Assembly: GCF_003076455.1 (NCBI RefSeq)
Contig: NZ_CP020918.1
Coordinates: 1,426,001 to 1,490,000, forward strand
Origin: Flavobacterium faecale
Lineage (GTDB): Bacteria; Bacteroidota; Bacteroidia; Flavobacteriales; Flavobacteriaceae
Reading direction: 5' to 3'
DNA length: 64,000 bases
Shown: positions 1 to 64,000 of the stretch, piece after piece
Position numbering within the stretch: the first letter of the stretch is position 1
How the letters are laid out: each line of letters starts with the position of its first letter
The notes under the pieces: generated by a model
Told to the model about the DNA's origin: nothing
Database searches by the model: none
What the model saw: only the letters and a program-made list of their open reading frames with translations
Made by a program: the position numbers and the translations under genes

Positions 1-2
1 TG

Positions 3-383
3 GTCGAAATGTTGATTCCGATTACTATTTTGATAGTAGCGCTATTTAATCTTTTTACAGCCGGAAAAACCAGTAAAAAAGAAAGTATTAATATCATTTT
101 CTTTGTGACTTTATTTTTCGGAATCATTCATGGTCTAGGATTTTCTAGTTATTTCAAAGCAATTCTACCTGGAGGTACAGCATCAAAATTGCTACCATTG
201 GCTGAATTTTCTCTTGGAATCGAAGCAGCTCAATTGGTGATTATTGTAGTTACACTCATTTTGTCTTATATTGTGCAAACTTTCTTTAGGTTCTCCAAAA
301 GAGATTGGACCTTAGTAATGTCTGCCTTCATAATTGGAGTTGTAATTCCGCTGATCGTGACAAATAAAATATGGCTTAGATAA
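3..383 (+). CDS. HupE/UreJ-like membrane protein, 3' part only
   Basis: The reading frame is open to the left edge, so the true start lies outside the window; only the last 127 or so codons are seen. The product has about four hydrophobic helices and a Gly-His-Gly-rich stretch (FGIIHGLGFSSYF) typical of the HupE/UreJ_2 family of integral membrane proteins, whose members are linked to metal (nickel/cobalt) handling or are uncharacterised. Family assignment rests on that motif and the helix pattern; the substrate is unknown. The dCMP deaminase gene follows after 2 bases, so the genes are probably co-transcribed. Confidence 0.7.
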   Translation, partial: VEMLIPITILIVALFNLFTAGKTSKKESINIIFFVTLFFGIIHGLGFSSYFKAILPGGTASKLLPLAEFSLGIEAAQLVIIVVTLILSYIVQTFFRFSKRDWTLVMSAFIIGVVIPLIVTNKIWLR

Positions 384-385
384 AA

Positions 386-817
386 ATGGAAAAATCAAAA
401 TTACATAAATACGACAAAGCTTACCTACGCATCGCAACAGAATGGGGATTATTGTCCTATTGTAAACGAAAAAAAGTAGGTGCTATTATTGTCAAAGATC
501 GAATGATCATCTCTGATGGGTACAATGGTACACCGTCTGGTTTTGGAAATTGTTGCGAAGATGATGACGGATTAACCCGTTGGGATGTCCTACATGCAGA
601 GGCAAATGCGATCTTAAAGGTAGCGCGTTCTACTCAATCTTGTGAAGGAGCTACCTTATATATTACGCTTTCCCCTTGCAAGGAGTGTAGTAAATTAATT
701 CATCAATCTGGTATAAAACGTGTGGTGTACAACAATGGCTATCGTGATGAATCTGGAATTGAATTTCTTAAAAAAGCGGGGGTTATAGTAGAACAAATAA
801 AAGATCTTGAAGACTAA
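386..817 (+). CDS. dCMP deaminase (deoxycytidylate deaminase family)
   Basis: A 143-aa cytosolic zinc enzyme that should convert dCMP to dUMP for dTMP synthesis. The zinc/catalytic signature is complete: HAE at residues 70-72 and PCKEC at 97-101 (Cys98, Cys101). Length fits the ComEB/dCMP deaminase group. Only 2 bases separate it from the membrane protein upstream, and the S41 protease ATG begins directly after its TAA, so the three genes read as one operon. Ribonucleotide reductase and dGTPase genes in the same window also act on dNTP pools. A CMP/other nucleotide deaminase activity cannot be excluded from sequence alone. Confidence 0.9.
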   Translation: MEKSKLHKYDKAYLRIATEWGLLSYCKRKKVGAIIVKDRMIISDGYNGTPSGFGNCCEDDDGLTRWDVLHAEANAILKVARSTQSCEGATLYITLSPCKECSKLIHQSGIKRVVYNNGYRDESGIEFLKKAGVIVEQIKDLED

Positions 818-2386
818 ATGAAATTTCAACTCAAATACCTACCTATTCTTATCTGCCTTAGCGTGGCAGTAGGTGTGGTCGTGGGTGGAAGTTTGTCTTC
901 TTCGAAAACAAAAAATTATTTAGCCAAAAATAGCTCCAAGCAAAAGCTAGATAAGCTCATTGATTTTATCGAAAATGATTATGTTGACGATGTCAATACC
1001 GATTCTATAGTTGAGCTTACGGTCAACAAAATTATGGGACAATTGGATCCGCATTCTGTATACGTACCATCCAACGAACAAAAACGGGTGGTCGAGAATA
1101 TGAGAGGTGACTTTGTTGGAATAGGCGTTAGCTTTTATATGTTCAAGGATACGCTGGCAGTTATTCGACCTCTTGAAAATGGTCCATCTGCTAGAGCGGG
1201 TATCAAAGCGGGTGACCGTATTTTATATGCAAATAAATCACAACTTTTTGGGCGTCAACTTCCGTCCGATAGTTTATATGCCAAATTAAAAGGAGCAGAG
1301 GGCTCGAATGTGGCTTTGACTATTTTTCGAAAATCAGAAAATAAAAAGATACAAATCAACCTGAAGAGAGATGTAATTCCGCTGAAAAGTGTTGATGCTT
1401 CTTTATTGCTCAATCCAACTACAGGCTATATCAAAATCAATCGCTTCGCAGAAACAACCTATTCTGAATTTAGAAAAGCATTGCTCCAATTAAAAAAAGC
1501 GGGTATGAACACCCTAATTTTGGATTTGCGTGACAATGGCGGTGGCTATATGGAAGAGTCAATTGCAATCGCTGATGATTTTTTGAAAGAGAAACAGTTA
1601 ATTGTTTTTACAAAAGATAAAAAAGGAAAAGTCGAAAGTACTTTTGCCAAAAGCAATGGAATTTTTGAGAATGGAAAAGTCGTTATTTTAATCAATGAGA
1701 ACAGTGCTTCGGCAAGTGAAATATTAGCAGGGGCAATACAAGACAATGATCGCGGTACAATTATAGGGCGTCGTTCTTTTGGGAAAGGTTTGGTGCAGCG
1801 CGAAATGGAGTTTGATGATGGCTCGGCTGTACGTTTGACCGTTGCGCGCTATTACACTCCCACGGGACGTTCGATCCAAAAATCATATTCGAAAGGGAAG
1901 GAATCGTATTTCAAAGAATCAGAAGCTCGCTTTTTGTCGGGTGAGTTATATGCCAAAGACAGTATAAAAATAGCGGATAGTCTTAAATTTAAAACACCAA
2001 AAGGGCGTATTTTATATGGAGGTGGCGGTATAGTACCTGACGTATTTGTACCTGTAGCCATTATGGATACCAATGTCAGTTTCCTTATGCAATCCGGAAT
2101 AGTAGGTAATTTTGTTTTCGAACAATTAGACAAATACAGATCCAACTTTAAGGATTTGCCTTTTGAAAGTTTTGTAATCCAAATGAAAGCTACCGATCGG
2201 TATTTTGATGCTTTTCAGCAATTTGTTTACAAAAACAGATTGGGATTATCTTTGGTAAAAGATAAAGTAGCCGTAAAACGATATTTAAATGCAGAGTTTG
2301 CAAGGCAAATTTATGGTGAGAACCAGTACTATAAATTGCTGCTAAACGATGATAAAATGGTGCAAAAAGTCCTGTTGAAAAAGTAG
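818..2386 (+). CDS. S41 family C-terminal processing peptidase
   Basis: A 522-aa protease of the CtpA/Prc family, exported to the periplasm and held by an N-terminal hydrophobic segment (about residues 6-26). A PDZ domain lies around residues 90-170 and the S41 domain around 195-370. The Ser/Lys dyad is visible: Ser298 in the NSASASE motif and Lys323 in FGKGLVQ, 25 residues apart as expected. Such enzymes trim or degrade envelope proteins by recognising C-terminal tails. About 120 residues after the catalytic core have no recognisable motif. Its ATG abuts the stop of the deaminase gene. Confidence 0.93.
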   Translation: MKFQLKYLPILICLSVAVGVVVGGSLSSSKTKNYLAKNSSKQKLDKLIDFIENDYVDDVNTDSIVELTVNKIMGQLDPHSVYVPSNEQKRVVENMRGDFVGIGVSFYMFKDTLAVIRPLENGPSARAGIKAGDRILYANKSQLFGRQLPSDSLYAKLKGAEGSNVALTIFRKSENKKIQINLKRDVIPLKSVDASLLLNPTTGYIKINRFAETTYSEFRKALLQLKKAGMNTLILDLRDNGGGYMEESIAIADDFLKEKQLIVFTKDKKGKVESTFAKSNGIFENGKVVILINENSASASEILAGAIQDNDRGTIIGRRSFGKGLVQREMEFDDGSAVRLTVARYYTPTGRSIQKSYSKGKESYFKESEARFLSGELYAKDSIKIADSLKFKTPKGRILYGGGGIVPDVFVPVAIMDTNVSFLMQSGIVGNFVFEQLDKYRSNFKDLPFESFVIQMKATDRYFDAFQQFVYKNRLGLSLVKDKVAVKRYLNAEFARQIYGENQYYKLLLNDDKMVQKVLLKK

Positions 2387-2414
2387 GTGATGTAAAGTAA
2401 AAAAAACAAAAACT

Positions 2415-2443
2415 AGTGTAATATCGATAATTACACTTTTTTT
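2415..2443. terminator. Bidirectional intrinsic terminator
   Basis: Arms AGTGTAAT and ATTACACT enclose a 7-base loop and are followed by a T run on the plus strand and preceded by A-rich sequence, so it can serve both the S41 protease gene (+) and the convergent FAD-protein gene (-). Confidence 0.8.
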
Positions 2444-2447
2444 GTGT

Positions 2448-3062
2448 CTATTTTTCTCGTATGCTATCGTGGGAGTGAGTTTGCTCGCCACCATTCCATA
2501 AGGTTAGAATGTCAGTTGCTACAGATGCACCGCTTCCGGCAGCAATTGCAAGTTGACTTCTCCATCCAGCCAAAGTTCCAGTCACATATACGCCTTCAAT
2601 AACCTTATGGTCTGTATTGCGTAATTGTATGCGTTGTTTTGCGGGCAAAGCTTTTTTGTGGTCTTCTACAAAAGCAAGTAAACCTTCGATGTCAAACGTA
2701 TTTGCCGATCCAATTCCTATTACAACTAGAGCAGTGTTATAGGTGTTTTTGTTGGTAGTTACTATAAAATCAGGATAAGAACCTTCAATTTTAATCGCTT
2801 TTTCGTTTGGAATTTGGGTAATATGAGGATAGGTATCTGCCAATTGTGTGGTACTAGTTAGGAGTAAGTCACTCCCTAAAGTTCCTGCAGGTATACCATA
2901 GGCGTTGTAAAAAATAGCATCTTGAAGCGCTGAAGCCTTTTGATGAGTTAATACAGCAATTTTTTTGTCTGTAGCAAATGTTTTGTGTTGTGCAGATCCA
3001 AGTACGAGTGCACAAGAAAGGCTAGAAACGCCTCCTCCTATAATTAAAACATCAAGTTTCAT
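2448..3062 (-). CDS. Short FAD/NAD(P)-dependent oxidoreductase (thioredoxin-reductase-like)
   Basis: A 204-aa protein with an N-terminal Rossmann dinucleotide motif (LIIGGGVSSLSCAL, residues 6-19) and a C-terminal FAD-closing segment (VTGTLAGWRSQLAIAAGSGA). It is shorter than thioredoxin reductases (about 310 aa) and lacks a CxxC redox motif and a separate NADPH domain, so it looks like a single-domain FAD protein whose substrate is unknown. Its start overlaps the stop of the upstream 67-aa gene by one base (TAATG), which indicates translational coupling. Confidence 0.7.
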   Translation of the reverse strand: MKLDVLIIGGGVSSLSCALVLGSAQHKTFATDKKIAVLTHQKASALQDAIFYNAYGIPAGTLGSDLLLTSTTQLADTYPHITQIPNEKAIKIEGSYPDFIVTTNKNTYNTALVVIGIGSANTFDIEGLLAFVEDHKKALPAKQRIQLRNTDHKVIEGVYVTGTLAGWRSQLAIAAGSGASVATDILTLWNGGEQTHSHDSIREK

Positions 3063-3265
3063 TATAGTTTGTCGTTCATTTTATCTTCAATTTTCTTAGA
3101 GGTCTTGAAGATTAAAAGAATAAGTACTGCACAAAAAGAAGCGGCTATTCCAATGAATGCAACAGCACTGTCTCCGTGAAATAAATTTTTAAAATCTAAC
3201 ATAGTAATGTTGAAAATAATAAGGGCAACAGCTAAGATTACTAATATGTTAATAAAGATCTTCAT
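3062..3265 (-). CDS. Small two-helix membrane protein, unknown
   Basis: A 67-aa protein with two predicted transmembrane helices (about residues 4-24 and 34-53) and a charged lysine-rich C-terminal tail. No family recognised. It precedes the FAD protein with a one-base stop/start overlap, so the two are probably made together; a membrane partner for the flavoprotein is possible but is inference only. Confidence 0.6.
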   Translation of the reverse strand: MKIFINILVILAVALIIFNITMLDFKNLFHGDSAVAFIGIAASFCAVLILLIFKTSKKIEDKMNDKL

Positions 3266-3479
3266 GTGGTGTAGTTTGTGGTTTTATTTTTTAAGCGAAT
3301 GCAAAATTGAAATTCTTAGTGAGTAGTATGTGTAGTACCTGAAAGATTTTGGTTTACAATTTTGAAGTAACTCGATTCATAGTGCGTAATTACAGTTTTA
3401 TCTAGGTTTAATTTGAATTATCGATAGGATTATTCGGTTATCCCTTTGATATTATGGTGTAAAACTATGAAAAATTTGT

Positions 3480-4055
3480 TTAAATGAATAACCCTTTAAC
3501 ATTAGCAGCAAATAATTTAACAGCTATCGCCAAAAGAACAATCCCAAACGTTTTTCGAACTACCCCTAGACCGTCTTGTCCTAAAAGTTTTTCGATTTTT
3601 GAAGATGATTTTAAAACAAAAAACACGATGGTAATATTAATTATAATGGCGATTACGATATTAATAGAATGATATTGAGAGCGTAGTGATAGCAGTGTTG
3701 TCATTGTACCCGCACCCGCTACGAGGGGAAATGCGATTGGAACAATAGAGGCAGAGCTTGCTTCTTCATCGCGATAAATACGGATACCCAAAATCATTTC
3801 GAGTGCGATACAAAACAAGACAAATGAACCCGCTACAGCAAAGGAGTTTACATCGATACCTACTACTTTTAAGAAACTTTCTCCTGTAAATAAGAAGATA
3901 AGCATGATGATACCAGCAACAATAGAGGCTTTTCCAGACTCAATTATACCGTGTTTTCTTTTTAAATCAACGATAATAGGTACAGACCCTACGATATCGA
4001 TTACTGCAAAAAGAACCATTCCTACTGTTAGTATTTCATTGAAATCTATAAACAT
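3480..4055 (-). CDS. MarC family integral membrane protein
   Basis: A 191-aa protein with about six transmembrane helices, matching the UPF0056/MarC family in length and in motifs such as DIVGSVPI near the N terminus and the central PIAFPLVAGAGTMTTLL. MarC was once tied to multiple antibiotic resistance, but that link has been withdrawn and the function is unknown. It stands alone on the minus strand, with 214 bases to the next minus gene and a divergent DUF3109 gene upstream. Confidence 0.85.
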   Translation of the reverse strand: MFIDFNEILTVGMVLFAVIDIVGSVPIIVDLKRKHGIIESGKASIVAGIIMLIFLFTGESFLKVVGIDVNSFAVAGSFVLFCIALEMILGIRIYRDEEASSASIVPIAFPLVAGAGTMTTLLSLRSQYHSINIVIAIIINITIVFFVLKSSSKIEKLLGQDGLGVVRKTFGIVLLAIAVKLFAANVKGLFI

Positions 4056-4174
4056 ATTTTTTTAACAAAGATATTTAATTTTGTTTAAAATCTGTAAAAG
4101 TCAACAAGTATTTCATTTGGATTTGTTTGCGGTAATAGTCTTCATCAAAATCGCTGTTTTCTCTTTTGTTTGAC

Positions 4175-4182
4175 TACCTTTG
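4175..4182 (+). promoter_or_regulatory. Bacteroidetes -7 element (TACCTTTG) for the DUF3109 gene
   Basis: TACCTTTG lies 28 bases before the ATG at 4211. No clear TTG -33 element at the usual 19-base spacing is visible. Confidence 0.5.
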
Positions 4183-4210
4183 CACTTTATAATTATAGTC
4201 CATCCCACCC

Positions 4211-4795
4211 ATGTTTCAATTAGGAAAAACCATCGTTTCAGAAGATATTTTAGGTAAAGAATTTGTTTGTAATCTGTCCGCATGCAAGGGTGCTTGTTGC
4301 GTTGATGGAGATGCTGGAGCACCATTGAGTGCCGAGGAGACAAAAATTCTTGAGGAAATATATCCAAAGGTGAAGCCTTTTTTGAGGAAAGAAGGAATTG
4401 CGGCTATCGAAGCGCAAGGTACTTGGACAACGGGTACTGATGGTGAACTTGAAACACCATTAATTGACAATAAGGATTGTTCCTATGTAATTTTTGACGG
4501 AAAAACGGCACTGTGTGGTATCGAGCAAGCCTATAATCAAGGCTTAGTTGATTGGAAAAAACCAGTTTCGTGTCATTTATATCCCATTCGAATTAAAGAT
4601 TTCTCAGAATTTGCTGCTGTAAATTATGATAAATGGGACATATGTGATGACGCCTGTTCTTTGGGTAAGGAATTGGAAGTTCCAGTCTATAAATTTGTCA
4701 AAGAAGCCCTTGTGAGAAGGTTTGGAGAGGACTGGTACGCAGAGCTTGATTTGGTTGCTCAAGAGTGGAAAAGTCAAGGTTCAAAATTGCGCTAA
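4211..4795 (+). CDS. DUF3109 family protein, cysteine-rich
   Basis: A 194-aa cytosolic protein matching the DUF3109 family common in Bacteroidetes. Cysteines are spaced in a way that suggests metal or Fe-S binding: CNLSACKGACC near residues 18-28, then later C-containing segments (NKDCSYVIF, CGIEQAY, VSCHLYPIR, WDICDDAC). The family has been compared with CxxCxxCC zinc/iron-chelating proteins, but no enzymatic role is established. Monocistronic: a -7 element lies just upstream and ribonucleotide reductase starts 249 bases downstream under its own promoter region. Confidence 0.8.
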   Translation: MFQLGKTIVSEDILGKEFVCNLSACKGACCVDGDAGAPLSAEETKILEEIYPKVKPFLRKEGIAAIEAQGTWTTGTDGELETPLIDNKDCSYVIFDGKTALCGIEQAYNQGLVDWKKPVSCHLYPIRIKDFSEFAAVNYDKWDICDDACSLGKELEVPVYKFVKEALVRRFGEDWYAELDLVAQEWKSQGSKLR

Positions 4796-4875
4796 ATCCC
4801 TTTGTTTATAGTCTTTAAGAGCGCTTTTTACTACCGCTTTTTCTACTTTTTTAAGTTTTCAACACTTTGATTTTC

Positions 4876-4902
4876 AATTAATTGCGAATTCCGCAATTAA
4901 TT
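4876..4902. promoter_or_regulatory. 27-bp palindrome upstream of nrdB
   Basis: Perfect arms AATTAATTGCG and CGCAATTAATT surround 5 bases. A TATCTTTG -7 element follows at 4913-4920, so the palindrome covers the place where the -33 element would sit and could be an operator. Alternatively it is a weak terminator for the DUF3109 gene, as a T-rich run follows it. Confidence 0.45.
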
Positions 4903-4912
4903 TGCTGTTTTT

Positions 4913-4920
4913 TATCTTTG
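4913..4920 (+). promoter_or_regulatory. nrdB: Candidate -7 element (TATCTTTG) for nrdB
   Basis: A perfect TATCTTTG, 124 bases before the nrdB ATG. A second, weaker candidate (CATCTTTG, 4978-4985) lies closer to the gene, and a small GTAAAAA/TTTTTAC hairpin follows it in the leader. Confidence 0.45.
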
Positions 4921-5044
4921 TTAAAAACTATCACTAATTGTGGATAAGTTTGACTTTTAAAATACGCAATATTTCGCCATCTTTGTACTCCGTAAAAACG
5001 GGTATTTTTTACATTAATTTTCAATAAAATAAAACTATATAGAT

Positions 5045-6022
5045 ATGTCTCAAGTTGAACCAATTTTACAAGAGAATAAGAATCGTTTTGTGATTTTTCC
5101 TATCAAGCACCATGATATCTGGGAATTTTACAAGTCTATGGAAGCTAGCTTCTGGACGGCTGAAGAAATTGATTTGTCACAAGATTTAAATGACTGGAAT
5201 AATAAGTTGAGTGATGATGAAAGATACTTCATCAAACACATTTTGGCTTTCTTCGCGGCATCTGACGGAATCGTAAATGAAAACTTAGCGGAGAACTTTG
5301 TGAACGAAGTGCAGTATGCTGAAGCTAAATTTTTCTACGGTTTTCAAATCATGATGGAGAACATTCATAGTGAGACGTACTCACTATTGATTGATACCTA
5401 CGTGAAAGATGAAGCTGAGAAAGATGACTTATTCAACGCATTGGAAGTTTTTCCAGCGATCAAGAAAAAAGCCGACTGGGCTTTGAAATGGATTGACTCT
5501 GATTCATTCGCAGAACGTTTAATAGCTTTTGCAGCAGTAGAAGGGATTTTCTTCTCAGGAGCTTTTTGTTCTATTTACTGGTTGAAAAAACGTGGTTTAA
5601 TGCCAGGTTTGACTTTTTCTAACGAATTAATTTCGCGTGACGAAGGGGTACACTGTGATTTTGCAGTGCATTTACACAACCACCACTTGATTAACCCTGT
5701 GTCTAAGGAAAGAATCAGAACAATTATCGTTGACGCTTTGAATATTGAGCGTGAATTTATCACAGAATCATTACCAGTAAGTTTGATTGGTATGAATGCT
5801 GTTTTGATGACACAATATTTAGAGTTTGTTGCTGATAGACTATTGGTTGAATTAGGTTGCGAAAGAGAATACAATACAACAAATCCATTTGATTTCATGG
5901 ATATGATTTCGTTGCAAGGAAAAACAAACTTCTTCGAAAAGAAAGTTGCCGAATATCAAAAATCAGGTGTAATGAACACAGATGGTGATGCTCAAAAAAT
6001 TAGTTTCGACGCTGATTTTTAA
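5045..6022 (+). CDS. nrdB: Ribonucleoside-diphosphate reductase, beta (radical) subunit
   Basis: The 325-aa R2 subunit of class I ribonucleotide reductase; it carries the metal site that generates the radical used by NrdA to reduce NDPs to dNDPs. Ligands and radical tyrosine are visible: Asp74, Glu105, His108 and Tyr112 (motif ENIHSETY), a constant offset of ten from E. coli NrdB, and the later EGIFFSGAF and [10 protein letters not shown] helices supply the remaining Glu/Glu/His ligands. The presence of the tyrosine argues for a normal tyrosyl-radical (Ia/Ib-like) enzyme. The C-terminal tail that docks to NrdA is present. nrdA follows in the same direction. Confidence 0.96.
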
Positions 6023-6236
6023 ATAATTGCCACAAAGTCTCTAAGCAGAATTTTGAATAATAAAATACTTGTTCGATGCAGTTTTTAGGAAATTACAAAA
6101 GACGTTGAATGATTACGGTTAGTTCTAAAATCAGAAATCGTTAATCATCAATCGTTAATTTTTTTGACCTCATTGATTAATTATAGAATGCCCGGGATTA
6201 GTTTCCCAAAAAACACAACAATTAACGAATACCCGA

Positions 6237-6262
6237 AAAACAGAGAAGGGATTTTCTGTTTT
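6237..6262 (+). other. Hairpin in the nrdA leader
   Basis: Arms AAAACAGA and TCTGTTTT enclose a 10-base loop, ending 17 bases before the nrdA ATG. It sits in a 257-bp nrdB-nrdA gap that holds no reading frame. Whether it affects translation or mRNA processing is unknown. Confidence 0.35.
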
Positions 6263-6279
6263 GAAAAACAAAAAAGCTT

Positions 6280-8667
6280 ATGTACGTAATTAAAAGAGAT
6301 GGTAGAAAAGAACCTGTAATGTTCGACAAAATCACAGATAGAATTAAAAAGCTATGCTATGGTTTGAATGATTTGGTAGATGCTGTGAAAGTGGCAATGC
6401 GTGTAATCGAAGGACTTTACGATGGGGTTTCTACATCTGAATTGGACAATCTAGCAGCAGAAACGGCAGCGTCAATGACTATCGCGCATCCCGATTATGC
6501 TCAATTAGCAGCTCGTATTGCTATTTCGAATTTACATTCGAATACCAATAAATCGTTCTCAGAAACAATGGACGAAATGTATCATTACGTAAATCCAAGA
6601 AATGGGCAAAAAGCACCATTATTGTCTGATGAAGTACATGAAGTTATTCAAGCAAATGCTGAGTTTTTGAACTCACACATTATATATAACAGAGATTTCA
6701 ATTACGATTACTTTGGTTTTAAAACACTAGAGCGTTCGTACTTGTTGAAAATAAACGGAAAAATTGTAGAGCGTCCGCAACACATGTTGATGCGTGTATC
6801 GGTTGGGATTCACTTAGATGATTTGGATTCAGTATTGGAAACATATGACTTAATGTCTAAAAAATTCTTTACACATGCAACGCCTACATTGTTTAACTCT
6901 GGAACTCCAAAACCACAAATGTCTTCTTGTTTCCTTTTGGCAATGCAAGATGATAGTATTGACGGAATTTATGACACGTTGAAACAAACGGCAAAAATTT
7001 CGCAATCTGCTGGTGGAGTTGGGCTTTCTATTCACAACGTACGTGCTACAGGTTCGTACATCCGTGGAACAAACGGAACGTCAAATGGAATCGTACCAAT
7101 GCTACGTGTCTTTAATGATACGGCTCGTTACGTAGATCAAGGTGGTGGAAAACGTAAAGGTAGTTTTGCGATTTACATCGAAACTTGGCATGCGGATATT
7201 TTTGATTTCTTGGACTTGAAAAAGAATACAGGAAAAGAAGAAATGCGTGCTAGAGATTTATTTTTCGCTATGTGGACTTCAGATTTATTCATGAAACGTG
7301 TACAAGAAAACGGAATTTGGACTTTGATGTGTCCTAACGAATGTCCGGGATTGTATGATGTATACGGAGAAGAATTTGAAGCTTTGTACGAAAGTTATGA
7401 GAAGGCAGGTAAAGGTAGAAAAACCATCAAAGCACATGAATTGTGGGAGAAAATTCTAGAATCGCAAATCGAAACTGGAACACCATATATGTTGTACAAA
7501 GATGCGGCTAACCGTAAATCAAACCAAAAGAACTTAGGTGTGATTCGTTCGTCAAACTTATGTACAGAGATCATGGAGTACACTTCTCCAGATGAGGTTG
7601 CAGTATGTAACTTGGCTTCATTATCATTGCCAATGTTTGTTGAGGACGGAAAATTTGATCATGAAACATTTTTTAATGTAACAAAACGTGTAACTCGTAA
7701 CTTGAACAAAGTAATTGATAGAAACTACTATCCGGTAAAAGAAGCTGAAAATTCCAATATGCGCCACCGTCCAATTGGATTGGGAGTGCAAGGATTGGCA
7801 GATGCTTTCATCATGTTGCGTTTACCTTTTACATCTGATGAGGCTAAAAAGCTGAATCAAGAAATCTTTGAAACCATGTATTTTGCAGCAGTAACTGCTT
7901 CGATGGAAATGGCCAAAGAAGAAGGTCCTTATTCATCATTCAAAGGTTCGCCAATGTCTGAGGGTAGTTTCCAATTTAATTTATGGGGAATAAAAGACGA
8001 AGAGTTATCTGGTCGTTGGGACTGGGCATCTTTGCGTAAAGAAGTAGTAGAACATGGAGTGCGTAACTCATTATTGGTAGCGCCAATGCCTACTGCATCG
8101 ACTTCTCAGATTTTAGGTAACAACGAAGCATTCGAACCATATACATCAAATGTGTACACGCGTCGTGTATTGTCTGGTGAGTTTATCGTGGTAAACAAAC
8201 ACTTATTGCATGATTTAGTGGATCGTGGATTGTGGAACGAAACATTGAAACAAGAATTAATGCGTAACAACGGATCGGTTCAAGATTTGGATATTCCGCA
8301 AGACTTGAAAGAATTGTACAAAACAGTTTGGGAAATGTCTATGAAAGATATTATTGATATGTCACGTCAACGTGGTTATTTTGTAGATCAATCGCAGTCA
8401 TTGAACTTATTTATGCAAAACGCAAACTATTCAAAATTGACGTCAATGCATTTCTACGCTTGGCAATCAGGATTGAAAACAGGAATGTATTATTTGAGAA
8501 CAAAAGCAGCAGTGGATGCAATCAAATTTACTTTGAACAACGATAAAAAAGAACAACCAATTGCTGAAGAGATTCAAACAGAAGCAATCAACATTGATGA
8601 ATACAAAAAGATGATTCTGCAAGCGCAAGCTGACGGACCAGAAGATTGTGAAATGTGTGGTTCTTAA
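6280..8667 (+). CDS. nrdA: Ribonucleoside-diphosphate reductase, alpha (catalytic) subunit
   Basis: The 795-aa R1 subunit. An ATP-cone domain begins at residue 1 ([20 protein letters not shown], roughly residues 3-90), so activity should be under ATP/dATP control. The ten-stranded barrel follows with substrate-site motifs ([33 protein letters not shown]) containing the active-site cysteines, and [12 protein letters not shown]. The C terminus ends CEMCGS, giving the redox-relay CxxC pair. It needs NrdB, encoded just upstream; the 257-bp gap is long for an operon and may allow differential expression. Confidence 0.96.
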
Positions 8668-8693
8668 TATTTCAAGAAATAGAATAAAAAAAT

Positions 8694-8730
8694 AGCTATC
8701 CAATTAATTTTGGGTAGCTGTTTTTTTTTT
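8694..8730 (+). terminator. Intrinsic terminator after nrdA
   Basis: Arms AGCTATCC and GGGTAGCT (one G-T pair), then a run of ten T. It ends the nrdB-nrdA transcript. Confidence 0.85.
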
Positions 8731-8852
8731 GAGGTAATCGCTATCTTGAGTAATTATCGTAGAAGAACTGTCACTCATATAATAAAGTTGCTTTCATTCG
8801 GGTAAAATGACGCTTTGTATTTACGGCCTATTATCAAATGTAAAGTGCATCA

Positions 8853-9341
8853 TTAAGAAGCAATTCTTTCAAAAGCAATGTAATTAATAAGTTCACCTTT
8901 TTTATTGAATTTTGGGTAGGCTTCGATCTTACATAGGTAAGTGCTACCATCTTTTTTGTAATTGATCAATACTTCTTTGAACGGTAAGTTGTTTTGAAGA
9001 GCGATTTTTATTTTTTCTCTACTTACTGTAGAAGTCAATTCGCCTTGGAACATTTTTGGTGTTTTACCAATTATTTCGTGTGCTTGATAACCATTCATTT
9101 GATGTATACCATTGCTTGCAAAAACAATTTGTTGCTTTGAGTTGGTGATCAAAATCTGTGTTTCTGCATTAGAAGCGATGGCACTGAAATCAACTTTGGC
9201 TTTCCAATGTTTTTGAATGGAAACAAATTTGTTGATTTCATTGGTATGGCTAGCAAAAAACTCCCAAGAAAGTAGGGGTAAATGTAGAATTCGTAAACTG
9301 TTGCTATATTTGACTAAAGCTTTATCATATTCAGGTGTCAT
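8853..9341 (-). CDS. PAS domain protein, LOV-like but lacking the photoactive cysteine
   Basis: A 162-aa cytosolic sensor-type protein with one PAS domain (about residues 60-160) and an unassigned helical N-terminal part. The domain resembles LOV sequences: the canonical GxNCRFLQ helix is here GKTPKMFQG, so the flavin-adduct cysteine is replaced by Pro. It has no kinase, GGDEF or other output domain. The start was set at the ATG at 9341, the first with PAS-like context; an in-frame ATG at 9425 would add 28 Lys/Phe-rich residues of low plausibility. Ligand and partner are unknown. Confidence 0.7.
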   Translation of the reverse strand: MTPEYDKALVKYSNSLRILHLPLLSWEFFASHTNEINKFVSIQKHWKAKVDFSAIASNAETQILITNSKQQIVFASNGIHQMNGYQAHEIIGKTPKMFQGELTSTVSREKIKIALQNNLPFKEVLINYKKDGSTYLCKIEAYPKFNKKGELINYIAFERIAS

Positions 9342-9773
9342 GGTCAAACATTTAAAAATTAAATTTAAATCTTTTAAATAGTAGCATTGTAATTCAAATT
9401 TTTTTCTTTTTCGAAAAGTAATCAACTATTAAAAGTCAAATTTAGGTATTTAATAGAAATAAACTTAGTTCTCTTTTAAACTTTAACTTCCGTTTAAAGT
9501 TGCTATGTTTGAATTAAAGAAGTTTTAGTGGTTGATTATCAGCCTATTTTTGTGGTTGTGTTCTCAAAATTCAGGAAAGGCATATCCAAGCATAGGAAGA
9601 AGTTGTGAAACATAATTAGCAAAAAACAGTTAAGATTATTTGTTATTAATGGATAAATCAAGGCATATTCTGGGTAATATTAGACTGTTAAGACGTCTTC
9701 TTTAATCTTAAAATTGATGCTTCAATACCGCTACACTAGTGGCGAGTAGCGTTCTAATAATAAATTCAGAATT
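9342..9773. other. 432-bp divergent intergenic region
   Basis: No convincing reading frame. It contains a perfect 10-bp palindrome AAGACGTCTT (9690-9699) and a CGCTAC/GTAGCG inverted pair (9729-9751) ending 22 bases before the carrageenase-like gene. Either could be a regulator site for that gene; no consensus regulator was recognised. Confidence 0.4.
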
Positions 9774-11114
9774 ATGATGAAAAAGAATAGTACTTTTCTA
9801 ATGTTGCTAATGGGAACTATGATGGTTTCTACCATTGGAGGTTGTCAATCGACCAAGAAATTGTCTAAGGTTACGCAAATTGGGATAGAGCAAAATTTAG
9901 TTCCTGCTATTTTTAAAGTTGCGGGTGTAGGATATCAAGGTCCAAGCCAAAAGGAAATTGATAAATTGCCGGTTTTCACCGTAAACCCAACAGAAAATGC
10001 GACCAAAATGATTAATAAAGCCATTCTTGAAGCGAGCAAATCAAAAAATGGAGGAAGAGTAGTTTTAAATCCAGGGAGGTACGTAGTCGATGGATTGGTT
10101 TTAAAATCAAATGTGCATATTCTTATGAGAGCAGGCGTTCTGCTTAGGGCTGATCAAGATGATGTGTCAAAACGAAATCAAGTCAAGCAAATCTTCGAAA
10201 TTGGGACGGAGGAATCTCTGGAAAATGTTTCTATCATTGGAGAAGGAAAAGGAGATACGAGAGCAAGAATTAAATACGTTCGTGAAAATAGCGATCCTAA
10301 AAAAGGAGGTTCGAGAGCATTCTCAACAGGTAGAGTCCAAAATTTATTTATTCAGAATGTTGTAATTGATGACGATCAAACTCGCTTTTCTGGTGTGGCA
10401 TTTACATTCAAAAAAGGAGATAATAGCAAAGACGGTTGCGCAACAAACGTAACGGTAGATAATGTTGAGCAAATCAATGCATTGTATGGTTACGGCTTGA
10501 TTCAAGCCAACACGGGGTCCAATATGTTGCTTTCAAACCTTGTGTGTAGCGGTGGTGTAGCAGCGCGTATTGAAACGGATAACCGTGGACGCGAAGCTCA
10601 AATTAAGGTTGGGGTTGATAATATTCGAATAGAAAATGTGACGAGTGTCAAAGGGAAATGTGCGGTATATTTCAAACCTCACAATTTAGTTAGCGGTACT
10701 GTGACCGTGGATGGAGCACATTCCATAGGTTCGCAACTTTGTATCGAAATTAGAGATGGCCGAGAGGGTGGACGCTTCGCAGCTGATTCATGGATTAAGA
10801 ATGTTACAGCTGTGTACACGCTGGATGCGCCCGTACATTTTTCTGGAAAAAGTAGTATTCCAAATTGTTTACTGTCTTATTTTAAAGACGATATAAAGGT
10901 AGATGCAGAAAACAAGGGTGTTCGACAAGGGCCTTCAATTGCGGTAATTGGTGACTATGTGGGGCAAATTAAAATTGACAAAGCTTCCGTTTCAGCTTCT
11001 GTACCTGCACATACAGAACTAGCGAATACAGTTGCTGCAAGAGTATTAATTGTTACAAAAGACGCTTATCGAGGCAAAGATGCAGATAAGCAGTGCGGAG
11101 AAAAAGCATATTAG
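9774..11114 (+). CDS. GH82 iota-carrageenase-like right-handed beta-helix lipoprotein
   Basis: A 446-aa lipoprotein: signal peptide ending IGGC with lipid-anchor Cys24, then a beta-helix domain. From memory it aligns with Alteromonas iota-carrageenase CgiA: the segments NGGRVVL...LKSNVHI, FEIG, NALYGYGLIQ and ARIETDN match CgiA NGGTLLI...MKSNVHI, FEVG, NALFGYGLIQ and LRMETDN. The catalytic pair (Glu245/Asp247 in CgiA) maps to Glu267 and Asp269; Gln244 and His303 also match conserved residues. Expected role: outer-surface or periplasmic cleavage of sulfated galactan. No SusC/SusD, sulfatase or other carrageenan gene is nearby, so the substrate may differ. Terminator follows. Confidence 0.72.
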   Translation: MMKKNSTFLMLLMGTMMVSTIGGCQSTKKLSKVTQIGIEQNLVPAIFKVAGVGYQGPSQKEIDKLPVFTVNPTENATKMINKAILEASKSKNGGRVVLNPGRYVVDGLVLKSNVHILMRAGVLLRADQDDVSKRNQVKQIFEIGTEESLENVSIIGEGKGDTRARIKYVRENSDPKKGGSRAFSTGRVQNLFIQNVVIDDDQTRFSGVAFTFKKGDNSKDGCATNVTVDNVEQINALYGYGLIQANTGSNMLLSNLVCSGGVAARIETDNRGREAQIKVGVDNIRIENVTSVKGKCAVYFKPHNLVSGTVTVDGAHSIGSQLCIEIRDGREGGRFAADSWIKNVTAVYTLDAPVHFSGKSSIPNCLLSYFKDDIKVDAENKGVRQGPSIAVIGDYVGQIKIDKASVSASVPAHTELANTVAARVLIVTKDAYRGKDADKQCGEKAY

Positions 11115-11143
11115 TCTAGTATGAAGCGACGACTATAAAATTC

Positions 11144-11175
11144 CCTTTCTACATGCGTTTAGAAGGTTTTTTTTT
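11144..11175 (+). terminator. Probable terminator after the GH82-like gene
   Basis: Arms CCTTTCTA and TAGAAGG (one bulged T) followed by nine T. The rest of the 11115-11433 gap holds nothing recognised. Confidence 0.6.
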
Positions 11176-11433
11176 AAAAGTAGAGTATAAATGCAAAAGT
11201 GAATAAGCAGCAAATTTGCTTCAAATTGTCTGTAATTTTTTTTGGGATTTATTCTATTCTAAAAATATGATTGCAGATCCAGCATGGGACAGATAGTATT
11301 CACATTCTACATAAAGGCAAACCTTTATTGTGTTTTTTTAATGTAGGTGGAGTTGTTTTCGAAATCAATATTACCTAAGATCTATCTAGTCCAAGATTGC
11401 AATTTCATAATTCTATACCAAAACAGTATAAAA

Positions 11434-11461
11434 TTGAAGGCTAATCGGTTGTATATCTTTA
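11434..11461 (+). promoter_or_regulatory. Candidate promoter, TTG-N17-TATCTTTA
   Basis: TTG at 11434-11436 and TATCTTTA at 11454-11461 approximate the Bacteroidetes -33/-7 pair. It lies inside the longer open frame that begins at 11347 and therefore favours the internal ATG at 11482 as the real start of that gene. Confidence 0.4.
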
Positions 11462-11481
11462 CCATAGTAAAAGATAGGATT

Positions 11482-11835
11482 ATGAAAGCAATTGAATCTA
11501 TAAAAATAATAATCGAAAATGGTCTGCATTTATTTTATGCAACATGTACCAATGACTTAATCGTGAATTCAAAACAAAGCAGTAATCTTGAAATATTTGT
11601 ACTGGCGATGTGTATCGAAAGCAACCGAATGTTTCTATCGAATACTACTTTAGCGAAGAGTTTCGAAAAGCATATTATACAAAATAGTCATTCAATTTGG
11701 CAGTCTATCAAATTGGTTTACTTTTTTATCTTTATCGAAAGTGATCTAACAAAAAACTATGAGGTAGTTACCAATGACACTTTCGAAACAGAAAGTGCTA
11801 CGCAAATTGATTACTCTTTTTTAAGACCCAATTAA
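11482..11835 (+). CDS. Hypothetical protein, 117 aa
   Basis: Not recognised. The product (MKAIESIKIII...) is a soluble-looking mixed alpha/beta protein with no signal peptide or cysteine motif. The start at 11482 is preferred over an in-frame ATG at 11347 because a promoter-like pair lies just upstream and the extra residues have skewed composition. Its end overlaps the convergent ABC transporter stop by 4 bases (11832-11835), so its 3' end is tightly packed against that gene. Confidence 0.5.
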   Translation: MKAIESIKIIIENGLHLFYATCTNDLIVNSKQSSNLEIFVLAMCIESNRMFLSNTTLAKSFEKHIIQNSHSIWQSIKLVYFFIFIESDLTKNYEVVTNDTFETESATQIDYSFLRPN

Positions 11836-13583
11836 TTTTTTCGTTCACCAATTTGTTGTCTCCACATGGCGTAGTACAAACCTTTTTCGTCTAGCAAATC
11901 TTGGTGTTTTCCTTGCTCTATAATTTTTCCTTGTTCCAATACTACAATGGTATCAGCATGCATGATTGTTGACAATCGGTGTGCAATTAATACGGTAATT
12001 TGATCTTGTTTAGACGAAATACTTCTAATGGTTTTAGTGATTTCTTCTTCGGTAATCGAATCCAAAGCTGATGTTGCTTCGTCAAATAATAGTAAGTGTG
12101 GATTTCGTAACAAAGCTCTTGCAATAGACAAACGCTGTTTTTCTCCTCCAGATACTTTTATTCCGCTTTCACCAATTGTGGTATAAATGCCATTTTCTGC
12201 TCGATCCAATAAGTTTTGACAAGCGGCTTTTTTAAGCACGTCATTAATTTCGTCGTCAGTAGCATCTGGTTTTACAAATAATAAATTGTCTTTAATAGTT
12301 CCCGAAAACAACTGTGCATCTTGGGTAACAAAACCTAGTTGTTGTCTGATTTCGTTTAAATCTATTTCGTTTGCATTTTTATTATTGTAAAAAATGGCAC
12401 CATCGGCGGGTTTGTATAGTCCAACAAGCATTTTGACCAAGGTCGTTTTTCCGCTACCAGACGGTCCTACAAAAGCAATGGTTTCTCCTGCTTTGGCTTC
12501 AAACGAAATGTCCTTCACGGCATAACTGTTGGCGCTTTGGTGTTTGAACGAAACGTTCTTAAAACTCAAATGGTTGATGGTTCCAATCGTTTTTGGATTT
12601 GCGGGAGTTTCTTCAATCCTGGAATTCATCAACGTTCCAAAATTGTCCATAGACGCTTTTGTTTCGTTAAAAGTAGTGATCACATTTCCAAGTTCTTGCA
12701 AAGGATTAAATAGAAAGAAAGAGAAAAACATCAAAGTGATTAGATCTCCAGGTTTGATAATATCTTGAAATATAAACATGTAAAGCCCAAATACAAGTGC
12801 AGTTCTCATGAAGTGAACCGTAGTTCCTTGTATAAAACTTAGTGAGCGAATGTAACGGACTTTTTTGAGCTCTAATCCTAAGATTTTGACGGTCGTATCA
12901 TTTAATCGGTTGACTTCTTGATTGGTTAATCCCAAACTTTTTACTAGTTCTATATTACGTAGGGATTCTGTTGTAGCTCCTGCGAGAGAGGTGGTTTCGC
13001 TTAAAATTTCTTTAGATATTTTTTTAATTTTCTTACCTAAAAAAGAACTGATTACAGCAATTACAGGAACAGTTGATAAAAATATAGGCCCAAGTAACCA
13101 GTGGATGTTAATGGCATACACGACCACAAAAAGGATTCCGATTACCGATTGAAAAACAAGGGAAACAGAAAGGGTGATGAATTTTTCGCAATCAATTTTT
13201 ACTTTTTGTAACCTCCCCAAAGTTTCTCCGCTTCGTTGGTCTTCAAAATCTTGAAAGGGTAGTTGAAGCGCTTTTTGAATTCCGTCTGTGTACATCTGTG
13301 CACCGGTGCGTTGTATGATGATGTTGGTAAAATAGTCTTGAAAGTTTTTTGCAATTCTAGAGACCATTGCGGCACCAAGTGAGAGCGCAAGCCAGCCCAA
13401 AACGGCTTTTGTGAAACTCATTTGGTCGTGTTTAAAGTTGGCTACTCCAACACCACATTCGTTCAATAGCTTACCAATAATGATAGAGTCAAACAGGGAA
13501 AAACATTGATTTATAGCTGCTAAAAATAAGGCGATGTATAATAATTTTTTGTTGGCTGTGAGGTAAGTATATAAAATCTTCAT
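11832..13583 (-). CDS. ABC transporter, fused permease and ATPase (exporter half-transporter)
   Basis: A 583-aa type IV/ABC_membrane exporter half-transporter: about six transmembrane helices in residues 1-320, then a nucleotide-binding domain with Walker A GPSGSGKTT, Q-loop in VTQDAQLF, signature VSGGEKQR, Walker B LLLFDEATSALD and the H-loop (AHRLST). It would act as a homodimer. It belongs to the MsbA/MDR-like family; the substrate (lipid, drug or peptide) cannot be read from the sequence. An ArsR-family regulator is transcribed divergently 124 bases away and may control it. Confidence 0.9.
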   Translation of the reverse strand: MKILYTYLTANKKLLYIALFLAAINQCFSLFDSIIIGKLLNECGVGVANFKHDQMSFTKAVLGWLALSLGAAMVSRIAKNFQDYFTNIIIQRTGAQMYTDGIQKALQLPFQDFEDQRSGETLGRLQKVKIDCEKFITLSVSLVFQSVIGILFVVVYAINIHWLLGPIFLSTVPVIAVISSFLGKKIKKISKEILSETTSLAGATTESLRNIELVKSLGLTNQEVNRLNDTTVKILGLELKKVRYIRSLSFIQGTTVHFMRTALVFGLYMFIFQDIIKPGDLITLMFFSFFLFNPLQELGNVITTFNETKASMDNFGTLMNSRIEETPANPKTIGTINHLSFKNVSFKHQSANSYAVKDISFEAKAGETIAFVGPSGSGKTTLVKMLVGLYKPADGAIFYNNKNANEIDLNEIRQQLGFVTQDAQLFSGTIKDNLLFVKPDATDDEINDVLKKAACQNLLDRAENGIYTTIGESGIKVSGGEKQRLSIARALLRNPHLLLFDEATSALDSITEEEITKTIRSISSKQDQITVLIAHRLSTIMHADTIVVLEQGKIIEQGKHQDLLDEKGLYYAMWRQQIGERKN

Positions 13584-13695
13584 AATTGCTTGTGTTGGAG
13601 TCTATTATTTCTGCTTTTATTTGATGCAGAAAATTGACTAGCGCAAATTTAGAATATAAATATCGAAATAAATCGATATGTTTGAAATTTATTTT

Positions 13696-13703
13696 TATCT
13701 TTG
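13696..13703 (+). promoter_or_regulatory. -7 element (TATCTTTG) for the ArsR-type gene
   Basis: Perfect TATCTTTG only 4 bases before the ATG at 13708, which predicts a transcript with almost no leader. No good TTG -33 at 19 bases. Confidence 0.55.
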
Positions 13704-13707
13704 CTGT

Positions 13708-13995
13708 ATGAATATGGAATTAAGTAGTAAACAAGTTGAAAAAATATCCAAAGCCTTGGGTGACTCTTATCGTTTGCAAATAATGAAAATTATTGGTCAA
13801 AGTGAAGTAGCTGCACAATGTTGTGATGTTTCGTCTCAGTTTAATCTAGCACAATCAACTATGTCACATCATTTTAAGCAATTAATTGATGCCGACTTAT
13901 TGATCGCTGATAAGGAAGGACGAAATTTGAAATTTACCGTTAACAAAAGTATTTGTGCGGCTTACGCGAAATATGTTGGTGATTTGAGTGTATAA
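13708..13995 (+). CDS. ArsR-family winged-helix transcriptional regulator
   Basis: A 95-aa DNA-binding protein: helix-turn-helix region with LGDSYRLQIMKII, SSQFNLAQSTMSHHFKQLIDADLLIADKEGRNLKFTVN typical of ArsR/SmtB wing structure. The classical ELCVCDL metal site is replaced by VAAQCCDVS (two adjacent Cys), so the signal may be a metal or thiol state; this is inference. Start at 13708 rather than 13678, because the -7 promoter element lies between them. Divergent from the ABC exporter, a usual arrangement for a regulator and its target. Confidence 0.8.
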   Translation: MNMELSSKQVEKISKALGDSYRLQIMKIIGQSEVAAQCCDVSSQFNLAQSTMSHHFKQLIDADLLIADKEGRNLKFTVNKSICAAYAKYVGDLSV

Positions 13996-14065
13996 TTTTT
14001 TTTTAAATTAAAAACATCGAAAAACTTAGATATTTAAATATTTAAAACAATTAAAAAGAAAGAAG

Positions 14066-14278
14066 ATGATTAAAATATTCGATACAAAATGTACCTTTGG
14101 CGCTATTTTTGGTTTTCAAAATGAAGAGAACGCTACCGATGCTACAGATAACAAAGTAGTGTCTAAGCAAAAATCACTGAGTCAATTGGCGTACAAAGCG
14201 AGACTAAAATCTGGCTTAGTAACAGTTGATGGAACTACCGAGCCATTTGTGTTTTTTGGTGACGAGTGGTCGCTATAG
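14066..14278 (+). CDS. Small hypothetical protein, 70 aa
   Basis: Not recognised. Soluble; contains a basic helix (KSLSQLAYKARLKSGLV) and ends in a hydrophobic/acidic tail (FVFFGDEWSL). A purine-rich ribosome-binding stretch (AAAGAAAGAAG) sits just before the ATG. It follows the ArsR-type gene by 70 bases in the same direction and may share its transcript. Confidence 0.5.
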   Translation: MIKIFDTKCTFGAIFGFQNEENATDATDNKVVSKQKSLSQLAYKARLKSGLVTVDGTTEPFVFFGDEWSL

Positions 14279-14362
14279 TATTGATATGTTGTAATATAGC
14301 GCTATAATTATCGTTAGGTAATACAAAGCGCATTCAATTATTTAATTTTATACCGAAACAAA

Positions 14363-14590
14363 ATGACCACAAACCTTACTAATTATTTATTCTCAACCAA
14401 TATCGATTCTGTTTACCAAGAGTTTTGGGTGACTTATGAGTTGATGAATCGCAGTCCAAATGCTATTTTAAATTTCAAAACCGAGCAGAACAATCATTTG
14501 ATGTCTATCGAAAATTCTAGTATATCATTGTCTGAGCTACAATTGATTTTTATGGAGCATCAAATTAAATACAACCATATTCAATCTTAA
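14363..14590 (+). CDS. Small hypothetical protein, 75 aa
   Basis: Not recognised. A mainly helical, soluble 75-aa product (MTTNLTNYLFSTNIDS...) without motif, signal or cysteine. It lies 84 bases after the 70-aa gene and is followed by a good terminator, which supports a real transcript ending here. Confidence 0.5.
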   Translation: MTTNLTNYLFSTNIDSVYQEFWVTYELMNRSPNAILNFKTEQNNHLMSIENSSISLSELQLIFMEHQIKYNHIQS

Positions 14591-14630
14591 CGACTGATCT
14601 AAGTTAGGTGAAAGTTAGATGGTATAAAGT

Positions 14631-14660
14631 AACTTGTAAACAATGTTTACAGGTTTTTTT
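14631..14660 (+). terminator. Intrinsic terminator after the small-gene group
   Basis: An 11-bp stem (AACTTGTAAAC / GTTTACAGGTT, one G-T pair), 3-base loop, then a T run. Confidence 0.85.
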
Positions 14661-14761
14661 GTTTTAAAAATACAGTGACTATGGCTTATTTTTCAAAGTA
14701 CTTCCTCAAATAAGAGTACTTCATAACATAAATGGCAGATTCATTTTCGAATACAATACTA

Positions 14762-15496
14762 CTAAAGAGCCGAAAACGGATTTTGACCGTTATTGATTTC
14801 TTCAATACTTTGGCCTGTTTTAATGTTTTCCAATGTCAAATTAATAAGTCCTTTGTGGGTAGAGGCAATTTTAAGCGAATTGTTATAGGTATTCCAATCT
14901 TCCCAAGTTGTTTCAATTCCGCCTACAGGGATAATGCTTACCCACATGCGCCAGGCTGTAGGGACAAAATTTGCATCGACCAACCAAACGTAAGAATCAC
15001 CAGGAGTGCTACCGCCAGAGGAATATGTAACCATCAAGGCTTTTTGATTGTCTTGGAGCACAATGCTTCGGGTCGTACCAGGATCTCTTAACTTGAAAGG
15101 CGCAATAAGCCAAAAAGAATCATTGTTGAAATAATCATTTGCTTTACTAATAAGTTCCGTTTTTTCTTCTCCTATTATTTCGATATCATTTTCAAACGCA
15201 ATTCCTTCAAGGGTTGCAGTGTTAAAGACAGCTTTTTTGTCATTCCATTCCACTTGTACCAAATGCTGTTTTTTGTCCCAAAGATATTTATGATCTCCCG
15301 CAAATTCAAAAGTCACGGCAGCGGTGCTGTCCCAAGCTTTTTGATTGATGGCGGTTTGTATTTTATCAGTAAAAAGTTCTGCTTCTTGACCAGCGACTCC
15401 TTTTGGTAATGGTTTCGAAATAAAGTAGCCATACCCAATGGTACAAAGAATAACAATCAATAGGACTAAGCCCAGTATCTTACCAATTTTTTTCAT
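14762..15496 (-). CDS. Membrane-anchored hypothetical protein, 244 aa
   Basis: A signal-anchor or uncleaved signal sequence (about residues 4-26, KIGKILGLVLLIVILCTIGYG) precedes a roughly 210-residue periplasmic-side domain rich in Trp and beta structure (KYLWDKKQHLVQVEW, TTWEDWNTYNNSLKIAS). The repeated amphipathic strands recall LolA-like half-barrels, but this is only an impression. Start at 15496; a longer in-frame start would place the helix unusually deep. Last in the leftward redox cluster but 149 bases from the YHS gene, so membership of that operon is uncertain. Confidence 0.6.
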   Translation of the reverse strand: MKKIGKILGLVLLIVILCTIGYGYFISKPLPKGVAGQEAELFTDKIQTAINQKAWDSTAAVTFEFAGDHKYLWDKKQHLVQVEWNDKKAVFNTATLEGIAFENDIEIIGEEKTELISKANDYFNNDSFWLIAPFKLRDPGTTRSIVLQDNQKALMVTYSSGGSTPGDSYVWLVDANFVPTAWRMWVSIIPVGGIETTWEDWNTYNNSLKIASTHKGLINLTLENIKTGQSIEEINNGQNPFSAL

Positions 15497-15645
15497 TATT
15501 TTTAGTTTTATCATATTCAAATACTGTACAAATTTAAGTAAATACGAGCAGTAATCACTAGTTATTTTATACAAGAAAGGGTTTTGCTTTTTACGGCAAA
15601 ACCCTTTCAGAATCAAATTAAATATATAAGTAATCGTGGTATTTA

Positions 15646-16107
15646 TTATTGGATTTTAGACCATTTAGTGTCAATGGTTTTCAAATAAGTAGCTTCGTCT
15701 TTGTTCCAGATATCCAAAGTGTTTACTTGGCTTCCGTTAAAATCGCCGTTAAAAAACAAATATAGTTTGTTATCTACTACTTTAAAAGTTTCTGGATTCA
15801 TTGAAAATTTAGAATCTTTTGCAGCTACACCCCAAGCACAGTATCCAGCACATGCAGGTAAGTATTTTTCAGGATTTGCTTTGAACGCTTTAGCATTTGC
15901 TTTCGAAACAAAACGGTATTCTGTTGCTCCAATTTTTTCTACAATTGCTTTGTTTCCTTTTACGGCTTTGTTCACAGTGTGGTATGCCACAACATCATAG
16001 CCACCAAGTGCCAATCCGTCTTTGTCGATTGGATCAATTTGAGCCAATGCTGCGTTTGAGAATAAGGAGATGAATGCTACTACTAATGCGATTTTTAAAT
16101 TTTTCAT
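15646..16107 (-). CDS. Exported YHS domain protein
   Basis: A 153-aa protein with a cleavable signal peptide (residues 1-22, ending ALA) and a YHS domain beginning LGGYDVVAYHT. YHS domains are small, cysteine-containing modules found in metal-related proteins; here Cys86 and Cys90 (CAGYC) could bind a metal or form a disulfide. The family is often encoded beside thiol-peroxidase genes in Bacteroidetes, in line with its position after OsmC, thioredoxin and AhpD-like genes. Enzymatic role unknown. Confidence 0.82.
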   Translation of the reverse strand: MKNLKIALVVAFISLFSNAALAQIDPIDKDGLALGGYDVVAYHTVNKAVKGNKAIVEKIGATEYRFVSKANAKAFKANPEKYLPACAGYCAWGVAAKDSKFSMNPETFKVVDNKLYLFFNGDFNGSQVNTLDIWNKDEATYLKTIDTKWSKIQ

Positions 16108-16162
16108 AATATTTATTTTTTGAAGTTGATTTTTGAAGTTTAAATTTGAAATTTGATTATTT

Positions 16163-16591
16163 TTAGGCTGTAACAGCTAACTCATTTGTTGCTTGAATGG
16201 GTTGAATGTCCCAATTCCCTTCGATCATGCGGTGTACATAACAAGCATCGGCTTGCTTAATCAATTCTGCTTTTTGTTCTTCGCTTAGGTCACCTTCGAT
16301 TTTGATTTTTCCGGTCACGGTTGTGGACAAAGAGCCATCGGTTCCGCGTTTTACGTTCAGTTCAAATTCACCATCTACATCATCGATGGTCCAATTGTTT
16401 TTGCGGGCAATGTAGCGTACGGTTGCTACTTTGCACATTGCCAAACTTGATAAAATCAGATCTTCTGGAGAGAAACCAAGATCAGTTCCTTTGCTCGTCA
16501 AAGGTTCGTCACCAGTGATTGAATGCCTTCCGGTTGTGATAAAAGATTGGTAGCCTGTTGGTAAATTCTTGATGTTTATTTTCTTGCCCAT
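16163..16591 (-). CDS. OsmC/Ohr family peroxidase
   Basis: A 142-aa member of the OsmC family, which reduces organic hydroperoxides with two cysteines. Both are present: Cys53 (LAMCKVATVRYIARK) and Cys117 (ADACYVHRM), with the conserved N-terminal FSPEDLILSSL segment. It lies 4 bases after trxA on the same strand, so it is almost certainly co-translated with the thioredoxin that could recycle it. Confidence 0.9.
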   Translation of the reverse strand: MGKKINIKNLPTGYQSFITTGRHSITGDEPLTSKGTDLGFSPEDLILSSLAMCKVATVRYIARKNNWTIDDVDGEFELNVKRGTDGSLSTTVTGKIKIEGDLSEEQKAELIKQADACYVHRMIEGNWDIQPIQATNELAVTA

Positions 16592-16595
16592 TTTC

Positions 16596-16916
16596 TTAGT
16601 TTTTAATAATGTTGTTTAAATGACTTGCTAGAACCGATTTGCTGTGCAATCCGTTTTGTGTCCCTACAATTTCTCCATTTTTAAAGTAAAATAAGGCTGG
16701 AATACTGCGTACTTTAAATTGCGCTGCCAACTCAGGATTGGTGTCTACATTGATTTTTGAAATCACTGCTTTGCCTTCAAAATCATTTGACAATTCCTCT
16801 AGGGCTGGGTGCAAAGCCTTACAAGGCCCACACCAGTCTGCAAAAAAGTCAACGAGTACGACTTGATTTTCAGTAATAGTTTTTTCGAAATTGGTTTTAT
16901 CTAAATGTTGTATCAT
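16596..16916 (-). CDS. trxA: Thioredoxin
   Basis: A 106-aa thioredoxin of normal length with the active site WCGPC (Cys29, Cys32) and the cis-proline region (RSIPALF). Cytosolic, no signal peptide. Its place between an AhpD-like gene and OsmC suggests it supplies electrons to these thiol enzymes rather than being the general housekeeping thioredoxin; that distinction is inferred from context. Confidence 0.92.
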   Translation of the reverse strand: MIQHLDKTNFEKTITENQVVLVDFFADWCGPCKALHPALEELSNDFEGKAVISKINVDTNPELAAQFKVRSIPALFYFKNGEIVGTQNGLHSKSVLASHLNNIIKN

Positions 16917-16946
16917 CTTTTCTTAATTTTAAAATTGAAGTATTAA

Positions 16947-17480
16947 TTACAGTTTTGGTGCTATTGGAAAATCAATTGCAAAGCCAGCAAGGTTATGAAT
17001 GTAGTTGCTAATTACTTTGTCACCCACTACGATTACTACATCGATCATGTTTTCTTCTGTGTAACCTGCGTCAAAAAACGCTGTTTTTACTTCTGCAGTT
17101 GCTTTCCCTCTGTTTTCAACCACTGACGCTGTAAATTTCACCAAGGCATCTAATTTTGTATCAAAGGTTGCCGATCCTTTACGTAGTTCAAGCACTTGCT
17201 CATCTGTAAAACCATTCATTTTACCTAGCACTGTGTGTGCCGATTGGCAATATTCACAACCATTAATTTGGCTCGTGATCAAGTTGACTACTTCTCTCTC
17301 TTTAGCTTTCAAGCTACTTTTTCTGTTTTGCAAAGTCAGGTAATCTCCCAGTGCCGTTTCGCTTTTGGCGTAGTAAGCGTATAAATTAGGAACAAACCCT
17401 AATCCTTTTTGTAGGTTGTCAAAAATTGCTTGATTGTTTGCAGATACTTCTTCTCTTGTTGGTACGTTAAATGTTGACAT
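16947..17480 (-). CDS. Carboxymuconolactone decarboxylase/AhpD-like peroxidase
   Basis: A 177-aa protein of the CMD/AhpD superfamily. The redox motif CEYCQSAH (Cys75, Cys78, His82) is the peroxidase type (CxxC-x3-H), not the decarboxylase type. Such proteins detoxify alkyl hydroperoxides or serve as disulfide reductants. It is the second gene of the leftward redox cluster, 28 bases after the 52-aa gene and 30 before trxA. Confidence 0.88.
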   Translation of the reverse strand: MSTFNVPTREEVSANNQAIFDNLQKGLGFVPNLYAYYAKSETALGDYLTLQNRKSSLKAKEREVVNLITSQINGCEYCQSAHTVLGKMNGFTDEQVLELRKGSATFDTKLDALVKFTASVVENRGKATAEVKTAFFDAGYTEENMIDVVIVVGDKVISNYIHNLAGFAIDFPIAPKL

Positions 17481-17508
17481 AATGTTTTATTTTTTATTGA
17501 ATTAATAA

Positions 17509-17667
17509 TTATATAAATAGATTGTTTTCGTCGCAGTAATAATCAGACAGTCCCACTGTGTCACAAAAATGAGCTTGATCTACAGCAATTAATTGCGGTT
17601 GTACTTCAGTTGGATTAGCCGTAAAAAATGTTTTGATACTTGCTATAATGTGATGGATTGTTTTCAT
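17509..17667 (-). CDS. 52-aa cysteine-containing small protein at the head of the redox cluster
   Basis: Not recognised. MKTIHHIIASIKTFF forms an N-terminal amphipathic helix; the second half has two cysteines (AHFCDTVGLSDYYCDENN) and an acidic, aromatic tail. Longer in-frame starts exist but run through the predicted promoter and the operator palindrome, so the ATG at 17667 is chosen. It begins the cluster AhpD-trx-OsmC-YHS, spaced 28 bases from the next gene, and could be a redox-sensing or leader peptide; this is inference. Confidence 0.55.
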   Translation of the reverse strand: MKTIHHIIASIKTFFTANPTEVQPQLIAVDQAHFCDTVGLSDYYCDENNLFI

Positions 17668-17694
17668 ATTATTTGTTGTTTCTAATTGTTGGTA

Positions 17695-17702
17695 CAAAGG
17701 TG
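17695..17702 (-). promoter_or_regulatory. Candidate -7 element (CACCTTTG) of the redox cluster
   Basis: On the minus strand CACCTTTG is one base off TACCTTTG and lies 27 bases before the ATG at 17667. Confidence 0.45.
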
Positions 17703-17713
17703 CGACGAAAGTA

Positions 17714-17730
17714 GACCTAGAAGTTAGGTC
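17714..17730. promoter_or_regulatory. Operator-like palindrome GACCTA-N5-TAGGTC
   Basis: A perfect 6+5+6 inverted repeat placed 12-28 bases beyond the -7 element, i.e. covering the -33 region of the redox-cluster promoter. The size and position suit a small dimeric winged-helix regulator (for example HxlR/MarR type). No regulator gene of that type is adjacent. Confidence 0.55.
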
Positions 17731-17800
17731 ACATTTCCCGACGAGTTGCCCATTCTTCCTTTTGAGGTGTTTTTGTGAAGTTTTTGCCATTATTTGGGCT

Positions 17801-17916
17801 CCCGATAGCTATCGGGACTTCGTAATCCCGACGCTTCGGGACGGGTCAGGCTATCACTCCAATCTTTTTTGGGGCGGAAAAAGCCCCAAAAAAGGATTTC
17901 CTCCCGAAGCTTCGGG
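17801..17916. repeat. Cluster of CCCGA...TCGGG palindromes (REP-like)
   Basis: Three short GC-rich palindromes (CCCGATAGCTATCGGG 17801-17816; CCCGACGCTTCGGG 17827-17840; CCCGAAGCTTCGGG 17903-17916) flank a 15-bp hairpin with GGGGC/GCCCC core (17861-17898). Related palindromes occur at 22985, 38531, 42673 and 43069, so this is a dispersed family in the genome. An open frame through it (17762-18034, +) is not credible as a gene. Confidence 0.7.
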
Positions 17917-18063
17917 GCTATCCTTCACGCAAAACCCGTTAAGGATAAATATGTGTAGTAAGAGAGAAAGTAGAAAAGAAATAAAAGAGCATCTGCGTAA
18001 ATCTTTTGAAATCTGCGTGCCAATAGATGGCTAGTTTTGCGTGCTATATTTGCAGTAGTTTAC

Positions 18064-18299
18064 GTGAGCAACTTTGCTGAGACACTTTCAGCGAGACAAA
18101 CTTTGTGTTGAGAAAGTTGATGAAATCTGTTTTCATCCACTCATTCGCGATAGCGAATCCGTTTTATGTCTGTACTATATAAAAAATCTATTTTTATCCG
18201 CGTTTTGCGATAGCGAATCTGTTTAATCCGCGTCCTAAAATCTGCTTTACGCCTTACACGTGTGAATAACTTTGCTGAGGCGCATTCAGCGAGACACAT
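18064..18299. repeat. Decayed direct repeats in non-coding DNA
   Basis: Two imperfect 38-bp copies (18064-18101 and 18262-18299; shared core ACTTTGCTGAG and TTCAGCGAGACA) bracket two imperfect copies of a second unit with core GCGATAGCGAATC (near 18147 and 18207). Nothing coding is seen between 17668 and 18346. Confidence 0.6.
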
Positions 18300-18346
18300 T
18301 ATATATTGAAGGGAATTTGAGGAAATATTTTATTATCTGAGTCTTA

Positions 18347-18790
18347 TTATTTTCTTCTCTCGGCGAAGAACCTTTTCATTAAGTCGGCAGCTTCGTCGGC
18401 AAGAATGCCTCGAACAACAGTAGTTTTAGGATGCAACTGTCCGCCCATTTTCTCAAAACCACGATGCGCATCACTTGCCCCAAAGACAATTTTCGAAATC
18501 TGACTCCAATACAAAGCTCCTGCGCACATTTGGCAAGGCTCGAGTGTTACATATAAGGTACAATCTTTTAGATATTTGCCACCCAAAAAATTGGCAGCAG
18601 CAGTAATGGCTTGCATTTCGGCATGAGCTGTAACGTCATGCAGTAATTCGGTAAGGTTGTGCGAACGGGCAATAATGCGATCGTCTACAACCACAATAGC
18701 ACCCACGGGAATTTCACCTTTTTCAAAAGCGGCTTCGGCTTCTTGCAAAGCACGTTTCATAAAGTATTCGTCAGTGAAAGGGTTTATCAT
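18347..18790 (-). CDS. tadA: tRNA-specific adenosine deaminase
   Basis: A 147-aa zinc deaminase converting A34 to inosine in tRNA-Arg(ACG). Signatures HAEMQ (His56, Glu58) and PCQMC (Cys86, Cys89) are intact, followed by the TadA-typical SQISKIVFGASD and a basic C-terminal helix ending FFAERRK. It is distinguished from the dCMP deaminase at 386 by these TadA-specific segments. It lies 32 bases after the Fic gene on the same strand. Confidence 0.9.
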   Translation of the reverse strand: MINPFTDEYFMKRALQEAEAAFEKGEIPVGAIVVVDDRIIARSHNLTELLHDVTAHAEMQAITAAANFLGGKYLKDCTLYVTLEPCQMCAGALYWSQISKIVFGASDAHRGFEKMGGQLHPKTTVVRGILADEAADLMKRFFAERRK

Positions 18791-18822
18791 CTTGCAAAAG
18801 TAGGGTTTTGAAGTTGTTTTTA

Positions 18823-19923
18823 TTACAAAATTAAATCATAACTCCTGTTTCGACCTTCTCCTTTTGGAATCAAAATTCCGTTTTCGGTTAAATCTTGTAA
18901 ATCTCTGGTTGCAGTAGCTCTGGAGGTTTTGGTGATCGAAATGTATTTTAAAGCCGTCATGCCACCTTTAAAACCAGAAATTCCATTTTCGAACATTTTT
19001 AATATTGCTTTCGTTTGTCTTTCGTTCATTTGGTTTTTAAAAGTATCCATAAACTTGGTTTTACTTAGAGTGAATAAAACCGTCTGTTTGGCATTTTGTT
19101 GTGATTCCAAAATTAAATTTGAAAAATATAAAATCCAATCTGTAATGATAAGAGTTTGTTGTGCTTCTTTTAGAGACTGATAATATTGCTTTTTATTTTG
19201 CTCAATAGTACTCGAAAGACTCATTAAAACAGGCCTATTGAGTGATTCCGAAAGACATTTATCGGCAATCGCTCTTCCTATTCTACCATTTCCATCTTCA
19301 AACGGATGAATGCTTTCAAAATACAAATGTGAAATAGCAGTTTTGATTAATGCTTTTTTAATATCCGTCGCTGTTAATTTAAACTCATTGTACCATTCGA
19401 TAAAAACGCTCATCTCTTCAGGAATTCGGTAGGATGGAGGTGCTTCATAATGAATAATTTCTTTTCCAAAACGACCTGAAACGATTTGCATTGGGGCTTC
19501 TCCTTTTCGATAATCACCTGGATTAACATGTTTGGAATATTCCATCAGAATAGCATGCCATTGCTTTATGGTAGATTCAGTCAACTTTTCAGAATACGAT
19601 TGACGAACGGTTACCATTAATTTTCCAACTCCTTGAGCATTTTTGTCTCGAATGTTCTCAAAAACATCTCTATGACCTAGATTTTTCTTTATAGAAGACA
19701 TTACATCTTGGCGGCTGAAAAACTCTCCTTCGATTTCAGATGTTTTAATAGCTTCTGAAATCATAAATTGTAAAATGGTTTCTTGTTGAATATCAGTAGA
19801 TAATGAATCAACAAGTCCTTTTAGTTCTCCTGTTTCTAAAGCAAAAGCAATGCATAACGAATCTAAAACCGAATCGTCAAATGTAAAATTAGGCCAGTTT
19901 GGTAGTTGCCAATTGTAGTGCAT
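18823..19923 (-). CDS. Fic family AMP-transferase with C-terminal winged helix
   Basis: A 366-aa Fic protein: N-terminal DUF4172-like region, Fic core, C-terminal wHTH (about residues 300-366, TKTSRATATRDLQDLTENGIL). The catalytic motif HPFEDGNGRIGR (206-217) is complete, so it should transfer AMP to a protein target. An inhibitory-helix motif TSEIEG (61-66; pattern S/T-x3-E-G) precedes it, making it a self-inhibited class II enzyme. No separate antitoxin is needed or seen. The wHTH and repeated motifs in its own promoter suggest autoregulation. Confidence 0.88.
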   Translation of the reverse strand: MHYNWQLPNWPNFTFDDSVLDSLCIAFALETGELKGLVDSLSTDIQQETILQFMISEAIKTSEIEGEFFSRQDVMSSIKKNLGHRDVFENIRDKNAQGVGKLMVTVRQSYSEKLTESTIKQWHAILMEYSKHVNPGDYRKGEAPMQIVSGRFGKEIIHYEAPPSYRIPEEMSVFIEWYNEFKLTATDIKKALIKTAISHLYFESIHPFEDGNGRIGRAIADKCLSESLNRPVLMSLSSTIEQNKKQYYQSLKEAQQTLIITDWILYFSNLILESQQNAKQTVLFTLSKTKFMDTFKNQMNERQTKAILKMFENGISGFKGGMTALKYISITKTSRATATRDLQDLTENGILIPKGEGRNRSYDLIL

Positions 19924-19941
19924 GAGGTGTTAAATCGAATT

Positions 19942-19996
19942 ATTCGCCTCAAATATAGTTATTTTTTGAGGCAATTAATGATTTTATTCGCCTCAA
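19942..19996 (-). promoter_or_regulatory. Triple TTGAGGC motif over the fic promoter
   Basis: Three copies of an 9-11 bp motif: ATTCGCCTCAA at 19942-19952 and 19986-19996 (same orientation) and TTGAGGCAA at 19966-19974 (opposite). On the minus strand one copy is fused to a TATATTTG -7 element (19950-19957), about 27 bases before the Fic ATG. Confidence 0.55.
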
Positions 19997-20104
19997 TTTG
20001 TACATTTCAATTGTTTTAGGTAATTATTTAGGGTTGGAATTCAATTCTACTTTCAAAAACAAAATTAGATTTAAAACCGTAAATTTGCTTTTTTGATCTC
20101 CATA

Positions 20105-21892
20105 ATGAAAAGCAATTTACTAGAACATATCCACAACCCAACCGATTTGCGTCTTTTGACCGAATCACAATTGCCACAATTGGCGCAAGAACTCCGTGAT
20201 TTTATTATTGGTGTCGTTGCTGTAAAAGAGGGACATTTGGGAGCCAGTTTGGGCGTGGTGGAGTTGACTGTTGCTTTGCACTACGTTTTTAATACCCCCG
20301 AAGATTTATTGATTTGGGATGTAGGGCACCAAGCCTACGGCCACAAAATCTTGACCGAAAGAAGAGAATTATTCGATACTAATAGACAATTAGGAGGTAT
20401 ATCGGGTTTTCCAAAAAGAAGCGAAAGTATTTATGATGCCTTTGGTGTGGGACATTCTTCTACATCTATTTCGGCAGCTTTGGGAATGGCAATTGCCTCC
20501 AACCTCAAAGGCGAATTCGACAAACAACACATTGCAGTAATCGGAGATGCGTCTATCGCATCCGGAATGGCGTTTGAAGGTCTGAATCATGCAGGAGTTA
20601 CCGATGCCAATTTATTAGTAATTCTAAACGACAACGCCATCGGAATTGACCCTAGCGTAGGAGCGTTAAAAAATTATTTGACTGCCGTAAAAACCGGAAA
20701 AAATCACCGTCAGAATAACATGATCAAATCGTTGAATTTTGATTATTCGGGCCCCATTGATGGGAATGATATTTTTGCTGTGGTAAACGAACTTAAGCGT
20801 TTGCAAAAAATTAAAGGACCAAAATTTCTACATATAATTACAACCAAAGGCAAAGGGCTTAAACAAGCTGAAGAGGACCAAGTGAAATATCATGCTCCAG
20901 GAAAGTTTGATGCTTTGTCAGGTGAAATTCTACTAAAATCTGAGGCAAATTTACCACCAAAATACCAAGATGTATTTGGGCTCACAATTTTGGATTTAGC
21001 CAGGATAAATAAAAAAATTATCGGTATTACTCCCGCAATGCCCTCAGGAAGTTCCTTGAAATTTATGATGGAGGCTTTGCCAGAGCGTGCCTTTGATGTT
21101 GGTATTGCCGAGCAACATGCGGTTACATTGGCTGCAGGTATGGCGACCCAAGGCATGATCGTATATTGTAATATCTACTCGACTTTTTTACAACGAGCTT
21201 ATGATCAGGTGATACACGATGTAGCCATTCAAAATTTACCTGTCATCTTTTGTTTGGATAGGGCAGGGTTGGTAGGCGAGGATGGCGCTACACATCACGG
21301 TCTGTTTGACGTTGCGTACTTACGCTGCATTCCGAATATGGTGATTTATGCACCTTTGAACGAAATTGATTTACAGAATATATTGTACACGGTACAATTG
21401 GGAATTGATTTTCCTATTGCTATACGTTACCCACGTGGACGCGGCGTGACACCTACATGGCAGAAAGAATTTTTTGGTAACTATTCCAAAATTGAAATAG
21501 GTCAGTCGAAATGCTTGAAAAAAGGAAATAAGATTGCAGTATTGTCTAATGGAACAATCGGGAAGAATGTTATAGCTGCTTTGCAGGCGCTAGAACAGCC
21601 GGATGCATTGGCGCATTATGATTTTTCATTCGTTAAACCTTTAGACGAAAAAGCATTACATGAGATTTTTGTAACTTTCGAAAAAATTATAACAATTGAG
21701 GATGGCACAGTAATTGGTGGCTTTGGCGCAGCAGTTTTGGACTTTGGATCAAAACATCAATACAATGTTGCAATTGAAAAATTGGGAGTTCCAGATCAAT
21801 TTATTGAACAAGGTACTGTAGATGAATTGCAACAAATATGTAAAATAGACGTTAGTAGTTTGAAATCCCTTTTTTTAGGTTTAATAAAATAA
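20105..21892 (+). CDS. dxs: 1-deoxy-D-xylulose-5-phosphate synthase
   Basis: A 595-aa thiamine-diphosphate enzyme condensing pyruvate and glyceraldehyde-3-phosphate to DXP. Visible motifs: WDVGHQAYGHKILT, the ThDP/Mg segment GDASIASGMAFEGLNHAG...LNDN, YSGPIDG, TTKGKGLKQAEED, and the transketolase Pyr/C domains GIAEQHAVTLAAGMA and DRAGLVGEDGATHHGLFD. The start is the ATG at 20105, not an upstream TTG. Since mevalonate-pathway genes are present in the same window, DXP here may mainly feed thiamine and/or pyridoxal phosphate synthesis. The DUF3078 gene follows by 29 bases. Confidence 0.93.
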   Translation: MKSNLLEHIHNPTDLRLLTESQLPQLAQELRDFIIGVVAVKEGHLGASLGVVELTVALHYVFNTPEDLLIWDVGHQAYGHKILTERRELFDTNRQLGGISGFPKRSESIYDAFGVGHSSTSISAALGMAIASNLKGEFDKQHIAVIGDASIASGMAFEGLNHAGVTDANLLVILNDNAIGIDPSVGALKNYLTAVKTGKNHRQNNMIKSLNFDYSGPIDGNDIFAVVNELKRLQKIKGPKFLHIITTKGKGLKQAEEDQVKYHAPGKFDALSGEILLKSEANLPPKYQDVFGLTILDLARINKKIIGITPAMPSGSSLKFMMEALPERAFDVGIAEQHAVTLAAGMATQGMIVYCNIYSTFLQRAYDQVIHDVAIQNLPVIFCLDRAGLVGEDGATHHGLFDVAYLRCIPNMVIYAPLNEIDLQNILYTVQLGIDFPIAIRYPRGRGVTPTWQKEFFGNYSKIEIGQSKCLKKGNKIAVLSNGTIGKNVIAALQALEQPDALAHYDFSFVKPLDEKALHEIFVTFEKIITIEDGTVIGGFGAAVLDFGSKHQYNVAIEKLGVPDQFIEQGTVDELQQICKIDVSSLKSLFLGLIK

Positions 21893-21921
21893 TAAAGAAT
21901 AAAAAAAATAAAAAGCTCATA

Positions 21922-22881
21922 ATGAAACAGTTTTCAATCCTTTTATTGTGTTTAGTTATAAGTACAAGCATATTTTCTCAAAAAATAATCACCACTTTGG
22001 TACCTCCTGCAGGACTCAATGACAGTATTTCACATTGGGAAAAGAAAAATAAAATTACATTTTCGATTTCTGAGATTTTATTTGTGAATTGGAATGCAGG
22101 TGGGGTAAGCTCCATTTCTGGATTAATGCGTACACAGTTTAATCGAAATTATAGTAACGAAAATACGCGTTGGGCAAACGAGTTGATTATGCGATATGGT
22201 TTGAACAAACAAGACGGAATTGAGCTTCGAAAAACAGAAGACGCTTTTCAATTTAGCTCGACCTTTGGATATCGCGAAAACGAAAAATCACATTGGTATC
22301 ACAGTGCCAAGTTTAATTTTAACACACAGTTTACTGACGGATTTAAATATCCAAATACTGATATATCTGTTTCTGGACCTTTTGCTCCTGCTTATTCCTT
22401 TTTGGGGGTAGGTGCAGAATATGCATCAGATAAAAAAGACCGTTTGTTTTATTTCTCTCCATTTACCTCAAAAGTAACATTTGTTGGAAATCAACGTTTG
22501 GCAGATGGCGGATCCTTTGGTGTGCCAAAAGCAATTTATGATGATGAAGGTGTTTTGGTACAGCACGGAAAGAAATTTAAGTCAGAGTTAGGTACCTTAA
22601 TTACAGCTTACTACAAAAAGCAAATTGCCAAAAATATCAATCTAGAAAATCGCTTGAGTTTATATTCTGACTACATCAATAAATACGGAAATGTAGATAT
22701 CGATTATGATTTGGTATTAGATTTAGTAGTCAATCAATATGTACGAACCAATATAGGTATCCATGTGGTGTATGATGATGATATAAAATCTAAGGACGAA
22801 ATTAATGGTGAACAAGTCACTGTTGGGCCAAAAACGCAATTGAAACAAGTTTTGGGTGTGGGTATGACCTATACTTTTTAG
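21922..22881 (+). CDS. DUF3078 family exported protein
   Basis: A 319-aa protein with a signal peptide (residues 1-19, ending FSQ) and a beta-strand-rich body with alternating aromatic residues and a C-terminal aromatic (LGVGMTYTF), as in outer-membrane beta-barrels. It fits DUF3078, a Bacteroidetes family without known function. Probably co-transcribed with dxs, though a functional link is not evident. Confidence 0.85.
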   Translation: MKQFSILLLCLVISTSIFSQKIITTLVPPAGLNDSISHWEKKNKITFSISEILFVNWNAGGVSSISGLMRTQFNRNYSNENTRWANELIMRYGLNKQDGIELRKTEDAFQFSSTFGYRENEKSHWYHSAKFNFNTQFTDGFKYPNTDISVSGPFAPAYSFLGVGAEYASDKKDRLFYFSPFTSKVTFVGNQRLADGGSFGVPKAIYDDEGVLVQHGKKFKSELGTLITAYYKKQIAKNINLENRLSLYSDYINKYGNVDIDYDLVLDLVVNQYVRTNIGIHVVYDDDIKSKDEINGEQVTVGPKTQLKQVLGVGMTYTF

Positions 22882-22930
22882 AAATTAATTAGGGGTACAA
22901 AATATTCTGGTCTAGCCCCAATGGTAGCAA

Positions 22931-22981
22931 AGTATTCTTTTATCTTGTGGTGACGGGGTGAACCACAAGATAAAAGATACT
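22931..22981. other. Long hairpin between convergent genes, with REP-like palindrome beside it
   Basis: Arms of about 20 bp (AGTAT-T-CTTTTATCTTGTGGT and ACCACAAGATAAAAGATACT, a single bulged T) enclose a 10-base loop; a TCCCGAAGTGTCGGGA palindrome follows at 22985-23000. Lies between the ends of the DUF3078 and dgt genes, so it may stop transcription from both sides, although no T run follows. Confidence 0.55.
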
Positions 22982-23047
22982 GCATCCCGAAGTGTCGGGA
23001 GCGGGATAACTCGTCATTTGAACCGAAATCGTCATGCTCCTTAAAAT

Positions 23048-24394
23048 CTAAATTCCTTTTTTACCGTTGATTGTGTTGAACAATTCAAGTGCGTTTCCAT
23101 CTGTTAGTAACGAAATGTAGTGGCAAATGTGTAGCAATCGCTCATATAAGTTTTCCTTATTCAAATGGTGTTTTTCAGGTAATAATTTCATGATCAGCGC
23201 ATCATAATTGGAGGCGGTACCGTTGTGGTTATTGTCAAAAGCGGTTATGAATTTGTCCAAAAGCGTTTGGATGATTTGGTAGCCAACAATTTCTTTTTCG
23301 ATTACTTCTCTACTTTGATAAATTTTATCAACACTCAAATTGATAATATCTTGCATTTGCGCTTTGTACTTGCTTTTTTCCATAATCGAATAGGGGAATT
23401 CACCTGCCAGGATAGCGTCTTCATTGGCAATAAATACATTGACCGCATCGTTAATCAAGCTACCAATGGCTAATGCACGTAAATAACTTATGCGATCTTC
23501 TTTGGTCTCTAGCGTTTTATATTTTGAACTGTCGATGCTGTCTTTTACCAATTTGATAAGGTATTCTAGCGCAAAATCTTCAGATACTAGTCCGAGATTG
23601 ATTCCGTCTTCAAAGTCGATAATCGTATAACAAATATCATCGGCGGCCTCAACCAAATAAGCTAGAGGATGCCTCTCAAAACCAATGTCATCACCCGATT
23701 TGTTGGGAATCATACCAAGATCGGATGCTACTTCTTGAAAAAAATCTTTGTCGGTTTGAAAAAAGCCATATTTTTTGTCGGCTATATTTTTTGTTGGCTT
23801 TTTAGGTAAGCTTTCTTTTGGGTATTTGGTAAACGCTCCAAGGGTCGCAAACGAGATGCGTAGACCGCCTTCGATACCTGGACGGCTACCCGTGAGGACT
23901 GTGAAACCGTTTGCATTTCCTTCAAAGTCAACTAAATCTTGCCATTGTTTGGCCGTTAGGTTTTCTTTGTATTTCTGCCCGTTTCCTATAGAGAAATATT
24001 CTCCAATTGCTTTTTCTCCTGAGTGTCCAAAGGGTGGGTTTCCTATATCATGTGCCAAGGATGCAGCGGCTACAATTGCACCAAAATCGTTCATGTGAAA
24101 ACCGTGAACTTCTTTGAGGTGTGGGTGTTTTTCAATTACTTTTTTTCCAACCAATCGTCCCAAAGAGCGACCAACTACAGATACTTCCAAACTATGCGTT
24201 AAGCGCGTGTGCACAAAATCGGTTTTTGAGAGCGGAATAACTTGTGTTTTATCTTGTAAACTTCTAAAGGCGGCCGAAAAGATAATACGGTCATAATCAA
24301 CCTCAAAGCCCAATCGGGTGTCGTCTTGTTCAATTCGTAATCGTTTCCCTTTGTCGCCTTGACGTTTTAATGATAGTAATTGTTCCCAGTTCAT
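23048..24394 (-). CDS. dgt: Deoxyguanosinetriphosphate triphosphohydrolase
   Basis: A 448-aa HD-superfamily enzyme that hydrolyses dGTP to deoxyguanosine and triphosphate. Metal-site motifs are visible: HTRLTHSLEV near residue 60, AHDIGNPPFGHSGE, and a later VEAADDICYTIIDFEDG. Length fits bacterial Dgt. The start is the ATG at 24394 (MNWEQLLSLKRQGDKGKRL); the frame extends to a TTG 11 codons upstream, which is less likely. Single gene, divergent from the AraC-type regulator. Confidence 0.92.
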   Translation of the reverse strand: MNWEQLLSLKRQGDKGKRLRIEQDDTRLGFEVDYDRIIFSAAFRSLQDKTQVIPLSKTDFVHTRLTHSLEVSVVGRSLGRLVGKKVIEKHPHLKEVHGFHMNDFGAIVAAASLAHDIGNPPFGHSGEKAIGEYFSIGNGQKYKENLTAKQWQDLVDFEGNANGFTVLTGSRPGIEGGLRISFATLGAFTKYPKESLPKKPTKNIADKKYGFFQTDKDFFQEVASDLGMIPNKSGDDIGFERHPLAYLVEAADDICYTIIDFEDGINLGLVSEDFALEYLIKLVKDSIDSSKYKTLETKEDRISYLRALAIGSLINDAVNVFIANEDAILAGEFPYSIMEKSKYKAQMQDIINLSVDKIYQSREVIEKEIVGYQIIQTLLDKFITAFDNNHNGTASNYDALIMKLLPEKHHLNKENLYERLLHICHYISLLTDGNALELFNTINGKKGI

Positions 24395-24492
24395 GCTGTT
24401 GTCGAAATAAATTTGGATTGGTTTCAAAGATACTTAAAAGCCCGTAATCCCAATAATTTTGTAAGGAATTCTAAAAGTCTACGACTATATGG

Positions 24493-24500
24493 TAGATTTG
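24493..24500 (+). promoter_or_regulatory. Candidate -7 element (TAGATTTG) for the AraC-type gene
   Basis: Matches TAnnTTTG, 37 bases before the ATG at 24538, and upstream of the only other in-frame start candidate (TTG 24508). Confidence 0.4.
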
Positions 24501-24537
24501 AACTACATTGTATCACTTAATTTATATCCAAAATAAA

Positions 24538-25365
24538 ATGCTATACACCGGCCAGCTTAATGAATTTGTACGATTAGCCGAAATTGACGCCTCTAATTGC
24601 GATTTGCTCAAAGAAAAAGTGAGCGAAAGTTTGAGCGTTATTTGGTGCCAAGAGGATATGAAAGTCAATGTTGATGGTAGCGATTATATTTTTCCCGAAA
24701 ACACGGTTTTATTTCTAACCGAGTACCACAAAGTCACAATTGTATCGGTTACTAAAGCTCGTTTGGTTCGATTTAATCGGGCTTTTTATTGCATTTCTGA
24801 TCATGATAACGAGGTGGGTTGCAAAGGGATTCTGTTTTTTGGAGCTTCACAATTTCCAAAAATTACGATTCCAGATAACGAAGTTGAAAAATTTGAAGTG
24901 CTGTGGAGAATGTTTTCTATCGAAATGGAATCCAAAGATAATCTCCAAAACGATATGCTTCAAATGATGCTCAAACGTTTACTAATTCTCAGTACCCGAA
25001 TCTATAAAGAGCAAACAGAACTTACTTCTTTCGATAAAAATCAATTGGATATTGTGCGAGAATACAATTATTTGGTCGAAAGCCATTTTAAAACCAAACA
25101 CCAAGTTGCCGATTATGCAGAGATGTTGAATAAAAGTCCCAAGACACTTTCGAACCTCTTCAAAAAGTACAATGAAAAATCACCTTTACAAATTATTCAA
25201 GCTCGATTAGTTCTTGAAGCACGTAGGTTGTTGCATTATTCGGACTTGAGCATCAAAGAAATTGCTTATGAAGTGGGTTATGAAGATATTCAAGCCTTTA
25301 GTAAGTTTTTCAAAAAGAACGAGGGCGTTTCGCCTTCAGATTTCAAAAAATCTATTGCTAGTTAA
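24538..25365 (+). CDS. AraC family transcriptional regulator
   Basis: A 275-aa regulator. N-terminal part (to about 170) resembles a cupin-like sensing domain; the C-terminal about 100 residues form the double helix-turn-helix (VADYAEMLNKSPKTLSNLFKKY ... IKEIAYEVGYEDIQAFSKFFKKNEGVSPSDFKKS). ATG 24538 chosen over a TTG 10 codons upstream. It precedes the GH13 gene by 108 bases in the same direction; control of that gene is possible, but the inducer is unknown. Confidence 0.88.
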   Translation: MLYTGQLNEFVRLAEIDASNCDLLKEKVSESLSVIWCQEDMKVNVDGSDYIFPENTVLFLTEYHKVTIVSVTKARLVRFNRAFYCISDHDNEVGCKGILFFGASQFPKITIPDNEVEKFEVLWRMFSIEMESKDNLQNDMLQMMLKRLLILSTRIYKEQTELTSFDKNQLDIVREYNYLVESHFKTKHQVADYAEMLNKSPKTLSNLFKKYNEKSPLQIIQARLVLEARRLLHYSDLSIKEIAYEVGYEDIQAFSKFFKKNEGVSPSDFKKSIAS

Positions 25366-25473
25366 ATTTGTGTTGTGTTCTGAATAGGTGATTTAAGAAA
25401 AAAGATGCTATATGTAGTTTATCTTTTATAAAGTCGTATTTTTGATTTTAAGTCCATCCTAAGGGCTAACCAA

Positions 25474-27291
25474 ATGATGAATCCAAAGATACAAGCTCCC
25501 TTAATTCGAATTGAACCTCCTTTTTGGTATGCAGGAATGCAGGAAAAAGAATTGCAGATTTTGTTCTATGGGGATGCCATTGGTCAGTATTTTATAGAAA
25601 CATCTGAAAAAGGAATTATTACTAAAGTTACTAAAACAGACAATCCTAGATTTTTGTTTGTAACTATAAATGTAAAATGGGATTATGCCAAGGAGATTAT
25701 CTTTATTTTTAAACGCAATACCAAAACTGTATTTACTCAAAAATACTGTATCAAACAACGAAGAGAAAACGCAGCAGACCGCAAAGGTTTTGATTCCTCA
25801 GATGTTGTTTATCTCATTATGCCCGATCGTTTTTGTAACGGCAATGGGCCAAATGATAATGACAAAACTACTAATGAAAAGTACAATAGAGATTTGCCTG
25901 GCGGTAGGCATGGCGGTGATTTAAATGGTATAATTAAAGAGCTTGATTATATAAAAGCCATTGGTGCTACTGCGATTTGGAATACTCCTGTATGCTTGGA
26001 TGATGAACATGAATTTTCGTATCATACCTACGCACAGTCAGATGTGTATAGGGTTGATCCCCGTTATGGAACCAATGATGATTATGTGCGTTTGTCTGCA
26101 GAATTGCACAAGCGAGGCATGAAGTTAATACACGATTATGTGACCAATCATTGGGGTTTGGAGCATTGGTTGGTAAAAGATCTGCCCACTAGAGATTGGA
26201 TTAATGTTTTTGAAACCTATACTGAAACCAATCACAAACGCACCACAGTTATTGACGTTAATGCCTCAAAAATTGATCGTCAGCAGTGTCTTGAAGGTTG
26301 GTTTGTACCTACTATGCCCGACCTGAATATTGCCAATCCTTTGGTGCTGAAGTATCTGACTCAAAATGCAATTTGGTGGATTGAGTATGCTGATTTGGAT
26401 GGACTTCGAATTGATACCTTTAATTATGCCGAACCTTTGCAGATGGTCAAATGGACCAATGCGATCATGAAAGAGTATCCGAATTTTAATATGGTGGGCG
26501 AAATTACACAGCGCAATCATGGTATTTTGGCGTATTGGCAGAAGGATAGTAAAACAGGCGAAATCCATAACTTTAATTCCAATTTGCCTTCATTAATGGA
26601 TTTTTCACTTTGTGATGCCTTGCAAATGGTTTTTAATGAAGATGACGGAAGTTGGGATAGAGGAATGACACGAATATATGATTCGCTAACATTTGACTTT
26701 TTATATCCAAACCCACATAATTTGATGATTTTTGCTGAAAATCATGATTCAAAACGACTGAATTATTGCTACAACAATGACTTAAAAAAATACAAACTTG
26801 CAATGGTTGTACTTGCAACTGTGCGCGGAATTCCGCAATTGTATTACGGCTCAGAAATTGGAATGGCGGGTGACCAATATATTGGTGATGCAGATATTCG
26901 ACAGGATTTTCCTGGGGGATGGGATGGCGACGAAATAAATGCTTTTGATCCGAATCTAAGAACAGAAGAGCAAAAGTCGTATTTTGAATTTACTCGAAAA
27001 CTTTTTCAATGGCGCAAGACCCGACCTGAAATCCATTTTGGTAAAACAACACATTATATTCCAGAGGATAATATCTACGTTTATTTTCGATACAATGAAG
27101 ATGATTCTGTAATGGTGATCATCAATAATAATCGTGAAGAACGAACGATTGCTACAAAGCGATTTAATGAAAATCTAGAAAAATACACCACAGGTACTTC
27201 TGTATTTACCAACCGATCGACTGACCTAAAAAATGATTTAACGATAAAAGGCAAATCATTTTTGATTTTAGAATTGCATCAAGCGCAATAA
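25474..27291 (+). CDS. Cytoplasmic GH13 alpha-amylase/cyclomaltodextrinase-like enzyme
   Basis: A 605-aa GH13 hydrolase with an N-terminal beta-sandwich (about 1-100, cyclomaltodextrinase-N type), catalytic barrel and C-terminal beta domain. Catalytic residues: nucleophile Asp314 (DGLRIDTF), acid/base Glu343 (MVGEI), and Asp425 (AENHDSKR). No signal peptide, so it should act on imported maltodextrins or cyclodextrins in the cytoplasm, unlike SusA-type secreted amylases. No transporter or SusCD pair is adjacent; an AraC regulator gene precedes it. Confidence 0.9.
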   Translation: MMNPKIQAPLIRIEPPFWYAGMQEKELQILFYGDAIGQYFIETSEKGIITKVTKTDNPRFLFVTINVKWDYAKEIIFIFKRNTKTVFTQKYCIKQRRENAADRKGFDSSDVVYLIMPDRFCNGNGPNDNDKTTNEKYNRDLPGGRHGGDLNGIIKELDYIKAIGATAIWNTPVCLDDEHEFSYHTYAQSDVYRVDPRYGTNDDYVRLSAELHKRGMKLIHDYVTNHWGLEHWLVKDLPTRDWINVFETYTETNHKRTTVIDVNASKIDRQQCLEGWFVPTMPDLNIANPLVLKYLTQNAIWWIEYADLDGLRIDTFNYAEPLQMVKWTNAIMKEYPNFNMVGEITQRNHGILAYWQKDSKTGEIHNFNSNLPSLMDFSLCDALQMVFNEDDGSWDRGMTRIYDSLTFDFLYPNPHNLMIFAENHDSKRLNYCYNNDLKKYKLAMVVLATVRGIPQLYYGSEIGMAGDQYIGDADIRQDFPGGWDGDEINAFDPNLRTEEQKSYFEFTRKLFQWRKTRPEIHFGKTTHYIPEDNIYVYFRYNEDDSVMVIINNNREERTIATKRFNENLEKYTTGTSVFTNRSTDLKNDLTIKGKSFLILELHQAQ

Positions 27292-27332
27292 AACAATACA
27301 AAACCAGTACTGATTCACTTCTATACTTTGCT

Positions 27333-27340
27333 TACCTTTG
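27333..27340 (+). promoter_or_regulatory. -7 element (TACCTTTG) for the GDPD gene
   Basis: TACCTTTG 16 bases before the ATG at 27357; no clear -33 element. Confidence 0.5.
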
Positions 27341-27356
27341 TGCCAAATTCAACTTC

Positions 27357-28037
27357 ATGTTAAAAATTGGTCATCGCGGCGCACGTGGATACGAACCCGA
27401 AAACACACTAATCAGTTTTCAAAAAGCACTCGATATGGGTGTGGACGGGATAGAGCTTGATGTGCATTTGTCTGCTGACGGATTGGTTGTTGTAATTCAT
27501 GATGAGACGGTAGATCGCACGACAGATGGATCGGGTTTGGTAAACGAAAAGACCTATGAACAATTGAGTCACTTTCGAATAGAAAAAAATCAAAATATTC
27601 CAACACTAAAAGAAGTTTTGGATTTGGTGGATCGAAAGTGTTTTGTTAATATCGAATTGAAAGGAAATGGTACCGCAGCACCCGTTGTAGCAATGATTCA
27701 GGAGTATGTACAAGTTCAGAAATGGAGCTATGATGACTTTATTGTGTCAAGTTTTGAGTGGAAAATGCTATCGGAAACAGTTGCTTTAGATTCGAATATT
27801 CCTATTGCCGTTTTGACAGAAACTACTATAGCAGCTGCCTTGGATTTTGCTAAAAAAATAAAAGCAAGAGCGATTAATCCTGATTTTATATTGCTGGAGA
27901 TAGGGACTACAGAACAACTGCAACGAGAAGGTTTTAAGGTATATCCTTGGACAGTGAATGAGATTGAAGACATAAAAACAATACAAAATTACGGTGTGGA
28001 CGGAATTATTTCTGATTTTCCAGATCGAATACAATAA
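27357..28037 (+). CDS. Glycerophosphodiester phosphodiesterase
   Basis: A 226-aa cytosolic GDPD that should hydrolyse glycerophosphodiesters to glycerol-3-phosphate and an alcohol. N-terminal catalytic motifs are intact: IGHRGARGYEPENT (metal/catalytic His, Glu), ELDVHLSADG and VIHDETVDRTTDG, and the C-terminal PWTVNE. No signal peptide. The flavoprotein gene follows after 3 bases, so the two are one transcription unit. Confidence 0.92.
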   Translation: MLKIGHRGARGYEPENTLISFQKALDMGVDGIELDVHLSADGLVVVIHDETVDRTTDGSGLVNEKTYEQLSHFRIEKNQNIPTLKEVLDLVDRKCFVNIELKGNGTAAPVVAMIQEYVQVQKWSYDDFIVSSFEWKMLSETVALDSNIPIAVLTETTIAAALDFAKKIKARAINPDFILLEIGTTEQLQREGFKVYPWTVNEIEDIKTIQNYGVDGIISDFPDRIQ

Positions 28038-28040
28038 CAT

Positions 28041-29252
28041 ATGAACCAAAATTTTGATATCATAATAGTAGGTGGTGGAGCGGCCGGTTTTTTTACAGCA
28101 ATTAATATAGCCGAGAAAAACAAAAAGCTGAAAATTGCCATTTTAGAACGCGGAAAAGAAGTCTTGTCCAAGGTTCGTATATCCGGTGGTGGACGTTGCA
28201 ACGTGACGCATGCTTGCTTTGAACCCAATGAATTGGTGAAGTTTTATCCTCGTGGCGAAAAAGAATTACGAGGTCCTTTTCATCAATTTTGTTCAGGAGA
28301 TACTATCGAATGGTTTGAAAAACATGGTGTAGCACTCAAAATTGAAGAAGATGGGCGTATGTTTCCAGTATCCAATTCGTCTCAAACAATTATTGATTGC
28401 TTCTTACAAGCAACTCAAAAATTAGGTATTTCGGTACTCACAGGGCAAAGCGTACAATCAATTTATAATAAAGAAGGATTGTGGCAGATCGAAAGCCAAA
28501 ACGAAAAATACTTGACCGAAAAACTCATTTTGGCTACCGGTAGCAATCCTAAAGTTTGGGAAATGCTGCAAAATTTTGGTCATGCCATTGTAGAGCCCGT
28601 ACCTTCATTATTTACATTTAATATCAAAGACTCTCGGATTAAAGAGTTGCCGGGCGTTTCGGCGCTTGCCACGGTGACAGTAAAAGATACTAAATTGGTT
28701 TCTACAGGGCCGCTGTTAATCACACATTGGGGTATGAGCGGACCTGCGATTTTGAAACTTTCGGCTTGGGGTGCGCGCATATTACATGATAAGAATTATC
28801 AGTTTACGGTTTATGTCAATTGGCTCAACGACTTGGATACTGAAGATGTCGAAAAAGTATTAAAAACGCTTAAACAAGAACACGCTAAAAAAATGGTGTC
28901 CAAAAAATCACCTTTTGAAATCACTAATCGATTGTGGGAAAGCTTAGTACTTGCTTCGGGAATACAGTCTGAAACTAAATGGGCTGATTTGTCTAAACTA
29001 CAAATGCAAGAATTGGGACAACAACTCATCAAAGGAACATTTCAAGTCAATGGAAAAAGTACGTTTAAAGAAGAATTTGTAACTGCGGGCGGAATAAACC
29101 TTAAAGAAATCAACTTCAAAACTATGGAAAGTAAATTACATGCTAACCTGTACTTTGCGGGCGAAATTGTAAATATTGACGCCATCACAGGTGGTTTTAA
29201 TTTCCAAAATGCATGGACCAGTGGTTTTATTTTGGCAGATAATTTGGTGTAA
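28041..29252 (+). CDS. HI0933-family NAD(P)/FAD flavoprotein (BaiN/RdsA-like)
   Basis: A 403-aa FAD protein. Rossmann motif IIVGGGAAGFFTAINIAE at residues 7-24, family motif SGGGRCNVTHA, and C-terminal ITGGFNFQNAWTSGFILA that closes the FAD site. The HI0933 family is widespread and annotated as aminoacetone oxidase or BaiN-like; the physiological substrate is unsettled. Directly follows the GDPD gene. Confidence 0.88.
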   Translation: MNQNFDIIIVGGGAAGFFTAINIAEKNKKLKIAILERGKEVLSKVRISGGGRCNVTHACFEPNELVKFYPRGEKELRGPFHQFCSGDTIEWFEKHGVALKIEEDGRMFPVSNSSQTIIDCFLQATQKLGISVLTGQSVQSIYNKEGLWQIESQNEKYLTEKLILATGSNPKVWEMLQNFGHAIVEPVPSLFTFNIKDSRIKELPGVSALATVTVKDTKLVSTGPLLITHWGMSGPAILKLSAWGARILHDKNYQFTVYVNWLNDLDTEDVEKVLKTLKQEHAKKMVSKKSPFEITNRLWESLVLASGIQSETKWADLSKLQMQELGQQLIKGTFQVNGKSTFKEEFVTAGGINLKEINFKTMESKLHANLYFAGEIVNIDAITGGFNFQNAWTSGFILADNLV

Positions 29253-29354
29253 CACGCTGAGGTTAGTGCTTAATTAACAATAATTTATAGGTTAGTCGGT
29301 ATTTGATAGAGAAGAATCTTATATTTTTACTCCGTTAGTATATCCATGATTCTT

Positions 29355-30080
29355 ATGAAAATAAAATTACTTTGCATACTGTTGTTATTTATAGCTCAAT
29401 TAGGCTATTCGCAAATTATTAAGGGTAAGGTAACCTCAAATAATTATCCAGCAATCGATGTAGAGATTATCAATGCAACCACAAAAACGATAGCGGTATC
29501 TGATAGTCAAGGCGAGTTTACGATTACTGCAAAAAACAATGATGAGATTTTATTTATTTCTAAAAATCATGAGTCAAAAAAGTTGGTTATGAATCCCTTA
29601 CTTTTTACAAATAACGAGTTAGTAGTCGATTTAGTTTTAAAAGCCGAGCAGTTAAAGGAAGTAAAGATAACCAATATGGCATCTATAAAATTAGGTCAAG
29701 CTGATTGGGAGCAGCAAAAGCTTGATGATTATGATGTACAAAAAAATGCAGTAAAGCCTAATGTTCAGGGTGTTTATATGGGTGGGATTCCAAACGGAAT
29801 GAACTTCGTACGTATTGCCGGAATGGTTGCTAATCTCTTTAAGAAAGACAAAGATCCTCAGAAAAAGGAAAAAGAACTCCTAGACTTTAAAACGTTTACA
29901 GATCAAAATTGCAAGAGCAACTATTTTACCCAAACCTTAGGTCTAAAAGTCGAAGAAGTTGAACTTTTTAAAGAATACTGCACAGCTGATCCTCTTGCTT
30001 CACAAATTGTGAGCGAAAATAATAAGTTGCGCTTAATGGATTTTTTATTCGAAAAGAGTATTAGTTTTAAAAAATTATAA
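29355..30080 (+). CDS. Secreted protein with carboxypeptidase-like regulatory domain, paralog 1
   Basis: A 241-aa exported protein: signal peptide (residues 1-20, ending YSQ), an N-terminal CarboxypepD_reg-like beta-sandwich (KGKVTSNNYPAIDVEIINATTKTIAVSDSQGEFTI), then an unknown helical domain. An ATG 3 codons upstream (29346) is equally possible; 29355 matches the start of its paralog. It shares overall architecture and several segments with the next gene (INATT/INATS, ELKEV, DF/DFK..Q). Function unknown; such domains often occur in Bacteroidetes surface and TonB-linked proteins. Confidence 0.75.
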   Translation: MKIKLLCILLLFIAQLGYSQIIKGKVTSNNYPAIDVEIINATTKTIAVSDSQGEFTITAKNNDEILFISKNHESKKLVMNPLLFTNNELVVDLVLKAEQLKEVKITNMASIKLGQADWEQQKLDDYDVQKNAVKPNVQGVYMGGIPNGMNFVRIAGMVANLFKKDKDPQKKEKELLDFKTFTDQNCKSNYFTQTLGLKVEEVELFKEYCTADPLASQIVSENNKLRLMDFLFEKSISFKKL

Positions 30081-30194
30081 TGCTACCATTTAATAAATTT
30101 CCAATGTATTTATTTAACAAATAATCATTCTTAGAATGCATTATTGAATAAGGGGATTATGTATTTTTACTTACAATTTAATAGATTTAAAATC

Positions 30195-30938
30195 ATGAAA
30201 ATAAAATTACTGCTTATTCTTGTTGTAGCGCTAAACACAGTTGGCTATGCCCAAACGAATAAAATGCTACGCGGGAAAGTGTTTTTTCAGAATTTCGTTT
30301 TAGAAAATGTAGATGTGATCAATGCAACATCATACGCAAGTGCTAGAACAAATTTTAAAGGAGAGTTTACTTTGGCTGCTAGCGTAAATGACAGTATTCT
30401 TTTTTATAGTAAAGATTTTAATTTAAAGGGTATCAAGCTAAGTTCTGAGGATATAGAGCAAAATAATATGGTTATCCTGATTGACAAAAAAGCAGAAGAA
30501 TTGAAGGAAGTAGTTATTCATCAAATTAATGTGGATTGGAAATTTGACAAGATATGGGAAGAAAATAAAAGAGATGAAGTGACCTTGTATCGCAATGAGA
30601 ATAAAATTAAAAATCCTGGAGTGAACGATGGTAGTATTGATAAACCACTTGATTTGGTCAAGGTAGGGAAACTGCTATTTGGAGATTTGTTTAAGGCAAA
30701 AAAGAAAGGTGATGACAGCACGATTGACTTTAAAAAAGCAGCGGTTTGTCAATTTGATCAAAAATTTTTCACTGAAAAATTAAAATTAAAGAAAGAAGAA
30801 GTTGGTTCGTTTCTTGATTTTTGCGATTTTGACCCCGAATCCAAAGCGGTTATGTCTGAAAAATCAAACTCACTTCTTTTTATGGAATATTTGTTTAAGA
30901 AAAACGCGGAGTTCAAAAAATTACACGCACCAAATTAG
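30195..30938 (+). CDS. Secreted protein with carboxypeptidase-like regulatory domain, paralog 2
   Basis: A 247-aa exported protein, tandem paralog of the preceding gene. Signal peptide MKIKLLLILVVALNTVGYAQ, then a shortened regulatory-type domain (RGKVFFQNFVLENVDVINATS...NFKGEFTL), and a C-terminal half ending LLFMEYLFKKNAEFKKL, which parallels LRLMDFLFEKSISFKKL in the first copy. The frame is open further upstream, but the signal peptide fixes the start at 30195. Divergence between copies is considerable. Confidence 0.75.
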   Translation: MKIKLLLILVVALNTVGYAQTNKMLRGKVFFQNFVLENVDVINATSYASARTNFKGEFTLAASVNDSILFYSKDFNLKGIKLSSEDIEQNNMVILIDKKAEELKEVVIHQINVDWKFDKIWEENKRDEVTLYRNENKIKNPGVNDGSIDKPLDLVKVGKLLFGDLFKAKKKGDDSTIDFKKAAVCQFDQKFFTEKLKLKKEEVGSFLDFCDFDPESKAVMSEKSNSLLFMEYLFKKNAEFKKLHAPN

Positions 30939-30994
30939 CAATGTTGCCCTGCTAGATAGGAGTTGTTATTTTGAAGGTTGTCAACCGATACTGT

Positions 30995-31471
30995 CTACCT
31001 GTTCAACCACCAAATACTACCATTTAAAACCATGGCAAAACTTACCCAAGCCAAATACGGAAGGAATAAATAACCTGCAATTTTATTAATTTTTATAAAT
31101 TGGATGTAGGTCTCATAGATAAACAACCACAATATGATGATTTCGAGTGCTGCTAATAATGGATTTTGAAGTCCGAAAAATAAATACGACCAAAGCGCAT
31201 TTAGCCCTAGTTGTATCGCAAAGGATATCAGTGCTTTCTTGACTATTGTTTGTTCATATTCCATACGGTCCCATACCAATCCCGCTGCAACCCCCATCAT
31301 GATGTAAAGCATGCTCCAAACCGGTGCAAAAATCCAATTGGGTGGATTGAAAACTGGTTTTATCAAAGTAGGGTACCAAGTCGTAATAGCAGAGCGAGTT
31401 ACCGTGCCTGAGAAATAGCCAATAGCCAAACAAGTGACTACAACAGTAAGTATTTTGGTGATTTTGTTCAT
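30995..31471 (-). CDS. TspO/MBR family membrane protein
   Basis: A 158-aa protein with five transmembrane helices, matching TspO/MBR in length and motifs (WYPTLIKPVFNPPNWIFAPVW at 33-53 split over helix 1-2 loop, MMGVAAGLVW, ALWSYLFFGLQNPLLA, LPYLAWVSFAMVLN). Homologs bind porphyrins and are linked to stress or photoregulation. Single gene, divergent from the mevalonate-diphosphate decarboxylase gene. Confidence 0.9.
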   Translation of the reverse strand: MNKITKILTVVVTCLAIGYFSGTVTRSAITTWYPTLIKPVFNPPNWIFAPVWSMLYIMMGVAAGLVWDRMEYEQTIVKKALISFAIQLGLNALWSYLFFGLQNPLLAALEIIILWLFIYETYIQFIKINKIAGYLFLPYLAWVSFAMVLNGSIWWLNR

Positions 31472-31556
31472 GAGATAGTATTATAAAAGGCCAAATTTAC
31501 TCAAAATTATGGTAGTAATAAATCAATTGGGTATAATAGAGATAGCACAAAAAAAG

Positions 31557-31564
31557 TATCTTTG
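31557..31564 (+). promoter_or_regulatory. -7 element (TATCTTTG) of the mvaD operon
   Basis: Perfect TATCTTTG, 17 bases before the ATG at 31582; it shows that the correct start is 31582 and not the TTG at 31573. Confidence 0.6.
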
Positions 31565-31581
31565 CCTAAAAATTGACTTTC

Positions 31582-32664
31582 ATGTTTTTAGATACTGATT
31601 TTATTCCGTCCAATTACACTCAAATTATAGAAAAAGGAGCTTTCCAGTGGACTGCACCGAGTAATATTGCCTTGGTAAAATACTGGGGTAAAAAAGCCAA
31701 TCAAATTCCGGCCAATCCTTCGGTTAGTTTTACTTTAAACAACTGTAAAACGATTACGAAGCTGGCATTCGAGGCTAAAAAAAATGACGGAAGTTTTTCT
31801 TTTGACTTACTTTTCGAAGGAAAACCTAAGGAAGACTTTAAACCAAAAATCAATAAGTTTTTTGAGCGAGTAGCAGTTTATTTGCCCTTTTTAAAAGACT
31901 ATCACTTTGTCATTGATACTGAGAACACTTTTCCGCACAGTTCAGGTATAGCCTCTTCGGCCTCTGGTATGGCGGCTTTGGCAATGAATTTAATGAGTGT
32001 AGAAAAAGCACTTATTCCAGAGATGACTAATGATTATTTTTATCAGAAAGCATCGTTTTTGGCTCGATTAGGGTCAGGTAGTGCCTGCAGAAGTGTGAAA
32101 GGTCAAATTGTAACTTGGGGAAAACAAGCCAATATAGACGGGACCACAGATTTATATGGAGTAGAATATCCGTATGCGGTTCATTCTATTTTTAATGATT
32201 TTCAAGATACCATTTTACTAGTTGATAAAGGCGAAAAGCAAGTCTCGAGCACCTTAGGTCACGACCTGATGCATGATCACCCATATGCTGAGCGTCGTTT
32301 TGCACAAGCACATGAAAATTTACATAAATTAATACCTATTTTCGAAAACGGAAATTTAGACGAATTTATCAAAATTGTCGAAAGTGAAGCCTTGACGCTA
32401 CATGCGATGATGATGACCTCAATGCCGTACTTTATTTTAATGAAACCAAATACATTAGAAATCATTAATGCAATTTGGAAATTTAGAGAAACGACCAAAA
32501 TACCAGTATGTTTCACACTCGATGCAGGGGCAAATGTACATGTTTTGTATCCAGATAATGTCAAAGAGAAAGTATTGCAATTTATTAAAGACGAATTAGT
32601 TGGCTATTGTCAAAATGGTCAGTACCTTTGTGATCAAATTGGAAATGGCGCGCTCCAAGTCTAA
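31582..32664 (+). CDS. mvaD: Diphosphomevalonate decarboxylase
   Basis: A 360-aa GHMP-superfamily enzyme giving isopentenyl diphosphate from mevalonate diphosphate with ATP. Motifs: NIALVKYWGKKANQIPANPS near the N terminus, the glycine/serine-rich SSGIASSASGMAALAMNL, GSGSACRS, and the catalytic Asp in FTLDAGANVHVLYP. First gene of an isoprenoid cluster that continues, across a toxin-antitoxin pair, to a mevalonate-kinase-like gene and a prenyltransferase. Confidence 0.93.
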   Translation: MFLDTDFIPSNYTQIIEKGAFQWTAPSNIALVKYWGKKANQIPANPSVSFTLNNCKTITKLAFEAKKNDGSFSFDLLFEGKPKEDFKPKINKFFERVAVYLPFLKDYHFVIDTENTFPHSSGIASSASGMAALAMNLMSVEKALIPEMTNDYFYQKASFLARLGSGSACRSVKGQIVTWGKQANIDGTTDLYGVEYPYAVHSIFNDFQDTILLVDKGEKQVSSTLGHDLMHDHPYAERRFAQAHENLHKLIPIFENGNLDEFIKIVESEALTLHAMMMTSMPYFILMKPNTLEIINAIWKFRETTKIPVCFTLDAGANVHVLYPDNVKEKVLQFIKDELVGYCQNGQYLCDQIGNGALQV

Positions 32665-32697
32665 TTTTCCGTGTCTTTACAGATTAATTTTTTAGTT

Positions 32698-32922
32698 ATG
32701 GATATTCAATTAGAAAAGTTAGAGATAATCAGGCAGTTGTTGGAGACCAATGACGAAACAATTATTGCCTCAATTAAAAAAGTTTTCACACGAGAACCTA
32801 AAGATTGGTGGGACGATTTGAATGAATCGCAGAAAGAAGAGATTCAGTTATCATTGCAAGAAGCGGAAGAAGGGAAGTATTCTGATTTTGATGAATTTAT
32901 AACGCCGTATCTCGGTAAATGA
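32698..32922 (+). CDS. Antitoxin of a RelE/ParE-type module
   Basis: A 74-aa acidic protein (MDIQLEKLEIIRQLL...WWDDLNESQKEEIQLSLQEAEEGKYSDFDEF) that resembles the short addiction-module antitoxins paired with ParE-like toxins. The N-terminal part is helical; no clear DNA-binding ribbon is seen. ATG 32698 is preferred to a GTG at 32671. It lies 33 bases after mvaD and its TGA overlaps the toxin ATG (ATGA), a classic coupled arrangement. Confidence 0.8.
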   Translation: MDIQLEKLEIIRQLLETNDETIIASIKKVFTREPKDWWDDLNESQKEEIQLSLQEAEEGKYSDFDEFITPYLGK

Positions 32923-33218
32923 GAAAGGCTGTAATAACCGATAGAGCCAAAAGGAACATTGCGGAGACTTTGGCTTATTTAGAAGGAAATTGGAATAAAA
33001 AAGTACAAGTCAAGTTTGCAACCAAATTGTATGAAAATATAAAAAGGATTACAAAAAATCCAGATTTGTTTCCAATTTCGTCTCATAATAAAAAAGTTCG
33101 GAAATGTGTTAGATCAAAACAAAGTAGCTTTTTCTATACTTTTTCAAATGAAAAAGTAATCATTTTAGCCCTTTTCGATACAAGACAAGACCCGAATAAA
33201 ATTAAAAATATAAAATAA
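32919..33218 (+). CDS. RelE/ParE family toxin
   Basis: A 99-aa basic protein with the ParE/RelE fold pattern: N-terminal strand and helices (ITDRAKRNIAETLAYLEGNW...FATKLYENIKRITKNPDLFP) followed by strands with CVRSKQSSFFYTF and VIILALFDTRQDPNKI. The C-terminal DTRQDP segment is typical of ParE-like toxins. Whether it targets gyrase or mRNA cannot be told. It is lodged 31 bases ahead of the mevalonate-kinase-like gene, inside the isoprenoid operon. Confidence 0.85.
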   Translation: MRKAVITDRAKRNIAETLAYLEGNWNKKVQVKFATKLYENIKRITKNPDLFPISSHNKKVRKCVRSKQSSFFYTFSNEKVIILALFDTRQDPNKIKNIK

Positions 33219-33249
33219 TTACCAACCCCAAATTGATAATTCACAAAAT

Positions 33250-34188
33250 ATGAAAGGACCTTTATTTTACTCAAAAATTTTACTCTTTGGAGAGTACGGA
33301 ATTATTCGTGACTCTAAAGGGCTTTCGATACCTTATAATTTTTACAATGGCGCTTTGAAGAGAGATGAGAATCCTTCTGCAGAGGCTATAGCTTCAAATC
33401 AAAGTTTGCAACGTTTTGCCACCTACTTAGAAAAGTTACAAGTTGAACAACCGACCTTGGTTACTTTTGACCTATCATCATTGAATAGTGATGTAGCAAC
33501 CGGAATGTATTTTGACTCTAGCATACCGCAAGGATATGGAGTAGGGAGTAGCGGTGCGCTAGTAGCGGCTATTTATGACAAATATGCACAAGATAAAATT
33601 ACGGTTTTAGAAAACTTAACTCGTGAAAAATTACTGCAACTAAAGAATATTTTTTCTCAAATGGAAAGTTTTTTCCATGGAAAGAGTTCGGGATTGGATC
33701 CTTTGAACAGTTATTTAAGTATTCCGATTTTGATTAACTCTAAAGATAATATTGAAGCAACAGGGATTCCTACTCAATCTTTTGATGGGAAAGGTGCTGT
33801 TTTCTTGATTGATTCGGGAATAGTTGGTGAAACAGCTCCTATGGTCAATATCTTTATGGAAAACCTAAAAGACAAAGGATTTCGTGCCATGTTGAAAAAT
33901 CAGTTTGTGAAACATACAGATGCCTGTGTGGAGAATTTTCTTGGTGGAGATATGAAATCATTGTTTGCAAATACCAAAAAATTATCAAAAGTAGTTTTGA
34001 ATCACTTCAAACCAATGATTCCAGAGCAATTTCATGCACTTTGGCAACAAGGAATTGATAGTAATGACTATTATTTAAAACTGTGTGGTTCTGGTGGTGG
34101 AGGCTATATTTTAGGCTTTACCGAAGATTTAGAACGCGCTAAGGCTTCCTTAAAAGATTATAAGTTAGAGGTTGTATACCAATTTTAA
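33250..34188 (+). CDS. Mevalonate kinase-like GHMP kinase
   Basis: A 312-aa GHMP kinase. N-terminal SKILLFGEYGIIRDSKGLS and glycine-rich ATP motif GYGVGSSGALVAAIYDKY are intact, as is a C-terminal LCGSGGGGYILGFT. Position between mvaD and a polyprenyl transferase supports mevalonate kinase; the GYDIA kinase at the other locus would then be the phosphomevalonate kinase, although the two roles could be reversed. Preceded by the toxin gene by 31 bases. Confidence 0.82.
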   Translation: MKGPLFYSKILLFGEYGIIRDSKGLSIPYNFYNGALKRDENPSAEAIASNQSLQRFATYLEKLQVEQPTLVTFDLSSLNSDVATGMYFDSSIPQGYGVGSSGALVAAIYDKYAQDKITVLENLTREKLLQLKNIFSQMESFFHGKSSGLDPLNSYLSIPILINSKDNIEATGIPTQSFDGKGAVFLIDSGIVGETAPMVNIFMENLKDKGFRAMLKNQFVKHTDACVENFLGGDMKSLFANTKKLSKVVLNHFKPMIPEQFHALWQQGIDSNDYYLKLCGSGGGGYILGFTEDLERAKASLKDYKLEVVYQF

Positions 34189-34256
34189 TAATGTTACTAA
34201 TTGTGTTGTAATTCCGTTTTGTATTTATTGAATACGAATAATTTGACTATTTAAAA

Positions 34257-35213
34257 ATGCTTAATAGAAAACAAAGGCTGCTGCTGAAAAAGATTGTGAG
34301 TTTGTTCTCTGTAGTAAGAGGGTACAATATTCCGATTATAATTTTGGCGCAGTATTTATCGGCAATATTCATTTTAGCTCCAGAAAAACGAGCATTAGAT
34401 ATCTTGTTTGATGTTGATTTGTTTCTTTTGGTTTTTGCTTCCGCCATTACTATCGCTTCAGGTTACATCATCAACAATTTTTATGATAGTCAAAAAGACT
34501 TGATTAATCGCCCCAACAAATCAATGCTAGATCGGTTAATTAGTCAGGCGACTAAATTGAAGGTGTATTTTACTTTGAATTTTATCGCTGCATCATTGGC
34601 TTTGTTTGTCTCGTGGAAAGCCTTTTTGTTTTTTTCGACCTACATTTTTCTCATTTGGTTTTATTCTCACAAAATCAAAAAGTACGCTGTAGTGGGCAAT
34701 CTTACTGCTACTTTTATGGCGGTAATTCCGTTTTTCGCACTCACTTTACATTATTATTACAACCTTAGTTTCGAGGAGATTATCAGTCACAAAGGACATT
34801 TTGCGGTGATATTTGCACATGCTGCATTCTTGTCTTTATTACTTTTAATTCGTGAAATGATTAAAGATCTTGAGAATATCAAAGGTGATTTGGCAAATGA
34901 TTACCGTACCATTCCCATTCGTTTTGGAGAAGAAGTATCTAAAAAAATCATCACTTTTTTAGTTTTTTCTACCATTTTTCCAGTTTACCTTTTAGTTTCC
35001 GTTTATGAAGTTGGGTATATGGATATTTACTTTTATGTGGCGCTAATAGTATTGCTGTTTTTCTTAGTCTTTTTGTGGAAGGCAAGCAGCAAGGAACATT
35101 ATTTAGCACTTCATAATGTCCTGAAATTACTAATTGTTTCTGGCGTATTTTGTATTGTACTCATCGATCCATCTGTTTTGTACAAAGGTAAAATATGGAT
35201 CTTATCTAGTTAA
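34257..35213 (+). CDS. UbiA family prenyltransferase (geranylgeranylglycerol-phosphate type)
   Basis: A 318-aa membrane enzyme with about eight helices. Two Asp-rich prenyl-diphosphate sites are present: NNFYDSQKDLINRPNKS and IKDLENIKGDLANDYRTIPI. Such Bacteroidetes proteins are usually labelled geranylgeranylglycerol-phosphate geranylgeranyltransferase; the true acceptor (quinone precursor, lipid or heme) is not decided by sequence. It follows the mevalonate-kinase-like gene in the same direction and uses the pathway's product. Confidence 0.83.
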   Translation: MLNRKQRLLLKKIVSLFSVVRGYNIPIIILAQYLSAIFILAPEKRALDILFDVDLFLLVFASAITIASGYIINNFYDSQKDLINRPNKSMLDRLISQATKLKVYFTLNFIAASLALFVSWKAFLFFSTYIFLIWFYSHKIKKYAVVGNLTATFMAVIPFFALTLHYYYNLSFEEIISHKGHFAVIFAHAAFLSLLLLIREMIKDLENIKGDLANDYRTIPIRFGEEVSKKIITFLVFSTIFPVYLLVSVYEVGYMDIYFYVALIVLLFFLVFLWKASSKEHYLALHNVLKLLIVSGVFCIVLIDPSVLYKGKIWILSS

Positions 35214-35321
35214 TTTATTTCTAAAACACCTTGAGTTTAGGGTATAAATCTTAACATAATTAGTCATTGTTTTAACTATATAAGTAAATAGACTCATTTT
35301 CTTTTTCGTTATTTTTACATA

Positions 35322-36116
35322 ATGGTAAGGAATGAAATGCAAACGGTCTCTTATGAAGGAATCAAAAAAAATGCAGAAACGAGTGAGCTAATCACCGATT
35401 TTCTGGTTGTTGAAGCACCTTTAGAAATTAGTATTAATCAAAGTCCGTTTACGGTGGTCATGCGTACACCCGGAGATGATTTTGAATTGATTCGAGGTTT
35501 GTTGTATGTGGAGGATATTTATAGAGCCACAACTTCTCTTTCGATGGAAATCGTTTCTGAAGCTCCAAATGGATTTACAAAAATTGAGGTTACTATTTCA
35601 GAGGACCAACTTGGTGTGGGTTACTTAAACAAAAGATCGTTATTGTCTGTCTCTTCTTGTGGAATTTGCGGCAAGCAACAATTAGAAGATTTTGACCGTC
35701 CAAAGGTAAAATTAAGCAAACAACAACCCCTTAATTTGAACAAATTACCCGAAATGTTTGCGTTAATGAGGCTGAATCAAGAAACTTTTAGTCTTACAGG
35801 AGGTTCCCACGCTGCCACGGTTTTTGACCAAGAGTATCAAATGCTTATCATTAAAGAAGATATTGGTCGTCATAATGCGGTCGACAAATGTGTTGGAGCA
35901 TTACTACTTTCTAATCAATTAAAAAAAGGATCATTCTTACTTGTTAGTGGGCGCGTTTCATATGAAATAATCACAAAAGCTTTTTTTGCTAAAATAGGAA
36001 CTATCGTTGCTGTTTCGGCATGTTCCTCTTTGGCAGTTGATTACGCCAAAGAATTCGGAATCTGTTTAATTGGTTTTTCGAGAGAAAACAAAGCAACCAT
36101 ATATTCTAATCCATAG
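35322..36116 (+). CDS. fdhD: Formate dehydrogenase accessory sulfurtransferase
   Basis: A 264-aa FdhD protein that delivers sulfur from a cysteine desulfurase to the Mo-bisMGD cofactor of formate dehydrogenase-type enzymes. The conserved cysteine motif SSCGICGKQ is present, plus GGSHAA and DIGRHNAVDK. The molybdoenzyme gene begins 38 bases downstream, the expected client. Confidence 0.93.
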   Translation: MVRNEMQTVSYEGIKKNAETSELITDFLVVEAPLEISINQSPFTVVMRTPGDDFELIRGLLYVEDIYRATTSLSMEIVSEAPNGFTKIEVTISEDQLGVGYLNKRSLLSVSSCGICGKQQLEDFDRPKVKLSKQQPLNLNKLPEMFALMRLNQETFSLTGGSHAATVFDQEYQMLIIKEDIGRHNAVDKCVGALLLSNQLKKGSFLLVSGRVSYEIITKAFFAKIGTIVAVSACSSLAVDYAKEFGICLIGFSRENKATIYSNP

Positions 36117-36154
36117 TAATTCGCATACTTAGTAGAACACAAACTGAACATCAC

Positions 36155-38446
36155 ATGAAGAAAACAATAGCACAACCACCAGAAAAGTTAACCGGAATTC
36201 ATCAAGTTGAAATTCCGCATTCTGCAGTGGGTTTGAAAGCAATAAAATCTGCCTTGACGCATATCAAAGATGAGGTTGGAATCGTAAAAGGAATTGGTTT
36301 ATTGGCAAAACTTAATCAAAAAGATGGTTTTGACTGTCCTGGTTGTGCTTGGCCTGATCCAGACGAAAAACGTTCTTTTTTGGCTGAATACTGTGAGAAC
36401 GGTGCAAAAGCAGTAGCTGAAGAAGCGACAAAGAATAGAGTTACTCCAATGTTTTTTGCATTAAATAGTGTTGAAGAATTAGGACAATTGTCTGATTATG
36501 AATTGGGAAAAAAAGGACGACTTACACACCCGATGTATTTGCCTGCAGGTGCTACGCATTATGAAGAAATCAGTTGGCAGGATGCTTTTGATCACATAGC
36601 AAAAACATTGAATAGCTTTGCTTCACCAGATGAAGCGATTTTTTACACCTCAGGACGTACCAGTAACGAGGCAGCTTATTTGTACCAGTTGTTTGTCCGT
36701 CACTACGGGACCAATAATTTACCTGATTGTTCCAATATGTGTCATGAATCAAGTGGTTCTGCACTGAGTGAAACAGTAGGGATTGGAAAAGGTTCGGTAA
36801 CTTTGGATGATTTCAAACATGCCGATTTGGTAATTGTGATGGGGCAAAATCCAGGGACAAATCATCCTAGAATGTTGACGGCTTTGGGTGAAACCAAGCA
36901 CCATGGCGGAAAAATAATAAGTGTAAATCCATTGCCAGAGGTTGGTTTAAAAAATTTTATTGACCCTCAAAATCCAATCAAATGGTTAGGAAATGGAACA
37001 GATTTGTCTGATTTGTTTTTGCAAGTAAGAATTAATGGCGACGTTGCATTGTTAAAAGCAATTTTGTTGTTGTTACTCGAAAAAGAAAAAACTAGTCCAG
37101 GGACTGTATTTGATCAAGAATTTATTGCTAAGCAAACCCAAGGATATGAAGCTTTTATTGCTGATTTGGAGCAATATAAAATAGAAGATCTTGTAGCACA
37201 GACAGGATTGACACATAAAGAAGTAGTTGAAGCTGCCGAAATGATTGCCGACAATAAAAAAATAATTGTTTGTTGGGCTATGGGTTTAACACAGCACAAG
37301 AACGGAGTAGATAACATTCGTGAAGTGGTGAATTTATTATTGCTCAAAGGCAGTATCGGTAAACAAGGCGCAGGAACCTGTCCTGTGCGTGGGCATTCAA
37401 ATGTGCAAGGGGATCGAACCATGGGAATATGGGAGAAAATGCCAGAGCAATTTTTAGAAAACATTGATGCTTATTTCGATTTCAAATCACCGCGCAAACA
37501 CGGTTATGATGTTGTAAAATCAATCGAAGCCATGCATGAGAAAAAGGCGCGCTTCTTTTTAGGAATGGGCGGGAATTTTAATTCGGCTACCCCAGATACA
37601 GAATACACGGCTCAAGCATTGCGTAATTGTGATTTAACGGTACATATTTCGACCAAAATTAACCGTAGTCATTTAATCCATGGTAAAGAAGCTCTGATTT
37701 TACCTTGCCTTGGGCGTACAGAACGTGATCCTCAAGCTAGCGGTGATCAGTTTGTGTCGGTAGAAAACTCAATGGGAGTTGTATCAAAATCGATTGGACA
37801 CTTAGATCCATTGTCAGACAATTTGAAAAGCGAGACAGCTATTGTGGCCGGAATCGCAATGGCTACGTTGGCCAATTCCAATGTAGATTGGAACGCGCTA
37901 GCTGGTAATTACGATTTGATTCGAAATGCAATCGAGGTGACCATACCTGGATTCGAAGATTTTAATAAAAAAGTGCGTGTGCCAGGTGGATTTTACTTAC
38001 CGAATAACGCACGTGCAAACGACTTTAGTAGCACCTATACTGGTAAAGCAAATTTTACTATCAATCAACCTTCAGATATTGTTTTAGAAAAAGGACAATA
38101 CATGATGATGACCATACGTACACACGATCAATACAATACTACGATTTATGGGTTAGACGATCGCTACAGAGGAATTCTGAACGAGCGCAGAGTGGTCCTG
38201 ATGAATCCAGAAGATGTAAATGAAGCTGGATTAAAAAAAGGTGATTTAGTTGATTTGATCAGTCATTTTGAAGTGCAGGAACGCCTAGCCGAAAAATTTA
38301 TGGTTATTCCATATAGTATTCCGCGATATAGTACGGCGACTTATTTTCCAGAAGCTAATGTTTTGGTGCCGCTGCACAGTAAAGCGCGAATAAGTAATCA
38401 ACCGGCATCCAAAACCGTTATTATTACGATTCATAAAAGGGATTAA
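36155..38446 (+). CDS. FdhF/YdeP family molybdopterin oxidoreductase
   Basis: A 763-aa Mo-bisMGD enzyme of the YdeP branch of the formate-dehydrogenase-like family. N-terminal DCPGCAWPDP and a metal-site region with PDCSNMCHESSG (candidate Mo-ligand Cys), then GQNPGTNHPRML, GHSNVQGDRTMGIWE and a C-terminal MGD-binding domain with TIRTHDQYNTTIYG. No TAT signal or membrane subunit is seen, so cytosolic. YdeP has been tied to acid resistance; the substrate is unproven. Paired with fdhD and with no beta or gamma subunit nearby. Confidence 0.88.
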   Translation: MKKTIAQPPEKLTGIHQVEIPHSAVGLKAIKSALTHIKDEVGIVKGIGLLAKLNQKDGFDCPGCAWPDPDEKRSFLAEYCENGAKAVAEEATKNRVTPMFFALNSVEELGQLSDYELGKKGRLTHPMYLPAGATHYEEISWQDAFDHIAKTLNSFASPDEAIFYTSGRTSNEAAYLYQLFVRHYGTNNLPDCSNMCHESSGSALSETVGIGKGSVTLDDFKHADLVIVMGQNPGTNHPRMLTALGETKHHGGKIISVNPLPEVGLKNFIDPQNPIKWLGNGTDLSDLFLQVRINGDVALLKAILLLLLEKEKTSPGTVFDQEFIAKQTQGYEAFIADLEQYKIEDLVAQTGLTHKEVVEAAEMIADNKKIIVCWAMGLTQHKNGVDNIREVVNLLLLKGSIGKQGAGTCPVRGHSNVQGDRTMGIWEKMPEQFLENIDAYFDFKSPRKHGYDVVKSIEAMHEKKARFFLGMGGNFNSATPDTEYTAQALRNCDLTVHISTKINRSHLIHGKEALILPCLGRTERDPQASGDQFVSVENSMGVVSKSIGHLDPLSDNLKSETAIVAGIAMATLANSNVDWNALAGNYDLIRNAIEVTIPGFEDFNKKVRVPGGFYLPNNARANDFSSTYTGKANFTINQPSDIVLEKGQYMMMTIRTHDQYNTTIYGLDDRYRGILNERRVVLMNPEDVNEAGLKKGDLVDLISHFEVQERLAEKFMVIPYSIPRYSTATYFPEANVLVPLHSKARISNQPASKTVIITIHKRD

Positions 38447-38493
38447 CCTTATTTTTATACGCCTATTCCAGCTTTCCGCTTTAGCCCTCTTTC

Positions 38494-38580
38494 AAAACGC
38501 TTTTTTTACTAGGTCACAGCAGGAGCTTCTCCCGAAACTTCGGGATGGTCGCTCTGCTGCTCCCGTAAAAAAGGCGTTTT
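38494..38580. repeat. Nested palindromic intergenic element
   Basis: Three concentric inverted pairs: outer AAAACGC-T7-AC with GTAAAAAAGGCGTTTT, middle AGCAGGAGC with GCTCTGCTGCT, inner CCCGAAACTTCGGG (38531-38544). The whole can fold into one imperfect hairpin of about 87 bases between the YdeP gene (+) and a convergent outer-membrane protein gene (-). It belongs to the CCCGA/TCGGG family seen elsewhere in the window. Confidence 0.6.
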
Positions 38581-38695
38581 TCAGTCGGGGCTGCCGCTGC
38601 AAATGAAATTCACTGAACCCCTATTAAAATAAAAGTAAAGTGAAGTAATCTGGGGCGGGGAGTAAAAACCTAAGAATGGTATAATTGATTATGAA

Positions 38696-39280
38696 TTATA
38701 ATCGCACTCCAATTCCGATTTTGAGAAAACTGATGCTAGTATTAAATGCAGTGCTCGGAACAGATTCTTTCGAACTCAACTTTACATAATCGTATTGGAT
38801 AGTCGTAAATAGTTTATTAGTGATATCGTATGAAAGGCCTAAGTTAGCATTAATCCCATTTTTTTTAATGCTGTCTTCTTTTGATAGATCAAAACCGTTG
38901 TTAATTCCTGTGCTCTTAAATATCATAAAGGTGTATCCAAGGCCAATCGCAGGATGAAGTTTTGTTAAGGATTTGATTTTAATCTCAGTAAACAACCGTG
39001 GTTGAATCGTGTAATTAGTTACTTTAAAATCTCGTTCTCCTTTGTTTTTATTAGTATTGTTGGTCAAAACACCTCCGTTTATGGAAGCGCCAAAACTAAA
39101 GTTAGTTGTTTCTGCAATACGGTATTTTGCTCCAATATCAATAATTCCTTTATAAAACTCGCTAACGAAATTGCCACCTATAGCAATTGGATAATTAGCT
39201 TCCAGACTAATTTTTGATTCTTGCGAAAATGTGTTAACAGTGAAAAGTAGTACTAGTGCTAAGAATAATTTTTGTTTCAT
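38696..39280 (-). CDS. Outer membrane beta-barrel protein, small
   Basis: A 194-aa exported protein: signal peptide (residues 1-19, ending FSQ) followed by alternating beta-strand pattern and a C-terminal aliphatic/arginine end (LKIGIGVRL). Fits the small porin-like PorT/OmpW-style barrels common in Bacteroidetes. No specific family or ligand can be assigned; stands alone. Confidence 0.7.
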   Translation of the reverse strand: MKQKLFLALVLLFTVNTFSQESKISLEANYPIAIGGNFVSEFYKGIIDIGAKYRIAETTNFSFGASINGGVLTNNTNKNKGERDFKVTNYTIQPRLFTEIKIKSLTKLHPAIGLGYTFMIFKSTGINNGFDLSKEDSIKKNGINANLGLSYDITNKLFTTIQYDYVKLSSKESVPSTAFNTSISFLKIGIGVRL

Positions 39281-39679
39281 TTTTTAATTGGTTTTAGTGT
39301 AAGCAAAGTTATAAATAAAAAGGATTGTAGGAATGTAGAAAAATTGGATTTGTTCTAATTACTACCTAATCCCTAGCCCTGATAGTAGTGAAAAGCCTTT
39401 GCAGACTGAAAACTACTTTTTTCTACTGCTGGCAGAGCGACTGAAAGAAGCTCCTGCCAGGAGTTAGAAAAAGAGTTTGAAGGCAAAAAGCTTGAAACGA
39501 ATAACAGGAATAGCTTCTTAATATTGGAATTCATCTGTTTTTTCAAATTATAAAGTGCTAATAATTTAATGTTGAACGGATTAGGTTTTTGGTTTTTTTT
39601 AATTCGTTGATCTTTTAAAAGTAGCTATTCGCCAAAGTCAAAGATATAAATACTATCTTTGCAAAAATTATCAAGAATT
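39281..39679. other. 399-bp intergenic region
   Basis: No credible reading frame. Holds a 13-bp hairpin CTCCTGCCAGGAG (39451-39463) within sequence that resembles decayed intergenic repeat, and the promoter of the rluB-type gene at the right end. Confidence 0.5.
39654..39661 (+). promoter_or_regulatory. -7 element (TATCTTTG) for the RluB-type gene
   Basis: Perfect TATCTTTG, 18 bases before the ATG at 39680. It rules out the TTG at 39659, which lies inside the element. Confidence 0.6.
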
Positions 39680-40588
39680 ATGAATGACAAGCAAGGCAGT
39701 AATAGTCGAGGAGGTTCAAAGCCAGGAGGCTCAAGAACAAATTCGAATAAGCCAAAACCCGCTATGCAAAAAAGGGCACAAGGACCTAAAAAAGCTAAAG
39801 TAAATACCAAGGTAGCTGTGGTGGATCCTAACAAAGTGGAGAAAAAACCAAACCAAGCACCAAAAAGACCTAAAGTTAAAGACGAAATTCGTTTGAATAA
39901 ATATATCTCCAATTCTGGAGCTTGTTCTCGTCGTGATGCCGATATTTATATCCAATCTGGAAATGTTAAGGTAAATGGAATAGCTGTAACCGAAATGGGT
40001 TATATGGTAAAACCAGGAGATACCGTAAATTTTGACGGAATGACCTTGACGCCAGAGAAAAAAGTGTACATCTTGTTGAATAAGCCTAAAAACTTTACAA
40101 CAGCATTTGATGAAGGGCAAGAATTTCGCAATGTGTTAGAGCTGGTAAAAGGTTCGACTACAGCAAAAATTGCATCAGTAGGACGTATGGATAAGAATAC
40201 AACAGGATTGTTGTTGTTTACCAATGATACTGATATGATTCGTAAATTTAGTTTACCGAGTCAAAAATCTTCAAAAATCTACCAAGTATCGCTAGATAAA
40301 AACTTGAAATTTGAGGATTTGGAAAAAATCAGCAAAGGATTGGTTTTGGACGGTCACAGAGTTTTTGTAGAAGAAGTAAGTTATATTGAAGGTGAAGCGA
40401 AAAGCGAAATTGGATTAAAACTACGTTCTTCAAACATTAAAGTGGTTCGTGCTATTTTCGAAAACTTCAAGTATGATGTGTTGCGTGTAGACCGCGTCTC
40501 TTTTGCAGGTTTGACTAAGAAAAATTTACCAAGAGGAAACTGGAGGTTATTAACAGATCAAGAAATTATTAATTTGAAAAACGTATAG
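39680..40588 (+). CDS. 23S rRNA pseudouridine synthase, RluB/RsuA family
   Basis: A 302-aa enzyme: a low-complexity basic N-terminal tail rich in Gly, Lys, Pro and Asn (about residues 1-65), an S4 RNA-binding domain (IRLNKYISNSGACSRRDADI), and the synthase domain with the catalytic Asp in VGRMDKNTTGLLLFTND. The tail is longer than in E. coli RluB and common in Bacteroidetes homologs. RluB is more likely than RsuA from the motif order, but substrate position is not proven. Confidence 0.88.
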   Translation: MNDKQGSNSRGGSKPGGSRTNSNKPKPAMQKRAQGPKKAKVNTKVAVVDPNKVEKKPNQAPKRPKVKDEIRLNKYISNSGACSRRDADIYIQSGNVKVNGIAVTEMGYMVKPGDTVNFDGMTLTPEKKVYILLNKPKNFTTAFDEGQEFRNVLELVKGSTTAKIASVGRMDKNTTGLLLFTNDTDMIRKFSLPSQKSSKIYQVSLDKNLKFEDLEKISKGLVLDGHRVFVEEVSYIEGEAKSEIGLKLRSSNIKVVRAIFENFKYDVLRVDRVSFAGLTKKNLPRGNWRLLTDQEIINLKNV

Positions 40589-40612
40589 TTTTTTAAAAAA
40601 ATAAATAATTAC

Positions 40613-40645
40613 AATCCTATTCATATTCTGAATAGGATTTTTTTT
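40613..40645 (+). terminator. Intrinsic terminator after the RluB-type gene
   Basis: Arms AATCCTATTC and GAATAGGATT, 7-base loop, then a T run to 40645. Confidence 0.9.
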
Positions 40646-40762
40646 GTGACCTACGCAAGCAGGTTTGTTACGGTCTATATGCAAGTAGTTGAGCTGTTGC
40701 ATAAAAATTATTTTATTTAAGTTTTTTGCGGTAGTTTTACTTGATATAAAATTAATATACGT

Positions 40763-42526
40763 ATGACGAAGACTCCCAAAGTTTTAATTGCAGTTATTGC
40801 GGCTGCATTTTTGACACAATGTAAAACACAAGAGAGTACAGTTGATTTCTCGACTGTCACCTCAAATTACTTTAACGATAAAAATGCATTAGATCCGCTG
40901 GGTGCTACTCAAAATGGACAAAATCAATTCAATGATAAGTTGCAGTTTGAAATGACTGATAGTTTTAGGGAAAAGCAATTGGCTTTTTTTAATAAATATG
41001 AGTCAACATTAGATTCTATTGACGAAAAAGATTTGTCAGCAGAAGAAAAAAATAGTTTTTCGATCATAAAATGGGAAGTTGAAGTTGGAAAAAAGCTGCT
41101 CGATCAACCAACTAACTTGGTGCCTATTCATCAGTTTTGGGGAACGCACCTAACTATGGGCCAATACGCAGGTGGTACGAGTGCGCAGCCTTTCAAAACG
41201 GAAAAAGATTATAATAATTTTTTAAAAAGAATGGATTTGTTTAGTGTGTGGATTGACTCCGCTATGGTATATATGAAAAAGGGAATGGAAAAAGGTGTAG
41301 TGCTACCAAAATCGTTAACTGAGAAAGTAATTCCTCAATTTGCTGAGATGGCAACACCTAATATTGAAGATAATCTTTTTTATTCGGCCATCAAGATTAT
41401 GCCAAAAATTTTTTCTGAAGATACAAAAAGAGATTTAACGGCAAGATACAAGGCAGAGATAAAGGATAAATTGATGCCGCAGTACAGTAAGATGGCTGCT
41501 TTTTTAAAGGATGAATACTTACCTGCGTCACGCGCAACAAGCGGTATAGGAAGTTTGCCAGCGGGAAAAGATTTGTATGCTGTGTACGTCAAGATGTGGA
41601 CAACTACCGAAATGACACCAGATGAAATACATAAACTCGGTTTGAGCGAAGTGGCCCGTATTAAATCTGAAATGGAGAAGGTTAAGACTGAAGTAGGTTT
41701 TAAAGGAACTTTATTAGAATTTTTCGAGTATGTTCGTAACAAACCGGAATTGAAACCATTCAAAATACCAGAGGAAGTAATTGCGAATTTCGAGAGAATT
41801 TATACCGTTATCAAGCCAAACGTTGATAAATTATTCTCATTGCAACCCAAAACAAAATTCGAGATTAGAAGAACAGAAGCTTTTAGAGAAAAAACTGGAA
41901 GTGCAGAATACAGTCAAGGTGCGGCAGATGGATCTCGTCCGGGAGTGTTTTATGTGCCAATTCCGGATGTTGAAGAATACAATGGATACGGAGATGAAGA
42001 TTTGTTTTTGCACGAGGCAATTCCAGGGCATCATTTTCAGATTTCATTACAACAAGAGAATGGCAACCTACCAGACTTCAGAAAATACAATTGGTTTGGA
42101 GCTTATGGCGAAGGTTGGGCATTGTATACAGAGAGCTTAGGGAAAGAATTAGGCTTGTATAAAGATGGCTATTCGTATTTTGGTATGCTGGGTAATGAGA
42201 TTCATAGAGCTGTTCGTCTAGTGGTAGATACAGGTATTCATAGCAAAGGGTGGACAAGAGAGCAGGCTATAAAATATTCACTTGAAAATGAAGCAGAAAG
42301 CGAAGCCAGTATCACTACCGAGATTGAACGCTATATGGCTATTCCTGGTCAAGCTTTGTCTTATAAAATTGGTCAGCTAAAGATTATTGAATTACGTAAA
42401 AGAGCAGAAGCTAAAATGGGTAATAAGTTCGATATAAAGAAATTTCACGAAAAGGTTTTGGAGTCAGGAGTTATGCCGCTTGCATTATTAGAGAAAAAAA
42501 TTGACGACTGGATTGCTGAGAAATAA
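40763..42526 (+). CDS. DUF885 family lipoprotein, putative metallopeptidase
   Basis: A 587-aa lipoprotein with lipobox LTQC (Cys20) and a DUF885 body. A zinc-peptidase-like motif HEAIPGHHFQ lies near residue 418, followed by a downstream Glu-rich helix (GWALYTESLGKELG), in line with the family being metallopeptidases related to M32/M3-like folds. It should act on the periplasmic side of the inner or outer membrane. Single gene with its own terminator. Confidence 0.85.
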   Translation: MTKTPKVLIAVIAAAFLTQCKTQESTVDFSTVTSNYFNDKNALDPLGATQNGQNQFNDKLQFEMTDSFREKQLAFFNKYESTLDSIDEKDLSAEEKNSFSIIKWEVEVGKKLLDQPTNLVPIHQFWGTHLTMGQYAGGTSAQPFKTEKDYNNFLKRMDLFSVWIDSAMVYMKKGMEKGVVLPKSLTEKVIPQFAEMATPNIEDNLFYSAIKIMPKIFSEDTKRDLTARYKAEIKDKLMPQYSKMAAFLKDEYLPASRATSGIGSLPAGKDLYAVYVKMWTTTEMTPDEIHKLGLSEVARIKSEMEKVKTEVGFKGTLLEFFEYVRNKPELKPFKIPEEVIANFERIYTVIKPNVDKLFSLQPKTKFEIRRTEAFREKTGSAEYSQGAADGSRPGVFYVPIPDVEEYNGYGDEDLFLHEAIPGHHFQISLQQENGNLPDFRKYNWFGAYGEGWALYTESLGKELGLYKDGYSYFGMLGNEIHRAVRLVVDTGIHSKGWTREQAIKYSLENEAESEASITTEIERYMAIPGQALSYKIGQLKIIELRKRAEAKMGNKFDIKKFHEKVLESGVMPLALLEKKIDDWIAEK

Positions 42527-42559
42527 AATAGTATTGATTAATAAGATCAATCAAATTGT

Positions 42560-42600
42560 AAATACCTTGTTTGCTTAGTAGCAATCAGGGTATTTTTTTT
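42560..42600 (+). terminator. Intrinsic terminator after the DUF885 gene
   Basis: Arms AAATACCTTG and CAGGGTATTT (one G-T pair) followed by eight or more T. Confidence 0.85.
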
Positions 42601-42631
42601 ATGAGAGAAGCTAAAGAGTTTTTTTAAACAC

Positions 42632-42659
42632 AAAACCCACTAATTGCTTAGTGGGTTTT
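42632..42659 (-). terminator. tRNA-Phe-type terminator, copy 1 (behind tRNA remnant)
   Basis: One of four identical hairpins: arms AAAACCCACTAA and TTAGTGGGTTTT with a short loop and a T run on the minus strand. It follows the 3' fragment of a broken tRNA-Phe. Confidence 0.8.
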
Positions 42660-42660
42660 G

Positions 42661-42719
42661 TGGCACCTCCAGTCCCGATCCCGAGACTTCGGGAGTGGAG
42701 AACCGGGACACATTGATTT
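42661..42719 (-). pseudogene. tRNA-Phe 3'-half remnant, copy 1, with 27-bp insert
   Basis: Read on the minus strand it begins in the anticodon loop (AAATCAATGTGTCCC), runs into the T arm, and there carries a 27-bp palindromic insert (42673-42699, core CCCGAGACTTCGGG) before resuming CTGGAGGTGCC. The 5' half is missing; its upstream neighbour is the stop codon of a GIY-YIG frame. One acceptor base also differs (GGTGCC for GGTACC). Confidence 0.75.
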
Positions 42720-43019
42720 TTATATGTTGTTTTTACTAGAAATGTCTGCTAATAGATCAGGATTAAGAATGATTTTTTCGATGAATTTTTTACTTTTCAT
42801 TTTTTTAATGAATTTCTCTAAGAACAGCGCTTCTGATTTATTTATACAATTAAATTCAAGAACTAAATTCCAATCTGATGCTATTTTTGTATAAGAGTTA
42901 TCATAGCTGTGGTGATTATGTTTTTCTACACGTTGGGCAATATCATGGGTTTCGCCAATGTAGAATTTATCTGTGCTCTTGCTGTATAATATATTAGAGA
43001 TAGTGTATAAATAGTTTTT
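42720..43019 (-). pseudogene. GIY-YIG nuclease remnant, copy B (no start codon)
   Basis: About 99 codons read YLYTISNILYSKSTDKFYIGETHDI...SYTKIASDW...SEALFLEKFIKKMKSKKFIEKIILNPDLLADI on the minus strand, a UvrC/Uri-type GIY-YIG domain (the YIG triplet is followed by ET). A stop precedes it at 43020-43022 and no ATG, GTG or TTG lies ahead of the domain, and the N terminus is scrambled relative to copy A. It ends exactly where the tRNA-Phe remnant begins. Confidence 0.75.
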
Positions 43020-43027
43020 TTAAACAA

Positions 43028-43055
43028 AAAACCCACTAATTGCTTAGTGGGTTTT
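43028..43055 (-). terminator. tRNA-Phe-type terminator, copy 2
   Basis: Same AAAACCCACTAA/TTAGTGGGTTTT hairpin; 396 bases from copy 1. Confidence 0.8.
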
Positions 43056-43056
43056 G

Positions 43057-43114
43057 TGGTACCTCCAGTCCCGATCCCGAGACTTCGGGAGTGGAGAACC
43101 AGTGACTATGGATT
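43057..43114 (-). pseudogene. tRNA-Phe 3'-half remnant, copy 2, with the same 27-bp insert
   Basis: Minus strand AATCCATAGTCACTGGTTC, then the 27-bp insert (43069-43095), then CTGGAGGTACC. The insert occupies the same T-loop position as in copy 1 and replaces five bases of the normal T arm. Only the 3' half of the tRNA is present. Confidence 0.75.
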
Positions 43115-43402
43115 TTATGGTTTGTTTTTAGATAAAATATCTGCTAGTATTTCTGGATTTAAAATGATTTTTTGGATAAATATTTTACTTTTCATTTTTT
43201 TAATAAAGCGCTCCAAGAAAAGTGCTTCGGATCTGTTTAGACAACTGAACTTTAAAACAATGGTCCAGTCAGAAGCTATTTTTGTATATGAGTTATCGTA
43301 GTTGTGATTGTTATGCTTATCTAAACGTTCCTAAAGATCATGCGTTTCACCGATGTAAAATTTATTTGTAATCTTGCTATGTAGTATGTATAAATAATGC
43401 AC
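43115..43402 (-). pseudogene. GIY-YIG nuclease gene, copy A, with internal stop
   Basis: A 96-codon frame starting GTG at 43402 reads MHYLYILHSKITNKFYIGETHDL, then an in-frame TAG at codon 24 (43331-43333), then ERLDKHNNHNYDNSYTKIASDW and a full family C terminus. One base change away from an intact 95-aa standalone GIY-YIG nuclease. It lies between the terminator of an intact tRNA-Phe and a displaced tRNA-Phe 3' half; its stop codon overlaps the start of homology to the anticodon loop. Confidence 0.82.
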
Positions 43403-43421
43403 TGAAAGTTTTTTTAAACAA

Positions 43422-43449
43422 AAAACCCACTAATTGCTTAGTGGGTTTT
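43422..43449 (-). terminator. Terminator of tRNA-Phe gene 2
   Basis: Hairpin AAAACCCACTAA/TTAGTGGGTTTT directly after the tRNA 3' end, T run on the minus strand; 394 bases from copy 2. Confidence 0.85.
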
Positions 43450-43450
43450 G

Positions 43451-43523
43451 TGGTACCTCCAGGGTTCGAACCAGGGACACATGGATTTTCAGTCCATTGC
43501 TCTACCAACTGAGCTAAGGTACC
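43451..43523 (-). tRNA. tRNA-Phe (GAA), copy nearer the GIY-YIG units
   Basis: 73 nt. Acceptor GGTACCT/AGGTACC, D stem GCTC/GAGC, anticodon stem ATGGA/TCCAT with loop CTGAAAA (anticodon GAA), T loop TTCGAAC, discriminator A. CCA is not encoded. The T stem has one T-T mismatch. Identical to the copy at 43652. Followed by its terminator and then by the GIY-YIG copy A. Confidence 0.95.
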
Positions 43524-43622
43524 TTGCATATTGCGTGTGCAAATATAGTATCTTTTTTTGTTTTACCAAATATGTTTGCGAAAACTATTTAATAACATTA
43601 GAATATTAATTTTTTTAAACAA

Positions 43623-43650
43623 AAAACCCACTAATTGCTTAGTGGGTTTT
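43623..43650 (-). terminator. Terminator of tRNA-Phe gene 1
   Basis: Fourth copy of the AAAACCCACTAA/TTAGTGGGTTTT hairpin, 201 bases from the third. Confidence 0.85.
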
Positions 43651-43651
43651 G

Positions 43652-43724
43652 TGGTACCTCCAGGGTTCGAACCAGGGACACATGGATTTTCAGTCCATTG
43701 CTCTACCAACTGAGCTAAGGTACC
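43652..43724 (-). tRNA. tRNA-Phe (GAA), first copy
   Basis: 73 nt and identical in sequence to the second copy, with the same flanking AAGGTACCTTGC boundary and terminator. It is the 5'-most unit of the array. No gene lies between the two tRNAs. Transcribed divergently from coaX. Confidence 0.95.
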
Positions 43725-43796
43725 TTGCGTAATGCGAGTGCAAATATAATGTGTTTTTTCGTTTCTACAATACAAATTTTTAAAAAAATGTATTCG

Positions 43797-43804
43797 TACC
43801 TTTG
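43797..43804 (+). promoter_or_regulatory. coaX: -7 element (TACCTTTG) for coaX
   Basis: TACCTTTG 19 bases before the ATG at 43824. Confidence 0.55.
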
Positions 43805-43823
43805 CAAAAGCAAAAAATAAAAT

Positions 43824-44558
43824 ATGATTCTAACGATTGATGTTGGTAATACCCGAATTAAAGGAGCTGTTTTTGAAGTAGATAGTATTGTGGAGCAATT
43901 TGCAGTTGATACAAATGTTCTGACTGATAAAATTAAACTTATTTTAGAAAAATACGAAAAGTGCTACGCAATCGTGATTGCTTCTGTTGGTAAACTTGAC
44001 AAAAAACTCTTTCTCGACTTTGAAAAAAGGGTAGAAGTACATTTTATTTCTCATGATGACGCCTTTCCGTTTTCCAACTTGTATGCCACTCCAAAGACAT
44101 TGGGGATAGATCGAATGGTTTTAGCTGCCGGTGCCGTGCTACAATACCCAAAAGCAAATCGTTTGGTGATTGATGCGGGTACTTGTGTCACGTATGATTA
44201 CATTAACGCAGATGATGAGTACTTAGGAGGTGCTATAAGTCCGGGCTTGCTGTTGCGATACAAAGCACTGAATAATTATACATCAAAGCTGCCATTGTTG
44301 GAATTGGATAGTCCAAAAGCAATGATTGGTGACTCTACAAGCGAGTCAATTCACTCGGGTGTAGTTAACGGTTTGGTCTATGAAATAAAGGGATTCATAG
44401 ACGAATATCGTCAAATTGACGCAAACTTTATAATTATTTTAACGGGCGGAGACGCAGTTTTTTTGGCTAAACGATTAAAAAATACCATATTTGCCAATTC
44501 AAATTTTCTTTTAGAGAGTTTGAACCAAACTTTTCAATATAAAATCAAAAATGATTAA
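43824..44558 (+). CDS. coaX: Type III pantothenate kinase
   Basis: A 244-aa ASKHA-fold kinase for the first step of coenzyme A synthesis. Motifs: N-terminal phosphate loop LTIDVGNTRIKGAVF, central GIDRMVLAAGAVLQYP, LVIDAGTCVTYDYI, GGAISPGLLLRYKAL and the C-terminal LTGGDAVFL. Its end overlaps the start of the next gene by 8 bases, so it heads a likely operon with an outer-membrane protein, lptC and others. Confidence 0.93.
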   Translation: MILTIDVGNTRIKGAVFEVDSIVEQFAVDTNVLTDKIKLILEKYEKCYAIVIASVGKLDKKLFLDFEKRVEVHFISHDDAFPFSNLYATPKTLGIDRMVLAAGAVLQYPKANRLVIDAGTCVTYDYINADDEYLGGAISPGLLLRYKALNNYTSKLPLLELDSPKAMIGDSTSESIHSGVVNGLVYEIKGFIDEYRQIDANFIIILTGGDAVFLAKRLKNTIFANSNFLLESLNQTFQYKIKND

Positions 44559-45771
44559 AAAAATTGTAGCCAGTTTTTGCTTGCTTTTAAGTGTCATGAC
44601 CTATGCTCAGGAAGGTTCGTCTTCTCCTTATTCTTTTTATGGAATTGGAGATGTGCGTTTCAAAGGGACTACAGAAGCACGCTCAATGGGTGGTATTGCG
44701 GTTGAGCAGGATAGTATTCATATTAATTTGGAGAACCCAGCGAGTTTCGCAAATTTAAAATTAACGTCTTTTACAGTTGGTGGTACTTATAATACAACCA
44801 CCATGAAAACAGACGCAGCATCTGAGAAAGCAAGAAGAACTACTTTAGATTATATGGCTTTAGGTTTGCCTTTAGGTAAGTTTGGTGTTGGTTTTGGTAT
44901 TATTCCTTATTCTTCTGTAGGGTACAAAATAAGAAATATTTATGGCGATGATCTAGAGAAAACAGCGACTTTAACAAGTACTGGTGGTGTCAACAAAGTG
45001 TTTTTAGGACTGGGTTATAAAATTACACCAAAGTTCAATATCGGTGTAGATGTGAACTATAATTTTGGAGTGATTAGTATAGTGAATTTGGAAACAAACA
45101 ACAACATACAATCCGGTACACGTGAGACCAATACGTCAAATTTATCAGGAGTAAATTTCAATATCGGGTCAATGTATCAGACAAAAATCAGTAAAAAACT
45201 TAGCGTTTTTAGTAGTGTTAATTATTCGTTGTCAAATGATTTGAAGTCAAAAAACACTCGTTTAATTGAAACGGCAACTGTTCCAGAAACTATTGATCAA
45301 CCTGATAGAACGATCTCGTTTGGGTCAAAAATTAGTTTGAGTGCTGGTATTGGGCAAGCACGAAAATGGCTTGTAGGTGGTAAACTTGTTTTTCAAGAAG
45401 CAACCGATTTGTCAAATAACTATAATGAATCACCTAATGTTACCTACGGTAGAGCAGGTAGCGCGAGTATTGGTGGATATTACATACCTGATTATGGGTC
45501 GTATTCAAATTATTTAAAACGTATCGTTTATAGAGGAGGTTTTAAATATGAACGTACTGGATTAATTATAAGATCTGAAGCAATCGATAACGTAGGATTT
45601 ACTATGGGTGTTGGTTTGCCTATTTCAGGAACTTTTTCGAATATGAACATTGGATTCGAAATTGGAAAAAAAGGAACCTTGTCATCTGGTCTTGTGCAAG
45701 AGAATTATGCGAACATCAGTATAGGTTTGTCACTTAACGACAAATGGTTTGAGAAACGTAAGTTCAATTAA
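44551..45771 (+). CDS. Outer membrane beta-barrel protein (FadL/PorV-like)
   Basis: A 406-aa exported protein: signal peptide (residues 1-19, ending YAQ), then a repeated amphipathic-strand pattern. The N-terminal segment SPYSFYGIGDVRFKGTTEARSMGGIAVEQD...NLENPASFANL is typical of Bacteroidetes long-chain transport/PorV-type barrels. Transport substrate unknown. Overlaps coaX and precedes lptC, a set seen in many Flavobacteria. Confidence 0.75.
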   Translation: MIKKIVASFCLLLSVMTYAQEGSSSPYSFYGIGDVRFKGTTEARSMGGIAVEQDSIHINLENPASFANLKLTSFTVGGTYNTTTMKTDAASEKARRTTLDYMALGLPLGKFGVGFGIIPYSSVGYKIRNIYGDDLEKTATLTSTGGVNKVFLGLGYKITPKFNIGVDVNYNFGVISIVNLETNNNIQSGTRETNTSNLSGVNFNIGSMYQTKISKKLSVFSSVNYSLSNDLKSKNTRLIETATVPETIDQPDRTISFGSKISLSAGIGQARKWLVGGKLVFQEATDLSNNYNESPNVTYGRAGSASIGGYYIPDYGSYSNYLKRIVYRGGFKYERTGLIIRSEAIDNVGFTMGVGLPISGTFSNMNIGFEIGKKGTLSSGLVQENYANISIGLSLNDKWFEKRKFN

Positions 45772-45795
45772 GAAATCAATATAGAATTTTAGCAC

Positions 45796-45803
45796 TATCT
45801 TTG
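45796..45803 (+). promoter_or_regulatory. -7 element (TATCTTTG) directly before lptC
   Basis: Perfect TATCTTTG only 4 bases before the ATG at 45808, implying a leaderless or nearly leaderless internal transcript. Confidence 0.5.
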
Positions 45804-45807
45804 CGCT

Positions 45808-46362
45808 ATGAATTTTCAAAAGAAAAATAGACTTGTTTATATTGTCACGGCTGTTGCTGTGACATTCTTTTTTGGGTGCGAAAGTAAATTTAAAGAGGTT
45901 CAGAAAAGTAATATCACCGAATTTATTCCGGGAGGAGATGCTGATAATGTAAATTTGAAGTACACTGATTCAGGATTGATCAAGGTGGTGTTAATCAGTC
46001 CAAAGATGTTGGATTATTCCAATATCGAATTTCCGTTTACTGAATTCCCAAAAGGTATTGATGTTACTTTGTATGATAATAAAGGAAAAACTACTCGCGT
46101 AACTTCCAATTATGCAGTATCTTACGGTCGAACAGGAATTATCGACTTGCAAGGGAAAGTTGTAATCCTCTCTCAAGACGGACAAAAACTTGAAACAGAA
46201 CAGTTGTTTTATGATCAAAAAAACGAATGGTTTTATACCGAAAAAAGGTTTAAATTCACCGACCTAAAAGGAGCTTCAAACGGGCAAGGAATCGACTTTA
46301 GTAAAGATTTTAAAGTAATCCATTCTCAAAAAATTACCGGAGAAGTACAATCGAAAGAATAA
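45808..46362 (+). CDS. lptC: LPS export system protein LptC
   Basis: A 184-aa lipoprotein-like protein: hydrophobic N terminus ending FFFGC (Cys25), then a single LptC-type beta-jellyroll (VTLYDNKGKTTRVTSNYAVSYGRTGIIDLQGKVVILSQDGQKLETEQLFYDQKNEWFYTE). It would connect the inner-membrane LptBFG complex to LptA in LPS transport. Placed between an outer-membrane protein and a CNNM-type gene. Confidence 0.85.
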   Translation: MNFQKKNRLVYIVTAVAVTFFFGCESKFKEVQKSNITEFIPGGDADNVNLKYTDSGLIKVVLISPKMLDYSNIEFPFTEFPKGIDVTLYDNKGKTTRVTSNYAVSYGRTGIIDLQGKVVILSQDGQKLETEQLFYDQKNEWFYTEKRFKFTDLKGASNGQGIDFSKDFKVIHSQKITGEVQSKE

Positions 46363-46394
46363 AATTGCTCAATTCTATTTACAAAACGCTACAA

Positions 46395-46589
46395 ATGAAT
46401 TATTTAAAATACACACAATATATCTACCTAGTTTTTGCCGTTTACTTTATTTATGACGGAATAACGACGTACATGGAGGGAAAAGAAAATCCATTAATGC
46501 AATTTTTTATTGCAGGTATGGCTATATTTATGTTTTTCTTTCGAAGAAAATTTGCCAAGAAAATGAGTGATCGAAACCCTAAATCGTAA
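46395..46589 (+). CDS. Small membrane protein, 64 aa
   Basis: Two hydrophobic helices (about residues 4-24 and 33-50) with a basic tail (FRRKFAKKMSDRNPKS). ATG 46395 preferred over the TTG at 46365. Not recognised; lies between lptC (32-base gap) and the CNNM protein gene (3-base gap), so it is likely co-transcribed with both. Confidence 0.6.
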   Translation: MNYLKYTQYIYLVFAVYFIYDGITTYMEGKENPLMQFFIAGMAIFMFFFRRKFAKKMSDRNPKS

Positions 46590-46592
46590 AAC

Positions 46593-47852
46593 ATGGAAAT
46601 TAGTATTATAATACTGTGTTTAATACTAAGTGCTTTTTTTTCAGGGATGGAGATTGCATTTATTTCATCGAATAAAATTTATCTCGAAATAGAAAAAAAA
46701 CAGGATAATTTCTTGTCTCGAATTTTAACGAAATTAACCGAGAAACCATCCAAGTTTCTTGCTGCAATGCTGATTGGTAACAATATAGCCTTGGTAGTTT
46801 ATGGTTTTTTTATGGGGGATTTGCTAATGGAGTGGGTAACCACTTTTCATTTTGAACTATCAAGCTTGACTAGTTTATTCCTTCAAACGGTATTGTCTAC
46901 CCTAATCGTTTTGATTACAGCAGAATTTTTCCCGAAGGTATTCTTTCAAATCTATGCCAATTCATTGATTAAGTTTTTTGCTATTCCGGCTTATTTCTTT
47001 TATCAATTATTTTATTTCGTCTCTTCTTTTTTCATTTGGGTTTCCGATTTTATTCTAAAGAAGTTTTTTAGGACCGAAGGCGATCAAATTCAAATGTTCT
47101 TTAGTAAAGTCGAATTAGGAGATTATATTACCGAGCAAATGAGTACGGTAGAAGATAATGATGAAGTAGATTCAGAGATTCTAATGTTTCAAAATGCATT
47201 GGATTTTTCGAGTGTAAAAGCTAGAGATATTATGAGTCCTCGTACCGAAATTGAGGCAGTTGAAGTTTTTGATACAATCAAACAGTTGAAAGAATTGTTT
47301 ATTGAAACTGGTTATTCCAAGATCTTAGTCTATCAAAATTCCTTGGATGATATTGTGGGTTACGTGCACTCATTCGACCTATTTAAAAAGCCTAAAAATA
47401 TAAAGTCAGTAGTAATTCCGGTAGAATTTGTTCCAGAAACGATTTATATCAAGGATGTGATGAACCTCTTGACCAAAAAAAGGAAAAGTGTTGCGGTCGT
47501 GCTCGATGAGTATGGAGGTACATCTGGAATTATCACAATTGAAGATATCGTCGAAGAATTATTTGGAGAAATAGAAGACGAACACGATTCTGATGAAGAA
47601 TTGATTGAACAAGAATTAGAAGAAGGTGGTTTTTTATTTTCAACTCGATTTGATGTAGAATATCTAAACCAGACGTATAAGCTAAATATTCCAGAAAGTG
47701 ATTCTTACGGAACATTAGGTGGTTATATCGTAGATTTCACAAATGATATTCCGCAAAAAGGAGAAATAATTGACATTGGAGAATATCATTTTGTGGTAGA
47801 AGAGGCCACAAATAAAAAAATTGAATTGGTTAAAATGACCTTAAAAGAATAA
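46593..47852 (+). CDS. CNNM/CBS/CorC-domain membrane protein (hemolysin family)
   Basis: A 419-aa protein: CNNM (DUF21) domain with three to four helices (about 1-165), a CBS pair (ARDIMSPRTEIEAVE, VVLDEYGGTSGIITIEDIVEELFGEI; about 200-330) and a C-terminal CorC_HlyC domain. Homologs take part in magnesium/cobalt export. GldE of gliding Flavobacteria has this architecture too, but gldD/ssb are not neighbours here, so GldE is not claimed. Confidence 0.88.
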   Translation: MEISIIILCLILSAFFSGMEIAFISSNKIYLEIEKKQDNFLSRILTKLTEKPSKFLAAMLIGNNIALVVYGFFMGDLLMEWVTTFHFELSSLTSLFLQTVLSTLIVLITAEFFPKVFFQIYANSLIKFFAIPAYFFYQLFYFVSSFFIWVSDFILKKFFRTEGDQIQMFFSKVELGDYITEQMSTVEDNDEVDSEILMFQNALDFSSVKARDIMSPRTEIEAVEVFDTIKQLKELFIETGYSKILVYQNSLDDIVGYVHSFDLFKKPKNIKSVVIPVEFVPETIYIKDVMNLLTKKRKSVAVVLDEYGGTSGIITIEDIVEELFGEIEDEHDSDEELIEQELEEGGFLFSTRFDVEYLNQTYKLNIPESDSYGTLGGYIVDFTNDIPQKGEIIDIGEYHFVVEEATNKKIELVKMTLKE

Positions 47853-47959
47853 ATTTTTTTATTCTAGCAATTTTTTTGCAAAATAAAAGGGTACAATTGT
47901 AAATATTAATCATATAATTGTATTTTCGCAAACTGAATATAAAATTAACAACAATAAAA

Positions 47960-50056
47960 ATGGCAGTTTTATCAAAAATTAGACAACGTTCCGCTTTAAT
48001 GATTGCAGTTATTGCATTGGCTTTATTTGCATTTATCATTGGAGATTTATTCAAAAGTGGTAGTTTCAGTAGTACTTCTAAAGATGTGGGAAGCATCAAC
48101 GGAAAAGATATTGCATTTGAAGACTTTAGAGTAAAAGTAAGTAATGTTGAAAAAAGTGGTCAAGGAATAACTTCTACAGCTGCTGCAAGTAGAGTTTGGG
48201 ATGAAGAAGTATCTATTGCTTTGTTGACTTCTGAATTTGAAAAATTAGGATTAAGAGTAGGTGAAAAGCATTTACTTGAAGTACTAAAAGCAGATCCAAA
48301 CATTGGACAAAATCCTCAGTTTTTAAACGCTGCAGGTATGTTTGATTTGGCTAAGTTTAAAGAGTTCTTTAAATCAAATCCAGATTTGGCGGCTAGCTTA
48401 AAAGAAAGAGAAAAAAGTGCTGACTTGAATGCAAAATTTCAAATCTACACTACAATGATCAAAGCGGGTACATATACTACTAAAACTGAAGGTAAGTTGA
48501 AGTATGAGATGGAAGCAGACAAAGTTAGTTTTGCTTATGTAGCTGGATTGTTCTCGACTATTAAAGATAGTGATGTAAAAATATCAGATGCTGATATCAC
48601 AGATTACATGACTAAAAATAAAAAAAGATTCAAATCTGACGAAAGTCGTGAAATAGAATACGTTCTTATTGAAGACAAACCTTCGAACGAAGATGTTGCT
48701 GAAGTAAAATCAAGAATTACAGCTTTGTTGTCTGGAAGCGTTGTTTACAACCAAGCAACTGGTAAAAATGATACAGTAGCTGGTTTTAGAGCTGCAAAAA
48801 ATATAGCAGAATTCGTTAACTCAAATTCTGATGTTCCTTACGATTCTACTTATATCGCTAAAAATCGTTTACCAGCAGTTGATGCTGATAAATTATACAA
48901 CATGGCTCCAGGTGAAATCTACGGACCTTATGTAAATGGTGACTACTACAGTATTTCTAAATCTTTAGGTAGAAAAGTAGGTGTAAACGCAAAAGCAAGT
49001 CATATCTTGATTAGCTATGAAGGAACACAAGTTCCAAACAAAAAACAACAAAGAACAAAAGACCAAGCACGTGCTGAAGCTGAAAACTTGTTAGCGCAAG
49101 TAAATGCTAATCCAGAAAGTTTCTTGATGTTGGCTTATACAAACTCTGATGATTCATCTGCACAACAAGGTGGTGATTTAGGTTATTTTGGACCAAACCA
49201 AATGGTAAAACCATTTAATGATTTCGTTTTTAACAACGGAGTTGGAAAAGTAGGATTGGTTGAAACTGATTTCGGTTTTCATATCATTAAAATTACAGAT
49301 AAGCAAGATGGTGTACGTTTAGCAACTATTTCGCAAAAAATACAACCTTCAGAGGCAACTTCTGATAAAGTCTTTACTCAAGCTACTCAATTTGAAATGG
49401 GTGCTGCAGACAAAGATTTTAACCAAGTAGCTAAAAGCATGAACTTGACAGTTAATCCTGCAGTAGCGGTAACCGCAATGGATGAGAGCTTTGGTGCATT
49501 AGGTAATCAAAGAGCTATTGTAAGGTGGGGATTTGAAGGAGATACAAAAGTAAACTCAATCAAACGTTTTGAGATTGCAAACGTTGGACACGTTATTGCG
49601 CGATTGAAATCTATTGATGATTCTGGATTGGTAGCGTTAAGCCAAGCAAGACCATACGTAGAAAGCATCTTGAAAAACAAGAAAAAAGCTGAAATGATGA
49701 AAGCTAAAATGGCTGGAAGTTCACTAGAAACTATTGCTAAAGCAGTAGGTGGAACAGTGCAACAAGCTACTGATGTAACTTTGGATAACCCAACACTATT
49801 AAATGTTGGTGCTGAGGCTAGAGTAGTAGGTACAGCATTCTCATTGGCACCAAATAAAGTATCGTCTCCTATTGAAGGTGTTACTGGGGTTTATGTTGTA
49901 AAAAATACAAAAACAGTTAAAGCACCTGCGATTAAAGATTTTGCTCCGTATGTAGCAAAATTGAAAGCACAGTCTGCTAATGATGCTAGTAGAGTTTTAC
50001 CAGCATTGAAAGATGTAGCTGAAATTACAGATAACAGAAAACAATTTAATTTCTAA
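47960..50056 (+). CDS. PpiD-like periplasmic peptidyl-prolyl isomerase
   Basis: A 698-aa inner-membrane-anchored foldase: one N-terminal helix (VLSKIRQRSALMIAVIALALFAFIIG region), a SurA/PpiD-N domain (about 35-200), and a PpiC-type rotamase around residues 340-450 (ASHILISYEG...AEAENLLAQVNANPESF...GGDLGYFGPNQMVKPF, FGFHIIKI). It should assist folding of envelope proteins. ATG 47960 is preferred to a TTG 14 codons upstream. Terminator follows. Confidence 0.9.
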   Translation: MAVLSKIRQRSALMIAVIALALFAFIIGDLFKSGSFSSTSKDVGSINGKDIAFEDFRVKVSNVEKSGQGITSTAAASRVWDEEVSIALLTSEFEKLGLRVGEKHLLEVLKADPNIGQNPQFLNAAGMFDLAKFKEFFKSNPDLAASLKEREKSADLNAKFQIYTTMIKAGTYTTKTEGKLKYEMEADKVSFAYVAGLFSTIKDSDVKISDADITDYMTKNKKRFKSDESREIEYVLIEDKPSNEDVAEVKSRITALLSGSVVYNQATGKNDTVAGFRAAKNIAEFVNSNSDVPYDSTYIAKNRLPAVDADKLYNMAPGEIYGPYVNGDYYSISKSLGRKVGVNAKASHILISYEGTQVPNKKQQRTKDQARAEAENLLAQVNANPESFLMLAYTNSDDSSAQQGGDLGYFGPNQMVKPFNDFVFNNGVGKVGLVETDFGFHIIKITDKQDGVRLATISQKIQPSEATSDKVFTQATQFEMGAADKDFNQVAKSMNLTVNPAVAVTAMDESFGALGNQRAIVRWGFEGDTKVNSIKRFEIANVGHVIARLKSIDDSGLVALSQARPYVESILKNKKKAEMMKAKMAGSSLETIAKAVGGTVQQATDVTLDNPTLLNVGAEARVVGTAFSLAPNKVSSPIEGVTGVYVVKNTKTVKAPAIKDFAPYVAKLKAQSANDASRVLPALKDVAEITDNRKQFNF

Positions 50057-50081
50057 TATTTTAGAGATTATTAATTCATAA

Positions 50082-50112
50082 AAAAATCCGATGCTTTTGC
50101 ATCGGATTTTTT
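50082..50112. terminator. Bidirectional terminator after the PpiD-like gene
   Basis: Near-perfect hairpin: AAAAATCCGATGC, TTTT loop, GCATCGGATTTTT. It sits between convergent genes. Confidence 0.9.
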
Positions 50113-50131
50113 GTTTATACTATTTTGTAAG

Positions 50132-50464
50132 CTATTTAAATTTTACTGCAACTCCTGAAATACCTGTTCTCGACGTAAAGGAATTTAATTTGTTTAGTTT
50201 GCAAAATATAACTGCATCTGCTCCAAGAGCTGAAGCTTTCTTTTTTAAGTAGGCCTCGGCTACTTTTGGAGATCCGTTTACATCAATTGCCATGCTGCCA
50301 ACTACAATATATTCTTTTGGGCTGTTATGAGAATATAGTTTTATTTCTTCTTTTTTTGTTGGTGTGTATTCTGCTGCTTCGTTTTGAGCGTAGAAAGTAC
50401 TTATTGAACAGCTAGTTAACGTAAGGGTTACTACTAGCACTGCGATTGCTTTTTTGATCATCAT
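50132..50464 (-). CDS. Small lipoprotein, 110 aa, paralog of the next gene
   Basis: Lipobox LTSC (Cys19) after a short signal. The body has a YbjQ/RcsF-like motif (LKKKASALGADAVIFCKL) and a preceding YIVVGSMAIDVNG strand pair. The adjacent gene encodes a similar protein (LLKKQAAKLGADAIVDLTL), so they are tandem paralogs. Periplasmic or outer-membrane-associated; function unknown. Confidence 0.75.
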   Translation of the reverse strand: MMIKKAIAVLVVTLTLTSCSISTFYAQNEAAEYTPTKKEEIKLYSHNSPKEYIVVGSMAIDVNGSPKVAEAYLKKKASALGADAVIFCKLNKLNSFTSRTGISGVAVKFK

Positions 50465-50468
50465 ATCC

Positions 50469-50816
50469 TTATTTGTTAGTTTTTACCGCTGTTCCAGTAG
50501 CTTTAATAGCGTTTGTCCAGTATCCCATTCCTATTTCTAATGTCAAATCAACTATTGCATCAGCTCCAAGTTTGGCTGCTTGCTTTTTTAACAACGCCAC
50601 CGGAACTTTAGCATCTGATCCTGCATCAGCACTAGCAACAACTTGTCCTATTACTGTATACTTTGTGTCGGGCTGAGTTGCATAAACAACAATGTCGGCT
50701 GGATTGGTTTCTGGATATTGTCCAGTTGGACTGTCACTTGTTTCTAGGCGTCCAACACTTGAACAACTAGCAAGAATTAAACAAGGCACGGCCAGTGTGA
50801 GTATTCTTTGTCTCAT
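50469..50816 (-). CDS. Small lipoprotein, 115 aa, paralog
   Basis: Lipobox LASC (Cys18), then YTVIGQVVASADAG and LLKKQAAKLGADAIVDLTLE, matching the neighbouring 110-aa protein in layout. Resembles YbjQ-type domains fused to a lipid anchor. The two genes are 4 bases apart (50465-50468) and presumably co-transcribed. Confidence 0.75.
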   Translation of the reverse strand: MRQRILTLAVPCLILASCSSVGRLETSDSPTGQYPETNPADIVVYATQPDTKYTVIGQVVASADAGSDAKVPVALLKKQAAKLGADAIVDLTLEIGMGYWTNAIKATGTAVKTNK

Positions 50817-50894
50817 TTTGTGAATTATTTACAGATTATTTACCTACAAATATAAATAAATTGAGAGTTGTTAGTACAGACGGTGCAGCTTTTA

Positions 50895-51815
50895 TTAGGA
50901 TAATATCAACTCGTCATTACTGAAAATGACTGAGTATCCTTTTTTAAGAAAATAGGCTGTTGGATTTACATTCGATACCACCATAACGAAGTCGCCTCCC
51001 CAAGCACCAAGACTTTTTACCGTTCCATTAAAATCATCAAATAGAGCTTCTTTTACGGTAGGTGTTTCTAAGATGATGCTCATTTTAGCCTCGTGAATGG
51101 TTAAGGCAAGACAGAAATCTTCGGCAGTCGTGGCCTCTTTTACAGATTGGGTTAATTGGTTGATACTTTGAATGTTTTTCTCCAAATCAATATGTTTGTT
51201 GGCCTTGTAATTGGTAATAGCCGTTTTACTGTTTTGCTTTTGATTAAGGTAAACAAAGTAAATAGTATCTTTAAACGAAGGATTGAAAACTGTTGCACTA
51301 ACGATAGGTTTTCCTTTTTCTAATTGATAGGTGATTGGGTTATTGTTTTGTGCGCAGGCAATGTCATATCCACTGCCCCCAAAGCTGGTGTTAAGCAATT
51401 CAAACGCATCGATGTTTAACCATTGTGCAATGTTATTGATTAAGGTAGAAGAGGTTCCTAATCCCCATTGACGTGCGAAGGTAAGTTTGGTTTCAATTTG
51501 ATATCCTTTTTCTTTTTCAAGAAGTAAAGGATTGGCCAAATAGGCGTGATGTAATATTCTAATTAAAGTGTCTTTTACCGTTTCCGTTTCCGTTTTGGTA
51601 AAATTAATGATATCTGAAAATAAAATAACTGTTTCAAACCAAATGCTTCCGTCAGAGTCGAAACTCGTCCATTGGATTTCTTGGTTGTTCCCTTTGCTAA
51701 TACTCAAACTCTGTCCTAGTTTTGTTGGTACTGCCAATGCAACAGCGCCATCGAGAACGAGGTATTCACCAGTTAGTAAAAGCTTTCCATTACTATAAAA
51801 CGTTTTTGTCTCCAT
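50895..51815 (-). CDS. GYDIA-type GHMP kinase, candidate phosphomevalonate kinase
   Basis: A 306-aa GHMP kinase with N-terminal SNGKLLLTGEYLVLDGAVALAVP, ATP motif RQWGLGTSSTLINNIAQW and the name-giving GYDIA at residues 152-156. It starts 8 bases after the HMG-CoA reductase gene. With mvaD and a mevalonate-kinase-like gene at 31.6-34.2 kb it completes a plausible pathway if it acts on phosphomevalonate; direct evidence is lacking. Confidence 0.82.
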   Translation of the reverse strand: METKTFYSNGKLLLTGEYLVLDGAVALAVPTKLGQSLSISKGNNQEIQWTSFDSDGSIWFETVILFSDIINFTKTETETVKDTLIRILHHAYLANPLLLEKEKGYQIETKLTFARQWGLGTSSTLINNIAQWLNIDAFELLNTSFGGSGYDIACAQNNNPITYQLEKGKPIVSATVFNPSFKDTIYFVYLNQKQNSKTAITNYKANKHIDLEKNIQSINQLTQSVKEATTAEDFCLALTIHEAKMSIILETPTVKEALFDDFNGTVKSLGAWGGDFVMVVSNVNPTAYFLKKGYSVIFSNDELILS

Positions 51816-51823
51816 CTATCGCA

Positions 51824-53140
51824 TTATTTTCTAATATTTTCTATAAAATTAACTGCTCCACTATGCGTTACTACTTCGTGTTTAAAGTGTTTGCGTACAG
51901 CTGCACGCTCCTCATCTGTAGCTTCTAGTTGATTCAGGATATTATTCAAATGCATTTTCATGTGCCCTTCTTGAATTCCTGAGGTTGTAAGAGAACGTAG
52001 CGCTCCAAAGTTTTGAGCCAATCCAGCTACAGCTACAAACTGCATCAGTTCTTGTGCTGATGGTTTTTCGAGCATTTCCAAAGATAGTTTTACCAAAGGG
52101 TGCAAGCTAGTCAAGCCTCCAACGGTTCCTAATGCTAACGGAACTTCGAGCCAGAAGGTAAATATTCCGTTCTCTATCTTTGCATGTGACAAACTAGAAT
52201 ATTGCCCAGATCGTGATGCATACGCATGGATACCCGCTTCAACAGCACGGAAATCATTTCCTGTGGCGATGATAACGGCGTCAATTCCGTTCATGATACC
52301 TTTATTGTGTGTTACGGCTCGATAGGGTTCTACTTCGGCAATTTGAACTGCTTGCACAAAACGTTCTGCAAATACAGTAGCATTCGGAATATGTTTTTCT
52401 TCCAATGCTTCTACAGGGCACGATACCTCGGCGCGTACAATGCAATTGGGTACGTAGTTGGACAAAATGCTCATCACAACTTGTATGTTTTTTTCTTCCT
52501 CGGTAAACAAATTATAATGTAATGCTTCCTTTTTTAAGGTGTTTGCAAATTGCTCCAAACAGGAATTAATAAAGTTAGCGCCCATGCTGTCTTTAGTTTC
52601 AAAAGTAGCATGTAATTGAAAGTAATTCGGAATCAAATTGGTTTTGTCTTTCAATTCGATATTCAAAATACCACCGCCACGTTTTTGCATATTGGCCGTG
52701 ATGCTTTGGGTTTCGCTAAAAAAGGAGCTTTTTGTCTGTGCAAAAAACAATTCTAGCTTTGAGATATCTCCTTTGTAGATAAAGTGGACTTGTCCTATTT
52801 TTTCGGTATTTAGCACTGTTGCTTTAAAACCGCCACGAGTTGACCAAAATTTGGCTGCTTTTGATGCTGCTGCTACAACAGAGCTTTCTTCAATCGCCAT
52901 CGGGATAGTACTGTATTTTCCGTTGATCAAAAAATTGGGTGCTACTCCTAGAGGAATGTAGAAATTGGTGATGGTGTTTTCTATAAATTCGTCATGAAGT
53001 TTTTGAATTTTCTCATCAGTATTCCAATATTGCTTCAATAATGCTTTGGCTTCATCGGGTGTTGAGAAATATTCTTTGGCAATCCAATTTATTTTTTCTT
53101 CTTTAGATAATTTCGAAAATCCAGAAAATGGCTGATTCAT
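51824..53140 (-). CDS. HMG-CoA reductase, class II
   Basis: A 438-aa soluble reductase interconverting HMG-CoA and mevalonate. Class II signatures: ENTITNFYIPLGVAPNFLING, TKDSMGANFINSC (variant of DAMGAN), THNKGIMNGIDAVIIATGND with the catalytic Lys, and a C-terminal His in HMKMHLNNI. Class II enzymes were first found in mevalonate degraders but serve biosynthesis in many bacteria, as the neighbouring kinase suggests here. No membrane segment. Confidence 0.92.
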   Translation of the reverse strand: MNQPFSGFSKLSKEEKINWIAKEYFSTPDEAKALLKQYWNTDEKIQKLHDEFIENTITNFYIPLGVAPNFLINGKYSTIPMAIEESSVVAAASKAAKFWSTRGGFKATVLNTEKIGQVHFIYKGDISKLELFFAQTKSSFFSETQSITANMQKRGGGILNIELKDKTNLIPNYFQLHATFETKDSMGANFINSCLEQFANTLKKEALHYNLFTEEEKNIQVVMSILSNYVPNCIVRAEVSCPVEALEEKHIPNATVFAERFVQAVQIAEVEPYRAVTHNKGIMNGIDAVIIATGNDFRAVEAGIHAYASRSGQYSSLSHAKIENGIFTFWLEVPLALGTVGGLTSLHPLVKLSLEMLEKPSAQELMQFVAVAGLAQNFGALRSLTTSGIQEGHMKMHLNNILNQLEATDEERAAVRKHFKHEVVTHSGAVNFIENIRK

Positions 53141-53239
53141 TCGTGTTTAATTTGAATATAGTAGTGACAAAGATACATTTTTAGGCTTGGATTGGAAACG
53201 GAATAGGACGTAGTTTTTTGGCAAAAAAAAACAGCTGTA

Positions 53240-53248
53240 TGAAAGTCA
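53240..53248. repeat. Target-site duplication, left copy
   Basis: TGAAAGTCA directly outside the left IS end; its twin lies at 55002-55010. Confidence 0.75.
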
Positions 53249-53303
53249 GAGGGCACTGAAAAACATCGCATATTTTGATTATCATCGTTTTTTAGACAAT
53301 AAA

Positions 53304-53347
53304 AAAACGCTTGTAACAGGAGTTATATAATCCGTTGCAAGCGTTTT
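53304..53347 (-). terminator. Terminator of the IS transposase gene
   Basis: Arms AAAACGCTTGTAAC and GTTGCAAGCGTTTT (one mismatch), 16-17-base loop, inside the IS left end. Confidence 0.7.
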
Positions 53348-53441
53348 CCTTTTTAATCTTGATTTTTAATGTTGGTTCAATAAGGCTATTTTGAGTTTAG
53401 CTAGAGTCATTTTGAGTAATGCAGCAGTAGCTTTCATTTTT

Positions 53442-54890
53442 CTACATTAATTTGAGTATTCTTTTTAAGTTGACTGCGAAAATTGCTATTGCACCTTGCA
53501 TTTGCATATTGGTAATGCCATATGATATTGCTCTATCATAACCATGTACATTTTTCAACTCACTATTTTTCGCTTCTATTTTATATCGATGTTTTGCTTT
53601 TTCTTTGTAATAGTCAGTTTCTTGAAAGCTGATTTGTTCTTGGTGTAAGTCCGATTTTATCGACACCGAATATGTTTTTGTCTTGGATCCTTCTTTATAA
53701 CAACCCTCTTTTAAAGAGCAGGTCTTACATTTTTCCACATCAAAATAGTAGGTTTGTATTTGATTGGTTCCAACATTTTTTTTACCTTGGCGAGCCTTTC
53801 GTATGGCCATATGACCAGCAGTGCAAACAAATCTATCGGCATCTTTATTATAGTCAAATTTATCTTCGTCTTTTCTAGCTCCTTGTGCTATTGTAACATT
53901 TAGTCTGGCTACCACTTTAATATTTTGCTCCCTTGTGAGTTTGAGATTTTCTTTTCCTGTATAAGCTCCATCCCCAATAATAGTATCAACATCAATTCCG
54001 TTTTTTTGACTAATCGCTAAAAGTCTAGGTAATTCTGGTCCATCCCCTTTTTCACCTGATGTGACTACAGCCGCTGTAATGATGCGCTCCTCGGTCATAG
54101 CTAAGTGAGTCTTATATCCAAAGAAAGAACTATCAGCAGATTTATGACCCGTTTTAGCATCTGCATCTTTTGATAAGGTAAAATTTTCTTGAGTGTCTTC
54201 TACAGTTTCTTTGAGTAGATTTAATTTCTCTTTCACAGCTGGAATCGAACTTATTGACGGCTCATTTTCAATGCGTTTTTCCAACTCTTTACAATAAGCA
54301 AGTTCCTTCTCTAAGTCATTGTCTGTATTTTTTTCAGGCATATGTTCTTTGAATTCCTGCTCAAAGCTGTATACTGTTTTTCGCAGTAGCTTGGAACGTT
54401 CTCTCAATACATCGATGGCTAAAAATGGATTGGATCTTGATAAAGTATGTGTGGCATCAACGATGATAGACTTCGAACGAATAATACCTTTTTCGATAGC
54501 AATGGTGACTGTTTTGTTTATCAACAGATTTAATAGGTCGGTATCCTTTAGACGTAGTTTTCTAAATTTTGTTAACGAACTCGGATTGATAACATCGTCT
54601 TCTGGATTCATATCCAAAAAATATTTGAAGGACATATCGTATTGAGAACGCTCCACGACATCAATATCGGAAACAGTATAGATTGTTTTAAGTAGTAAAT
54701 ACTTAAACATACGAACGGGACTTTCTGCCATTCGCCCATTATTGGGACAGTACTTATTTAACAACTCATCGTAAATGAATGAAAAATCAATCAAATCATT
54801 AATTTTTCTTAATAGATTTTCTTTTGGAACTATTAAATCATACAACGAAGAATACTCGCTGAATTGTATTGTTTGTTGTTGTACTAACAT
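53442..54890 (-). CDS. IS1182-family transposase
   Basis: A 482-aa DDE transposase. N-terminal DUF772-type domain (RMAESPVRMFKYLLLKTIYTVSDIDVVERSQYDMSFKYFLDM), first Asp in IIVDATHTLS, second in IIGDGAYTGKENL, and C-terminal KHRYKIEAKNSELKNVHGYDRA with the Glu. The four-cysteine cluster CTAGH...CKTCSLKEGC is usual for the family. Frame complete, no frameshift. Confidence 0.93.
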   Translation of the reverse strand: MLVQQQTIQFSEYSSLYDLIVPKENLLRKINDLIDFSFIYDELLNKYCPNNGRMAESPVRMFKYLLLKTIYTVSDIDVVERSQYDMSFKYFLDMNPEDDVINPSSLTKFRKLRLKDTDLLNLLINKTVTIAIEKGIIRSKSIIVDATHTLSRSNPFLAIDVLRERSKLLRKTVYSFEQEFKEHMPEKNTDNDLEKELAYCKELEKRIENEPSISSIPAVKEKLNLLKETVEDTQENFTLSKDADAKTGHKSADSSFFGYKTHLAMTEERIITAAVVTSGEKGDGPELPRLLAISQKNGIDVDTIIGDGAYTGKENLKLTREQNIKVVARLNVTIAQGARKDEDKFDYNKDADRFVCTAGHMAIRKARQGKKNVGTNQIQTYYFDVEKCKTCSLKEGCYKEGSKTKTYSVSIKSDLHQEQISFQETDYYKEKAKHRYKIEAKNSELKNVHGYDRAISYGITNMQMQGAIAIFAVNLKRILKLM

Positions 54891-54924
54891 CTAAAAAACA
54901 CTTATAATTAGATTTAAATATAAG

Positions 54925-54963
54925 AAAAAAGGAGTAGAAATCCATAGATATCTACTCCTTTTT
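54925..54963. other. Hairpin inside the IS, upstream of the transposase
   Basis: Arms GGAGTAGA and TCTACTCC with flanking A and T runs, between the right end and the transposase start. It could block transcription entering the IS from the ABC/M1 gene, a common protective feature. Confidence 0.6.
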
Positions 54964-55001
54964 ATGTGTCAATTTATTAGAAAGACTTTTTCAGTGCCCT
55001 C

Positions 55002-55010
55002 TGAAAGTCA
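55002..55010. repeat. Target-site duplication, right copy
   Basis: TGAAAGTCA directly outside the right IS end. Confidence 0.75.
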
Positions 55011-55037
55011 TACAGCTGTTTTAATCGAATCTATTTT

Positions 55038-58000
55038 TTATTCTTCGACAGATTTCACATTGTCATCCGGAATTCTATCTATGAGATAATTGTATGGGTC
55101 AATACCCGCTTTACTTGGTTTTCCCTTGACTTTAAAGGTAAAGGTGTTATCTTTTTTAGTTAATTTAATACGTTTGTAAACCAGTGGTTTTCCTAGTGTA
55201 CTCGACTTTTTACCTTCAGCAAATACCCCAATATCAATATAATCTGAAAGAGGTAAGGCTGTTTCTTTACCCATAGCGTCTGATCGTAATTTTTCAGATG
55301 TTGTGACAATGGTGACTACATATTCGTTACCTACTTTTTTATATTTGGCACTCATGGTTCTATTAGAATAGAGTGTGATTTTTTCGAATAAATCAGGAAT
55401 CAGATAATGTAAACTATCAGGCGTTACTGCTTTGAACTCTCTGACTGCATCAATAGAAGTTGGAAAAGGCGGGTTTTTGTAAGCAAATTTTTTGATAATA
55501 TTGCTAAGGGCTAAATTCACTTTTTCTTCGCCAATCATTTCTTTAAAGTAGTACAATACAACACTTGCTTTATTGTAGTGTATGTATTGCTGCCCTTTGG
55601 TTTTGAATAAGGCATTTTCACCCTCGAGTTCGCCACTTCTACCACTTAAATACGTATTCATTTCATATTCAAGGAACTGCTTCATTTTGTCTTTGCCATA
55701 TTCTTTTTCCATGACCATAAGAGCAGAGTATTGAGCAAAACCTTCACTCATCATTTCGCTTCCTTGCATGTTTGCGCCACAAACTTGGTGTGCCCAATAT
55801 TGGTGCCCCATCTCGTGCGCCACTACATAAAAAGGTGTATCGATATCATCCTTTGTTACATCTCTCAAGTCAGTAATAAAGCCAACATCTTCTCCATACG
55901 GCATCGTGCCAGGGAAGGCCTGAGCAAAACTTGCATATCGAGGAAATTCGATAATACGACACTGTTTGTGATAGTAAGGACCAAAATTAGTGGTGTAATA
56001 CGCTAGTGCTTTCTGCAAGCTATTCATCATATTGGGAACGTTAACAGCATGTTTGGTATCATAATAGACTTCCAAATCAATTCCTTTCCACTTTTTGCGA
56101 GCAACTTGATAATTTGCCGAAATAAAGGAATAGAAGTTTAATGATTTTTGTTCTAAATCATATTCGAAATAGTTTTTCCCATTTGCTTTCCATTGTTTTA
56201 CTAATGATCCTGGCGCTATAGCGGTTTGATCTGCAGACGTACTTATGATCGTATGCAGTTTTACCCAATCAGAATCTGCGCCAATGTAGGTATTGGCTCT
56301 AGAGGCTAAATCATTTTCATTAAGATTTGGCATTACGTTACGCTTTGGTAATTTTCTTTTTATGCGTAAATTTTTACCGCTTATTTCGTATCTGCGGTCA
56401 TAACCTAAGGTAGGCATAACGTCAGAATTGTTAAAGAAAGTTCCGTTTTGAGTTAGTGAAGTAAAGCTTACCTCATTTTCAAAACCTTTACTTTCTTTGG
56501 CAGTTTTGACAATTATTTTGATAGAATCATTTGGCAATAAAGGTTTGTTAAGACTATAAATTCTATATGACAATTTGGTATCGTTCAGTTTTAGTTTTGC
56601 ATTCGGAATATCAATTTGTACGCTATCCATACTTTGGGGTAAGGTAAAGTGAAGTTCAGATATGGTAACTTTTGATCTATTTTTTGCCCATGCTTCAATA
56701 GTTGCTGTCATCGCTCTTTCTTCGGGAGAAATAGCGATAGTGTAATTAAACTTGTAGAAACGTGGTTGGGTCAAATGCTCAAACTTTTTGTATTTAAGTT
56801 CATAACTAACCCTATAATTTTCCATTTCTTTTGGTGAATAGTAGGTGTTCAAAATTTGTGTATTGTAGAAAACATATCCAGCACATACTAAAAAAGCCAA
56901 TAGGCTTGTGATAACTGCTATTTTATTTTTCGAAAAAGAAATTTTTGATTTCGTAATTCGTGTTTTAAACTGGTTTTCTTTTCCTCGAATATAAAAAGCT
57001 AGGATTACAAAAAAGAGCATTGGACAAAAAAGAGTCCAGTACATGATAAACCAAACCGTACCAGGGACAAAAGGACCAAAGCCATTCATGTCGGAGTAGA
57101 TTACGTTTGGGAGGTAGCCAAAAGCTAGCATATTGGAACTAATTTCTAACAATCCCCAAATAAAAGAATTGATAATTATAAAAGCTACAAAGGCAAAATA
57201 AGCAACGTACCTGTTGTTGATTAAATAATGAAAAAGGAGGGAAAGGATTATTAAGAAGGTGTATTTGGCCAATTCTATTAATAAGATAGACTTCAAGTAC
57301 ACGTCAACTTCGTACCTGTAATAACCATGCAATGTTTGAGCAAGTATCCCAACAACTATTGTTGCAGCTAAAACAATTGCAATTGCAATTATCATTGCAA
57401 CCACTTTTGATACTAGTAAGCTTGAAGAGTTAACTGGAGTAGAATCTTGTATTTCGTTTATTTTGACATCTCGTTCTTTCCAGACCAAAACACCAGTGTA
57501 AAATGTTATGAAACCATACATAAACATACTGAAGGATCCAAGAATAATGTGAACGATATGGTAGGTTACTGGGTAATTAGTCGAGCCGTAACTGCTTGAA
57601 AAACTAAATAAACTGGTAATTAGTAAAATCATACCAATAGAGACAATAATAATAAAAGTAGGATTGTTTATAATGGCCTTTAGTTCAAATTTAAGTAGTT
57701 GTAAAAAGGTTTTAAACGAAAAGACGCCTGCTTTTGATGGGGTAAAAATAGTGTTGGTGATTATTGGTGCTGTCGATTTTGTTTCTTTTATTGCTTTCTG
57801 CTTAATGTTTTTGACAGTAAATGAAAATTTTACATAAATAAGATACAAGACTGTTAACATCATTGCTAACCAAACTACTCTATTGGTTAAGAGATCACCA
57901 TATAACGTAACTGTATTTAAGTTCTTCTCATTTACAGTTAGGTATTTGGTCATGGTACCGAAGGGTCTAAGTCCAAACGGGTCAAGAATATTGGCCAGCC

Positions 58001-58616
58001 ATTCTTTTTGAATGTCTTCGGTTAATATGCCCGAAGCAATGTAAAATACCAGAATTAGCATGGCTCCTACAAAGGATACTATATTGCTCCTGAAGAGTAT
58101 CGCCAGAGAGAATAGTAGTACACCAGATATGATCACATTGGGGATACCAAAATTAATTAAACCAAATACATGACTCATTAGGTTAAAAGGCCCAAACCTT
58201 TCGGCTGGTGACATATCAAGTACAGGAGCCAACCACGTTGCCAATAGTACACCTAGAGATATACCTAGCAGCGGGATGATGGATACGAGGGCTGCGCCAA
58301 AGAATTTCCCGAAAAAATAATCTCTTTTCTTGATAGGTGACGAAAAAATGAATTGATGCATCCCATATTGAAAATCTCTCATGGCAGTAGCGTTCATAAA
58401 TGCTGTTGTCATTAATAAGCATACTGTAGACATCACGCCGTAGTATTGTTCGATAATATAGGGTGCGTTTCTAAAGGTGTTACCCACACTACCACCAATG
58501 GTGACTTTCTCTGAAGCCACAGCAAAGAAAACTAGTAGTGTATTAATGAATAAAAATATCCAAATCATTGGCGTTCGTAACCAATATTTGATCTCAAATT
58601 GTATAAATTTCCACAT
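55038..58616 (-). CDS. ABC-2-type permease fused to M1 aminopeptidase
   Basis: A 1192-aa protein. Residues 1-about 600 hold some twelve transmembrane helices in two ABC-2 permease-like halves; the C-terminal about 550 residues are an M1 gluzincin domain in the periplasm. Zinc site: His934, Glu935, His938 (HEMGH) and Glu958, 19 residues after the last His rather than the usual 18; the spacing is, as I recall, normal for this fusion family. The ATPase gene lies just upstream. What is transported or cleaved is unknown. Confidence 0.88.
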   Translation of the reverse strand: MWKFIQFEIKYWLRTPMIWIFLFINTLLVFFAVASEKVTIGGSVGNTFRNAPYIIEQYYGVMSTVCLLMTTAFMNATAMRDFQYGMHQFIFSSPIKKRDYFFGKFFGAALVSIIPLLGISLGVLLATWLAPVLDMSPAERFGPFNLMSHVFGLINFGIPNVIISGVLLFSLAILFRSNIVSFVGAMLILVFYIASGILTEDIQKEWLANILDPFGLRPFGTMTKYLTVNEKNLNTVTLYGDLLTNRVVWLAMMLTVLYLIYVKFSFTVKNIKQKAIKETKSTAPIITNTIFTPSKAGVFSFKTFLQLLKFELKAIINNPTFIIIVSIGMILLITSLFSFSSSYGSTNYPVTYHIVHIILGSFSMFMYGFITFYTGVLVWKERDVKINEIQDSTPVNSSSLLVSKVVAMIIAIAIVLAATIVVGILAQTLHGYYRYEVDVYLKSILLIELAKYTFLIILSLLFHYLINNRYVAYFAFVAFIIINSFIWGLLEISSNMLAFGYLPNVIYSDMNGFGPFVPGTVWFIMYWTLFCPMLFFVILAFYIRGKENQFKTRITKSKISFSKNKIAVITSLLAFLVCAGYVFYNTQILNTYYSPKEMENYRVSYELKYKKFEHLTQPRFYKFNYTIAISPEERAMTATIEAWAKNRSKVTISELHFTLPQSMDSVQIDIPNAKLKLNDTKLSYRIYSLNKPLLPNDSIKIIVKTAKESKGFENEVSFTSLTQNGTFFNNSDVMPTLGYDRRYEISGKNLRIKRKLPKRNVMPNLNENDLASRANTYIGADSDWVKLHTIISTSADQTAIAPGSLVKQWKANGKNYFEYDLEQKSLNFYSFISANYQVARKKWKGIDLEVYYDTKHAVNVPNMMNSLQKALAYYTTNFGPYYHKQCRIIEFPRYASFAQAFPGTMPYGEDVGFITDLRDVTKDDIDTPFYVVAHEMGHQYWAHQVCGANMQGSEMMSEGFAQYSALMVMEKEYGKDKMKQFLEYEMNTYLSGRSGELEGENALFKTKGQQYIHYNKASVVLYYFKEMIGEEKVNLALSNIIKKFAYKNPPFPTSIDAVREFKAVTPDSLHYLIPDLFEKITLYSNRTMSAKYKKVGNEYVVTIVTTSEKLRSDAMGKETALPLSDYIDIGVFAEGKKSSTLGKPLVYKRIKLTKKDNTFTFKVKGKPSKAGIDPYNYLIDRIPDDNVKSVEE

Positions 58617-58634
58617 AAGTACTGTTTGTTATAT

Positions 58635-59504
58635 TTATACTAATTGATTGAGTTTTGCAAAGAAAACGTCTTCTAGATTTTCTTCCGCTTTGGCGAAGCC
58701 TTCCAAAGATTGGTTAGAAAAAACATGAATCAATGGTTGCCCACCTACCAATTTATTCGATATCACTTCATAGTTTTCTTGGTATTTAGGGAGCTCTAGT
58801 TTGGATACTTTTTTCTCCCATACCTTATCTTTTACTTCCAGCAAAGCATCATCAGTATTACCAGAAAATAACACAGTACCTTTGTCTACAATCGCCATTT
58901 GGGTACATAATTCGCGTACGTCTTGTACAATGTGTGTAGAGAGAATCACAATGGTGTTTTCTCCTATTTCGCTCAAAATATTATAAAATCTATTTCGTTC
59001 TCCAGGATCCAAACCCGCAGTAGGTTCGTCAACAATAACCAATTTAGGATTCCCAATAAGGCATTGTGCAATACCAAAACGTTGGCGCATACCACCACTA
59101 TAACTAGCAACAGCATTTTTTCGATGGTCCCAAAGGTTTACTTTTACCAATAATTGTTCGATCATCTCTTTACGATCTGTTTTGTTTTCGAAACCTTTGA
59201 GTAAAGCCAAATTATCCATTAGATCTACGGCAGATGTTCTTGGATACACACCAAATTCTTGTGGCAGGTAGCCCAATACTTTTCGAACAGCCTCTTTATT
59301 GTTCAAAACATCAATATCTCCAAGCATTACACTTCCGCTATCTGCATCTTGTAAAGTGGCAAGGGTTCGCATTAAGGATGATTTTCCGGCACCGTTTGGT
59401 CCTAGTAAACCAAACATTCCTGTTTTGATAGTCAAGTTGACATTGTTTAAGGCATGAACACCATTTCCGTATTTTTTATCTAAATTTTTGATAATTAGTT
59501 CCAT
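58635..59504 (-). CDS. ABC transporter ATP-binding protein
   Basis: A 289-aa ATPase: Walker A GPNGAGKSS, Q-loop YLPQEFG, signature YSGGMRQR, Walker B LVIVDEPTAGLDP, and switch His (STHIVQD). It lies 18 bases before the permease/M1 fusion gene and must be its energising subunit. The C-terminal about 75 residues are a less conserved DUF4162-like part. Confidence 0.92.
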   Translation of the reverse strand: MELIIKNLDKKYGNGVHALNNVNLTIKTGMFGLLGPNGAGKSSLMRTLATLQDADSGSVMLGDIDVLNNKEAVRKVLGYLPQEFGVYPRTSAVDLMDNLALLKGFENKTDRKEMIEQLLVKVNLWDHRKNAVASYSGGMRQRFGIAQCLIGNPKLVIVDEPTAGLDPGERNRFYNILSEIGENTIVILSTHIVQDVRELCTQMAIVDKGTVLFSGNTDDALLEVKDKVWEKKVSKLELPKYQENYEVISNKLVGGQPLIHVFSNQSLEGFAKAEENLEDVFFAKLNQLV

Positions 59505-59660
59505 TTTGAAGGCTGTGTTTAATTTTTGTAAGATTTTGCTAATGTATATATAATTTTAATTAGTTGGTTTGCAAACACAGAATAGTTTTAACAATAATTC
59601 AGCTAATTGTTGCGAAAAAATCACTAAAATTGGTCTCTTTTAAGTTTTTAAATATTTTAT

Positions 59661-61835
59661 ATGAGTTCGAATCGATTTTTGTTGTTATTATTATTTGCAG
59701 TGACGGGCATTTTTGCCCAACAGAAACTGACAGTTGAGAAGCTTTATGATGGTAGTTTTCGCCCTCAAGGAATGGCAGAACTACAAGCCTTAAAAAATAC
59801 CAATCAATATACAGTCCTTAATTATGATGAAGGAACTGGAAGCATCCAGATTGATTTGTATGATTTTGCTAGCTTGAAAAAGACAGCTACACTATTTGAT
59901 ACCAAATCATACAGCCGCCTGCCAATGGTGCAGAGCTATAGTTTTGATGCCTCTGAAAATTTAATTTTGATGGCATGTAACAAAGAGTCAATCTACAGAC
60001 ATTCGTTTACAGCGGATTACTACGTATATGATATTGCCAAAAAGCAATTGCAAAAAGTAGGAGACAAAGCTATTCAAGAACCTACATTTTCTCCAGACGG
60101 AAAAAAAATAGCATTTGTTCAGGATAACAACCTATATGTTTATGATTTGGCAACAAAAGCAACAACTGCTATCACCACAGACGGAAAGAAAAACGAAATC
60201 ATAAACGGAATTACAGACTGGGTTTACGAAGAAGAATTTGCCTTTGTACGTGCCTTTGACTGGAGCACCGATAGTAAAAATATAGCTTTTATTCGATTTG
60301 ACGAAAGCAAGGTTCCTGAATTCTCGATGAGTATTTTTGGTACTAGTTTGTATCCTACAATTGAGAAAATCAAATATCCAAAAGCAGGAGAGAGCAATTC
60401 TGTTGTATCCTTGCATTTGTATAATGTATCTTCAAAAAGTAGCAAAAATGTAGATTTGTCACAGTATAAAGATTTTTATATCTCAAGAATCAAATGGACC
60501 AATGATGCGTCAAAAGTTTCGGTTATTGTATTAAACCGTCATCAAAACGACCTTGATATTTTACTTGTAGATGCTACAACGGCGAAAACAAATGTACTGT
60601 TAAATGAAAAAAGCAAAACCTATATTGATTTTGTAGACAAAGACAATTTGTATTTCATGTCTGATAATCAATTTTTGTGGTCGAGTGAAAAAGATGGTTT
60701 CAACCATATTTATTGGTATGATAAAACCGGTAAACTAGTACGCCAAATAACCAAAGGAAATTGGGAAGTAACCGATTTTTATGGTCTAGATGAAAAATCA
60801 AAAACTGTTTTTTACGAATCGGTTGAAAATGGTGCTATTAATCGCGATGTGTACCGTGTAGGTTTGGACGGAAAAAATAAAAAACGACTTTCTACCAAAG
60901 CAGGAACCAATAAGGCAACCTTCAGCCCCAATTATAAGTACTATATTAATGTCTTTTCGAATGTAAATCAACCCGCATCGTATACCTTAAATGATTCTAA
61001 TTCAGGGAAAGAGTTGCAGTCAATTGAATCGAATGAAGAGCTGTTGGCAATAGTTAAGCCTTATAATTTACCTTCAAAAGAGTTTATGTCCATCAAAACG
61101 GCACAAAACAATGAATTGAATGCTTGGATGATCAAACCAGTGAATTTTGATGCTTCAAAAAAATATCCAGTATTAATGTACCAATATTCAGGTCCAGGAT
61201 CACAAGAAGTTAAAAATGATTGGAATAGTACAAACGATTATTGGTTCAAAATGCTTGCTCAAGAAGGGTATATAGTAGTTTGTGTTGATGGTCGTGGAAC
61301 AGGATACAAAGGAGAAGCGTTCAAGAAAGTAACCTACAAACAACTAGGTAAGTTCGAAGTAGAAGATCAAATCGAGGCGGCCAAAGTTCTTGGGACTTAC
61401 AGCTATATTGATGCAAGTAGAATTGGAATTTTCGGTTGGTCCTTCGGTGGATTCATGTCTTCAAACTGCATCTTAAAAGGGAACGATGTTTTTAAAATGG
61501 CAATTGCCGTGGCTCCAGTAACCAACTGGCGTTTTTATGATTCGGTTTATACAGAGCGTTACATGCAAACGCCTCAAGAAAACCCTAGCGGTTATGATGA
61601 TAATTCACCTATTAATTTTGCAAAGCAATTAAAAGGAAAATATTTATTGATACACGGTAGCGCAGATGATAATGTACATGTGCAAAATACCATGCAAATG
61701 ATGGAGGCTTTGATTCAAGCCGACAAACAATTTGATTCACAAATCTATCCCGACAAGAATCATGGTATATATGGTGGGAAAACTAGGTTACAATTGTATA
61801 CCAAAATGACAAATTTTGTTAAAGATCAACTTTAA
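59661..61835 (+). CDS. Dipeptidyl peptidase IV-like S9 peptidase
   Basis: A 724-aa exported prolyl dipeptidase: signal peptide (residues 1-20, ending FAQ), beta-propeller domain (about 40-490) with the EEFAFVRAF double-Glu motif that anchors the substrate N terminus, and the hydrolase domain. Triad: Ser594 (GWSFGG), Asp670 (HGSADDNVH), His701 (KNHGIYGG). It should release Xaa-Pro dipeptides in the periplasm; the POT transporter gene follows by 61 bases and can import such products. Confidence 0.94.
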   Translation: MSSNRFLLLLLFAVTGIFAQQKLTVEKLYDGSFRPQGMAELQALKNTNQYTVLNYDEGTGSIQIDLYDFASLKKTATLFDTKSYSRLPMVQSYSFDASENLILMACNKESIYRHSFTADYYVYDIAKKQLQKVGDKAIQEPTFSPDGKKIAFVQDNNLYVYDLATKATTAITTDGKKNEIINGITDWVYEEEFAFVRAFDWSTDSKNIAFIRFDESKVPEFSMSIFGTSLYPTIEKIKYPKAGESNSVVSLHLYNVSSKSSKNVDLSQYKDFYISRIKWTNDASKVSVIVLNRHQNDLDILLVDATTAKTNVLLNEKSKTYIDFVDKDNLYFMSDNQFLWSSEKDGFNHIYWYDKTGKLVRQITKGNWEVTDFYGLDEKSKTVFYESVENGAINRDVYRVGLDGKNKKRLSTKAGTNKATFSPNYKYYINVFSNVNQPASYTLNDSNSGKELQSIESNEELLAIVKPYNLPSKEFMSIKTAQNNELNAWMIKPVNFDASKKYPVLMYQYSGPGSQEVKNDWNSTNDYWFKMLAQEGYIVVCVDGRGTGYKGEAFKKVTYKQLGKFEVEDQIEAAKVLGTYSYIDASRIGIFGWSFGGFMSSNCILKGNDVFKMAIAVAPVTNWRFYDSVYTERYMQTPQENPSGYDDNSPINFAKQLKGKYLLIHGSADDNVHVQNTMQMMEALIQADKQFDSQIYPDKNHGIYGGKTRLQLYTKMTNFVKDQL

Positions 61836-61896
61836 TTTAATATTTAAGTTATTTTTACAACACTAATTCAAAATATCAAATATCAATTACAAGTTT

Positions 61897-63441
61897 ATGA
61901 GTGTAAAAAGTACAGAAGATCCGTTTTTTAAGAACCTTGTTTTAGGACATCCAGCAGGGCTATTTGTTTTGTTTTTCACCGAGATGTGGGAACGTTTTTC
62001 CTATTATGGTATGCGTGCCTTATTGGTTTTGTTTTTAACCACTTCACTTGCTGAAGGAGGATGGAACTGGAGTGTACAAGATGCTATGGCATTGTACGGA
62101 ACCTATACTATGGTAGTGTATTTTACGCCAATTTTAGGAGGTTATTTAGCCGATAATTATATAGGTTATCGTTGGGCAGTAGTTATTGGTGCAGCCATTA
62201 TGACGTTAGGTCATGCCTCGATGGCCATAGAAACACCCTTATTCCTTTATATAGGTATTGGTTGTTTAATGATTGGAAACGGTTTGTTCAAACCAAATAT
62301 GACCTCGATAGTTTCAAATGCTTATGCAAATCATCCTGAAAAGAAAGATGGTGCATACTCTTTGTTTTATATGGGTGTAAATGCTGGTGCCTTTTTAGGA
62401 ATTATGCTTTGTGGTTATATTGGTGAAAAAGTTTCTTGGAGTTTAGGATTTGGTCTAGCCGGAATCTTTATGTTCTTCGGTATGTTGCAATTTTACTTCA
62501 CGCAAAAGATTTTTGGCGATATTGGTTTGCCTCCTACTGATGCAAGTAAAGCAGCGATTAAGGCAAAAGAAGCGCAAGACAACATTGCTCCAAATATCAT
62601 TAGAGACCGTATTATAGCAGTAGTTATTTTCTCTGTATTCTCTGTTTTCTTTTGGGCGGCGTTTGAACAAGCAGGTGGTTCTATGACTATTTTCGCAGAT
62701 AAGTTTACGCAAAGAGAATTGTTTGGTAATTCAGCAATGATTTTCAAGTTTTCAGATGCTTTCTTGACGCTAGTTCCGCTACTTATTATAACGTATGTTT
62801 TGATTAAGTTGTTTGCCAAAACAGTAAAAGAGTATGCTTTAGGGAATAGTATTTTATCCTTGAGTTTTATTTTGATTTGGGGAATTGTAATCTGGAAAAT
62901 ATACAGAGATTTCTCTGCAACCGGAACTGAAGTTCCTGCATCATGGTTCGGAATTTTAAACTCTTTATTTATTATTTGTTTTGCTCCTTTGTTTTCAAAA
63001 TGGTGGGAGAGTAGATACAATATTTCTGGTCCAATGAAATTTGGTCTAGGTTTAGCATTGCTAGGTTTAGGATTTGGTTTCTTAGCATACGGAAGTATGG
63101 GTATCAATGCTGACTCTGTAGTACGTGTGAGCATGTTTTGGCTAGTAGCAGCATATTTGTTTCATACATTAGGAGAATTATGTATCTCTCCAGTAAGTTT
63201 ATCTTATATTAGTAAATTGGTGCCAGCGAGTTGGATCGGAATCATGTTTGGTGTGTACTACTTGTTTTTAGCAATGGGTAACAAACTAGCAGGGTCAATG
63301 GGTGGATTAATCGAAACCATTACAGCGCAATACAGTTTGTCTACTTTCTTTTTAATATTTACAATTGTACCAGTAGGTTTAGGATTGATTATGATCGCCC
63401 TTTCTCCATTGATGAAAAAGTTAATGCATGGTGTTAAATAA
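61897..63441 (+). CDS. POT family proton-coupled oligopeptide transporter
   Basis: A 514-aa inner-membrane carrier with about 14 helices. Family marks: EMWERFSYYGMRALL (ExxERFxYY proton-coupling motif) in helix 1, GGYLADNYIG, LFKPNMTSIV and LFYMGVNAGAFLG. It takes up di- and tripeptides and is placed next to a dipeptidyl peptidase, giving a degradation-plus-import pair. Confidence 0.93.
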   Translation: MSVKSTEDPFFKNLVLGHPAGLFVLFFTEMWERFSYYGMRALLVLFLTTSLAEGGWNWSVQDAMALYGTYTMVVYFTPILGGYLADNYIGYRWAVVIGAAIMTLGHASMAIETPLFLYIGIGCLMIGNGLFKPNMTSIVSNAYANHPEKKDGAYSLFYMGVNAGAFLGIMLCGYIGEKVSWSLGFGLAGIFMFFGMLQFYFTQKIFGDIGLPPTDASKAAIKAKEAQDNIAPNIIRDRIIAVVIFSVFSVFFWAAFEQAGGSMTIFADKFTQRELFGNSAMIFKFSDAFLTLVPLLIITYVLIKLFAKTVKEYALGNSILSLSFILIWGIVIWKIYRDFSATGTEVPASWFGILNSLFIICFAPLFSKWWESRYNISGPMKFGLGLALLGLGFGFLAYGSMGINADSVVRVSMFWLVAAYLFHTLGELCISPVSLSYISKLVPASWIGIMFGVYYLFLAMGNKLAGSMGGLIETITAQYSLSTFFLIFTIVPVGLGLIMIALSPLMKKLMHGVK

Positions 63442-63452
63442 AAATTAGGCAT

Positions 63453-63460
63453 TATATTTG
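63453..63460 (+). promoter_or_regulatory. Candidate -7 element (TATATTTG) upstream of the thioredoxin-fold gene
   Basis: TATATTTG fits TAnnTTTG, 117 bases before the ATG at 63578, so it would give a long leader. Confidence 0.35.
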
Positions 63461-63577
63461 TAAATCTATAAAATGAAAACTAAGTAATTCGGATAGTGGT
63501 AAGACAAACATTTGGTCGTAGGATCATTTATAAGCTTCACTATCATATTCGAAAAAAACAAACAAATATTATCTTAT

Positions 63578-64000
63578 ATGAAAAGAATAGTACTAGCCTT
63601 GTTGGTAATGATATCAATAAGCACCCAAGCGCAAGAATTGAAATGGCATACAAACATCAAAGAGGCTATCGAAGTTAGCAATAAAGAGAAAAAACCCATG
63701 ATGATGTTTTTCACAGGTAGCGACTGGTGTGGTTGGTGTATTCGACTTCAAAAAGAAGTTTTGTTAACTCCTGAATTCAAAAAATGGGCAAAAGCTTCAG
63801 TAGTTTTAGTCGAATTAGACTATCCTAGAAGAACAGCTCAAGCGCCTGAAATTAAAAAACAGAATGAAGAATTGCAACAAGTTTTTCAAATTCAAGGTTT
63901 TCCAACTGTTTTCTTTTCGAATGTGGTAAAAGAAAAAGACGGAAGGTTAAACTTTAAAGCCCTCGGTAAAACAGGTTATGTTGCTGGAGGTCCAGAAGCT
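63578..64000 (+). CDS. Exported thioredoxin-fold protein, 5' part only
   Basis: The first 141 codons are present; the gene runs off the window. Signal peptide MKRIVLALLVMISISTQAQ, then a thioredoxin_7/DsbD-gamma-type domain with CGWC redox centre (SDWCGWCIRLQKEV) and a cis-Pro in GFPTVFF. A periplasmic thiol-disulfide protein; the client is not known. Confidence 0.85.
   Translation, partial: MKRIVLALLVMISISTQAQELKWHTNIKEAIEVSNKEKKPMMMFFTGSDWCGWCIRLQKEVLLTPEFKKWAKASVVLVELDYPRRTAQAPEIKKQNEELQQVFQIQGFPTVFFSNVVKEKDGRLNFKALGKTGYVAGGPEA

Follow-up and report, generated by a model that had tools for sequence, protein, structure and literature searches.

The short GIY-YIG genes that we have identified in Bacteroidota sit inside particular tRNA genes, and this link to tRNA genes holds widely. 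These genes probably belong to homing-type elements of Bacteroidota chromosomes, about 0.35-0.46 kb in size, that are specific for one tRNA isotype, split the tRNA gene they enter and restore it with a tRNA half of their own. Each element would consist of one free-standing GIY-YIG gene of about 80-100 codons that is inserted in one kind of tRNA gene. The nuclease gene is located inside the tRNA locus and outside any intron or intein. No description of GIY-YIG genes within bacterial tRNA genes was found in the titles and abstract beginnings of the open-access literature, a source to which subscription journals mostly do not belong, and the main text of a survey of the GIY-YIG superfamily (PMC1564403) contains no word starting with Bacteroid or Flavobacter.

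The window, the whole stretch of 64,000 nucleotides of Flavobacterium faecale (NZ_CP020918.1) that was analysed, contains a tRNA-Phe array whose features are shown in Table 1. Gene names (rseP, coaX, DUF885, UvrC, integrase, and transposase) were assigned by eye from translations. The array consists of two intact tRNA-Phe genes, a terminator that is present four times, and two GIY-YIG units with truncated tRNA-Phe ends according to ARAGORN and the inverted repeats, which is the order that the earlier note had read, and the inverted-repeat coordinates confirm its hairpin spacings of 201, 394, and 396 bases. Both GIY-YIG frames match PF01541 (cut-off 22.6 bits), frame A with 41.2 bits (genome 1469184-1469399) and frame B with 33.1 bits (genome 1468789-1469013), and they share 76% identity across 275 nt. 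The similarity to tRNA-Phe had been described as starting at the GIY-YIG stop codon and this was seen at both TAA codons, where the tRNA-Phe-like tail runs from the stop codon on: the stop of frame A (43117-43115) is followed by AATCCAT and that of frame B (42722-42720) by AATCAATGTGTC.

Frame A has an internal TAG, with GTG as the sole possible start upstream of its conserved part, and frame B has no ATG, GTG, or TTG upstream of its conserved part; hence neither frame reads as an intact gene. Frame A shares 63% identity with a Phe-type nuclease adjoining tRNA-Phe in another genome (G015). The dN/dS between frames A and B is 0.11, so both were under selection before they decayed. The palindrome pattern CCCGA..TCGGG has nine matches in the window against 0.08 expected, and four of these are nested in the two truncated tRNAs. 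The palindrome (TCCCGATAGCTATCGGGA type) in the loop of the truncated copy and the mirror-image form of the element are both absent from the earlier note. All four window terminators are alike and resemble the hairpin after tRNA-Phe in the empty allele of a relative, so the window alone is compatible with insertion or duplication. That allele (L089) is the one syntenic empty Phe allele among 30 loci that were sought via the DUF885 neighbour.

Table 1. Features of the tRNA-Phe array, with positions counted from the first letter of the window.
Feature	Position	Strand	Basis
tRNA-Phe(GAA), intact copy 1	43651..43724	-	ARAGORN
Terminator hairpin 1 (AAAACCCACTAAGCAATTAGTGGGTTTTTT)	43620..43653	-	Inverted repeat; near-identical hairpin after tRNA-Phe in syntenic empty allele L089
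tRNA-Phe(GAA), intact copy 2	43450..43523	-	ARAGORN
Terminator hairpin 2	43419..43452	-	Inverted repeat
GIY-YIG frame A, Phe type, broken	43115..43402	-	PF01541, translation
Truncated tRNA-Phe 3' part A, palindrome in place of T loop; first codon is the frame A stop	43056..43117	-	
Palindrome in truncated tRNA A (CCCGAAGTCTCGGG core)	43070..43089	-	Pattern search
Terminator hairpin 3	43025..43058	-	Inverted repeat
GIY-YIG frame B, Phe type, broken	42720..43019	-	PF01541, translation
Truncated tRNA-Phe 3' part B, palindrome in place of T loop	42660..42722	-	
Palindrome in truncated tRNA B	42674..42693	-	Pattern search
Terminator hairpin 4 (distal)	42629..42662	-	Inverted repeat

The same genome has further short GIY-YIG genes behind tRNA-Met (two copies), behind tRNA-Asn copies, and in an array of tRNA-Pro fragments, and a truncated tRNA of matching isotype, with a palindrome, comes after these Met, Pro, and Asn copies. 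The PF01541 search in 25 genomes gave 77 short matches that were taken, and for 24 of them a tRNA was called on the same strand within 600 bp, which is an underestimate because several arrays keep dead tRNA pieces only. The chance expectation for the 77 matches is below one, roughly estimated from about 45 tRNA loci per 4 Mb. Most of the matches without tRNA resemble, by eye, another GIY-YIG group. The control of eleven long-GIY-YIG loci (L006, L014-L016, L033, and L035-L040, where L006 and L014 are one gene) had no called tRNA. The control of 30 DUF885 loci had no tRNA on the own strand within 600 bp and two loci (L094 and L109) with a tRNA on the opposite strand.

The profile scan of 84,980 species genomes, which used an alignment of the Asn, Phe, Met, and Arg types, found at least 447 relatives, and 80 of these loci, picked by protein similarity alone, were used. 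A called same-strand tRNA lies within 600 bp in 68 of the 80; 11 of the other 12 have truncated tRNA pieces by eye, and the last one has tRNA-Asn some 740 bp away. The earlier note had made its element idea depend on such a link among relatives, and the link was found. The 80 loci consist of 78 from Bacteroidota, one without a phylum, and one (Algicola, a name in use in two phyla) that is listed under Pseudomonadota. The combined table of 215 loci, in which a few rows are duplicates of one locus (L176 is G009, L177 is G004) or tandem copies, has no tRNA on the opposite strand within 600 bp. In this table 73 rows have no called tRNA in reach; some of them are truncated-tRNA arrays, and L150 and L151 have none by eye.

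The 142 loci with a tRNA in reach exhibit two mirror forms, 109 of them the 3' form and 33 the 5' form when assigned by the nearest tRNA, with a few calls of the 5' form being chimeric pseudo-tRNAs. The 3' form consists of a complete tRNA and terminator, then the nuclease gene, and then a truncated 3' part. The 5' form starts with a truncated 5' part whose D loop holds a palindrome, and the nuclease gene and then a complete tRNA come after it, as in L126, L129, L131, and L133 (Asn) and L143 (Arg). The suggestion that the element carries a tRNA 3' half fits the 3' form only, and the mirror form carries a 5' half instead. The form is a lineage trait in the Asn type (49 rows, 3 changes, shuffled mean 13.0). 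Tandem arrays are common, with units of about 381 bp in G314 and 457 bp in G560. Dead tRNA copies are called as tRNA genes by annotation, even as tRNA-SeC.

The palindrome (PAL) was searched for in its expected region in 139 elements, where CCGA..TCGG is present in 105, CCCGA..TCGGG in 89, and the strict CCGA(T/A)AGCT(T/A)TCGG in 64. The motif spans many isotypes and several classes of Bacteroidota. A more general palindrome count gave 82 of 109 3' forms and 27 of 30 5' forms against 103 of 2,780 single-letter shuffles; this count takes in a few terminator hairpins, and the motif count of 105 among 139 is cleaner. In most elements of the Asn, Phe, Met, and Leu types PAL takes the place of 3 to 5 nt of a loop, and in most of the placeable Val, Ala, and Pro types it takes that of the anticodon arm. 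The position of PAL goes with the lineage of the nuclease (39 Asn rows with 8 states and 8 changes, against a shuffled mean of 22.2). Random variation of the junctions, which according to the earlier note would point to local duplication, was not seen: the position of the palindrome and the form of the element go with lineage. The D, anticodon, variable, and T loops are all used, lineage by lineage, and the anticodon loop as a constant site has to be given up.

PAL is present in two of the unoccupied rseP loci only, L301 (about 370 bp away) and L304, and the latter is an array of dead tRNA-Asn copies without nuclease. The genome of the window has six TCCCGAn6TCGGGA sites only. The exact PAL core is dispersed in 0 to 40 copies per genome among 20 genomes, 11 of which have none, and some dispersed copies lie inside other inverted repeats. 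No tRNA or GIY-YIG match was found near dispersed PAL in 20 sampled stretches of about 600 bp; 19 of these are clear, and one (L327) lies about 240 bp from the tRNA-Asp of an occupied locus, which is beyond the end of the stretch. PAL as a sequence exclusive to the element was rejected, given its dispersal in the wider count of 20 genomes and in the 20 sampled copies. PAL in the displaced half would mark and seal the cut site, and it may also have an RNA or regulatory role.

The nucleases fall into lineages that go with tRNA isotypes. The Phe-type query matched in 61 of 299 genomes of the family. Nine of its best ten loci (L116-L125, the window's own included) lie beside tRNA-Phe, and the tenth (L119) is an array with no called tRNA; the next tier lies mostly beside tRNA-Asn and then beside tRNA-Met, Arg, and Val, with no tRNA called in L136 and L141. 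The Ala-type query matched in 62 of 295 genomes of the class, and the 30 loci fetched consist of 17 with tRNA-Ala or tRNA-Val, seven with no called tRNA, and the remainder with other isotypes. On the nuclease tree the isotype changes 29 times against a shuffled mean of 78.8, and none of 200 shuffles is as low; this tree was made from 133 proteins and 96 columns by a quick method, and 62 of its 130 inner branches are open. Near-copies in the tree add to the isotype clustering. Second copies in the same genomes lie at Pro(GGG), Ser(GGA), Leu(TAA), Arg(ACG), and Arg(CCT). The upstream contexts of nine Ala-type loci form seven clusters and those of nine Leu(CAA) loci form six, where the clusters rest on short flanks and contig ends may split one context into several. 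Among the Asn loci, 42 of 56 have one common upstream context (rseP where it was read), so vertical inheritance and loss may explain part of the isotype pattern.

Three of the proteins match PF01541 with 46.2, 56.6, and 47.2 bits (cut-off 22.6) and T5orf172 weakly. All NCBIfam scores stayed below the model cut-offs; a group I intron endonuclease model came closest, with 20.6 and 22.4 bits against 56.05. The residues Y5 (131/131), Y16 (133/133), R26 (131/132), and E64 (133/133) are conserved among 133 proteins and H30 is near-invariant; we take the Tyr, Tyr, Arg, and Glu positions to be the GIY-YIG catalytic residues. The dN/dS is 0.05-0.22 in 14 of 15 pairs and 0.69 in one pair with a dS of 0.02. 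Purifying selection acts on the GIY-YIG protein. The fold is predicted with confidence (mean pLDDT 91.8), and its nearest folds are UPF0213, Slx1, and the catalytic domain of I-TevI, none below E 1e-3 (Foldseek best E-value 9.5e-3, TM about 0.5). No specificity domain was evident from the domain search and the fold prediction, and the protein is a bare catalytic domain. The protein would cut the DNA of tRNA genes, because it belongs to the GIY-YIG family and phage SegB cuts in tRNA genes, and we infer that the tRNA gene is its target.

Occupied and empty alleles were compared at the rseP-tRNA-Asn locus in 30 genomes of the genus, where tRNA-Asn is present in 29 and the nuclease in seven. The occupied L306 and the empty L301 share 94.5% identity up to the end of tRNA-Asn, and they match again 394 bp further on, from position 51 in the displaced copy of the tRNA. 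The distal terminator and flank of L306 are as in L301 and its proximal terminator is of another type. The occupied L305 and the empty L293 share 85% identity up to the tRNA, and the 394 extra bp are bounded by tRNA-Asn position 51; the distal terminator and flank of L305 are native (of another type than that of L306) and its proximal terminator is different. The comparison of close genomes that had been proposed as a check thus gave a 394-bp difference bounded inside tRNA-Asn in both pairs. The model of an insertion of about 395 bp, with the native 3' half and terminator downstream of the nuclease, agrees with these pairs.

Both terminators were readable in 20 distinct Asn loci. The proximal one matches the distal one in 15 of these, in a few cases with one to three changed letters, and is different in the other five, among them L183, where the reading was taken behind an additional tRNA-Asn copy. 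Within the rseP set, the two are also different in L284, L305, and L306 (L285 is the locus counted as L177). Where the two agree, target duplication or later homogenisation may be the cause. L307 is occupied, yet it has no truncated copy or palindrome after the nuclease gene. The nuclease-free L290 and L299 have the proximal terminator type directly behind tRNA-Asn; with this supposedly foreign terminator some empty alleles may be losses, and a difference in occupancy may reflect gain or loss.

Near-identical units at two loci are seen in G017, where two tRNA-Val loci on one contig (410 kb and 1,994 kb, 1.58 Mb apart) share 96.6% identity over 522 bp. The shared stretch runs from just 5' of the tRNA to the distal terminator, and the DNA outside is unrelated (700 bp compared on each side). 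G015 has two occupied tRNA-Val loci with 85% identity, and in the other 14 genomes that were checked for two loci the isotypes differ or the loci are arrays, and the DNA of the loci is mostly not alignable. At the rseP-tRNA-Asn locus, L279 and L285 share 81% identity in RseP and 45% in the nuclease, and L285 and L307 share 77% and 65%, so nuclease similarity does not track RseP at that locus of one genus. These comparisons support mobility of the element. A query with the Asn type found no relatives among 50,697 phage records, 72,556 plasmids, and the IMG/VR contigs.

In a target tRNA gene A|B, where A and B are its 5' and 3' parts, the 3' form is A-[B-terminator-nuclease-A'-PAL]-B and the 5' form A-[PAL-B'-nuclease-A]-B. 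One junction is scarless, and a half of the target and a half brought by the element make up a complete tRNA there; thanks to the half that is brought in, the cell would keep a working tRNA gene. At the other junction lies a dead half-tRNA, in which PAL has taken the place of a loop or of the entire anticodon arm. The most likely mechanism is homing without an intron: the nuclease would break an element-free tRNA gene of its own isotype, presumably at the loop that PAL replaces, recombination repair via the common tRNA halves would copy the element in, and PAL would protect the displaced half. Several observations were counted against the homing reading. The occupied allele should itself be cleavable, as its tRNA has been rebuilt intact. 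The terminator agreement in the Asn loci is as target duplication would give, and the structure of L307, the terminators of L290 and L299, the common upstream context of most Asn loci, the dispersal of PAL, and the bare catalytic domain were counted in the same way. A more far-reaching reading describes minimal mobile elements across the phylum, in which a bare GIY-YIG domain would recognise its isotype perhaps via hairpin-forming loops, insert in a loop, and have the tRNA rebuilt and the displaced half sealed by PAL against recutting and against recovery as tRNA. Recognition via such loops is considered because the nearest folds include the structure-specific nuclease Slx1. We put this reading forward tentatively, with our doubts slightly outweighing our belief.

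The array could also have formed by local tandem duplication, where slippage or unequal exchange copied a tRNA 3' half and a terminator around a resident GIY-YIG gene, followed by decay and without mobility. The likeness of all four window terminators to each other and to the hairpin of the empty allele, the 15 of 20 Asn loci that agree on both sides, and the common tandem arrays (G314 and G560) are what such duplication would leave. However, L305 and L306 have a different proximal and a native distal terminator, five of 20 further loci differ, the G017 unit lies in two loci with unrelated flanks, many isotypes and contexts are involved, and a lineage-fixed palindrome position is not decay. 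This makes the explanation highly improbable, and local duplication was rejected as the only process at work, given the empty/occupied pairs and the G017 pair; it may lie behind the growth of arrays after the arrival of an element.

Two further explanations give the nuclease another role. A SegB-like nuclease could drive tandem amplification of tRNA genes, the extra copies helping against tRNA-cutting toxins or phage defence. In the accessible part of PMC13096335, SegB cuts tRNA genes and amplifies a tRNA-Tyr segment, the window has two intact tRNA-Phe genes, and arrays are frequent. We consider an amplification device improbable, as the array units that were read hold truncated, palindrome-broken tRNAs, which should not raise tRNA dosage, and as there is no profile similarity to T4 SegB. 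The GIY-YIG gene might alternatively be the cargo of a palindrome-moving system of the REP type or of an integrase. PAL is indeed dispersed in several genomes, sometimes inside other inverted repeats, and a 425-aa frame, an integrase by eye, lies beside one copy (L011). However, the nuclease is the sole frame in the compared 394-bp inserts, it is under purifying selection with its catalytic residues kept, and G007, G010, and G017, which are among the 11 genomes without the exact palindrome core, carry tRNA-linked GIY-YIG genes, so a passenger gene is unlikely. The preferred reading is still that of isotype-specific homing-type elements that split and restore tRNA genes.

Few targets in a genome are as conserved and essential as tRNA genes, and the elements look as if they enter these genes without harming them. 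If the homing reading is true, a system of about 0.4 kb would be a very small homing system, with lineages for Asn, Phe, Met, Leu, Val, Ala, Arg, Pro, and other tRNAs, and it would offer a natural test case for the way in which a lone GIY-YIG domain acquires specificity. On the more far-reaching reading, different lineages would use different tRNAs and loops, so most tRNA genes of Bacteroidota would be potential homing sites. The homing reading ties the arrays of tRNA genes, the tRNA pseudogenes, and the free-standing nucleases of Bacteroidota together in a testable way, and the dead copies that are called as tRNA genes are a warning for annotators.

The elements can be compared with integrative elements that use tRNA sites, namely phages, ICEs, and islands, where a tRNA part borne by the element rebuilds the target and the displaced part lies at the other end. 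The rebuilding of the tRNA by a carried part and the displaced part at the other end are shared by both. In contrast to islands with a tyrosine integrase, the two 394-bp inserts have no integrase and a GIY-YIG frame only, and a mirror form with a 5' half exists. Group I introns of tRNA genes can lie in the anticodon loop. The elements resemble these introns in their insertion inside tRNA genes and in their homing-type nucleases, and group I introns within tRNA genes with homing endonucleases are described in the accessible part of PMC3984707. No intron family was found in 12 loci scanned with Rfam, and the element differs from an intron in having a contiguous tRNA beside it, so no splicing is needed. 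UPF0213 and Slx1 are the GIY-YIG proteins with the closest solved structures by sequence and fold (1zg2, 1ywl, and Slx1), and no description of them as tRNA-linked was found in the accessible literature.

SegB and the other free-standing GIY-YIG homing endonucleases of T-even phages, which exhibit intronless homing, are similar to the elements in having a free-standing gene among tRNA genes. SegB is a free-standing GIY-YIG enzyme whose cutting yields tandem tRNA arrays (PMC13096335; PMC2988022) and whose homologues occur in phages of several host phyla, Bacteroidota included (PMC13096335), as far as the accessible parts of these papers show. This phage biology suggests a possible route to tRNA gene amplification in bacteria. 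The SegB motif RAWTSGAAC resembles a reversed T arm in our own reading. The T4 SegB and the element protein have an hhalign probability of 0.3, and the profiles are alike only over a short stretch at the YIG motif. The segB gene of T4 lies between tRNA-Arg and tRNA-Ile and its product has 221 aa, whereas the proteins of the elements have about 80-100 aa and their genes lie inside a tRNA gene on the chromosome, in an isotype-specific element that rebuilds the tRNA.

Dead tRNA-Pro copies at one locus (L012) form an array of ~137-bp units, most of which lack the nuclease, the short free-standing GIY-YIG gene of these elements; the unit resembles a nuclease element with an internal deletion. L304, a nuclease-free rseP-tRNA-Asn locus, also exhibits an array, of tRNA-Asn copies that carry the elements' palindrome and are reported as tRNA genes by ARAGORN. 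The nuclease array of genome G560 is very regular. The CCCGA..TCGGG palindrome also occurs elsewhere in the window, where one group sits within a repeat (gggc...cacgc) that has similar repeats in loci L256 and L258.

A second Asn-type nuclease gene is distant from any called tRNA and lies beyond two frames that appear transposase-like by eye. Other short GIY-YIG genes form a second group, for which a tRNA was called at none of the six loci; the repeats that flank these genes, direct or inverted, are of a different kind. The tRNA-SeC(tca) calls made on chimeric pseudo-tRNAs are an annotation hazard.

Coordinates of the palindromes, nuclease genes and tRNA copies
Feature	Locus or genome	Position
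Other CCCGA..TCGGG palindromes (first: group within repeat)	window	17801-17916, 22986-22999, 38531-38544
Second group, short GIY-YIG gene	L009	G000:C1:1802485-1802703
Second group, short GIY-YIG genes	L017, L022, L025, L043, L045	
Chimeric pseudo-tRNA, called tRNA-SeC(tca) by ARAGORN	L081	2233-2310
Chimeric pseudo-tRNA, called tRNA-SeC(tca) by ARAGORN	L048	1905-1984
Dead tRNA-Pro copies, array	L012	G000:C1:1951400-1955600
Nuclease array, nine copies, exact 457-bp spacing	G560	C9:906491-910392
Second Asn-type nuclease gene, near-identical	L013	5468-5761
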